Source of the DNA: Hassallia byssoidea VB512170
GTDB lineage: Bacteria > Cyanobacteriota > Cyanobacteriia > Cyanobacteriales > Nostocaceae
Reading direction: 5' to 3'
NCBI RefSeq assembly: GCF_000817785.2
Contig: NZ_JTCM02000054.1
Location: forward strand, 1-43,829
Length of the DNA: 43,829 nucleotides
The notes under the pieces were generated by a model that saw only the letters and a list, made by a program, of their open reading frames with translations, made no database searches and was not told the DNA's origin. Position numbers and translations under genes: made by a program. Shown here piece after piece: positions 1-43,829 of this stretch; the stretch's first letter is position 1, and each line of letters opens with the position of its first letter.

Positions 1-8532: not shown

Positions 8533-11500
8533 ATGTCTGTATTAGAAATGCAGTCTATCTCAAATTCGCTGCAAAATTTGAAAAGCCTTGATGTACTCAA
8601 AAAATTATTTTGGAGTCAATTAAACTACGAAAGAGTTAATAAACAGCTTGGAGTACGAAAATTAACAGATGCAGTCAAAAATGAACTGCTAGACGAACCC
8701 TTATTATTAGCTTCCGGGGGTGCAAACAACGCTTTCCATATTATTTATGCGCGTTTAAAATCAGAAAATTTATCCAGACAAAGCGAAAGAAGCGTTGTCA
8801 ATAATCTTCTGAAAGAACATCCCTACGCTTTATTTGTATTTTCCAATAAATCACAATCGCGGTGGCACTTTCTCAATGTTAAGTATGACAATTCGGCTCA
8901 AAAGCGTAAATTATTCCGTCGCATTACCGTTGGAGAAGGTGAACAATTACGCACAGCAACAGAAAGAATAAGTTTGTTGGATTTGGAGTTAATCAAGCCA
9001 GATGCATCACCTTTAGATATTCAGACATGCCATGATGAAGCGTTTGATGTTGAAAAAGTAACTCAGGAATTCTTTAAACAGTATCGTCAAACATTTGAGA
9101 AAGTTGAAAAATTAATTCAAGGAATGGGAGGAGATGAACGTAAGCGTTTATTCACCCAAAAGCTATTTAACCGTTTGATGTTTATTGGCTTTATTCAGAA
9201 AAAAGGTTGGCTGAAATTTAAAGGAGAAACTGATTATTTATCAGCTTTGTGGTCAGCTTATCAAGATGAATCCGGCACATCAAACAAAAACTTTTATAGA
9301 GATAGACTTTCACACCTTTTCTTTTTTGGACTAAATAATCCTCAAGAACACGATATAGCCGGAATCAATAACGGCGGTTTTCTTAAAGAGTTAATTGGTA
9401 CTGTTCCTTATTTAAATGGTGGTCTTTTTGAGCAAGATGAAGATGATAAAAATCCTCAAATTATCATCCCAGATGATTGTATAGACAGTATTCTTCACGA
9501 CTTATTTCAACGTTTTGCTTTCACGGTTACAGAGAGTACACCGCTAGATGTCGAGGTAGCGGTAGACCCAGAAATGCTGGGTAAAGTCTTCGAGGAACTC
9601 GTAACAGGAAGGCATGAATCTGGAAGTTATTATACTCCCAAACCGATTGTATCTTTCATGTGTCGGGAAGCTTTGAAAGGGTATATCAAAACTCAGGTTT
9701 CCGGAGATAAAGCCGATGCGATCGCACAATTTGTAGATGAGCATATTCCCGATAATATTAATAATCCAGAGGCAATTTTAGAAGCATTGCGGCGCGTTAA
9801 ATGTTGCGACTTGGCGGCAGGTAGCGGCGCTTATATACTAGGAATGCTTCACGAGTTATTAGATTTACGTCAATGTTTATTTGCGAATAAAGGACTAGAT
9901 TCAAAAACAGTATATGAACGCAAGTTAGATATTTTAGAGAATAATCTTTATGGTGTAGATATTGACATTTTTGCAGTCAATATTGCTCGATTAAGGTTGT
10001 GGCTATCGCTAGCGGTGGAATACGAAGGAGATAACCCGCCACCGCTACCCAATCTCAAATATAAAATCGAAGTTGGAGATAGTTTGATTGCGCCTAGTCC
10101 TGCAACCACAGGGATGGTTAGGTCTGAATTTATCAGCCAATATCGCCAAAAGAAAGCTGAATATATGCGAACTCATGAAGGTGGTAAAAAGCGAAAGTTA
10201 GAAGAGGAAATTAATCAGTTAAAAACTCAAATTGCCTTAGTAACTCATGGTAGTACCAAGGTAGCTGGGTTTGATTGGGCTGTAGAGTTTGCAGAAGTGT
10301 TTGCAGATGGTGGGTTTGATATTCAAGTAGCAAATCCACCGTATGTAAGACAGGAATTAATTAAAGATTTAAAGCCGACATTACAAAAGGTTTACCCGGC
10401 TGTTTATACTGGAACCTCTGATTTATATTGTTTCTTTTATGCCCGTGCTTTGCAGCTTTTAAAACCTGGTGGAATGTTGGCGTTTATATCTTCTAATAAG
10501 TGGTTTCGCGCTAAGTATGGGGAAAAATTGCGAAAGCATATTGCTGATACTTGCCATGTTCACAGCATCACAGATTTTGGAGAGTTACCAGTATTTAAAA
10601 GTGCTGCTACTTTTCCAATGGTTTTTATTGGTCAGAATGGAAAAGCTAATAAATCAACTATTTTCACACAAGTTAAATCTTTAGAATCTCCTTATCCCGA
10701 TGTTTTAGCAATTATTCGAGAGAAAGGCGAAACTTTACCGAATAATGCTCTAAATGGTTCAAACTGGACGCTAACTGATACCTCTTCTGCAAATCGTCTA
10801 AAAAAGATGGAAGCAGCAGGTATTCCGTTAGGTGAGTATGTTAATGGTCAAATTTATTATGGTGTTAAGACTGGGTTTAATAAAGCATTTGTAATTGATG
10901 GTGCAAAACGAGCAAAATTAATTGCACAAGACCCTAAAAGTACAGAAATTATTAAGCCATTAGCTGTAGGTGATGATGTTCGTCAGTGGAGAATTAACAA
11001 TCAAGATAAATGGTTAATTTTTACGCGACGAGGAATTGATATAAATGCTTATCCTGCTATCAAAGCTCATTTAGCGCAGTGGCAAAAAGAATTAACACCT
11101 AAAATGAATAGTCAGCAATCTATAGGACGTAAACCGGGTAGTTATAAATGGTACGAAATTCAGGATAATGTAGCTTATTTTGATGAATTTAATAAACCTA
11201 AAATTATATATCCAGACATTGCTAAAGAATCACGCTTTACTTTAGATAACAATGGGTTTTATTTGCTGAACTCAATTTACTTTATCTGTTCAGACGACCT
11301 TTATTTACTTGGTATATTGAACTCTGCTGCTGTATGGGAGTGGTTGAAAACAGTTTGTTGGACAACAAGTGATGAAAAGAAAGGTCGAATACAGATATTC
11401 CGTCAATATATAACGCAACTTTCTATTCCCAACGCTTCAACTACAGAACGAGAAGCCATATCTAAACTAGTCCAAAAATGCCTAGATGCAAAAGGCGTTA

Positions 11501-11559
11501 ACTGTGAAGCATGGGAGAAAGAAATAAATGAGCAAGTCGCCGCTCTTTATAATTTATAA
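8533..11559 (+). CDS. Eco57I-like N6-adenine DNA methyltransferase (restriction-modification or defence)
   Basis: The 1008-residue protein has an N-terminal region with FRRITVGEGEQLRTATERIS and TQKLFNRLMFIGFIQKKGWL, typical of large Eco57I-type methylases. A GSYYTPKPIVSFMCREAL block follows. The S-adenosylmethionine motif is DLAAGSGAY (Asp426), and NNLYGVDIDIFAVNIARLRL follows it. The catalytic motif is NPPY at 601-604. The C-terminal third (about 750-1008) looks like a target-recognition domain (VWEWLKTVCWTTSDEKKGRI). The expected activity is sequence-specific adenine methylation. No nuclease domain was recognised inside it, so cutting may depend on the PLD-helicase encoded at 13273. The frame is intact. 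Confidence 0.88.
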   Translation: MSVLEMQSISNSLQNLKSLDVLKKLFWSQLNYERVNKQLGVRKLTDAVKNELLDEPLLLASGGANNAFHIIYARLKSENLSRQSERSVVNNLLKEHPYALFVFSNKSQSRWHFLNVKYDNSAQKRKLFRRITVGEGEQLRTATERISLLDLELIKPDASPLDIQTCHDEAFDVEKVTQEFFKQYRQTFEKVEKLIQGMGGDERKRLFTQKLFNRLMFIGFIQKKGWLKFKGETDYLSALWSAYQDESGTSNKNFYRDRLSHLFFFGLNNPQEHDIAGINNGGFLKELIGTVPYLNGGLFEQDEDDKNPQIIIPDDCIDSILHDLFQRFAFTVTESTPLDVEVAVDPEMLGKVFEELVTGRHESGSYYTPKPIVSFMCREALKGYIKTQVSGDKADAIAQFVDEHIPDNINNPEAILEALRRVKCCDLAAGSGAYILGMLHELLDLRQCLFANKGLDSKTVYERKLDILENNLYGVDIDIFAVNIARLRLWLSLAVEYEGDNPPPLPNLKYKIEVGDSLIAPSPATTGMVRSEFISQYRQKKAEYMRTHEGGKKRKLEEEINQLKTQIALVTHGSTKVAGFDWAVEFAEVFADGGFDIQVANPPYVRQELIKDLKPTLQKVYPAVYTGTSDLYCFFYARALQLLKPGGMLAFISSNKWFRAKYGEKLRKHIADTCHVHSITDFGELPVFKSAATFPMVFIGQNGKANKSTIFTQVKSLESPYPDVLAIIREKGETLPNNALNGSNWTLTDTSSANRLKKMEAAGIPLGEYVNGQIYYGVKTGFNKAFVIDGAKRAKLIAQDPKSTEIIKPLAVGDDVRQWRINNQDKWLIFTRRGIDINAYPAIKAHLAQWQKELTPKMNSQQSIGRKPGSYKWYEIQDNVAYFDEFNKPKIIYPDIAKESRFTLDNNGFYLLNSIYFICSDDLYLLGILNSAAVWEWLKTVCWTTSDEKKGRIQIFRQYITQLSIPNASTTEREAISKLVQKCLDAKGVNCEAWEKEINEQVAALYNL

Positions 11560-11611
11560 TTCATGATTCAGCTACAATTATAAATTATCAATTATTAATT
11601 ATGAATTAGTT

Positions 11612-12178
11612 ATGTCAGTCCCATTAACCTACCTAACTGTTCAAGAATACCTCAAAGCCGAAGATAAAAGCGAAATTCGCCATGAATATATCGCCGGTCA
11701 AGTCTTCGCTATGTCTGGCGGTAGCAAGGAACACAATACAATTACGTTAAATATTGCCAGCAGAGTGCGATCGCATTTGCGGGGTGGTTCTTGTAGCGTC
11801 TTTATGGCTGATATGAAAGTGAGGATAGAACTAGCTAATGAAGGCAAGAATATATTTTACTATCCTGATGTTATTGTTAAGAGCGACCCCGAAGATAAAG
11901 ACCGCTTTTTGTTAAATTATCCCTGTTTAATTATAGAGGTGCGATCGCCAAGCACTGAGACTACAGACAGACGATAAAAACTCGTTAATTACCAAACTAA
12001 GATAAGCTTGCAAGAATATGTATTAGTTTCTCAAGATGAAATCAAAATAGAAGTTTATCGTAAAGATGCTCAAGAAAATTGGTCAATACAGACTTTGGGC
12101 AAAGGTGATGATCTAAAATTAAACTCAATAGGGTTAACCCTAACAATGGCAGATATTTACGAAGATGTCCTGATATAA
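11612..12178 (+). pseudogene. Uma2 family endonuclease, interrupted by one ochre codon
   Basis: The frame encodes 188 codons, the usual Uma2 length, with a TAA at 11975-11977. Before it are YLTVQEYL, RHEYIAGQVFAMSGGSKEHN, FYYPDVIV and LIIEVRSPSTETTDRR. After it the same frame continues KLVNYQTKISLQEYVLVSQD and ends with MADIYEDVLI. Family members normally have Glu at the stop position (RREKLVNYQ), so a single GAA-to-TAA change explains it. Uma2 proteins have a PD-(D/E)xK nuclease fold and are very numerous in cyanobacteria. The truncated product would lack the end of the catalytic core. A sequencing error or stop read-through cannot be excluded. Confidence 0.85.
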
Positions 12179-12191
12179 GGTTTAAGAAATC

Positions 12192-12431
12192 ATGCAACCA
12201 GCTTTACGTATCACAACCAAAGTTTTACCAGGAAACAAAATAGAAATCGAAATTCCACAAGCTGAAATAGGCGATAGTGTTGATGTATTTGTGATTTTAC
12301 CAGAGAAAACTGAACCAAAAAAGCGTTCTGTAATAAAGATATTAGAAGAAGTTCACGCTAAACGTCCTGCAAAAAGTGCTGAAGAAATAGACAAGCAACT
12401 ACGAGAAGAACGGGAATCATGGGACAGCTAA
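12192..12431 (+). CDS. Antitoxin-like protein of a PIN toxin pair
   Basis: This 79-residue protein begins with a strand-rich part (MQPALRITTKVLPGNKIEIE) and ends with a charged helical tail (SAEEIDKQLREERESWDS). Small proteins of this form precede PIN toxin genes in cyanobacteria and act as antitoxins. The gene overlaps the PIN frame by 13 bp (stop 12429-12431, next ATG 12419), a usual toxin-antitoxin coupling. It is intact while its partner toxin is broken. Confidence 0.7.
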   Translation: MQPALRITTKVLPGNKIEIEIPQAEIGDSVDVFVILPEKTEPKKRSVIKILEEVHAKRPAKSAEEIDKQLREERESWDS

Positions 12432-12820
12432 TACTTCCTTCCCCTAGTCTCGTATATGTAGACACCTCACCTGTTATCTATAGTGTTGAGTGGAATCCTA
12501 ATTATTTCTCGCTTTTGCAACCCCTATGGTTAAAGCTTCAAGCAGGATAAATCGAGGTTGTTAGCAGTGAATTAATCTTAATGGAAACTTTAGTTGTTCC
12601 TTTAAGAAACGCTGATACATTTTTGATGAATGCTTACGAAGAATTGTTATTGTCCGGAGGAATGCGACTAATTCCTATTAGTCAATTCATCCTACGACAA
12701 GCTGCAAATTTACGTGCAACAACTAGCCTAAAAACACCAGATGCAATTCATGCAGCGACAGCTTTATCTGTTAGCTGCAATCAATTTATTAATAACGATA
12801 AAGGCTTTCGTAATTCATAA
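12419..12820 (+). pseudogene. PIN-domain toxin (VapC-like), interrupted by one ochre codon
   Basis: The 133-codon frame carries PIN landmarks: VYVDTSPVIY near the N-terminus (first acidic residue Asp15), SSELILMETLV in the middle, KTPDAIHAATAL (acidic Asp) and FINNDKGFR at the end. A TAA at 12548-12550 follows LWLKLQAG; relatives would have Gln there (QAGQIEVVSSE), so a CAA-to-TAA change explains it. PIN toxins are ribonucleases neutralised by the upstream antitoxin. Loss of the toxin with the antitoxin kept is the expected order of decay. A start at 12581 would give only a C-terminal fragment. Confidence 0.8.
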
Positions 12821-12850
12821 TTCATAATTTATAATTCATAATTTATAATT
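12813..12850. repeat. AT-rich heptad repeat at cassette joint
   Basis: Repeated ATTCATAATTTATA-type units fill the space between the PIN pseudogene and the four-helix-bundle gene. The complementary ATGAATT type lies at 13238-13275 on the other side of that gene. Confidence 0.7.
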
Positions 12851-12860
12851 TAAGAGTGTA

Positions 12861-13241
12861 ATGGTGAGTAGCAATAACTTTGTTTCAATTAATGACAGAA
12901 CGAAAAATTTTGCAATTAGGATTATTAAAGCTTGCTCTTTTCTCGATGATAAACCTGGGGTTTGTCGGACTTTAGGCAAACAATTGTTAAGGAGTGGAAC
13001 TTCGATAGGTGCTAATGTTCGAGAAGCTCAAAGTGCTGAATCTAATGCTGATTTTATTCATAAGTTACAGATTAGCTTAAAAGAGTGTAGAGAAACTCAA
13101 TATTGGATAGAAATCTTAATTGAATCAGAAACTGTACATTTGACAAAGTTTAACTCCTTGCTTCAAGAGGCTAATGAAATCGGTAAAATACTAGTCGTTT
13201 CCATCAATAAGCTAAAGCTAAAGCAAAAACCAAAATCATGA
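12861..13241 (+). CDS. Four-helix-bundle protein (S23/avd-like)
   Basis: The 126-residue protein shows GKQLLRSGTSIGANVREAQS and FIHKLQISLKECRETQYWIE, diagnostic for the four-helix-bundle family first found in 23S rRNA intervening sequences. The family forms small oligomeric helical proteins whose role is poorly defined; some relatives (Avd) help retroelements. No reverse transcriptase is nearby. The gene is bounded on both sides by AT-rich heptad repeats and sits just upstream of the helicase, so it looks like a separate cassette. Confidence 0.88.
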   Translation: MVSSNNFVSINDRTKNFAIRIIKACSFLDDKPGVCRTLGKQLLRSGTSIGANVREAQSAESNADFIHKLQISLKECRETQYWIEILIESETVHLTKFNSLLQEANEIGKILVVSINKLKLKQKPKS

Positions 13242-13275
13242 ATTATGAATTATGAATTATGAATTATGAATTATG
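13238..13275. repeat. AATTATG tandem heptads overlapping the helicase start codon
   Basis: Five AATTATG-type units run directly into the ATG of the gene at 13273, so the start codon is itself part of the last repeat unit. The repeat has no room for a standard ribosome binding site, so initiation would depend on the AT-rich leader or on upstream translation. Confidence 0.7.
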
Positions 13276-16200
13276 CATGACATTATAGACAATCGCAATC
13301 AAAAATTAGTAGACCAAATCAAGCGCATTCTCGACTCATCATCAGCGGCTCATTTTGCAGTCGGTTACTTCTTCCTTTCTGGCTTCACCGCAATTGCAGA
13401 ATCCCTCACTCATCTTAAAGAATTACGCTTGCTAATTGGCAATACTAGCAACCGCGAAACTATTGAACAAATAGCGCAAGGATACCGACGATTAGAATTA
13501 ATTGAAGATAAAATCGAAGCGCAAAAATATCCCAAGCGCAGTGAAGAAAAACGGATGGCAAACGACACAGCAGCTAATATCCGTTCTAGTATCGAATTAA
13601 TGGATCAGACAGATGAAGCCGAGACACTGGTAAAAAATCTAGTGCAGATGATAGAAGAAAAACAACTTTTTGTCCGCGTTTACACCAAAGGAACTCTACA
13701 CGCTAAAGCTTATATTTTTGACTACGGTATCGTTTACGATAATAAAGGTAGAGCCTTAGAACGTACAGAAAAAGGCATTGCTATTGTCGGTTCATCAAAT
13801 CTTACCCTTTCCGGCATTACCCATAATACCGAACTTAATGTAGTAATTCACGGTAACGATAACCATACAGAATTAACTTCTTGGTTTGATGAATTGTGGG
13901 ATGAAGCGGAAGATTTTAATGAAGCCTTGATGAGAGAAATGAAACAATCTTGGGCAGCTTCACCAGTCCGTCCCTATGATGTTTACATGAAAACTCTTTA
14001 TACTTTAGTCAAAGACAGATTAGAAGATACAGCCCCAAAAGATTTAATGATAGAAGACGAAATTAGCAAACAATTAGCAGATTTTCAAAAAGTAGCTGTT
14101 AATCATGCCGTGCAAAATATCAGAGATTATGGCGGTGCATTTGTTTCTGATGTAGTTGGGCTGGGAAAGAGTTTTATCGGGGCTGCAATAGTTAAAAGAT
14201 TTGAACAAACAGAACGCGCACGTCCTTTAATTATTTGCCCTGCACCACTAATAGAAATGTGGGAAAGATATAACGAAGTTTACCAGTTAAATGCTCGTGT
14301 TCTTTCAATGGGAATGTTAAGAGAAGACGACGAAAGCGGGGTAAAACTTTTATTAGATGATTTTAAATATAAAGATAGAGATTTTCTCTTAATAGACGAA
14401 AGCCATAACCTGCGAAATCACAGCACTCAAAGATATAAAGTAGTAGAAGCATTTTTAGCTAATGGTAAACGTTGTTGTTTATTAACAGCTACTCCCCGCA
14501 ACAAAACTGCTTGGGATATTTATCACCAGTTAAAGTTATTCCACCAAGACGATAAAACCGACTTACCGATAGACCCACCTAATTTAAAAGAATATTTTCA
14601 ATTAGTAGAAAAAGGTGAGAAAAAATTACCAGAATTACTCTCTCATATTCTCATCCGTCGCACTCGCAACCATATCTTACGTTTTTACGGTTTTGACTCA
14701 AAAACCCATCAACAAGTTGACCCAGCTAACTTTAAACAATACCTTGATGGAACCCGACGTGCTTACGTTATTGTTGGTGGTAAACATCGCTTTTTCCCCA
14801 AACGCGAACTGGAAACTATAGAGTACAGCATTGAAGATACCTATCAAGGATTGTACCAGCATTTACGTGAATACATAGGGAAATCTCGCAAAACCCTAAC
14901 CCCTTCCCTAGGAGGAAAGAAGTCAAAAGTACCAACAGATGAACTCAGCTATGCGCGTTATGGACTGTGGAATTACGTTTTAAAACCGAAACAAAAGCAA
15001 GAACCTTATAACACTTTGCAACGTGCAGGTGCTAACCTACGCGGTTTAATGCGGGTGCTATTATTCAAGCGCTTTGAGTCTAGTGTTTACGCTTTTAAAG
15101 AAACTATCAAAAAGTTATTGCTAGTGCATGAAAATTTTTTCAAAGCACTGTCTCAAGGATTTGTCCCCGTAGGAGAAGAAGCACAAATACTATCAGAAGA
15201 TTATAACGAAGAACAGGACTTGATGGACGCATTGCAACAGGTATCTAATAAATATAACTTGGCTGATTTTGATGCAGAAAGATTACAACAGCATATCGAA
15301 CATGATATTAAACTGTTTAGAAATATTTTGGATTTAGTAGAACCCATTACCCCTGATAAAGATGCTAAATTACAGACTTTAATTAAGTGGTTATCTGAAC
15401 CCAATCTGAAAGACAAAAAACGCCTAATTTTTACACAATATGCCGATACAGCAAAATATTTGCATGATAATTTAAATCCAGGTAGTAAACGCGATGATAT
15501 TGATGTAATTTATAGCGCTAAGAACAAAAATAAAACACGTTTAGTAGGAAGATTTGCCCCTAATGCCAACAAAGAATATAAATTCAAACCCGGAGAATCA
15601 GAATTAAATACATTAATTGCTACCGATGTTTTAGCAGAAGGTTTAAATCTGCAAGATGGCGATTTAATAATTAATTACGACTTGCACTGGAACCCAGTTA
15701 AACTAATTCAGCGTTTTGGTCGGATTGACAGAATTGGCAGCGATAAAGATGTCATTTATGGATATAACTTTTTACCAGAATTAGGCATCGAGCGTAATTT
15801 AGGATTAAAACAAAAGCTGAAAAACAGAATTCAAGAAATTCATGATACCATTGGTGAAGATGCTGCTATTCTTGACAAAACAGAACAACTCAACGAAGAA
15901 GCTATGTATGCCATTTACGAACAACAAGGCAAACAGTTGAGTCTATTTGATATCGAAGATGAAGAGAATTTCTTAGATTTAAATGAAGCTGAAGAAATCC
16001 TCAGAAAAATACAAAAAGAAGACCCAGGAGAGTTTGAACGCATCGCCAATTTACCGCATGGTATTCGTACTGCTAAATTTTCCATGCAAAAGGGGACATA
16101 CGTTTTCTGCGAAGCTTCCGATCCAAATCGACCTGATATCAAAGGCTATCAGCAATTATTTTTATTAGATGATAAGGGAAACATAATTTCTAGAGATATC

Positions 16201-16644
16201 CCCCGTATATTAGGTGCAATTAAAGCTGATAACACGACACCTACATTAAAACTTCCTTCAGACCATAATTCTGCTGTCATGCGCGTCAAACGCCAATTTG
16301 CAGAAGAAGTTAAGCATCGTCAAGCAGAAAAAGAGTTTAACCAACGTTTGACTCAAGGACAAAGATATATTCTACGGGAATTAAGGATATTTTTTAAGTC
16401 AGTTACAGATGAAGATGTAAAAGCTCAAGTTAATATTTTAGAAAAAGCGTTTCGCGCTTCTGTGAACCAAGCTGTAAATCGAGAGTTAAACAAACTGCGA
16501 CGCGATCGCTTTACAGACAAAGAATTGTTTAACCAGCTAATACACATTTATCGTCAGCATAATATGCATCAGTTGCAAGATAATAGCTTGCCTACATTAT
16601 TTCAAGCAATTCCTATAATTATTTGTAGTCAGGCATTCGTGTGA
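13273..16644 (+). CDS. Phospholipase D-like nuclease fused to SNF2-family helicase
   Basis: The 1123-residue protein starts with a PLD nuclease domain: HAKAYIFD (His143, Lys145, Asp150) followed by GSSNLTLSGITHNTEL (Asn176), one full HKD motif. The SNF2 translocase follows: VVGLGKS (Walker A, Lys299), DESH (375-378), LLTATPRNK, then the second RecA lobe with IATDVLAEGLNLQDGD and QRFGRIDRIGS (from Gln813). A long helical C-terminus follows. All motifs appear intact. It probably translocates on DNA and cuts. Together with the methyltransferase 1.7 kb upstream it resembles a split restriction system. The start is MHDIIDNRNQ at ATG 13273; an in-frame TGA at 13267-13269 excludes upstream starts. 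Confidence 0.88.
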   Translation: MHDIIDNRNQKLVDQIKRILDSSSAAHFAVGYFFLSGFTAIAESLTHLKELRLLIGNTSNRETIEQIAQGYRRLELIEDKIEAQKYPKRSEEKRMANDTAANIRSSIELMDQTDEAETLVKNLVQMIEEKQLFVRVYTKGTLHAKAYIFDYGIVYDNKGRALERTEKGIAIVGSSNLTLSGITHNTELNVVIHGNDNHTELTSWFDELWDEAEDFNEALMREMKQSWAASPVRPYDVYMKTLYTLVKDRLEDTAPKDLMIEDEISKQLADFQKVAVNHAVQNIRDYGGAFVSDVVGLGKSFIGAAIVKRFEQTERARPLIICPAPLIEMWERYNEVYQLNARVLSMGMLREDDESGVKLLLDDFKYKDRDFLLIDESHNLRNHSTQRYKVVEAFLANGKRCCLLTATPRNKTAWDIYHQLKLFHQDDKTDLPIDPPNLKEYFQLVEKGEKKLPELLSHILIRRTRNHILRFYGFDSKTHQQVDPANFKQYLDGTRRAYVIVGGKHRFFPKRELETIEYSIEDTYQGLYQHLREYIGKSRKTLTPSLGGKKSKVPTDELSYARYGLWNYVLKPKQKQEPYNTLQRAGANLRGLMRVLLFKRFESSVYAFKETIKKLLLVHENFFKALSQGFVPVGEEAQILSEDYNEEQDLMDALQQVSNKYNLADFDAERLQQHIEHDIKLFRNILDLVEPITPDKDAKLQTLIKWLSEPNLKDKKRLIFTQYADTAKYLHDNLNPGSKRDDIDVIYSAKNKNKTRLVGRFAPNANKEYKFKPGESELNTLIATDVLAEGLNLQDGDLIINYDLHWNPVKLIQRFGRIDRIGSDKDVIYGYNFLPELGIERNLGLKQKLKNRIQEIHDTIGEDAAILDKTEQLNEEAMYAIYEQQGKQLSLFDIEDEENFLDLNEAEEILRKIQKEDPGEFERIANLPHGIRTAKFSMQKGTYVFCEASDPNRPDIKGYQQLFLLDDKGNIISRDIPRILGAIKADNTTPTLKLPSDHNSAVMRVKRQFAEEVKHRQAEKEFNQRLTQGQRYILRELRIFFKSVTDEDVKAQVNILEKAFRASVNQAVNRELNKLRRDRFTDKELFNQLIHIYRQHNMHQLQDNSLPTLFQAIPIIICSQAFV

Positions 16645-16679
16645 TTTGATGAGGACTTCAGTCCTCACCCTTCGGGTTC

Positions 16680-16719
16680 GCCAGTCGCTCATGGGGGAAA
16701 CCCCCAAGACCGCGCTGGC
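16680..16719. repeat. 40-bp palindromic element, GCCAGTCGC ... GCGCTGGC
   Basis: The ends are inverted copies (GCCAGTCGC at 16680, GCGCTGGC at 16712) around a GGGGG..CCCCC core hairpin. A related element with near-identical ends lies at 34675-34715 and a diverged one at 27613-27653. A smaller hairpin (GAGGACT..AGTCCTC) precedes it at about 16650-16666. The stop codon of the ROK gene lies just beyond. Confidence 0.6.
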
Positions 16720-16722
16720 TCA

Positions 16723-17697
16723 CTACGAACTTATTAAGGTAGATTGGGCAAGCGCTACCGCACCCCAAAGCGGTGCATCATCCCCTAAAGCCGCCGGCAC
16801 AATTTCCAAATCCACCTCAGGTAAAGCCGTCTCCCGCGCCGTTTTTCTAACCACCTCCCACCATCTTTCCCCTGCCTTCGTCACACTTCCACCCAACACA
16901 AACCGCTGCGGATTCATCAAATTCGCCACATTCCCAATACCCACACCCAACCCCCAAGCACCCCTGTATAAAATCTGCTCCGCCAACTCATCCCCCAACC
17001 CCGCAGCCTCACTCACCACCCTCCCCGTCACCAACTCCAAATTCCCCCCCACCAAATCCCTCAATATCTCCCCTTCTCTGCGCTCTCTGCGCCTCTGCGG
17101 TTCGTTTTCCAACATCTCCCTTACATCCCGCGCCATATACACACCCGACGCCAACCTCTCCACACATCCCCGCTTTCCACACAAACACATCGGTCCCGAC
17201 GGATCTACAACCATGTGTCCAATTTCACCAGCCATTCCCCCAACACCCCGCCAAGGCTTACCATTAAGTATCCAACCACCACCCACACCAGTACTGACAG
17301 TGATATAAAACAAACTTTCATACCCCTGTCCCGCACCAAAGCGATGTTCCCCCAAAGCCGCAACATTAGCGTCATTGTCTACACTAACAAAAACGCCAAA
17401 CTCGGCTTCTAACAAGTCTTTTAAGCGAATATTTTCCCACCCGCAGACATGATGAGATAGTCGCACCGTTCCTGTAGTTGCGTCAACCGGTCCCCCAAAA
17501 CTGACACCAATAGCTGCTGGTTTTGCTGATTGTAGAAGAAAATGGATAAGCTCACGCATCATTTCTAAATCACTGCTAGCATTCGCATTCCTTGGTGAAA
17601 AGCGACGTTCACAACGCAACCATTGCCGAGAACCCACATTTGCGATCGCCGCTGCCAGCTTGGTTCCACCAAAATCAAGCGCTAAAATTAATGTCAC
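16723..17697 (-). CDS. ROK family sugar kinase
   Basis: The 324-residue protein has the ATP-binding DFGGTK (8-13), VSVDNDANVAALGEHRFGAG with the catalytic Asp109, GGMAGEIGHMVVD (zinc-site His161) and the zinc-binding CLCGKRGCVE (171-180). ROK members phosphorylate glucose, N-acetylglucosamine, N-acetylmannosamine or fructose; the substrate cannot be fixed here. Residues 197-210 (ENEPQRRRERREGE) are encoded by a CGCAGAG-type dispersed repeat and replace an ordinary surface segment. The gene converges with the PLD-helicase gene; the two stops are about 80 bp apart. Confidence 0.9.
   Translation of the reverse strand: MTLILALDFGGTKLAAAIANVGSRQWLRCERRFSPRNANASSDLEMMRELIHFLLQSAKPAAIGVSFGGPVDATTGTVRLSHHVCGWENIRLKDLLEAEFGVFVSVDNDANVAALGEHRFGAGQGYESLFYITVSTGVGGGWILNGKPWRGVGGMAGEIGHMVVDPSGPMCLCGKRGCVERLASGVYMARDVREMLENEPQRRRERREGEILRDLVGGNLELVTGRVVSEAAGLGDELAEQILYRGAWGLGVGIGNVANLMNPQRFVLGGSVTKAGERWWEVVRKTARETALPEVDLEIVPAALGDDAPLWGAVALAQSTLISS
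17068..17109 (-). repeat. CGCAGAG-type repeat in frame inside ROK kinase gene, copy 2
   Basis: The 42-bp block reads GAAAACGAACCGCAGAGGCG and onward on the coding strand. Its length is exactly 14 codons, so the kinase frame is kept. It matches copy 1 at 351-389 closely, including the AACGAACCGC start. Confidence 0.8.
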
Positions 17698-17792
17698 AGT
17701 CTTTACACTCCTCCCACACCATCACTCTCAAGAAAGATGTTTGTTATCTAGATATGACAAACACTAAAATAAATAGCGCCCTTTAGCAACTT

Positions 17793-18014
17793 ATGACTTC
17801 TGACAAAGCAAAACCATTCTTCGATGTATCTAGTGCCAAAGAACCTCCTCGTTCTCTTAATCTAGATAAAGAAGCAGATCCAATTGAAGCCGAGAAAGAC
17901 TTAAATCCTGACGATTTAATTCATGAGCAAGAAAACTCAGAAAATGTTGGAGAGCATCAAATTATAACTGCTTTTATTCCGGGAGGGGGTATCATACCAT
18001 CTGAAAATCAGTAA
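17793..18014 (+). CDS. Small acidic hypothetical protein
   Basis: The 73-residue protein is rich in Asp, Glu and Ser (LDKEADPIEAEKDLNPDDLI) with a Gly-rich hydrophobic end (ITAFIPGGGIIPSENQ). It looks mostly disordered. No signal peptide, membrane helix or known motif is seen. It is convergent with the Mut7-C gene, whose stop lies only 7 bp away. I do not recognise a family. Confidence 0.5.
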   Translation: MTSDKAKPFFDVSSAKEPPRSLNLDKEADPIEAEKDLNPDDLIHEQENSENVGEHQIITAFIPGGGIIPSENQ

Positions 18015-18021
18015 TATAGAG

Positions 18022-18777
18022 TTATTCAATCACTGTCTTTGAGTCAAGTACTTGCTCGATAAACTGTTGCAATCGCTGATAATGAGTTCCTTGCCAATAA
18101 ATTTGAGCGCAGTCTTCGCAGCGATGGAACTCATTATTTTGCCATCGCACAGTTTCTGGTAATTGATCAATTACAAATTCCTTCGCTACAGGTGTTAACA
18201 ATCCATTGCAGCGCAAACATCTTTGAAAAGGCGATACTATTTTAAATAAGTCGAAACGTTGCAATACTTCCACAATTTGCTGTTGAGGATTAGTGCTTCT
18301 GACATAATATCCGTGTGTCACCAAACTCCGCATTAATAAACCCTTATCACGAGTCAAGAGAATGCGTGATTGACTGCTGGAAATTTCGGCTAATTCTTCA
18401 TCGTCATAGTCATTCCGATATAAAGTGTCAAAACCTAACAGTCGCAAAGATGTCGCTAACTTACCTAAATGAATATCTAAAATGAAGCGGATGACACTTA
18501 GCGGTAATGGTCGAACAGAGACGCTTGGTGTAATATCAGGTGTAGCCGAAATTGGATAGACATTGATAGTGTCTTTATCCTGAACAATGTAAGAAAAATT
18601 AACAAAATTATTGTTAACTTCCATACTATCAACTTCAGTATGAGGCACACCCAAAGCCTCAATCATGTCTTTTATTGAGGCTCTTTCACTAAAAGAATGG
18701 GATATTATTACTTGTCTTTTATACCGTGGTAAAAAATCATTCAATTCTGCATGAAAGCAGAAAGAAGCAACAGCCAT
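18022..18777 (-). CDS. Mut7-C RNase-domain protein with ubiquitin-like N-terminus
   Basis: The 251-residue protein has a beta-grasp-like N-terminus (about 1-85, ending in INVYPISATP). The Mut7-C domain follows (RFILDIHLGKLATSLRLLGF, LLTRDKGLL). The end holds a zinc-ribbon pair of CxxC motifs (CLRC and CEDC, the latter in HRCEDCAQIYWQGTHYQRLQ). Mut7-C is a PIN-like fold assigned to RNases of the DUF82 type; its cellular substrates in bacteria are unknown. The acidic residues Asp104 in LDIHLG and Asp in TRDKG are present. Possible roles are RNA turnover or a toxin-like function; no antitoxin is adjacent apart from the small acidic gene at 17793, whose link is speculative. Confidence 0.85.
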   Translation of the reverse strand: MAVASFCFHAELNDFLPRYKRQVIISHSFSERASIKDMIEALGVPHTEVDSMEVNNNFVNFSYIVQDKDTINVYPISATPDITPSVSVRPLPLSVIRFILDIHLGKLATSLRLLGFDTLYRNDYDDEELAEISSSQSRILLTRDKGLLMRSLVTHGYYVRSTNPQQQIVEVLQRFDLFKIVSPFQRCLRCNGLLTPVAKEFVIDQLPETVRWQNNEFHRCEDCAQIYWQGTHYQRLQQFIEQVLDSKTVIE

Positions 18778-19198
18778 AGCTACAAATCAGGTCTATTTTC
18801 TCCATCATACTAGGGACGCTTGGACTGGGGACGCTTGGACTGGGTAAGAGATACAGAAGTATACTCTTGACAAAGTGCCGCACGAAGCGCATTCACCGCT
18901 CTGAACAACATCTAGTTTTGACAAATTTTATCTATTATATAGATAGGAGTGATGGTTACTATTGTAACTATTTTCCGCTATAAAAAAGCACATAACCTTG
19001 ATTTTACAGGCTTTTGGTAATTTCTCAGCCAAGGAAAAATCAGAAATGTTATCAAATACTTGCTTTTGTTATTGACTTCAGTTACAGTCAATGCAGATCC
19101 CCACCCGAAACTTGTGCTGTAATGTCGGGGGTGAGATGTCAACGACTTAAACCAACGCCGATTTATTTTTTTATTTTTTATTGAGAATATTTAGCAAT
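18778..19198. other. Intergenic region with short tandem repeat
   Basis: About 420 bp without a convincing gene. A 15-bp unit (GGGGACGCTTGGACT) occurs about twice at 18812-18844 and resembles the repeat found inside valS. A C/G-rich imperfect hairpin lies near 19100-19135. No RNA gene was recognised. Confidence 0.4.
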
Positions 19199-19978
19199 AT
19201 GTTCTTCCAAAAGAAAATATTAAAACCATATAGTCTTGAAGAATTGTTAAAAAAATCCGGAGCCAGAAAAGCAGTATTTTTTTGCCAAAAGTTTACAAAT
19301 ATTTTCAATTTATATCAGTTAAAGTACCGACAGCAGCGCTTAGGATTAGATAAAAAAGTTGGGGATGAAAGCATAAATAGCAATTTCATTAAGTGGCGTA
19401 AAAAAGCTGATTGGGATTGTGCGATCGCTTTCAATCAACTAAGCCTGCATTTAACTTTACAAATATTTTGGCAAATTGGTATTGACTTTTTAGCAAAGCT
19501 AATTAAGCAGTTGATTTTATTAGCGTGGCATAAGAATATACCTTTAGGTGTAGAGACAAATGTTGTAGTAAATTATATTCATAGATTAAGAGATAATTTA
19601 AATAAAAGCGTTATTTTGAGAATTTTTTGTGATAATTATCACAAGTGTCTCGATAGCTTCAGCAAGCTGAAAGCTAGATACTGTCTAGATTATCAGGCAA
19701 GGTTCAATATATTTGACTTTGGCAGTGTAACAAACTTTATAAAGTACAAGTTTCTGCCATTAAAAATTCATGAACAGCCAGATAGCATTGTATACAAAAT
19801 AAACATTGCAGTCCAGAAAGTATCTATTTGTACGTTTAGCTCTTTTGGAGAAAATATCTTCAAGAAAGAGACATTTCCTATAAATGATGTTATAAAGTGG
19901 CTACCAGGTTTGAGGTGGGGAATATACATCTTTCCTTCATTGTCTTGCTTGGTATCAAAGGCAGCAGTTTATGATTGA
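19199..19978 (+). CDS. Hypothetical protein, unrecognised family
   Basis: The 259-residue protein is rich in Lys, Phe, Ile and Asn and lower in G+C than its neighbours. It shows a possible hydrophobic helix pair around IFWQIGIDFLAKLIKQLILL. No known motif was recognised. ATG 19199 (MFFQKKILKP) is preferred over a TTG six codons upstream. One HIP1 octamer occurs inside, so it has probably been in a cyanobacterial genome for some time. No partner gene is evident. Confidence 0.5.
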   Translation: MFFQKKILKPYSLEELLKKSGARKAVFFCQKFTNIFNLYQLKYRQQRLGLDKKVGDESINSNFIKWRKKADWDCAIAFNQLSLHLTLQIFWQIGIDFLAKLIKQLILLAWHKNIPLGVETNVVVNYIHRLRDNLNKSVILRIFCDNYHKCLDSFSKLKARYCLDYQARFNIFDFGSVTNFIKYKFLPLKIHEQPDSIVYKINIAVQKVSICTFSSFGENIFKKETFPINDVIKWLPGLRWGIYIFPSLSCLVSKAAVYD

Positions 19979-20079
19979 TGAGCAGTGGAAAACATTGTTA
20001 AGAGGAAAATTTTGTCATGAAAATAACACTTTCATTTAGAGAACTTTTGTTTATAAAATACACAATTCAGTACAGGTAA

Positions 20080-21066
20080 ATGACTCATTTATTTTGTTCC
20101 GACCATTCCAAACAAGTAGGAGAGGATGTTATTGGTAGCGCCACCAACTACCAAACTTATGTTTTAATAGAGTGTCCCCCACCTTGGCATTCCGAAGTTT
20201 TGAATTCCAGATGGGTGCCAAATAGTCTGAAAGTTTTAGCAGAAGAGGTGAAGCGCACTAAACAGCCGATAAGATTTCTCTTGATTGCTAATAATGAATC
20301 ACATAAAATAGACCACACCACATTGTTGATTTATCATCAGCAAGAAGGTCTTGGCAATGGATATCGCAAACAAGAGTTTAAACTGCCAAATATTGAGCAA
20401 GCAGCACCTACTATCAGAAAATGGTTATCGGGTAGCACTCCCAAATATGAAGTAAAAACAAGTGTAACCAGAGATATTTTAGTGTGTACGCACGGTAGCC
20501 ATGATATGTGTTGTGCTAGATATGGCAATCCGTTTTACTATCACGCAGACGCTACTATTTCTGATTTGGGTTTGGATGAGGTGCGGATTTGGAAATCAAG
20601 CCACTTTGGTGGACATAGATTTGCACCAACAGCTATAGACTTACCAGAAGGAAGATACTACGGTGCGCTAGATCAAGAGTCATTCAAGTCGATTTTGACC
20701 CGCAGTGGTGATATTAATTGCTTGAATAAAGTCTATCGAGGTTGGGGAATTTTGCCACCTGCGATGCAAGTTTTGGAAAGAGAACTAATTCTTCGCTACG
20801 GATGGGATTGGTTTGACTACAAAGTGGCAGGCAAAATCATTAAGCAAAGCTTAGATAATTGTACAATTGAAGCAGAGATAACTTTTGAAAAACCATCTGG
20901 TCTCTACACTTATCAAGCTAGACTTGTCAAAGACGAAAGTAAAACTAAGGAATTGAAAGGTTCTTGCAATGCTACGAAAGAGTCAGTGTTTGCCAAATAT
21001 GCTGTAACTAGTCTCAATCTTCTTGCTAGCAAGGTTCCAGCTTATTGTGCATTGCCAAGCAGGTAA
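20080..21066 (+). CDS. Sucrase/ferredoxin-like family protein
   Basis: The 328-residue protein has the thioredoxin-like ferredoxin pattern CTHGSHDMCCARYGNP (Cys136, Cys144, Cys145) and SSHFGGHRFAPTAIDLPEG, both characteristic of the sucrase/ferredoxin-like family. A 2Fe-2S cluster or redox role is likely; the historical name sucrase is not evidence for sugar hydrolysis. ATG 20080 is chosen with AGG close upstream. It converges with the ABC exporter gene, with a perfect hairpin between them. Confidence 0.85.
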   Translation: MTHLFCSDHSKQVGEDVIGSATNYQTYVLIECPPPWHSEVLNSRWVPNSLKVLAEEVKRTKQPIRFLLIANNESHKIDHTTLLIYHQQEGLGNGYRKQEFKLPNIEQAAPTIRKWLSGSTPKYEVKTSVTRDILVCTHGSHDMCCARYGNPFYYHADATISDLGLDEVRIWKSSHFGGHRFAPTAIDLPEGRYYGALDQESFKSILTRSGDINCLNKVYRGWGILPPAMQVLERELILRYGWDWFDYKVAGKIIKQSLDNCTIEAEITFEKPSGLYTYQARLVKDESKTKELKGSCNATKESVFAKYAVTSLNLLASKVPAYCALPSR

Positions 21067-21165
21067 TGTACAAATAATCCAAGGGTTTTCATCTACCACA
21101 AAACTGAGTAACTTGTAAATTAAAGTACTAGTTTGCCTGATTAATATCAAAATTTTAGTAAGCAT

Positions 21166-21212
21166 GTAGTAAGCGCTTCAGCGCTTTATGGAAGCGCTGA
21201 AGCGCTTACTAC
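21166..21212. terminator. Perfect 21-bp inverted repeat between convergent genes
   Basis: GTAGTAAGCGCTTCAGCGCT and one further T form the left arm (21166-21186). After a 5-nt loop the exact complement follows (21192-21212). The position between two convergent stop codons suits a bidirectional terminator; the GTAG..CTAC ends also recur in other dispersed repeats of the window. Confidence 0.6.
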
Positions 21213-21216
21213 GAAA

Positions 21217-23100
21217 TTAAGTAGTTCCTAACATTTGTAAGTTGTGCAAAGTGGCGTAAAGTCCTTGTTGTAGCAACAATTCTTCATGGCTTCCTTGTTC
21301 GATTAATTCTCCTCGCTTCAAGACAAAAATTCGATCTACATTGCGAATGGTAGATAAGCGGTGAGCAATAATTATCGCAGTACGTTCAACTAATAGCTGA
21401 TTTAATGCTTGTTGAATTAAAGCTTCTGTGCCTACATCTAAACTAGCGGTTGCTTCATCTAGTACCAAAATTTGCGGATTGCGAATTGCAGCACGGGCAA
21501 AGGCTAAAAGTTGCTTTTGTCCGCTGGAAAGATTTGTCCCTCTCTCCCTAAGTTGGCTATCATAACCTTGGGGGAGATTTTCAATAAATTCGTCAATGTT
21601 TGTTTTTTGTGCTGCTTGTTGAATTTGCTCAAAAGTGTAGCTGTCTCCTAAAGTGATGTTGCTTTTAACATCACCTGCAAACAAAAAGCCTTCTTGCAAA
21701 ATTACTGCCATATAACGTCGCAGTTCTGCTTGAGGTACTTCTTTAATATCTACACCATCTACTAAAATGCGTCCTCTACTCGGTTCGTAGAGACGACACA
21801 AAAGACGGATAATCGAACTTTTACCCGCACCGGTGGGACCAACTAATGCTATTTTCTCACCTGGATGAATGGTAAAGTCTAAGTCTTTAATGACATATTC
21901 ATCGTCTTTGTAGGCAAACCAAACATGTTCAAACCGGATTTCTCCTCTTGCAGACTTACCATTTGCTGTTTGAGGATTTAAGTTATCTACGATATCGTCG
22001 ATATAGCCGAATTCTGATTCTAAAAAGGAGTATCGCGGATTAGTGCGATCGCGTATTTCTATTGGTTCATCTAAAATATCGCTAACCCGCTCAATCGCAG
22101 TAAAACCAGCTTGAATTGTTGTGAATTTTTCCGCAAATTGCCGCAATGGATCGAACAATCGTTGGGCATAGAAAATGAATGCAGATAATGTGCCAAATGT
22201 CAACTGTTTATCTAATAATAACAAACCGCCGACACATAAAACACTGGCGATCGCTATTAAAGAAATCCATTCCAATGTAGCGGAAACTGCCGAATCAAAA
22301 AAGATGGTTTGATCGACTTCCTTGACGTAATCTTTGTTTGTATTGCGAAACAATTGGGCGTTAAATTTTTCCCGCCTGAATAACTGTACTATATTAATCC
22401 CGGTAATATTTTCTTGCAGTTGGGAATTAAGAACAGAAAGTTCTTCCCGCACTTTGTAATTAGCTTTGCGAAACTGTTGCTGAAAGAAAACAATTAACCA
22501 AGTGATTGGCACCAGCATCAACAGCAATAACAAAGCGAGTTCCCACTCGATAGAAAACATAAAACCGAGAATCACCAGCATTGAAAACAAATCCGAGACA
22601 ATGCCGATCGCTCCAGTGGAAAAGACATCACCTAACACTTCCACATCGCTGGTGAGTCTGGTAATTAGTTTACCAACAGGTGTCCGGTCAAAAAAACGTA
22701 CCGCCAAAGATGTAACATGATGAAATAAATCTCGGCGAATTTCGGCGGTGATTTCTTGTCCTAGCTTTTGTACAACATAACCCTGAAAACCTGTAAATAT
22801 CAGGTTGATGCTCACCGTTAAGAGCAACAATCCTTCAACGATACTTAGCCCTTGCATTAAAGGGCGATTTCTCAGAAACTCGTAAGTGCTTGGTTCCGAG
22901 CGAATTAGGGATATGGCTTGTCCGATTAGCAAAGGTTGTATCGCACCGGCGACAGCGATCGGCACGAGTAACAACATCGAAAGCGCTAGCAGTCGTCCGC
23001 GTTTTCGCGCATAGGGTACTAAACGCAAAAATAACCGCCAGTCATTTTCACGCCGACGGTTCCCTGTATAGAATCTTTTTAGAGGTTTGGTAGTGCTCAT
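21217..23100 (-). CDS. ABC exporter, fused permease and ATPase (MsbA/MdlB type)
   Basis: The 627-residue half-transporter has an N-terminal six-helix permease (about 35-340, including VGKLITRLTSDVEVLGDVFS coupling region). The ATPase has Walker A GPTGAGKS from residue 421, signature LSSGQKQ, Walker B ILVLDEATASLD and switch AHRLS. Such proteins work as dimers in the inner membrane and export lipids, peptides or drugs; the substrate is not readable. It is a single gene without an adjacent partner subunit, so a homodimer is likely. Confidence 0.92.
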   Translation of the reverse strand: MSTTKPLKRFYTGNRRRENDWRLFLRLVPYARKRGRLLALSMLLLVPIAVAGAIQPLLIGQAISLIRSEPSTYEFLRNRPLMQGLSIVEGLLLLTVSINLIFTGFQGYVVQKLGQEITAEIRRDLFHHVTSLAVRFFDRTPVGKLITRLTSDVEVLGDVFSTGAIGIVSDLFSMLVILGFMFSIEWELALLLLLMLVPITWLIVFFQQQFRKANYKVREELSVLNSQLQENITGINIVQLFRREKFNAQLFRNTNKDYVKEVDQTIFFDSAVSATLEWISLIAIASVLCVGGLLLLDKQLTFGTLSAFIFYAQRLFDPLRQFAEKFTTIQAGFTAIERVSDILDEPIEIRDRTNPRYSFLESEFGYIDDIVDNLNPQTANGKSARGEIRFEHVWFAYKDDEYVIKDLDFTIHPGEKIALVGPTGAGKSSIIRLLCRLYEPSRGRILVDGVDIKEVPQAELRRYMAVILQEGFLFAGDVKSNITLGDSYTFEQIQQAAQKTNIDEFIENLPQGYDSQLRERGTNLSSGQKQLLAFARAAIRNPQILVLDEATASLDVGTEALIQQALNQLLVERTAIIIAHRLSTIRNVDRIFVLKRGELIEQGSHEELLLQQGLYATLHNLQMLGTT

Positions 23101-23229
23101 AGTAAGAGCATTATATTAATTTTTACAATCAGAAAAGCAACCTTTCCTAATGTATCGTTAATATTCATACTCCCACATTATCCCAGAGATTGAAACCGTT
23201 ATTCACCTACATGTTAGATTGCGTTCGTG

Positions 23230-23292
23230 AAGAAAGCGATCTGCGCTTCTCCTTGCGGAGAGGCTTCGCCAACGCAGCAGCGCTTCGCTATC
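23230..23292. repeat. HIP1-flanked palindromic repeat at hisG 3' end
   Basis: GC-rich sequence with short inverted arms (TTCTCCTTGCGGAGA, GGCTTCGCC, AGCGCTTCGCT) lies between AAGCGAT and ATCGCATAT. The hisG stop codon lies inside its left boundary on the minus strand. It is similar in kind to the 26-bp insert at 27891-27916 and probably belongs to the same class of dispersed elements. Confidence 0.55.
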
Positions 23293-23911
23293 GCATATCC
23301 TCAACCAACTTGTGCAAATTACCTGTATTCAGGCGATAACTTAGAGGATGGGCAATCAACCGTGCCGTGCTTTCATACAATGTCGCAATTTCAATCAAAC
23401 CATTTTCGCGCAACGTCCGCCCAGAAGAAACCAAATCAACGATCGCCTCTGACATCCCCGTAATTGGTCCTAATTCTACTGAACCATATAACGGCACAAT
23501 TTCTACAGGTAAATCTAAACTTTGGAAATATTCACGAGCGCAATTCACATACTTTGATGCCACTCTACCATCAGCAGGTAATTCCAACGCCGAACGGTAA
23601 GCACTCGATGCTTTCACCGCCACAGACATGCGACAATAGCCAAACTGCAAATCAACCAAGTGAGCAACTTGCGGCTTTTTCTCCCGCAGTACGTCGTAAC
23701 CGACAATACCCAATTGTGCCTGACCATATTCTACATAAACAGGCACATCTTGCGCCCTTACCAACAAAGCTTTTGCTTTGCCACTGGTATCAGGAATTTG
23801 AAGTTGGCGAGTTCCGGAATCTAAAAAAGCGCTAAAATCTAATCCCACAGATTGTAACAAATGAATGCTATTTTTGAGTAGTTCCCCTTTTGGCAGTGCA
23901 ACAGTAATCAT
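23288..23911 (-). CDS. hisG: ATP phosphoribosyltransferase, short form
   Basis: The 207-residue enzyme makes phosphoribosyl-ATP, the first step of histidine synthesis. It shows [57 protein letters not shown] and the PRPP loop in [20 protein letters not shown]. The absence of the C-terminal regulatory domain marks the short form, which needs HisZ as a partner; hisZ is not in the window. It is divergent from the response regulator, with heptad repeats in the 88-bp spacer. Confidence 0.95.
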
Positions 23912-23961
23912 AAGTAGGTAGATGTTAAATTTTCAGTTTTGAGTTTTGAATGTAAATAGCT

Positions 23962-23993
23962 TACTCATAACTCATAACTCATAACTCATAACT
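23962..23993. repeat. CTCATAA heptad tandem repeat
   Basis: Four CTCATAA units lie in the spacer between hisG and the response regulator, immediately before the latter's start. They are short tandemly repeated repetitive sequences as known from heterocystous cyanobacteria. Confidence 0.8.
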
Positions 23994-23999
23994 TTTAAC

Positions 24000-24689
24000 A
24001 TGCGGATTCTTTTAGTTGACGATGAAGTTGAACTAACTGACCCCTTAAGTCGCGTGTTAACTCGCGAGGGTTACACTGTGGATGCGGTTTATGATGGGAC
24101 AAATGGTAGCCAACTGGCTTTATCTGGCAATTATGACTTACTAATTTTAGATTGGATGCTGCCAGGAAAAACCGGTTTGGAAATTTGTCAGCAATTGCGA
24201 CGCAGTGGTAAAGTTACACCCGTGCTGTTTCTCACCGCCAAAGATACTTTAGATGATAGAGTAGAAGGTTTAGATGCCGGTGCGGACGATTATTTAGTTA
24301 AACCGTTTGAATTGCGGGAGTTATTAGCGCGAGTGCGTGCTTTATTGCGTCGCTCCGGTACGGAAGCGCAAACTACCACAGCCAAGCTGACTGTAGCTGA
24401 TTTAGAACTTGATAGCGAAAATCAAGTAGCCTTTCGCCCAGGACGGATTATAGAACTATCAGAAAAAGAAAGTCAACTGTTGCAATACTTCATGGAAAAC
24501 ACCGGACAATTGCTGACTCACGCGCAAATTATGCAGCATTTGTGGTCAGATGACGAACAACCCAGCAGCAATGTGATAGCGGCATTAATTCGCTTGCTGC
24601 GTCGCAAGATTGAGGTAGCTGGTGAAACGCAACTAATTCACACCGTCTACGGTAAAGGTTATCGTTTTGGTGCTTCTTCAGTGGACTAA
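24000..24689 (+). CDS. OmpR-family response regulator
   Basis: The 229-residue protein has a receiver domain (acidic pair Asp7-Asp8, phospho-acceptor Asp51 in LILDWMLPGKTG, LTAKD, VKPFE) and a winged-helix DNA-binding domain (from about 125, ending in HTVYGKGYRFG). It resembles cyanobacterial regulators labelled RppA, but I do not assign the symbol. No sensor kinase gene follows; the downstream sequence is a repeat array and a toxin-antitoxin pair, so its kinase must be elsewhere or lost. Confidence 0.92.
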   Translation: MRILLVDDEVELTDPLSRVLTREGYTVDAVYDGTNGSQLALSGNYDLLILDWMLPGKTGLEICQQLRRSGKVTPVLFLTAKDTLDDRVEGLDAGADDYLVKPFELRELLARVRALLRRSGTEAQTTTAKLTVADLELDSENQVAFRPGRIIELSEKESQLLQYFMENTGQLLTHAQIMQHLWSDDEQPSSNVIAALIRLLRRKIEVAGETQLIHTVYGKGYRFGASSVD

Positions 24690-24737
24690 GTACAACATTT
24701 CATTAATTTGTCGCGAATTAAAGGAAGGCAATACCCG

Positions 24738-24914
24738 ATGCATTATGAATGCATCAACTTGTGTTGTGAACCAACGGACTTGTTTTGTGAACCAACAGAC
24801 TTGTGTTGTGAACCAACAGACTTGTGTTGTGAACCAACAGACTTGTGTTGTGAACCAACAGACTTGTGTTGTGAACCAACAGACTTGTGTTGTGAACCAA
24901 CGGACTTGTGTTGA
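24738..24914 (+). CDS. Possible Cys-rich heptapeptide-repeat protein (speculative)
   Basis: A 58-residue frame begins MHYECINL and then repeats CCEPTDL seven times (first repeats CCEPTDL, FCEPTDL), ending with Cys. AAGGAAGG lies nine bases before the ATG, a good ribosome binding site. The 21-bp unit leaves all frames open, so this could be chance. Paired cysteines at fixed seven-residue spacing suggest a metal- or disulfide-linked peptide if it is expressed. Confidence 0.3.
   Translation: MHYECINLCCEPTDLFCEPTDLCCEPTDLCCEPTDLCCEPTDLCCEPTDLCCEPTDLC
24757..24914. repeat. 21-bp tandem repeat array, seven full copies and a partial
   Basis: The unit is ACTTGTGTTGTGAACCAACA plus G. Copies are nearly identical: copy 2 has one T change, and copies 1 and 7 have CGG in place of CAG. 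There are no spacers between copies. The array lies between the response regulator and a toxin-antitoxin pair. Confidence 0.95.
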
Positions 24915-25073
24915 AAAACATTGTATAAACGTTAAATTTCGCGTCTATACAAGGGTTGTAGACAACGCACAATTAATTTATACGCCTATATCTATTTAAA
25001 AACGCTACGATTTTAGGCAAAACTGTACTAAGTTGAGCGATATTACAAAGTTATCAGTTAGGGAGATGGTCTT

Positions 25074-25382
25074 ATGGCTAGCAACAGTCAAGCGTCTGAA
25101 CTTCTTCGCAAAATAGAAGAGCAACACAAAGAAGATATAGAGACAATTACTCAGGTGTTGGCTCGGATAACTAGCCGTAGTCCATCCGAGATTAAATCGC
25201 AGCTTGGTATAATGCTTGAGCGGTTAGTGGAACCTCAACAAAAGCGTTTTTTGTACGAAACGGCTACACCATCTCAATTAAAGCAAGCTTTTCGGCAGTG
25301 GGCAGAAAGTCATGAACATAATACACCACTTTTATCTGATTATGCTGTTAGCCGCGAAAGTATCTATGATGATGAGGTGTAA
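25074..25382 (+). CDS. Antitoxin of PIN toxin-antitoxin pair
   Basis: The 102-residue, mostly helical, charged protein (ELLRKIEEQHKEDIETITQV) ends with RESIYDDEV. Its stop lies 3 bp before the start of a PIN toxin, the common arrangement. A GGGAGAT ribosome binding site precedes ATG 25074. No classical DNA-binding motif is obvious. The assignment rests mainly on the coupling with the PIN gene. Confidence 0.7.
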   Translation: MASNSQASELLRKIEEQHKEDIETITQVLARITSRSPSEIKSQLGIMLERLVEPQQKRFLYETATPSQLKQAFRQWAESHEHNTPLLSDYAVSRESIYDDEV

Positions 25383-25385
25383 AGC

Positions 25386-25829
25386 GTGGCTTTTCTCGTA
25401 GACACAAACTTACTTTTACGTAGTGTCGAACCAACTCATCCGATGTATGGAGATGCAAGTAATGCGATCGCTACTTTGTTGGGACAGGGTGAGCTACTAC
25501 ATATTGTACCGCAAAACTTAATTGAGTTTTGGAATGTTTACACTCGTCCGGCACAGAAAAATGGCTTGGGACATACCGTAGCTGAAGCTGAAGTAGAAAT
25601 TAACCGCTTAAAGGCGTTTTTTCCCTTGTTGCTGGATACTGAAGCAATATACCAAGAATGGGAAAGGCTTGTAGTTGCTCATGCAGTCATGGGAGTCAAC
25701 GTGCATGACGCGAGACTTGTTGCAGCAATGCTTGTCCATGAGTTAACCCACATCCTCACGTTTAATATCAGCGACTTTGCCCGTTACTCTGAAATTACCG
25801 CTGTTCATCCAACAACCATAATGCCTTAG
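25386..25829 (+). CDS. PIN-domain ribonuclease toxin (VapC-like)
   Basis: The 147-residue protein has the PIN acidic set: Asp6 in FLVDTN, Glu47 in NLIEFWNV, Asp108 in VNVHDARLVAAML and Asp130 in TFNISDFARY. It is an intact toxin that probably cleaves RNA when freed from the antitoxin. The start codon is GTG, just after the antitoxin stop. It contrasts with the broken PIN gene at 12419. Confidence 0.88.
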   Translation: MAFLVDTNLLLRSVEPTHPMYGDASNAIATLLGQGELLHIVPQNLIEFWNVYTRPAQKNGLGHTVAEAEVEINRLKAFFPLLLDTEAIYQEWERLVVAHAVMGVNVHDARLVAAMLVHELTHILTFNISDFARYSEITAVHPTTIMP

Positions 25830-25865
25830 CGATCAAAGGTTATCGTTTTGGAATTGGTAATGGAT

Positions 25866-25902
25866 AGGAGTTAGGAGTTAGGAGTTAGGAGTTAGGAGTT
25901 AG
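25866..25902. repeat. AGGAGTT heptad tandem repeat
   Basis: Five AGGAGTT units follow the toxin gene. A loosely complementary CTAACAACTATCAACT series at 25921-25955 could pair with it. Confidence 0.75.
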
Positions 25903-25958
25903 TAGTATTTTGACAACCATCTACTAACAACTATCAACTAACAAATAACAACTATCTC

Positions 25959-26975
25959 CTACCGAAGCTGATTAATTTGACTTTGCAGCTTTTCTCGCAA
26001 TTGTTGTGCTTTTTGATAAACCACAGTTCTACTTAATTTTTCGCCGTTATCCGTAGTATACAACGGCTGAATAAAGTAACGCAAATCAGTTTTATTCGCC
26101 CAAACTCCCATTGAAGGAAAGAGAAGAAAGACGAACATCAAAGGTGATAAAGGCAAAAATGGTAATTTTACTAATCTCTGCAATTTGCGGAAATTTACAG
26201 CGAAGGGATGTAGATTTTCGCTACCAATACAGACAACTGGAAGAATCGGAATTTGATAGCGATCGCTTAACTGAATAAAACTCAAATCAAACTTTTGCAA
26301 CTGATAGCGCTTTACCCAACCTTTCTGAGGTCCGCGTACACCTTCTGGTGCATATAAAATAATTTTACGCTCTTTTACCGCCGCTTCAAAGTCATCTTTT
26401 TGGGCTTTCACACCACCTAATACTTGTGACCATCCAACCGGCAACCACCAAATCACCCAAGGATGCTCAAATAAAGATACATTCGCTAAAGGTTGTATCA
26501 GCCATTCACGTGTTTTACTTAATAAATAACCTAAACTTAAAAAGTCCCAAGGAAAAGACATCCCCGCATGATTCATTGCCACAATCATCGGTCCTGTTTG
26601 CGGCAAATTCTCAAGTTGTTGCAACTCTGCTTGAAAATAATCTTTAACAATTAAACTGAGAATTTCTTCTCTAAAAGCTAGTTGATACTTTGGTTCAAAT
26701 TCATCAACTTCACGACGCGGTAAACGACATCCAAGACGCAACCAGCGAATTAATACCGCGAGATAAAATCCACCCGGAATTAAGAATAATAGATACTCTA
26801 GCCAATTCCAACCATCTGGATCGGCGTGATAATGTTGCCAATGGCGGTTAAATAAAATCAGCCAACCTGGAGGATACCACAGGCAAAACCAATCAAACCA
26901 GGTGAATTTATAACCCTTAGTCGATAGTTTTTCAATGTGAGGGTTTAAAAGGTTTTCAGAAGTTTGATTAACCAC
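25959..26975 (-). CDS. Lysophospholipid acyltransferase-like membrane protein
   Basis: The 338-residue protein has hydrophobic segments near residues 30-45 and 62-80 and the acyltransferase blocks MIVAMNHAGMSFPWDFLSLG (catalytic His with a longer spacing to Asp than the usual HX4D), LYAPEGVRG (acceptor-binding PEG) and IPILPVVCIG. It probably transfers an acyl chain to a glycerolipid or similar acceptor at the membrane. The His-x7-Asp spacing suggests the diacylglycerol acyltransferase-like branch. It stands alone. Confidence 0.8.
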   Translation of the reverse strand: MVNQTSENLLNPHIEKLSTKGYKFTWFDWFCLWYPPGWLILFNRHWQHYHADPDGWNWLEYLLFLIPGGFYLAVLIRWLRLGCRLPRREVDEFEPKYQLAFREEILSLIVKDYFQAELQQLENLPQTGPMIVAMNHAGMSFPWDFLSLGYLLSKTREWLIQPLANVSLFEHPWVIWWLPVGWSQVLGGVKAQKDDFEAAVKERKIILYAPEGVRGPQKGWVKRYQLQKFDLSFIQLSDRYQIPILPVVCIGSENLHPFAVNFRKLQRLVKLPFLPLSPLMFVFLLFPSMGVWANKTDLRYFIQPLYTTDNGEKLSRTVVYQKAQQLREKLQSQINQLR

Positions 26976-27067
26976 AACACCTCAGAAAATCACAAAAGTT
27001 GGCTTAGTCTAAAATTGTAGCTTTATCTGCTGAAAAATGACATCATACTATAGATAGAAAATTAAAA

Positions 27068-27127
27068 CGTAGTAACGGCTAAAGCCGTTAAAATCCGTAC
27101 TCGTCGAGCGGTAAACCGCTCACTACG
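27068..27127. repeat. Dispersed repeat with two small hairpins
   Basis: CGTAGT and ACTACG bound two hairpins, AACGGCTAAAGCCGTT and GAGCGGTAAACCGCTC. It touches the 3' end of arsC, whose stop codon lies at 27123-27125 inside the right border. Confidence 0.65.
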
Positions 27128-27521
27128 AACCAAAAGACTCTATCAACTTTATTACCCGCTCTTTCACTTCATCACGAACGCGGCGAAAAGTTTCAATTGG
27201 TTGTCCTTCTGGATCGTCTAATTGCCAATCTTGAAAAACTTCTCTTAATACCCATGCTTGGGGTAAATTCACACCACAGCCACACAAAGAAATCACACCA
27301 TCAAAATCTTCCGGATGAAAATCGCTTAAAGGCTTAGAAGTTTGATTGCTAATATCAATGTTAATTTCTGACATGATATCAATCGTTTTCGGGTCTACAT
27401 GACTTGCTTCCAAACCCGAACTATTAACAGAAATTTTGCCTTCTCCTAAAGTGCGTGCAAATCCTTCTGCCATTTGCGATCGCCTAGAATTTTTCTTACA
27501 AACAAACATTACTCGTTTCAT
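27123..27521 (-). CDS. arsC: Arsenate reductase, glutathione/glutaredoxin-type LMW phosphatase family
   Basis: The 132-residue protein has the P-loop CKKNSRRSQMAEG with Cys8, and the redox pair Cys80 and Cys82 in ISLCGCGV, the three cysteines used by the cyanobacterial glutathione-dependent enzyme. Other cysteines present in the Synechocystis protein (about 13 and 35) are Arg and Ser here. The enzyme reduces arsenate to arsenite. It is the last gene of arsR - aquaporin - arsC, 165 bp after the aquaporin frame. Confidence 0.92.
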   Translation of the reverse strand: MKRVMFVCKKNSRRSQMAEGFARTLGEGKISVNSSGLEASHVDPKTIDIMSEINIDISNQTSKPLSDFHPEDFDGVISLCGCGVNLPQAWVLREVFQDWQLDDPEGQPIETFRRVRDEVKERVIKLIESFGS

Positions 27522-27591
27522 GATGTTGTTATTTATTGGTATAAGTGGTTAAACTTTTATCAACTTCTAGCGCACTATTCGCTACTAACTC

Positions 27592-27671
27592 CCTTCTTTG
27601 CGTCTCTGCGACGGCAGTTGCTTCAAGCCGGGAGACCCGTCCAACGCACTGCCTCGTCTTTGCGTGAGATA
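27592..27671. repeat. CGCAGAG-type repeat split by a 41-bp palindromic element, copy 3
   Basis: CTTTGCGTCTCTGCG at the left and CGTCTTTGCGTGAG at the right are halves of the CGCAGAG-type repeat. Between them (27613-27653) lies an element with inverted ends GGCAGTTGC and GCACTGCC. It occupies the spacer between the aquaporin frame and arsC. Confidence 0.65.
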
Positions 27672-27686
27672 AAATTTCAATCTTAT

Positions 27687-28429
27687 TTATTTAACATCCC
27701 GAAACCCATCCGAAAGCACTGCATACACCACCACCGCTAACTGCGCTCCCAAAATCGGTGCAACCCAATAAACCCAGTGATATTGCCAAATTCCCCCCAC
27801 CAAAGCAGGACCAAGCGATCGCGCTGGATTCATACTTGCACCGATAATCGGTCCCATAAAAGCAGCTTCTACCCCCACCGTAAGAGCGATGCCTTCGGCA
27901 AGCCGCAGAGCGGCAACGCCAAACCCGCAAAATTGATATGTGCGCGGCGATCCAGTCCCGAACCCAAAATCACAAACATCAAAATGAACGTCAGAACCGT
28001 TTCCAGCACCAAAGATTGCCACCAATTGCCATTTAGTGGTATAGTTGCACCCATATTCGCAACTCTTCCCAAACTAGTTAGCAGCAAACTTGAAGCACAA
28101 ATTGCCCCCAATAACTGCGCCATAATATAAATTAATACCCGCCGTTTCGGGAAAAAACCGCTAGTCCAAAACGCCAAAGTCACTGCCGGATTGAAGTGTG
28201 CGCCGCTCAGATGTCCTATAGAATAAATCAAAGCAGCCACAACCCCACCAAAGACAAAGCTAATTCCCACATGGGTTACAGCACCACCGCTGATGTCATT
28301 CACCATCACCGCGCCAGTACCCGCAAAAACTAAAATAAAAGTACCAATTGCTTCTGCTAAAGCTTCTCGCCGAGATTGAGAAACTTCCCTGATGAATGAT
28401 TTCATTTTTGCTGATGTAATTATCTTCAC
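27687..28429 (-). pseudogene. MIP-family aquaglyceroporin, frameshifted by a 26-bp insert
   Basis: The first frame (28429 to about 27917) covers ALAEAIGTFILVFAGTGAVM, HLSGAHFNPAVT (first NPA, Asn80) and HINFAGLA. The second frame (from about 27890 to 27687) covers [23 protein letters not shown] (second NPA) and [18 protein letters not shown]. Removing 27891-27916 joins them into 238 residues, the normal length for this family, reading [15 protein letters not shown]. The position between arsR and arsC matches arsenite-channel MIPs known from arsenic operons such as that of Sinorhizobium. As it stands the protein would stop after the fifth helix. The start is GTG 28429, or ATG 28405 (MKSFIREV). 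Confidence 0.9.
27891..27916. mobile_element. 26-bp small dispersed repeat inserted in a HIP1 octamer
   Basis: The insert begins GCCTTCGGCAAGCC and ends GCAGAGCGGCAA. Its flanks are GCGAT on the left and CGCC on the right; joined they give GCGATCGCC, a perfect HIP1 octamer. The placement is unique, with no target duplication. The insert contains partly palindromic GC-rich arms. Small dispersed repeats of 20-30 bp are documented in Nostoc punctiforme; membership of this insert in a known class is inferred. Confidence 0.8.
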
Positions 28430-28434
28430 TTCAT

Positions 28435-28450
28435 ATCAAAAAAAATTGAT
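28435..28450. promoter_or_regulatory. Candidate ArsR operator, proximal to aquaporin
   Basis: ATCAA-N6-TTGAT palindrome in the 75-bp spacer between arsR and the aquaporin gene. An identical layout lies 51 bp away at 28486. ArsR/SmtB repressors bind AT-rich palindromes of this form. Confidence 0.5.
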
Positions 28451-28485
28451 GAATTAATTAGATAATAATACATTTACCGAAATAT

Positions 28486-28501
28486 ATCAAAAAAACTTGA
28501 T
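28486..28501. promoter_or_regulatory. Candidate ArsR operator, proximal to arsR stop
   Basis: Second ATCAA-N6-TTGAT palindrome, 51 bp from the first (about five helical turns, same face of DNA). It suggests an internal, arsenite-controlled promoter for aquaporin-arsC. Confidence 0.5.
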
Positions 28502-28504
28502 TTA

Positions 28505-28822
28505 TTAACAACCAGAGTCGCAAGAACGCGCCGATAATATCTGATTCAAGCGGCTGTACTCTGCTAAATACTGTTGTAGAACAGCGAATTGAGGCGGATT
28601 GAGACTGTAATAAATCCAACGTCCTTGTTGGCGGGAGTTTACTAAACCCGCTTCTTTCAGGGTTTTCAGGTGAAAGGAAAGCTTAGATTGTGTCACATTC
28701 AACACTTCGCACAAATCGCATACACATAGCTCTTGTGTTTGCAATAGTTCCAAAACCCTCAACCGCAGCGGATCGGAGAGAGCGTGAAAACCGGCAACTA
28801 TATTTGTTTGGGAGGTTTGCAT
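28505..28822 (-). CDS. arsR: ArsR/SmtB-family metalloid-responsive repressor
   Basis: The 105-residue winged-helix protein has FHALSDPLRLRVLELLQTQE, the arsenite-sensing ELCVCDLCEVL cysteine motif in the recognition region, SKLSFHLKTLKEAGLV (DNA-recognition helix) and a Cys-containing tail (SCDSGC). It should release DNA when arsenite binds. The start MQTSQTNIV at ATG 28822 is chosen over 28870, as the longer N-terminus is not family-like. It leads the arsR - aquaporin - arsC group. Confidence 0.92.
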   Translation of the reverse strand: MQTSQTNIVAGFHALSDPLRLRVLELLQTQELCVCDLCEVLNVTQSKLSFHLKTLKEAGLVNSRQQGRWIYYSLNPPQFAVLQQYLAEYSRLNQILSARSCDSGC

Positions 28823-28868
28823 TGAATTTTGACAAGGGTACGTCTCTATTGTGAATCCCCAGAGATTC

Positions 28869-28940
28869 ATCTGCGGTTATTTTAAAGAAATCTCACGCCA
28901 AGGCGCAAAGGCGCAAAGAAGAGGTTTATCTGCGGTTATT
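28869..28940. repeat. CGCAGAG-like repeat bounded by 13-bp direct repeats, copy 4
   Basis: ATCTGCGGTTATT occurs at 28869-28881 and again at 28928-28940. Between them is CTCACGCCAAGGCGCAAAGG, a member of the dispersed family. It lies in the divergent spacer between arsR and the TPR-CHAT gene. Confidence 0.7.
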
Positions 28941-29045
28941 ATTTGTTTACGTAATTTTACTATTAAGTCATGATATTCATAATATAAACGACATCCAAAG
29001 TAGCGGTAATTCCCTAATTGCCGCATGTATCTGTAGGAGTTACCA

Positions 29046-32000
29046 ATGTCCCACCGTCTGAAAGGTCTTACTGTTACTAGCTTAGTAATTTCCCTAATTT
29101 GTCCAGTAGCTTTAGCGGCTAATCCTTTAGTCGTCAAGTATACACTTGCACAAACTGCGACAACTTCAAATAGCAAAGGGGAAGCTGACAGGCTGTTTCA
29201 AGAAGGTGTGCAGCAGTATCGGCTAGGAAAATATCCCCAAGCGCTGCAAACTTATGAAAAAGTCTTGGAAATGCGGCGACAGTTGGGGGATAAAGCGGGA
29301 ATTGGGCAAACTCTCAATAATATCGGCGAGGTTTATCTAGGTTTGGAACTAGATGAGAAAGCTTTGGAAGTATTGCAGCAAGCTTCAGCTATTTGGCGGG
29401 AATTACCAGACAAGGTGAAAGCGGGAGAAACCCTAGATAATATTGGTGGGGCTTATTTGTTGCAGGAACAATATGATAAAGCCTTGGAAATCTTGCAGCA
29501 AGCTTTGGCAATTCGTCGTGAAGTAGGAGACAAAACTGGTGAAGCTAAAACCCTCAGCCGAATAGGAGCAGTTTATGATAGAGGTTTCAAACAATATACC
29601 AAGGCTTTGGAAACTTTAAACCAAGCTCTCAAGATTCAAGAAGCAGCAGGAGATAAGTTACAAACAGGCTTAACCCTCAACAGGATAGCAGAAGTTTACT
29701 CTGATTTGAAAGACTATCCCCGTGCTTTGGAGGTAGCACAAAAAGCATTATCGTTGAACCAAGAGATAAAAAACCACGCCAGAGAGGGTGAGAGTTTAAC
29801 GCGAATCGGTATAATTTACTTAGTACAAAATAAATACGATCAAGCCCTACAATTATTACAGCAAGTACTACCTATAACAAGAGAATCGGGAAATCGCTCT
29901 CAAGAAAGTCAGATTATCAGACGGATATCGGGCGTATACTGGTTGCAAAAGAAAATAGACACTAGCTTAGAATTTGGGCAGCAAGCATTAGTTTTGGCGC
30001 GAGAAAATCAGTTACGCCGCCAAGAAATGAGAGCTTTAGATTGGTTAACAAGAGTTTATGGACAAAGATTATCTAACAATAAATTAAAAGGAGATTACAC
30101 CTCAGTAAAATCAGATGCTACTCGCATTATTGAACTTTCAAAAGCTACCTTAACCATCGCTAGAGAGTTGAAATTTCGGAAATATGAAGCTGATGCCTTA
30201 TGGTATATGGGAACAGCTTATGGCGAACTAAAAGAATATCAAAAAGCGATTGAAGTTTTGCAACAATCGGCGAGCATTGCTAAAGCAATAAAAGACTTAG
30301 ATAGTGAATCATCGGTTCTTACCTCTCTCAGTAATATTTACATTGACCAAGGTGATAAGCGCAAAGAACTTGAGGTAAAGTTACGTCTAGTAGAAATTTA
30401 CCGAGAGCAAAAAGATAAATTATTTGAAGCATCTAGTTTAATCGGTTTGGGCGACATCTACATTAATATAAATGAATATCAAAAAGCTGTGGAAGCTTAC
30501 CAACAAGCTATAGCCGCAGCGCGACAAGTCGAAATTGGTAAACTAGCGACAAATTTACAAAATTATCCATTGTCACTTGAGTATAGAGCCTTAGATGGAT
30601 TAAGTCGCAGTTATACAGGTCTTGGGCAATTTGACAAAGCTGTTGATTTTGCCCAACAAGCACTGAAATACACTCAAACTATCCGCAAACCGGATTTAGA
30701 AGCAAATGCACTGCTACGATTAAGTTTTTTATACACCAATAGTATCAAGGATTTTAATAAAGCGATCGCATTCAGTCAACAAGCTTTAACCATTGCAAGA
30801 CAAATCAAAGCACCCAACTTAGAAGCAGAGGCATTAGACAACTTAAGCTACGCATATAACAACCAAGGAAATCAGCAAAAAGCGCTCTTAACCGCAAATC
30901 AACTGTTAGAAATTGCCAAGCAATTAGAAAACTCTACTCTAGAGCTTCGTGCTTTAAAGAAACTTAGTGATATCTATAAAAATCAAGGTAATTACAAACA
31001 AGTATTGGAGTTAGCACAGCAAAAACTAGCGCTGGTGCAAAAAGCAAAACTTGGACTCTTTGAAACTTCTAGTTTAAATGATTTAAGTGAAGGATATCGC
31101 TTAACTGGAGATACCACCAAAGCAGTGGAGACAGCGAAGCAAGCCATAACTTTAGCAAAACAACAGAATGCTCCTAATGATGAAGCGATCGCTTTATTAG
31201 AACTCAGCCTAGCATACAAACTTCGCGGAGAATACGATTTAGGAATTGAAACAGCGCAAAGTGCTTTGGGGTTGTTCCACACAAAACAATACTTTGGAGG
31301 AGAAGTAGCAGCTACGGCTGTAACAAGTGAAATTTATGAGGCTTTGGGAGAATATCAAAAAGTCATTGCAGTTGCCGAACCAGCCCTAAAATTATCGCAG
31401 AAAATAAACAATCGCATTTCTAGCGCACAATTACTAACAGACTTAGGTAGTGCTTACACAAATATCGGTGACTATACAAAAGCGAAAGATTTTCTTGACC
31501 AAAGTTTGAAAATTGCCAAAGAATTAAAAAATCCTCGTTTAGAATTAACCGCTCTCGATAGACTAGGTAGATATTACAGACAAATTAAAGATTATCAAAA
31601 AGCGCTGTCATTCAGCGAAGAAAGTTTAAAAATTGCGAAATCACTTGACAATCTCCCTCTTTTAGTATCCCCCCAAAACACTCTTGGTAGTATTTACAAC
31701 GATTTGGGAGATTACAACAAAGCCAAAGAATTCTATCAACAATCACTCATTACATTGGAAAAATTGAATAACCGTGAAGATAAAGGAGTAGTCTTATTAA
31801 ATTTAGCTAACATTTCTTTTGCTGAAGGGGAACCACAAAAAACTGTGGAGTTATCCCAACAAGCTTTAACTCTTTTTCAACAAGTAAAATCTCCCCGACT
31901 GGAAGCTTTTGCATATCAAATACTGAGTCTTGGTTACGGTGAATTGGGTAATGATGCGAAAGCAATGGAATCAGCCCAAAACTTTTTAACCTTTTCTCGC

Positions 32001-33752
32001 AAAGTGCAAAATCCTGTCTTTGAAAAATTAGCACTCAGCAATATTGCAAGTCTGCATCGCAAATTTGGACGCAAAGATGAAGTAATTTCCACTTATAACG
32101 CTGCTTTAGCAATTGCAGGTGAGAATGCTTACATTTATGCAGGTTTAGCCCGTGTTTACCAAGATAAAAATGATGTCGATCAAGCAATTAATTTTTATCA
32201 AAAATCTATAGGTGGATTAGAACAACTTCGGACAAACATTCAAGGTTTACCACCACAGTTACAAACATCATTCTTGCAAGCAACGATTGATTTTGATAAA
32301 TTTAAAACCTCTGATATTTATCGTCAATTAGCCGTCTTACTCTTAAAACAAGGACGAGTTGAAGAATCTTTACAAGTTAGACAACTTGCAGGAATTCAAG
32401 AATTACGCGAAGCGATGGGACAAACTACAAATGTTGTCTTGAGTGAGACGGAGAAAAAAATCATTGCTCAATATGGTAGCTTAATTGCATTTGAACAAAA
32501 GCTGGAAGGCTGTAGAAAAAATAAGTGTAGTGAATTCAAACAATTACAGACAGTTCAAGATGAAATAAACAATCAATATAACACTAAATTAAATAAACTT
32601 GCGATGGGATTACGCAATCGTTTTGCAGAAGATAATAAGGGGTTTTTCGACCCCGAATTAGGTGGCAAAATCCGGGAAATCGTCGAATCTCAACCAGGTA
32701 CAGTTTTCATTTCTCCCATAGTTTACGATAACAGCATTTGGTTAATCTGGGCTTCTGAAGGTGGTGTTCGCAAAGCTTGGGAAATTAAGAATGTTAGTGA
32801 GGAAGAATTGCGACAAGCTGTACAAGACTTTCGCACTTCCTTAGCAAGATCCTTCACACCTGTTAATCAGGTGCAACAAAAAGGTAAAAAATTGTACGAT
32901 TGGCTAATTAAACCTTTAGAAAGCGAACTGAGTAAAAATAAAACTCAAAACTTAGTTTTTGCACTCGATAGACAAGTGCGTTATGTGCCGATGAGTGCTT
33001 TATATGATGGAGAAAAATATCTCGTTGAACGCTACAACGTCTCTGTAGTACCGTCAGCAGCGTTAATTGATATGAAAGAAAAGCTGCCTCCCGGTACTCA
33101 AAATGTCTCTGTTTTAGGATTAGGACTTACTAATGCAGTTCCTGGTTTCGATCCTTTACCAAATGTCCAAACAGAGTTAGATGGAATAGTCCGCAAATCA
33201 ACAACAGATAAGAAAGGTATTTTTCCCGGTAAAGAGTTTTTCAACCAAGCATTTAACTTTGACACGCTGCGAAATAATTTACGCGATAATCAAATTCTCC
33301 ACATCGCTACTCATGGAGTATTTGAACCTGGTAGTGCTGATGCTTCTTATATTGTATTGGGAACTGGTAAAAAGCTTACCATACCGGAAATTACTAATTT
33401 GTCAGATTTATATTATGTGCATTTAGTAGTGCTGTCTGCTTGTGAAACCGCAGTTGGTAAAAAGGGACAAGATGGTGTGGAAATTAACAGCATTAGTTCT
33501 AAGTTTTTATCACAGGGAACTAAAGCTGTAATTGCTTCGTTGTGGTTAGTGAATGATGAAAGCACTAGTTCATTGATGCAGAATTTTTACGGTAATCTGG
33601 CTAAAAGTACTAATCAAAAACATGTTACAAAAGCTGAAGCTTTGCATCAAGCGCAATTGAGTTTACTGTATAGTGCTAAGAATCCGCAACAAAATGATTT
33701 GTCGCATCCATATTATTGGGCGCCGTTTATTTTGATTGGTAATGGGTTGTAG
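29046..33752 (+). CDS. Secreted TPR-repeat protein with C-terminal CHAT protease domain
   Basis: The 1568-residue protein starts with a signal peptide (about 1-25, SLVISLICPVALA). From about 40 to 1060 it is a nearly continuous array of tetratricopeptide repeats, many reading like ALEILQQALAIRREVGDKTG. A helical linker follows. The CHAT domain (about 1240-1568) has YVPMSALYDGEKYLVERYNV, HIATHGVF with His1423 and LSACETAVG with Cys1466, the caspase-like catalytic dyad, and ends at HPYYWAPFILIGNG. A periplasmic or surface location is expected. TPR-CHAT proteins are common in filamentous cyanobacteria; their substrates are mostly unknown. Divergent from arsR; ATG 29046 is just after GTAGGAGTT. 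Confidence 0.92.
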   Translation: MSHRLKGLTVTSLVISLICPVALAANPLVVKYTLAQTATTSNSKGEADRLFQEGVQQYRLGKYPQALQTYEKVLEMRRQLGDKAGIGQTLNNIGEVYLGLELDEKALEVLQQASAIWRELPDKVKAGETLDNIGGAYLLQEQYDKALEILQQALAIRREVGDKTGEAKTLSRIGAVYDRGFKQYTKALETLNQALKIQEAAGDKLQTGLTLNRIAEVYSDLKDYPRALEVAQKALSLNQEIKNHAREGESLTRIGIIYLVQNKYDQALQLLQQVLPITRESGNRSQESQIIRRISGVYWLQKKIDTSLEFGQQALVLARENQLRRQEMRALDWLTRVYGQRLSNNKLKGDYTSVKSDATRIIELSKATLTIARELKFRKYEADALWYMGTAYGELKEYQKAIEVLQQSASIAKAIKDLDSESSVLTSLSNIYIDQGDKRKELEVKLRLVEIYREQKDKLFEASSLIGLGDIYININEYQKAVEAYQQAIAAARQVEIGKLATNLQNYPLSLEYRALDGLSRSYTGLGQFDKAVDFAQQALKYTQTIRKPDLEANALLRLSFLYTNSIKDFNKAIAFSQQALTIARQIKAPNLEAEALDNLSYAYNNQGNQQKALLTANQLLEIAKQLENSTLELRALKKLSDIYKNQGNYKQVLELAQQKLALVQKAKLGLFETSSLNDLSEGYRLTGDTTKAVETAKQAITLAKQQNAPNDEAIALLELSLAYKLRGEYDLGIETAQSALGLFHTKQYFGGEVAATAVTSEIYEALGEYQKVIAVAEPALKLSQKINNRISSAQLLTDLGSAYTNIGDYTKAKDFLDQSLKIAKELKNPRLELTALDRLGRYYRQIKDYQKALSFSEESLKIAKSLDNLPLLVSPQNTLGSIYNDLGDYNKAKEFYQQSLITLEKLNNREDKGVVLLNLANISFAEGEPQKTVELSQQALTLFQQVKSPRLEAFAYQILSLGYGELGNDAKAMESAQNFLTFSRKVQNPVFEKLALSNIASLHRKFGRKDEVISTYNAALAIAGENAYIYAGLARVYQDKNDVDQAINFYQKSIGGLEQLRTNIQGLPPQLQTSFLQATIDFDKFKTSDIYRQLAVLLLKQGRVEESLQVRQLAGIQELREAMGQTTNVVLSETEKKIIAQYGSLIAFEQKLEGCRKNKCSEFKQLQTVQDEINNQYNTKLNKLAMGLRNRFAEDNKGFFDPELGGKIREIVESQPGTVFISPIVYDNSIWLIWASEGGVRKAWEIKNVSEEELRQAVQDFRTSLARSFTPVNQVQQKGKKLYDWLIKPLESELSKNKTQNLVFALDRQVRYVPMSALYDGEKYLVERYNVSVVPSAALIDMKEKLPPGTQNVSVLGLGLTNAVPGFDPLPNVQTELDGIVRKSTTDKKGIFPGKEFFNQAFNFDTLRNNLRDNQILHIATHGVFEPGSADASYIVLGTGKKLTIPEITNLSDLYYVHLVVLSACETAVGKKGQDGVEINSISSKFLSQGTKAVIASLWLVNDESTSSLMQNFYGNLAKSTNQKHVTKAEALHQAQLSLLYSAKNPQQNDLSHPYYWAPFILIGNGL

Positions 33753-33768
33753 TCAGCTAACGTATTTG

Positions 33769-33996
33769 TTAAACGTGATAAGCAGTTAATACAGTATTTC
33801 TACTAGGACTATAGATAGATTCTACCCTAGGGAAAATATCGTGTGACCACCATACTTTTATTCTTCCACCTTGCGCGGGCGCGGTTCCCACTTCGCAATA
33901 ACCCGCGTTAATCATTCGTTTTTCAAATTCACTTGATGGTAATGTTTTGCTGGTAAATGCTGATAATCCCTGGATAGTATGCTTATCAAGCGTCAT
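33769..33996 (-). CDS. Small hypothetical protein, possibly toxin-like
   Basis: The 75-residue frame reads MTLDKHTIQGLSAFTSKTLP and ends VESIYSPSRNTVLTAYHV. The last strand with V-L-T-A-Y resembles the end of RelE/BECR-type RNase toxins, but the similarity is a short pattern only. It overlaps the upstream frame by 11 bp, suggesting coupled translation. Its convergent neighbour is the TPR-CHAT gene, with about 15 bp between stops. Confidence 0.45.
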   Translation of the reverse strand: MTLDKHTIQGLSAFTSKTLPSSEFEKRMINAGYCEVGTAPAQGGRIKVWWSHDIFPRVESIYSPSRNTVLTAYHV

Positions 33997-34225
33997 AGCT
34001 ACCCTGGTAAGTTGTAACTATTTTGTATCCGGGTAGCACCAGCGCCACGCCCCAAAAACTATGAATTTTACCAGGATATTTATAAGGGTTATCATCTGGT
34101 ATAGCGCCGCCAATTCGGACAGTGAAATATGGACACCAGAAATAAAATCCGGGGATTAGTAAGTCCATACTGTATGCAATAGCTCTAAGTTTCTCATGTC
34201 TATTAATTAATGATTGTTTTATCAT
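33986..34225 (-). CDS. Small hypothetical protein overlapping its downstream neighbour
   Basis: The 79-residue frame has YSMDLLIPGFYFWCPYFTVR, GGAIPDDNPYKYPGKIHSFW and ends YKIVTTYQGSYDA. Its end (K-I-V-T-T-Y) is similar in form to the end of the next gene (T-V-L-T-A-Y). The pair may be two small genes of one operon or remnants of a larger one. I do not recognise a family. Confidence 0.4.
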   Translation of the reverse strand: MIKQSLINRHEKLRAIAYSMDLLIPGFYFWCPYFTVRIGGAIPDDNPYKYPGKIHSFWGVALVLPGYKIVTTYQGSYDA

Positions 34226-34297
34226 TATTCTTTACTCTCTAACATCTGTATTCCCTGTTTGCAAGTCTTCTATAGCACCTATACACTGTTTTGAGTT

Positions 34298-34462
34298 ATG
34301 CATTTTTCATCTGTTTTAATTCCTAAAAAACAGAGTAAAGCTCTTTCTATTAAATCTGCTTTAGAACAATAGAAGCGTTCAAACCAAACAGAGTTAGATA
34401 AACTTAACAATTTAGTTCAGACTATCATTGAAGCTAACAACTTAAAAACCGAAAAGGTTTAA
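34298..34462 (+). pseudogene. Possible small gene remnant with amber codon
   Basis: The frame reads MHFSSVLIPKKQSKALSIKS and continues past a TAG at 34370-34372 as QTELDKLNNLVQTIIEANNL, ending at TAA 34462. The helical, codon-like pattern on both sides suggests an inactivated 54-codon gene. Chance is not excluded. Its last codons coincide with the start of the duplicated segment at 34454. Confidence 0.3.
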
Positions 34463-34593
34463 AATCAAAATTAGCCTCACGCAAAGCCGCAGAGTCGCAG
34501 AGAAGAGGGTCATTATGTAGAGACGACGGCTTCTGAGTGATAGCGAATACCGGCTTGCTGGAAGCGTCGCATGGCTTCACCCAAGCGATCGCA
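34454..34593. repeat. Partial duplication of the aminotransferase 3' end
   Basis: The segment begins AAGGTTTAAAATCAAAATTA and holds a CGCAGAG-type repeat (34475-34508). It then carries 34517-34593, which matches the last about 75 bp of the aminotransferase gene (34815-34892), including ACCGGCTTGCTGGAAGCGTC and CCCAAGCGATCGCAA. The matching second copy is 34731-34893, which has an extra 23-24 bp before the repeat. Confidence 0.85.
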
Positions 34594-34674
34594 ACATCAG
34601 AATTGGTTAAGTGCAAATTCAAAATCAGTAATTCTTATAAAAATCAAACTCTTTTCTCTGTGACTCTGCGCCAC

Positions 34675-34715
34675 GCCAGTCGCCACAAACTCCTCCACCC
34701 CCGCAAGGCGCTGGC
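34675..34715. repeat. 41-bp palindromic element nested in a CGCAGAG-type repeat
   Basis: The ends are GCCAGTCGCC and GGCGCTGGC. It is flanked on the left by TGACTCTGCGCCAC and on the right by TCCTCTGCGCC, which together form one CGCAGAG-type copy. The same element ends occur at 16680-16719. Confidence 0.65.
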
Positions 34716-34730
34716 TCCTCTGCGCCTAGT

Positions 34731-34893
34731 AAGGTTTAAAATCAAAATTAGATGTGTAACAGCTAATTAATAAGCCTCACGCAGAGACGCAGAGGCGCAG
34801 AGAAGAGGGTTATTATGTAGAAACAACGGCTTCACTTTGATAGCGGATACCGGCTTGCTGGAAGCGTCGCATTGCTTCACCCAAGCGATCGCA
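34731..34893. repeat. Second copy of the duplicated segment
   Basis: AAGGTTTAAAATCAAAATTA starts at 34731; the CGCAGAG-type repeat is at 34774-34810. The copy then continues as the genuine 3' end of the aminotransferase gene. It pairs with 34454-34593. Confidence 0.85.
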
Positions 34894-36018
34894 ATCAGCA
34901 ATCAAGCTTATCCGCACGTATCCTTCACCAGCAATTCCGAAAGCGTTACCCGGTGTCACTACTACACCAGTTTGCTGTAAGACATTCAAAGCGAAATCTG
35001 TTGAACCCATACCAGGAGGACACGGAACCCACAAATACATCGTCGCTTTGGTTTTGGGAACATCCCAACCCAAGTGTCCTAACTCTTGAATCAAAAAGTC
35101 GCGACGGGTACGATAGCGTTGCTGGACTTCATGCAAGTATACATCAGGCAGTTGTAAAGCGGTTTCGGCGGCAGTTTGCAAAGCGGCAAAAATGCCGTAA
35201 TCAAGATTGGTTTTCAGAGTCCGCAAACCTTGAATGACATGGCGATTTCCTACCACAAAACCGACGCGCCAACCTGCCATATTATAGGTTTTAGAAAGGG
35301 TGTGAAACTCTACACCGATTTCTTTCGCACCGGGAATTTCTAACAAACTTGTGGGTTGATAGCCATCAAAAGCTAACTCAGCATAACATAAATCGTGTAC
35401 CAAGAGGATTTCGTGTTTCCGGGCGAAAGCGACGATTTCCTCAAAGAATTCGCGGGGGGCAGTCGCAGCGGTAGGATTGCTGGGATAATTGAAGTAAAGA
35501 ATTTTCGCGCTTTCGGCAACTTCATCGGGAATTGCGGCTAAATCAATCAACCAGTCATTTTCTGGTTTGAGAATCAAGCTGTGGACTTTGCCTCCAGCGA
35601 TCGCAGGTCCGCGAAAATGTGCCGGATAAGCGGGAGAAGGTACCAAAACTAAATCGCCAGGATTTATATAGGCGATCGCTAAATGTGTCAATCCCTCTTT
35701 AGATCCAAGTAGCGGCAAAGCTTCGCTATCAGGGTCAAGAGTTACACCATAGCGACGATGATACCAATTGGTGATGCTGGTGCGAAAGCTCGCAGTACCT
35801 TCAAACGGTGGATAACCGTGATTGGCGGGATTTTGCAAAGCAGCGATCGCTGCTTCTACAACTGGCTGCGGTGTCGCACCATCGGGGTTTCCCATCCCCA
35901 AATCAATCAAATCTAATCCTTGTTCCCGCGCTTTCGCTTTCAGTTCATCTAACCGTGCAAATACGTAAGGTGGTAGTTGCTGTATACGTTCCGCCGGGAC
36001 AATCCAATCCAAACTCAT
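34813..36018 (-). CDS. Class I/II pyridoxal-phosphate aminotransferase (aspartate/LL-DAP type)
   Basis: The 401-residue protein has IDLGMGNPDGATP, ALPLLGSKEGLTHLAIAYIN, ILYFNYPSNPTAA, the PLP lysine in HTLSKTYNMAGWRVGF and YVRISLIADCDRLGEAMRRF, all typical of fold type I aminotransferases annotated as aspartate or LL-diaminopimelate aminotransferase in cyanobacteria. The exact amino donor is uncertain. It is downstream of, and overlaps by four bases (ATGA), the alcohol dehydrogenase-like gene, so the two are translated together. A fragment of its 3' end is duplicated at 34517-34593. Confidence 0.9.
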   Translation of the reverse strand: MSLDWIVPAERIQQLPPYVFARLDELKAKAREQGLDLIDLGMGNPDGATPQPVVEAAIAALQNPANHGYPPFEGTASFRTSITNWYHRRYGVTLDPDSEALPLLGSKEGLTHLAIAYINPGDLVLVPSPAYPAHFRGPAIAGGKVHSLILKPENDWLIDLAAIPDEVAESAKILYFNYPSNPTAATAPREFFEEIVAFARKHEILLVHDLCYAELAFDGYQPTSLLEIPGAKEIGVEFHTLSKTYNMAGWRVGFVVGNRHVIQGLRTLKTNLDYGIFAALQTAAETALQLPDVYLHEVQQRYRTRRDFLIQELGHLGWDVPKTKATMYLWVPCPPGMGSTDFALNVLQQTGVVVTPGNAFGIAGEGYVRISLIADCDRLGEAMRRFQQAGIRYQSEAVVST

Positions 36019-37163
36019 TCCTGAACCTCGTCAATTCCCCTTATTGATACCCGCAAAGCTGTAGTATCTATTGGTGCAGTGGTGGAAACCATCGCTGCCA
36101 TCAACTGTTCCAACGCCACTTTAAATGGTAGTCGATGGATGTCAGAATTAGGCGTTAAAGCAATTTCTGCGGCTGTTTGCAACTCACCTAAAGTGATGTT
36201 GCCCAATCCTAAATCGCTCAACTTTTGCGGCAACCCGATTTCTGTATAGAATTTCAACAACTGTTGCCTTGCGGCAGCAGCTAGCTGACTTCCCTGTACC
36301 ATTTCTTCTAGACGTAGTTGCACCAAGATACCGTAAGCGACCTTTTCGCCGTGAATACTGTCGTGTTTGCAAATGTGGGTTAAACCATTATGCACTGCAT
36401 GTGCCGCAACAGTACGACATTGTGCCCCACCAATTCCGCCAATTACCCCAGCGAGTAAAACGGTAGCGTCTACAACTTCGCGCCAAATGTCGCTTCCTGG
36501 GGCTTCTAAGGCTGCGGCTGACTTTTGAAAAAGAATATCCCGCAAAACTCGCGCTTGTTGGACTGCGGAAATAATTAAAGTTTGTTCTGAGTGTCCGCTG
36601 CTAACTGAGGCTTCGTACCATTTAGCGATCGCATCCCCAATTCCCGCTATCAAAGTACGTTGAGGAGCAGTTTCAATTAAATCATAATCGAGTATCAATA
36701 AATCTGGACACTGAGAAAGCGCCACATCATATAAAAACGCACCCTTGTCAGAGTATACGTTTGAGAGGGCAGTCCAAGCGGCACAAGTTGCGCCAGAGGT
36801 AGGAATTGTTACTACGGGTAACTGTAATTGATGCGCGATTAACTTCGCTGTATCGAGTGCTTTACCACCACCAACACCGATAATGACATCAGCAAGATGT
36901 TCTTTAGCCGCTTTGCGTAAAGAATTTAAACTATCTTCACAACAATCTGCACCATAAGATGCTTGAGCAACTTGCAATTGCTGTAAAACTGGTTGTAAGT
37001 GAGTTTGAATCAGAGCGAGAGTGCGATCGCCTGCTAAAATTAACGGACGAGTTCCCAAACGAGAAATTGCTTCACCGCAAGAAGTCAACGCACCCGCACC
37101 ACGGATGACCTTTGCTGGTGCGATCGTCAGAGTAAATAATGAATTAGAAGTTTGAGTAGACAA
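36015..37163 (-). CDS. Iron-containing alcohol dehydrogenase / glycerol dehydrogenase-like protein
   Basis: The 382-residue protein shows IIGVGGGKALDTAKLIAHQL (NAD site), VTIPTSGATCAAWTALSNVY, GIGDAIAKWYEA (metal Asp) and the metal-binding histidines in TVAAHAVHNGLTHI and HDSIHGEKVAYG. This pattern fits the GldA branch of the family. The substrate is a polyol or aldehyde not readable from sequence. It is the first gene of a coupled pair with the aminotransferase, so the two may act in one pathway on an amino alcohol or a keto intermediate; that is inference. Confidence 0.88.
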   Translation of the reverse strand: MSTQTSNSLFTLTIAPAKVIRGAGALTSCGEAISRLGTRPLILAGDRTLALIQTHLQPVLQQLQVAQASYGADCCEDSLNSLRKAAKEHLADVIIGVGGGKALDTAKLIAHQLQLPVVTIPTSGATCAAWTALSNVYSDKGAFLYDVALSQCPDLLILDYDLIETAPQRTLIAGIGDAIAKWYEASVSSGHSEQTLIISAVQQARVLRDILFQKSAAALEAPGSDIWREVVDATVLLAGVIGGIGGAQCRTVAAHAVHNGLTHICKHDSIHGEKVAYGILVQLRLEEMVQGSQLAAAARQQLLKFYTEIGLPQKLSDLGLGNITLGELQTAAEIALTPNSDIHRLPFKVALEQLMAAMVSTTAPIDTTALRVSIRGIDEVQE

Positions 37164-37271
37164 AGTAGGATTAGAAAATTAACTAAGCATATATTCTAGT
37201 TTGCCAAAAAAAGTTTGATATTATTTAACTTATATTTTGCACCTGCACCCTGGAGGAGCCAACAGCTAGTA

Positions 37272-38846
37272 TCAATTTTTGGAGAAACCGCAAATTTCAA
37301 TTTCTTCTTGGCTAAAAGTATCCTTCAATATCTTGCGGAGAACACGCTGAATATGAAGGTGTTTTCCAGGCTTGACCTTTGTCAGCGTCAGCAGCAATAG
37401 GTTATTCTCACCAAAACTTTCTAGTCCAGCTACTCTTGTAGGTTCCAGAACATCCTGTTCATCCAGCTTTAACTGCTGTCCTATCTTCTCAACCACTCTA
37501 TACACATGATCTAAATTCGAGTCATAGGAAACGCTAACTTCCACCCTTGCATATATATACTGCTTGGAGTAGTTGATAATTGATCCAATATCCCCATTAC
37601 GAACAATCTGCAATTGACCATCAGGATGGCGGACGTGAGTGGTTCGCAGTTCAATCGCTTCTACAAGCCCCTCAATATTTCTCTCTTCCACTTTCCCAAC
37701 TTCAACATAATCACCTACCAAGTAATAGTTTTCAAATAAAATCAAAAATCCACAAACGACATCATTTATCAGGTTTTGCGCCCCAAGACCAACTGCTATA
37801 CCTACAATCCCTGCACCTGCTAAGATAGGTGCTGGATCAATACCAATAAGCTTGAGTATGGTAACTCCGGCAGTGAAGTAGACGAAATATTTGGCAAAAC
37901 TCCGTATTAAGGGAATCAGTGTTAGTCGTTTTTGTCGCTGTGAGTCATTTGTATCTGTAGTTTTTAAGTAGAACTCATCAAGAATGAAGTAAGCGACTTC
38001 AATCAAAACATTGCTAATAAAATAAACCCCAATAATCTGCACAATTCTAGGGGTATAAGCACTTATCCAAGCAATAGGTTCTATTTCTGGAACAACAAGA
38101 TTTATTATGCCAACATAGAGGACGTATTCCAAACATTTTTTGAAGAGGGGAATTAAATGACGTAAACGCTCATATAAACGCAGTAGATCGTTAGAACTGG
38201 AGAATTTAAGACTCAGCGCGTCGAGAGTGTCAACAATAGTAGCAACAGCTTTAACAATGAGTAAACCAACTGTGACAATAATGTATATTTTTAAGGCAAT
38301 GTAAAGATATTTAGTAACGACTTCTGGTAGGTAGAGAAATTTAGCGCACAGGATAGCAGATGATATCCAAAGAGTATGAATGATAATTCTTTTTAAGACC
38401 CGAAAAAAAGCCTCGGTACTTTCATCATTAGCCTTGATTTGATCGGCTTTCTTGGCGTAATCGCAAACCCAATCTATACCCCGGCTTAAGGGTGGTATGC
38501 TAAATTTAACTAGCATCAGCAAACTCACACTTTTCAAGCTTGCAGTCAAGAGATTGAGCCAAAACTGAGTAGGAAGACTGCGAATAAGATTAAGTTGAAA
38601 TTCTTGAATGTTTCCACCTCGATAAATCACCATCCCATTCACACCAATCAGCACAAGACACAGAATCACACAAGTTAAAATCAAAAGTCTGCTGATATTC
38701 CTCTTCAGGAAGGTGATATTTCTAGTTTTTCCTTGAAGCCACGAAACTTTAGCGACTTGCTTGAAGATGATGCCAATTAGCCAGTTAAACAGCGAGAAAA
38801 TAACTATTAAAAATATGACTTCACCGAGGATAATTAGTATATTCAT
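37272..38846 (-). CDS. MscS-family mechanosensitive channel
   Basis: The 524-residue protein has several N-terminal membrane helices (first at about 2-25). The conserved pore block is LAGAGIVGIAVGLGAQNLIN, followed by FLILFENYYLVGDYVEVG and the beta domain (VRHPDGQLQIVRNGDIGSII). It is longer than the 286-residue E. coli MscS because of the extra N-terminal helices. It should release solutes on osmotic downshock. The N-terminal helices could add sensing. The gene stands alone; a hairpin lies just upstream at 38881-38913. Confidence 0.9.
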   Translation of the reverse strand: MNILIILGEVIFLIVIFSLFNWLIGIIFKQVAKVSWLQGKTRNITFLKRNISRLLILTCVILCLVLIGVNGMVIYRGGNIQEFQLNLIRSLPTQFWLNLLTASLKSVSLLMLVKFSIPPLSRGIDWVCDYAKKADQIKANDESTEAFFRVLKRIIIHTLWISSAILCAKFLYLPEVVTKYLYIALKIYIIVTVGLLIVKAVATIVDTLDALSLKFSSSNDLLRLYERLRHLIPLFKKCLEYVLYVGIINLVVPEIEPIAWISAYTPRIVQIIGVYFISNVLIEVAYFILDEFYLKTTDTNDSQRQKRLTLIPLIRSFAKYFVYFTAGVTILKLIGIDPAPILAGAGIVGIAVGLGAQNLINDVVCGFLILFENYYLVGDYVEVGKVEERNIEGLVEAIELRTTHVRHPDGQLQIVRNGDIGSIINYSKQYIYARVEVSVSYDSNLDHVYRVVEKIGQQLKLDEQDVLEPTRVAGLESFGENNLLLLTLTKVKPGKHLHIQRVLRKILKDTFSQEEIEICGFSKN

Positions 38847-38880
38847 CTTTTTCCTTCTAAATATCTGAAAAAAGGCAGCT

Positions 38881-38913
38881 ATATCCCCGACTTCTTCAAT
38901 AAGTCGGGGATAT
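38881..38913. terminator. Perfect 13-bp hairpin
   Basis: ATATCCCCGACTT and AAGTCGGGGATAT are separated by a 7-nt loop. It lies downstream of the small gene at 38929 and upstream of the MscS gene, so it can end transcription of the TerB-like group; the sequence type also recurs at 42224-42253 in weaker form. Confidence 0.55.
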
Positions 38914-38928
38914 GGTAGCCCAGAAAAA

Positions 38929-39123
38929 TTAATGATCGTAGGCTACTAACTCCAGAAACCACATCAACATAGACAATATCACCTGTGTGATACTAACCAT
39001 CTCGATCAATTGTGTTAGCGGTTCTGTTACCTTAGCCAAAATAAAAGGATTAGAGATAGATAAAAAAGCTAAATACTTTAGACAGTAAGGGTTTCGAGCT
39101 TTTAAATCAGGTTTTAAACCCAT
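38929..39123 (-). CDS. Small hypothetical protein with one hydrophobic helix
   Basis: The 64-residue frame has a hydrophobic stretch in its C-terminal half (IEMVSITQVILSMLMWFLEL). AAAGG lies ten bases before the ATG. It follows the TerB-like gene by 23 bp in the same direction, suggesting one operon. There is no recognised family; a chance frame is possible. Confidence 0.4.
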   Translation of the reverse strand: MGLKPDLKARNPYCLKYLAFLSISNPFILAKVTEPLTQLIEMVSITQVILSMLMWFLELVAYDH

Positions 39124-39146
39124 AGCCCGAAACCTTTATTCTTCGA

Positions 39147-39638
39147 TTAAGCTAAAACCTCAGTTTGTAGTAACGCTTTACGTAATGCAGTTACTGCTTC
39201 TTCTGTTTCTACCAACCTATTGAGAGCAAGCGCAATATCATCTTCAACCTTCAACAATTTAGCTGCTTTTTTTACAGCAAGTTGCTCTTCAAGTGAGTAA
39301 TCGTCATCGGCACGAGACATTTGAATTGCATGATATAACAATGACCTTGATTTCGACCAAGTAGAAACATCAACTGTAATCTTACTCAGCAAATTTTCTA
39401 AGTCAGCATTTTTGTATTCAAATGTTTTGTATTTTTCTATTACTTCTTCAGGAGCGCCGACAAGACGCTGATGATTTAGTAACCAGTTAAGTTCAGCTTC
39501 TGAAACCTCTCCATCTGCTCCTGCAATAGCGAGCAGTGCATATCCGTAGTTCAAGTATGCTTCAAGGGGAGCTGAGGAAATTCCTAAGTTTTTCCTCATA
39601 AATTCTGAAGCAGGCACTAATTCTTTGATCTCGCTCAT
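39147..39638 (-). CDS. TerB-like family protein
   Basis: The 163-residue all-helical protein has IAGADGEVSEAELNWLLN and AIQMSRADDDYSLEEQLAVK, two acidic D-G-E/D-D-x-Y segments that resemble the metal-binding repeats of TerB-like (tellurite resistance-associated) domains. No other ter genes are nearby. A role in stress sensing or ion binding is possible. The small membrane-helix gene downstream may be a partner. Confidence 0.65.
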   Translation of the reverse strand: MSEIKELVPASEFMRKNLGISSAPLEAYLNYGYALLAIAGADGEVSEAELNWLLNHQRLVGAPEEVIEKYKTFEYKNADLENLLSKITVDVSTWSKSRSLLYHAIQMSRADDDYSLEEQLAVKKAAKLLKVEDDIALALNRLVETEEAVTALRKALLQTEVLA

Positions 39639-40055
39639 CAGTTACCTCTTTAATTTTTTTGAGAATTTACTATTTGGCAGACGCTATTTATCAGTGAAAG
39701 AATTATTGTCCAGTTTTCTTGCTTAGTGTTTACCCATTAAATCCCTCGTAGAATTGCTGATGTATTACTATTGGTATATATGCCTGAAAATATTATCAGC
39801 ATCAAAGCGAAAATGCAAGGACAGTTAAGACACTTAAGCAAATTTTTCAGACAGTTAAGACACTTAAGCAAATTTTTCAGACAGTTAAGAGGATGTTTTC
39901 AAAGTGGGGGCTATTGTAAGCAAGCTCACTTCGCTAATCGCTTCATTGTGTAAGCATCAGCACTTCATAGGTTGCAAGTGACCAAGCATCATATCCGAAC
40001 GATCGCGCCGTGGCTATACTAGTGCAAGATGAACCGCGACTTCAGTCGTCGGGAA
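39639..40055. other. Intergenic region with 30-bp tandem repeats
   Basis: About 417 bp. It contains two full 30-bp units and a partial one (39821-39890), inside an open frame of up to 60 codons (39771 or 39780 to 39953), and a small hairpin with GCGACTTCAGTCGT near 40036-40050. No convincing gene otherwise. Confidence 0.4.
39821..39890. repeat. 30-bp direct repeat, two copies and a partial
   Basis: The unit starts ACAGTTAAGACACTTAAGCA and ends AATTTTTCAG; copies lie at 39821-39850 and 39851-39880, followed by ACAGTTAAGA. Read in the + frame it encodes RQLRHLSKFF twice. Expression is not supported by a clear ribosome binding site. Confidence 0.9.
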
Positions 40056-41738
40056 CTAAAAACAGCGACTTTTCACATAATCCGCCAGCCGCACAGCCAA
40101 AGCAACAATCGTCAGGGTAGGATTAGCAAAGCCGCCTGTAGGGAAAACCGAACTACCAGCTAAAAATAAATTCGAGACACCGTGAACTTGACAATTTGCA
40201 TCGACAACACCCTGTTTGCGATCGTCATGCATCCGTGTTGTACCCATATGATGATGCGTGCTGATAGATAATACTTGGGGAAGTTCTCCATCCGATGCAA
40301 TCTGAAATTCACCCAATCCAGCGCGAGCAACTTCTTGTGCTAAAATTGCTTGCGAAGTCTTTATACTATTAATATCAGTTTCAGTCCAGCGCCAATTTAA
40401 CTGCGCTTTTGCACAACCAAGCTTATCAAGTTTACTACTAAGCATCACCCGGTTATCAGGGTGCGGAGCTTGTTCAGTTTGACTCACCACTTCAAACATT
40501 GTAAACTTCTTATCTTTATTTTTTTGATACGACCATCCACCCTGACTTAAATTAGAAAACATCAGTTGCTTTTGAAAGTGACGCTTATACCATTGAAGAA
40601 AAAGACTATCAAAGTCTTTAATTACATTTGCTAAATGTTTAGGAACATCTTCAGGTATTTCCCCGCGTTTAGTTGCGGCAAGCAAGATTTTTAAAGAAGC
40701 TTTTCCCGCAGTTCTAAATTCGTTATGTGTCGGAAAAATCGCCGTTGTAAATTTGTTATGTCTGGGAAAAAGCAATGCACTCATATTGAGTAATTTTTCC
40801 CGACGCATAACTTCTTGAGCTAAAGTAATTTTTCCCATTACAGGGACATTCTTTACCAAGCGTAAGTCATATAAAGCTGTAGAATTGAAGATTTGGGGAT
40901 TATTAGGCAAAATCACACCCGAACGAATTAAAGGATGATCCATAAAAAATCTGCCTACTAAATCGTTTTCATTGCCTAAGCCATTTTTTTGCGTTTGGTT
41001 TGATAGTAATAACAACCGGGCATTTTCAATTCCCCCAGTCGCTAATATAAATACTTTTGCCGCTATCCAAAATCTATTTTGTTGCAAAGAAGCTACTTTG
41101 ACACGAGTTACAGTTTTCGCGGTTTCGTCAGTTTCAATTTCTACTACATTTGCATTTAAATAAGTCGTGATATTCCCAGACCGATTTATTTTTTCTCGAT
41201 ATTCATTGAGAAAAATATCGCGAGTTCCAAACTGAAACATACTAGTAGTTACATTATCACTTTTAAAAGGTAGCTGAGGAGATTTATTATCTGACCAAGC
41301 TTCAGCCTCATAAGCAAAATTTCCCAGCTTGCAAACTGCTTGAGCGCGTTCGTAGAAAAAATTAAGATGAGATTTATTAAAACACCATCCGCTATATGGC
41401 AACCAATCACGTTTTTCAAAGTCTATTTCGTCCAAAGGCATGTGTCTCAGACCAATTTGCTTGTTATATATTTCAATACCCCAAGCATTAGCCAGTCCAC
41501 CATACTGACGCCGACGCATTTCATGTAGTTCGGGAAAATTATCGGCAATAGTTTCACCTTCACTGAGAGATTGTGTTTCTTGATTAAATTCCAACTCACC
41601 ACTTTCTAATAGACAAACTCGAAAATCTTGTCCAATAAATTCTCGTGCCAAAGTAATTCCGGCTGGACCTGCACCGACAATACAAACTTCAGTTTGAATG
41701 ACTTCATCTGTAGGTAAATTACGGCTATCAATTAGCAT
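40056..41738 (-). CDS. GMC-family FAD oxidoreductase
   Basis: The 560-residue protein has the FAD-binding VCIVGAGPAGITLAREF (Gly22-x-Gly24-x2-Gly27), ATGGIENARLLLLSN and a C-terminal block with THHHMGTTRMHDD and GVSNLFLAGSSVFPTGGFAN, typical of glucose-methanol-choline oxidoreductases. It should oxidise an alcohol or sugar, with the conserved His as base. The substrate is unknown. It stands alone on the minus strand with large non-coding regions on both sides. Confidence 0.9.
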   Translation of the reverse strand: MLIDSRNLPTDEVIQTEVCIVGAGPAGITLAREFIGQDFRVCLLESGELEFNQETQSLSEGETIADNFPELHEMRRRQYGGLANAWGIEIYNKQIGLRHMPLDEIDFEKRDWLPYSGWCFNKSHLNFFYERAQAVCKLGNFAYEAEAWSDNKSPQLPFKSDNVTTSMFQFGTRDIFLNEYREKINRSGNITTYLNANVVEIETDETAKTVTRVKVASLQQNRFWIAAKVFILATGGIENARLLLLSNQTQKNGLGNENDLVGRFFMDHPLIRSGVILPNNPQIFNSTALYDLRLVKNVPVMGKITLAQEVMRREKLLNMSALLFPRHNKFTTAIFPTHNEFRTAGKASLKILLAATKRGEIPEDVPKHLANVIKDFDSLFLQWYKRHFQKQLMFSNLSQGGWSYQKNKDKKFTMFEVVSQTEQAPHPDNRVMLSSKLDKLGCAKAQLNWRWTETDINSIKTSQAILAQEVARAGLGEFQIASDGELPQVLSISTHHHMGTTRMHDDRKQGVVDANCQVHGVSNLFLAGSSVFPTGGFANPTLTIVALAVRLADYVKSRCF

Positions 41739-41962
41739 TAACTTAATCTCTCTAGTTTTTCGGCACTGTTATATAGTTATCTGCTGAAAATATTTCAAAT
41801 GATTTATGCTAATCTTTCAGCATTAAATACCGCAAAGCGCATAGCAGTGAGGTAGTTGAATCGATGCAAAAAAATGCAAGTATCTCTACAAACAACGACG
41901 ATACTTGTTAAGTTGAGAAATGTAGTTATCAATTGAGTGCAATAGACATTTGTTGTCAAAGA

Positions 41963-41993
41963 TGTAGAGACGTAGCACTGCTACGTCTCTACA
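41963..41993. repeat. GTAGAGACG-type inverted repeat
   Basis: TGTAGAGACGTAGCA and its exact complement flank a single-base loop. It is related to the repeat at 7235-7290, so it is a dispersed element. Confidence 0.75.
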
Positions 41994-42223
41994 AAGGTTT
42001 CGGGTAACGCACAGTTCATTTTCACCATATGTCCAATACACCCAGGCTGTTTACGAACCAGAAGAGAAAGCCTTGGCATTACGTACTACATACAATTTAT
42101 GACAGCGATACATTTAGTAACTTTAGATAAACGAAGAGAGCGAATAATTCAGCTTATCTAGAAAAAGAAGAATAAAACAGGATAAAATATTTAAAGATAT
42201 ACTAAAGCTTTATCTTTGGTGAG

Positions 42224-42253
42224 ATTCCCGACAACTTCTGTGAAGTCGGGAAT
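42224..42253. terminator. Hairpin downstream of ycf51
   Basis: ATTCCCGAC pairs with GTCGGGAAT and an inner ACTTC/GAAGT stem extends it. It lies 24 bp beyond the ycf51 stop codon. There is no T-tract, so termination is likely but not certain. Confidence 0.45.
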
Positions 42254-42276
42254 GTTGCAATCACCCAGTTAGGCAA

Positions 42277-42798
42277 TTAAGCGGTTGGTTTTGGCAGTTG
42301 CGCGAATTTTTCTGGATAAATTTCCAGCGTCATTTCTGAGTCTTCACGAGAAGTAAGCGATCGCTTGACCTCACCCAAATATAGTGGCACAGAAACCCCT
42401 GCTTCTGGATGGATAATAGTACGCGATCGAATCGTCAGTTGGTTATTTCCCTGTGAACCTAAGCGACCGTAAGAATATAGATTGCTGGCTGCTTGACGTA
42501 GAGTAGCTTCTAATTCCGTTGGGGTAATACTCGGTGGTATAGCAATCACTGCTTGTGTAGACCCATTGTCATAAACTAGAGAATACTTCAGCGCACCCGG
42601 AATTACCGTGCGGCTTAAAGGTCCCAACGAGAGTGTAAACAAACCAGCCGTCATCACCAGCATAAAGCCAGTCGCACCCACCAGCCGAAAGCGGATGCCC
42701 CATTTTAAAATAAAACCCAGGATTGCGATCGCAGCCAAAACCAAGGTAGCAATTCCTGACCATTGGGTATATTGAAAAAAATCACCTGTTGTGAACAT
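42277..42798 (-). CDS. ycf51: Ycf51 family protein
   Basis: The 173-residue protein begins MFTTGDFFQYTQWSGIATLV and has two membrane helices (about 15-33 and 40-57) and a soluble C-terminal domain with IPPSITPTELEATLRQAASN. It matches Ycf51 (DUF2518), conserved in cyanobacteria and some plastids, with unknown function at a membrane. It is the usual length for the family. Confidence 0.88.
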   Translation of the reverse strand: MFTTGDFFQYTQWSGIATLVLAAIAILGFILKWGIRFRLVGATGFMLVMTAGLFTLSLGPLSRTVIPGALKYSLVYDNGSTQAVIAIPPSITPTELEATLRQAASNLYSYGRLGSQGNNQLTIRSRTIIHPEAGVSVPLYLGEVKRSLTSREDSEMTLEIYPEKFAQLPKPTA

Positions 42799-42845
42799 AA
42801 CAGTTGGTTATAATGGTGTCTTTCTTTTGTTGATACACCTATTTT

Positions 42846-42912
42846 AGGGGGAATGGGGAATGGGGAATGGGGAATGGGGAATGGGTAATGGGTAATGGGG
42901 GAATGGGGATTT
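42846..42912. repeat. GGGGAAT tandem repeats
   Basis: About eight GGGGAAT or GGGTAAT units lie between ycf51 and the O-antigen ligase-like gene. They are of the heptad short tandem repeat type. Confidence 0.85.
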
Positions 42913-42940
42913 TCTTCAGGGGAAAGGTGAAGAAGTAATT

Positions 42941-43829
<889 letters not shown>

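Follow-up and report, generated by a model that had tools for sequence, protein, structure and literature searches.

A 26-nt repeat, very probably of the SDR5 kind and inserted at a HIP1 or near-HIP1 site, interrupts an arsenic-cluster aquaporin gene

The interrupted aquaporin gene and its insert

The window, a 43,829-nt stretch of DNA from Hassallia byssoidea VB512170 (genome G000; its same-genus relatives are G001, G002 and G004), carries on its minus strand an aquaporin gene that is in two pieces. The 5' part (27917..28429, in ORF 27869-28429) contains the first NPA motif and matches positions 6-166 of the Pfam MIP profile. The 3' remnant (27687..27890, in ORF 27687-28025) is out of frame, contains the second NPA motif and matches MIP positions 167-222, the two profile ranges having no overlap. 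The gene is flanked on the same strand by an adjoining ArsR-family regulator (28505..28870; Pfam HTH_5, E 5e-19) and by a gene of the low-molecular-weight phosphatase family (27123..27521; Pfam LMWPc, E 8e-21), and "arsenic cluster" is therefore a fair reading of this neighbourhood. Judging from its neighbours, the LMWPc gene probably encodes an ArsC-type arsenate reductase. In having a MIP gene beside ArsR-type and LMWPc-type genes, the locus is like those of the AqpS/GlpF-type aquaporins of ars clusters, described in work on Sinorhizobium meliloti; it differs in that the gene is disrupted and arsenite transport is putative.

Between the aquaporin and LMWPc genes, a 50-bp repeat (TGCGACGGCAGTTGC...CTGCCTCG; 27607-27656) is an exact repeat shared within the 402 kb of G000 sampled and belongs to another repeat family. 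At about 24745-24915, a 21-bp tandem array, translated as repeated VVNQQTC, lies directly after a response-regulator gene.

The two aquaporin pieces are separated by a 26-nt element, GCCTTCGGCAAGCCGCAGAGCGGCAA, at 27891..27916 on the plus strand. On this strand, GCGAT (27886..27890) lies to its left and CGC (27917..27919) to its right; joined, these halves form GCGATCGC, or HIP1, a short DNA word that is very common in cyanobacteria. HIP1 was observed 34 times in the window versus 0.28 expected, and 428 times in the 402 kb sampled (window included). Viewed on the minus strand, the element lies between nucleotides 3 and 4 of HIP1, GCG^(26 nt)^ATCGC. Because 26 is not divisible by three, the insert shifts the aquaporin frame: the 5' frame continues through the insert to a stop at 27869, giving 186 residues as it stands. 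The initial annotation had described a 26-bp element that breaks the gene at this position and whose excision restores a 238-residue frame with both NPA motifs. The sequence agreed on both points, with one open frame resulting once the flanks were joined.

A search of the 7.5-Mb genome for the same 26-mer, as the annotation had suggested, returned two exact copies (the window and contig C90) and one with three mismatches, versus none for the reversed pattern. The second exact copy is flanked by the same GCGAT and CGC halves; identity between the two spans exactly 34 bases (GCGAT, the 26 nt and CGC), beyond which they are divergent. The genome is a draft of 219 contigs, a state in which an insert could reflect an error of sequencing or assembly. 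However, this insert is only 26 nt long, recurs in the genome and has precise ends at the usual target of its class, which random error would not produce, and we regard such an error as very improbable.

From its sequence, the aquaporin is probably a young pseudogene that has lost channel function. In line with such a loss, dN was 0.076 in the 3' part versus 0.026 in the 5' part (Fisher p 0.026 by site counts), and window-specific replacements were 6/66 versus 5/163 (p 0.08); this weak test is suggestive only of relaxed constraint on the 3' part after insertion.

Absence from relatives and the earlier state of the site

Among the relatives in which the gene was found, the nearest, G002 (88% DNA identity over the gene), lacks exactly the 26 nt: its alignment to the window has a 26-nt gap at 27891, which is the sole gap in the gene. 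The same alignment bore out the annotation's statement that the insertion left no target duplication. An aquaporin DNA search of 59 genomes (own included) gave matches in 21; in G005 and G032, only the element itself matched. All 28 loci aligned across the site (the window's own excluded) were directly seen to lack the element, with a net 26 bases missing in 26/28 and 27 in 2/28; the 28 include some genes fetched twice, and the two loci missing 27 bases are apparently one gene. Similarly, 96/96 homologous loci from many phyla run through the site without the element in a protein alignment, L041 having four additional residues nearby.

These alignments bear on whether the element could be ancestral and have been lost by slippage in all relatives. 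One other site resembles such a loss, with GCGAACGC in G000 where G001 and G004 are occupied. At the aquaporin site, however, the element is absent from 28/28 DNA-aligned loci and from the more distant homologues of the 96-locus protein alignment; it also breaks the frame, and independent loss everywhere is not credible. The outgroups rule out an ancestral element here, and the probability that we attach to loss in all relatives is vanishingly small. An origin of the 26 bp as an ancestral in-frame part of the gene, raised in the annotation, is likewise excluded by the 28/28 aligned loci. On the alignments, insertion in the G000 lineage after its split from G002 is very probable, as part of the overall explanation given below.

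The annotation had further expected that a close relative would show the empty octamer. Exactly 26 bases are absent from G002, but its site reads GCGATCGG, a 7/8 match to HIP1. In the window, the joined flanks form the perfect octamer that was claimed, but this is complete only by way of an alanine codon peculiar to G000: the joined sequence encodes Ala-Ile-Ala, the last codon being GCT, and the last residue is Gly in 96/96 homologous loci. Because all 96 aligned loci encode Gly and G002 carries GCGATCGG, the working ancestor most likely had that sequence, and the complete octamer was probably not ancestral to the working gene. The octamer might have been completed by a mutation shortly before insertion, by a later base change, or by a CGC half brought by the element. 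With an empty relative at 7/8, the comparison does not appear to support insertion into a perfect HIP1 for the aquaporin copy. To call this site the cleanest trace of insertion was thus too strong: its target was most likely GCGATCGG, and two sites on contig C144 of G000 are cleaner.

Related elements and their empty sites

Empty and occupied alleles were observed at nine sites, the window's and eight others, indicating that the elements are mobile. The nine are elements with an alignable empty relative in four same-genus genomes and represent a subset of all elements. At G000:C144:8062, the empty allele was GCGATCGC in G001 and G004 and ACGATCGC in G002; at G000:C144:12162, it was GCGATCGC in G002 and G004 and CCGATCGC in G001. 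Site G000:C168:30723 was empty with GCGATCGC in G001, G002 and G004, the left flank being unlike in G001 and the right flank in G002, and G000:C90:677 was empty with GCGATCGC in G001, aligned by the right flank only. At G000:C153:43147, G002 had GCGATCGC with 12 more nucleotides missing, G004 had GCGAACGC, and G001 was occupied by a variant. At G000:C153:49710, G004 was empty with ACGATCAC and G001 was occupied; at G000:C166:21149, G001 was empty with GCGATCCC and an unlike right flank. Finally, the G004:C236 site was empty in G000 (GCGAACGC) and occupied in G001 by an element that itself contains a further insert, and the window site was empty in G002 (GCGATCGG). Both flanks could be aligned at the two C144 sites; neither these nor the window site had a target site duplication.

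These sites yielded 16 site-by-genome comparisons, not independent within a site: nine were GCGATCGC, six were 7/8 matches and one was 6/8. A perfect octamer was present in at least one relative at 5/9 sites (both on C144, C168, C90 and C153:43147). HIP1 is clearly the target of these elements. The annotation had suggested HIP1 octamers as possible targets of insertion, and this is upheld by elements of the same class occupying sites that are intact octamers in relatives.

As a yardstick, intact HIP1 octamers of G000 were aligned to the same relatives: 92/115 were perfect, 7 matched at 7/8 and 16 were lower. Matches of 7/8 were commoner at empty sites (6/16) than in this yardstick (7/115; Fisher p 0.001), and perfect octamers were rarer (9/16 versus 92/115; p 0.053), both tests being based on non-independent comparisons. 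The excess of 7/8 matches would fit a moving unit of 34 nt, GCGAT-element-CGC, that pairs with and overwrites HIP1-like sites such that the incoming copy completes the octamer. So would the Gly found in all 96 loci where the window has GCT (Ala), together with GCGATCGG in G002, and site C153:49710, where the right side is ATCAC in both occupied G001 and empty G004 and ATCGC in G000. However, ordinary HIP1 suffices at the two C144 sites, C168, C90 and C153:43147, where some relative has a perfect octamer. Moreover, HIP1 may have arisen by mutation before insertion, and the comparisons are few and not independent within a site. Overall, we consider overwriting by a 34-nt unit unlikely and prefer insertion of the element alone between the two halves of the target.

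Insertions and deletions of 15-40 nt in the same-genus alignments were scored in the same manner. In a sample that leans toward elements, 7/34 rows join to at least 6/8 HIP1 bases, and all seven are elements. Another 26 rows score at most five HIP1 bases, one of them (in G001) holding part of an element-like sequence; the element row of C153:43147 versus G002 scores 3 owing to its longer gap, though the relative has GCGATCGC. Where several rows in one relative had an identical insert sequence, they were counted once, and C144:12162 and C168 were therefore left out. The leaning of the sample stems from the G000 stretches C23, C55 and C201, which lie on contigs with pattern matches, and from C90, the G002 stretches L181-L193 (L182 excepted) and a large number of short loci, which were picked for an element there or on the contig. 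The searches with element flanks in relatives were hand-picked from 46 pattern places, few of which were compared one by one.

The sequence GCGAACGC was present at two empty sites (the G004:C236 site in G000 and C153:43147 in G004) and is a possible lead to an excision scar. The quartet (G000,G001 | G002,G004) had 225 supporting sites versus 82 and 70 for the other arrangements. Under this quartet, the G004:C236 site, which is empty in G000 but holds the element in G001 and G004, calls for a loss in G000 or two insertions; the site at C153:43147 requires no loss.

In G001:C48 (L315), a second 24-nt sequence lies inside hairpin 2 of the element common to G004:C236 (L308). Apparently orthologous elements at G000:C115:47947 and G002:C21:66774, both occupied, have hairpin 2 stems of GCAC/GTCC versus GGAC/GTTC. 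A composite chain of several apparent small repeats at G000:C34:9735-9831 (L172, about 1436-1532) has as its last member a copy of the window element that has degenerated. At G000:C14 (L305, 1337-1768), a 24-nt element lies in frame inside a 143-residue ORF, to which it would add eight residues; members of 21 and 24 nt would keep the reading frame, unlike that of 26 nt.

Shared layout and hairpin pairing

The window element comprises, in its DNA fold, hairpin 1, GCC-TTC-GGC (27891..27899, plus strand), and hairpin 2, GCCGC-AGA-GCGGC (27902..27914, plus strand). The layout of hairpin 1 is common to other elements, and, among elements of the 24-nt class, changes in hairpin 2 are compensatory. 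Across Nostocales-type genomes, the common layout is GCGAT|GCC-N3-GGC-AA-stem-N3-stem'-AA|CGC, and most of the elements listed have GCC-N3-GGC, a short spacer, a hairpin 2 with a mostly three-base loop, and AA. Element lengths among the compared sites were 26 nt in the window and 21, 24 and 25 nt among others, the class spanning about 21-27 nt. Small dispersed repeats (SDRs) are reportedly about 21-27 nt long.

The pattern GCGATGCC-N13..23-AACGC matched 22 places in G000 versus 2 for a reversed control. The half-site pattern had matches in 40/59 genomes (own included), many distant genomes being no higher than the control. A flank-free pattern applied to five genomes of the genus identified nine places in three genomes. 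The six places that carry GGCAACCCGNAGCGGG are all flanked by GCGAT and CGC and have the same ends, and the other three are a single different sequence, apparently orthologous.

Pairing in stem 2 was evaluated using 23 distinct 32-mers and 66 distinct 29-mers among the matches listed, with chance rows kept and with shuffles that leave sequence relatedness in place. In the 24-nt class, 75/92 cells were paired versus a shuffle mean of 40.5; 0/5000 shuffles were as high, and slid versions gave 24-42. All four stem-2 positions were paired in 14/23 distinct sequences among the matches listed, chance rows included. The stem pairs of this class include CCCG/CGGG, CCCC/GGGG, CGTC/GACG, CTGC/GCAG and GGGC/GCCC, and that of the window element is GCCGC/GCGGC. 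In the 21-nt class, 158/198 cells were paired versus a shuffle mean of 125.8, again with 0/5000 as high, but 41/66 rows carry one of two stems and this class thus adds less. The comparison in the 24-nt class provides good evidence that pairing itself is conserved in hairpin 2. Because stem 2 changes by compensatory substitutions, the elements appear to preserve their shape and not their sequence.

Folded as a DNA single strand, the window element formed a double hairpin closed by GCG/CGC (z -2.05). In RNA minimum-energy folds, the double hairpin was absent for the window element and present in 1/4 other elements tested; a second of these four displayed it in the centroid, and none was unusually stable. 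When 1.07 Mb of G001/G002 was scanned without bias for double hairpins, five matches were obtained, none with GCGAT upstream. Shuffled blocks gave a mean of 2.2 and a largest count of 5, and five real matches are too few to test flanks.

Known repeats and the likely mover

SDR5, a small dispersed repeat, occurs in Nostoc punctiforme and its relatives (Elhai 2015, PMC4390886). That article credits to Elhai et al. 2008 the insertion of SDR5 precisely between HIP1 nucleotides 3 and 4, and suggests that cutting directed to HIP1 could account in part for how SDR5 moves. Insertion of a small repeat at HIP1 is already in print for SDR5 (PMC4390886). The window element is like SDR5 in its insertion between HIP1 nucleotides 3 and 4, in its size within the 21-27 nt range and in residing in a HIP1-rich cyanobacterial genome. 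It differs in that a 26-nt subtype breaks a gene here, probably after insertion into an octamer that was not perfect. As part of the best overall explanation, the element is very probably of the SDR5 kind, a placement based on insertion point, length and mobility. Among titles and abstract openings, with the content of Elhai 2008 outside this scope, no published description of the aquaporin insertion or the hairpin covariation was found.

The element is distinct from HIP1 itself, whose halves flank it; HIP1 is the target and not the mover. It also differs from a MITE or classical IS-derived element in the absence of a target site duplication. The REP/REPIN elements with RAYT transposases are described as short palindromic, dispersed and non-autonomous (PMC3116915, PMC3733652). 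The window element shares these three properties but has a fixed HIP1-type target, lacks a GTAG/CGTC tag (GTAG, CGTC and their complements are absent from the 26 nt) and belongs to a class whose counts did not correlate with Y1 counts in 59 genomes.

The mover could nevertheless be a Y1 transposase of the IS200/IS605 or RAYT type, which has been proposed to move REP/REPIN elements. The present elements resemble the products of IS200/IS605-type chemistry in their hairpins, in a target that is short and fixed and in the lack of target duplication, and Y1 genes are present in 56/59 genomes, the window's included. However, Y1 domain (PF01797) and element counts gave a rho of 0.14 (p 0.29) across 59 genomes (own included) and 0.19 (p 0.28) within 35 genomes of the family. 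In addition, G000 is the highest in element count of the 59, yet has three Y1 matches (best E 7e-16), and the element carries neither tag. A Y1 mover is, in our assessment, distinctly unlikely.

The explanation that we hold with high confidence is that a non-autonomous repeat of the SDR5 kind inserted without duplication at a HIP1 or near-HIP1 site, breaking the arsenic-cluster aquaporin. The element belongs to a class whose members, about 21-27 nt long, can form a pair of tiny hairpins side by side, and it would have inserted at GCG^ATCGC of a HIP1 or near-HIP1 octamer without target duplication; the resulting frameshift removes the second NPA half of the aquaporin. As mover, we favour a HIP1-directed cellular cut-and-join activity that would recognise the folded single strand. 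A broader proposal is that the elements are defined by shape, a fixed double hairpin in split HIP1 halves, and are moved by a process that reads structure, is directed to HIP1, tolerates 7/8 targets and leaves a complete split octamer, the elements carrying their own target halves. This proposal is speculative and probably incorrect in this full form; if true, the aquaporin would be a case caught in the act, with GCGATCGG before and GCGAT...CGC after.

Beyond the initial annotation, the octamer at the aquaporin site was probably not ancestral, and the layout appears to keep its shape with compensatory stem changes. The same-genus empty and occupied pairs, together with the compensation in hairpin 2, make two ideas testable: cutting takes place at HIP1, and the mover recognises a folded structure. 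A double-hairpin shape that is kept while its letters change would be a clue to movement, and the locus provides a probable case in which a conserved gene, that of a putative water/arsenite channel, has been broken by a repeat that targets HIP1.
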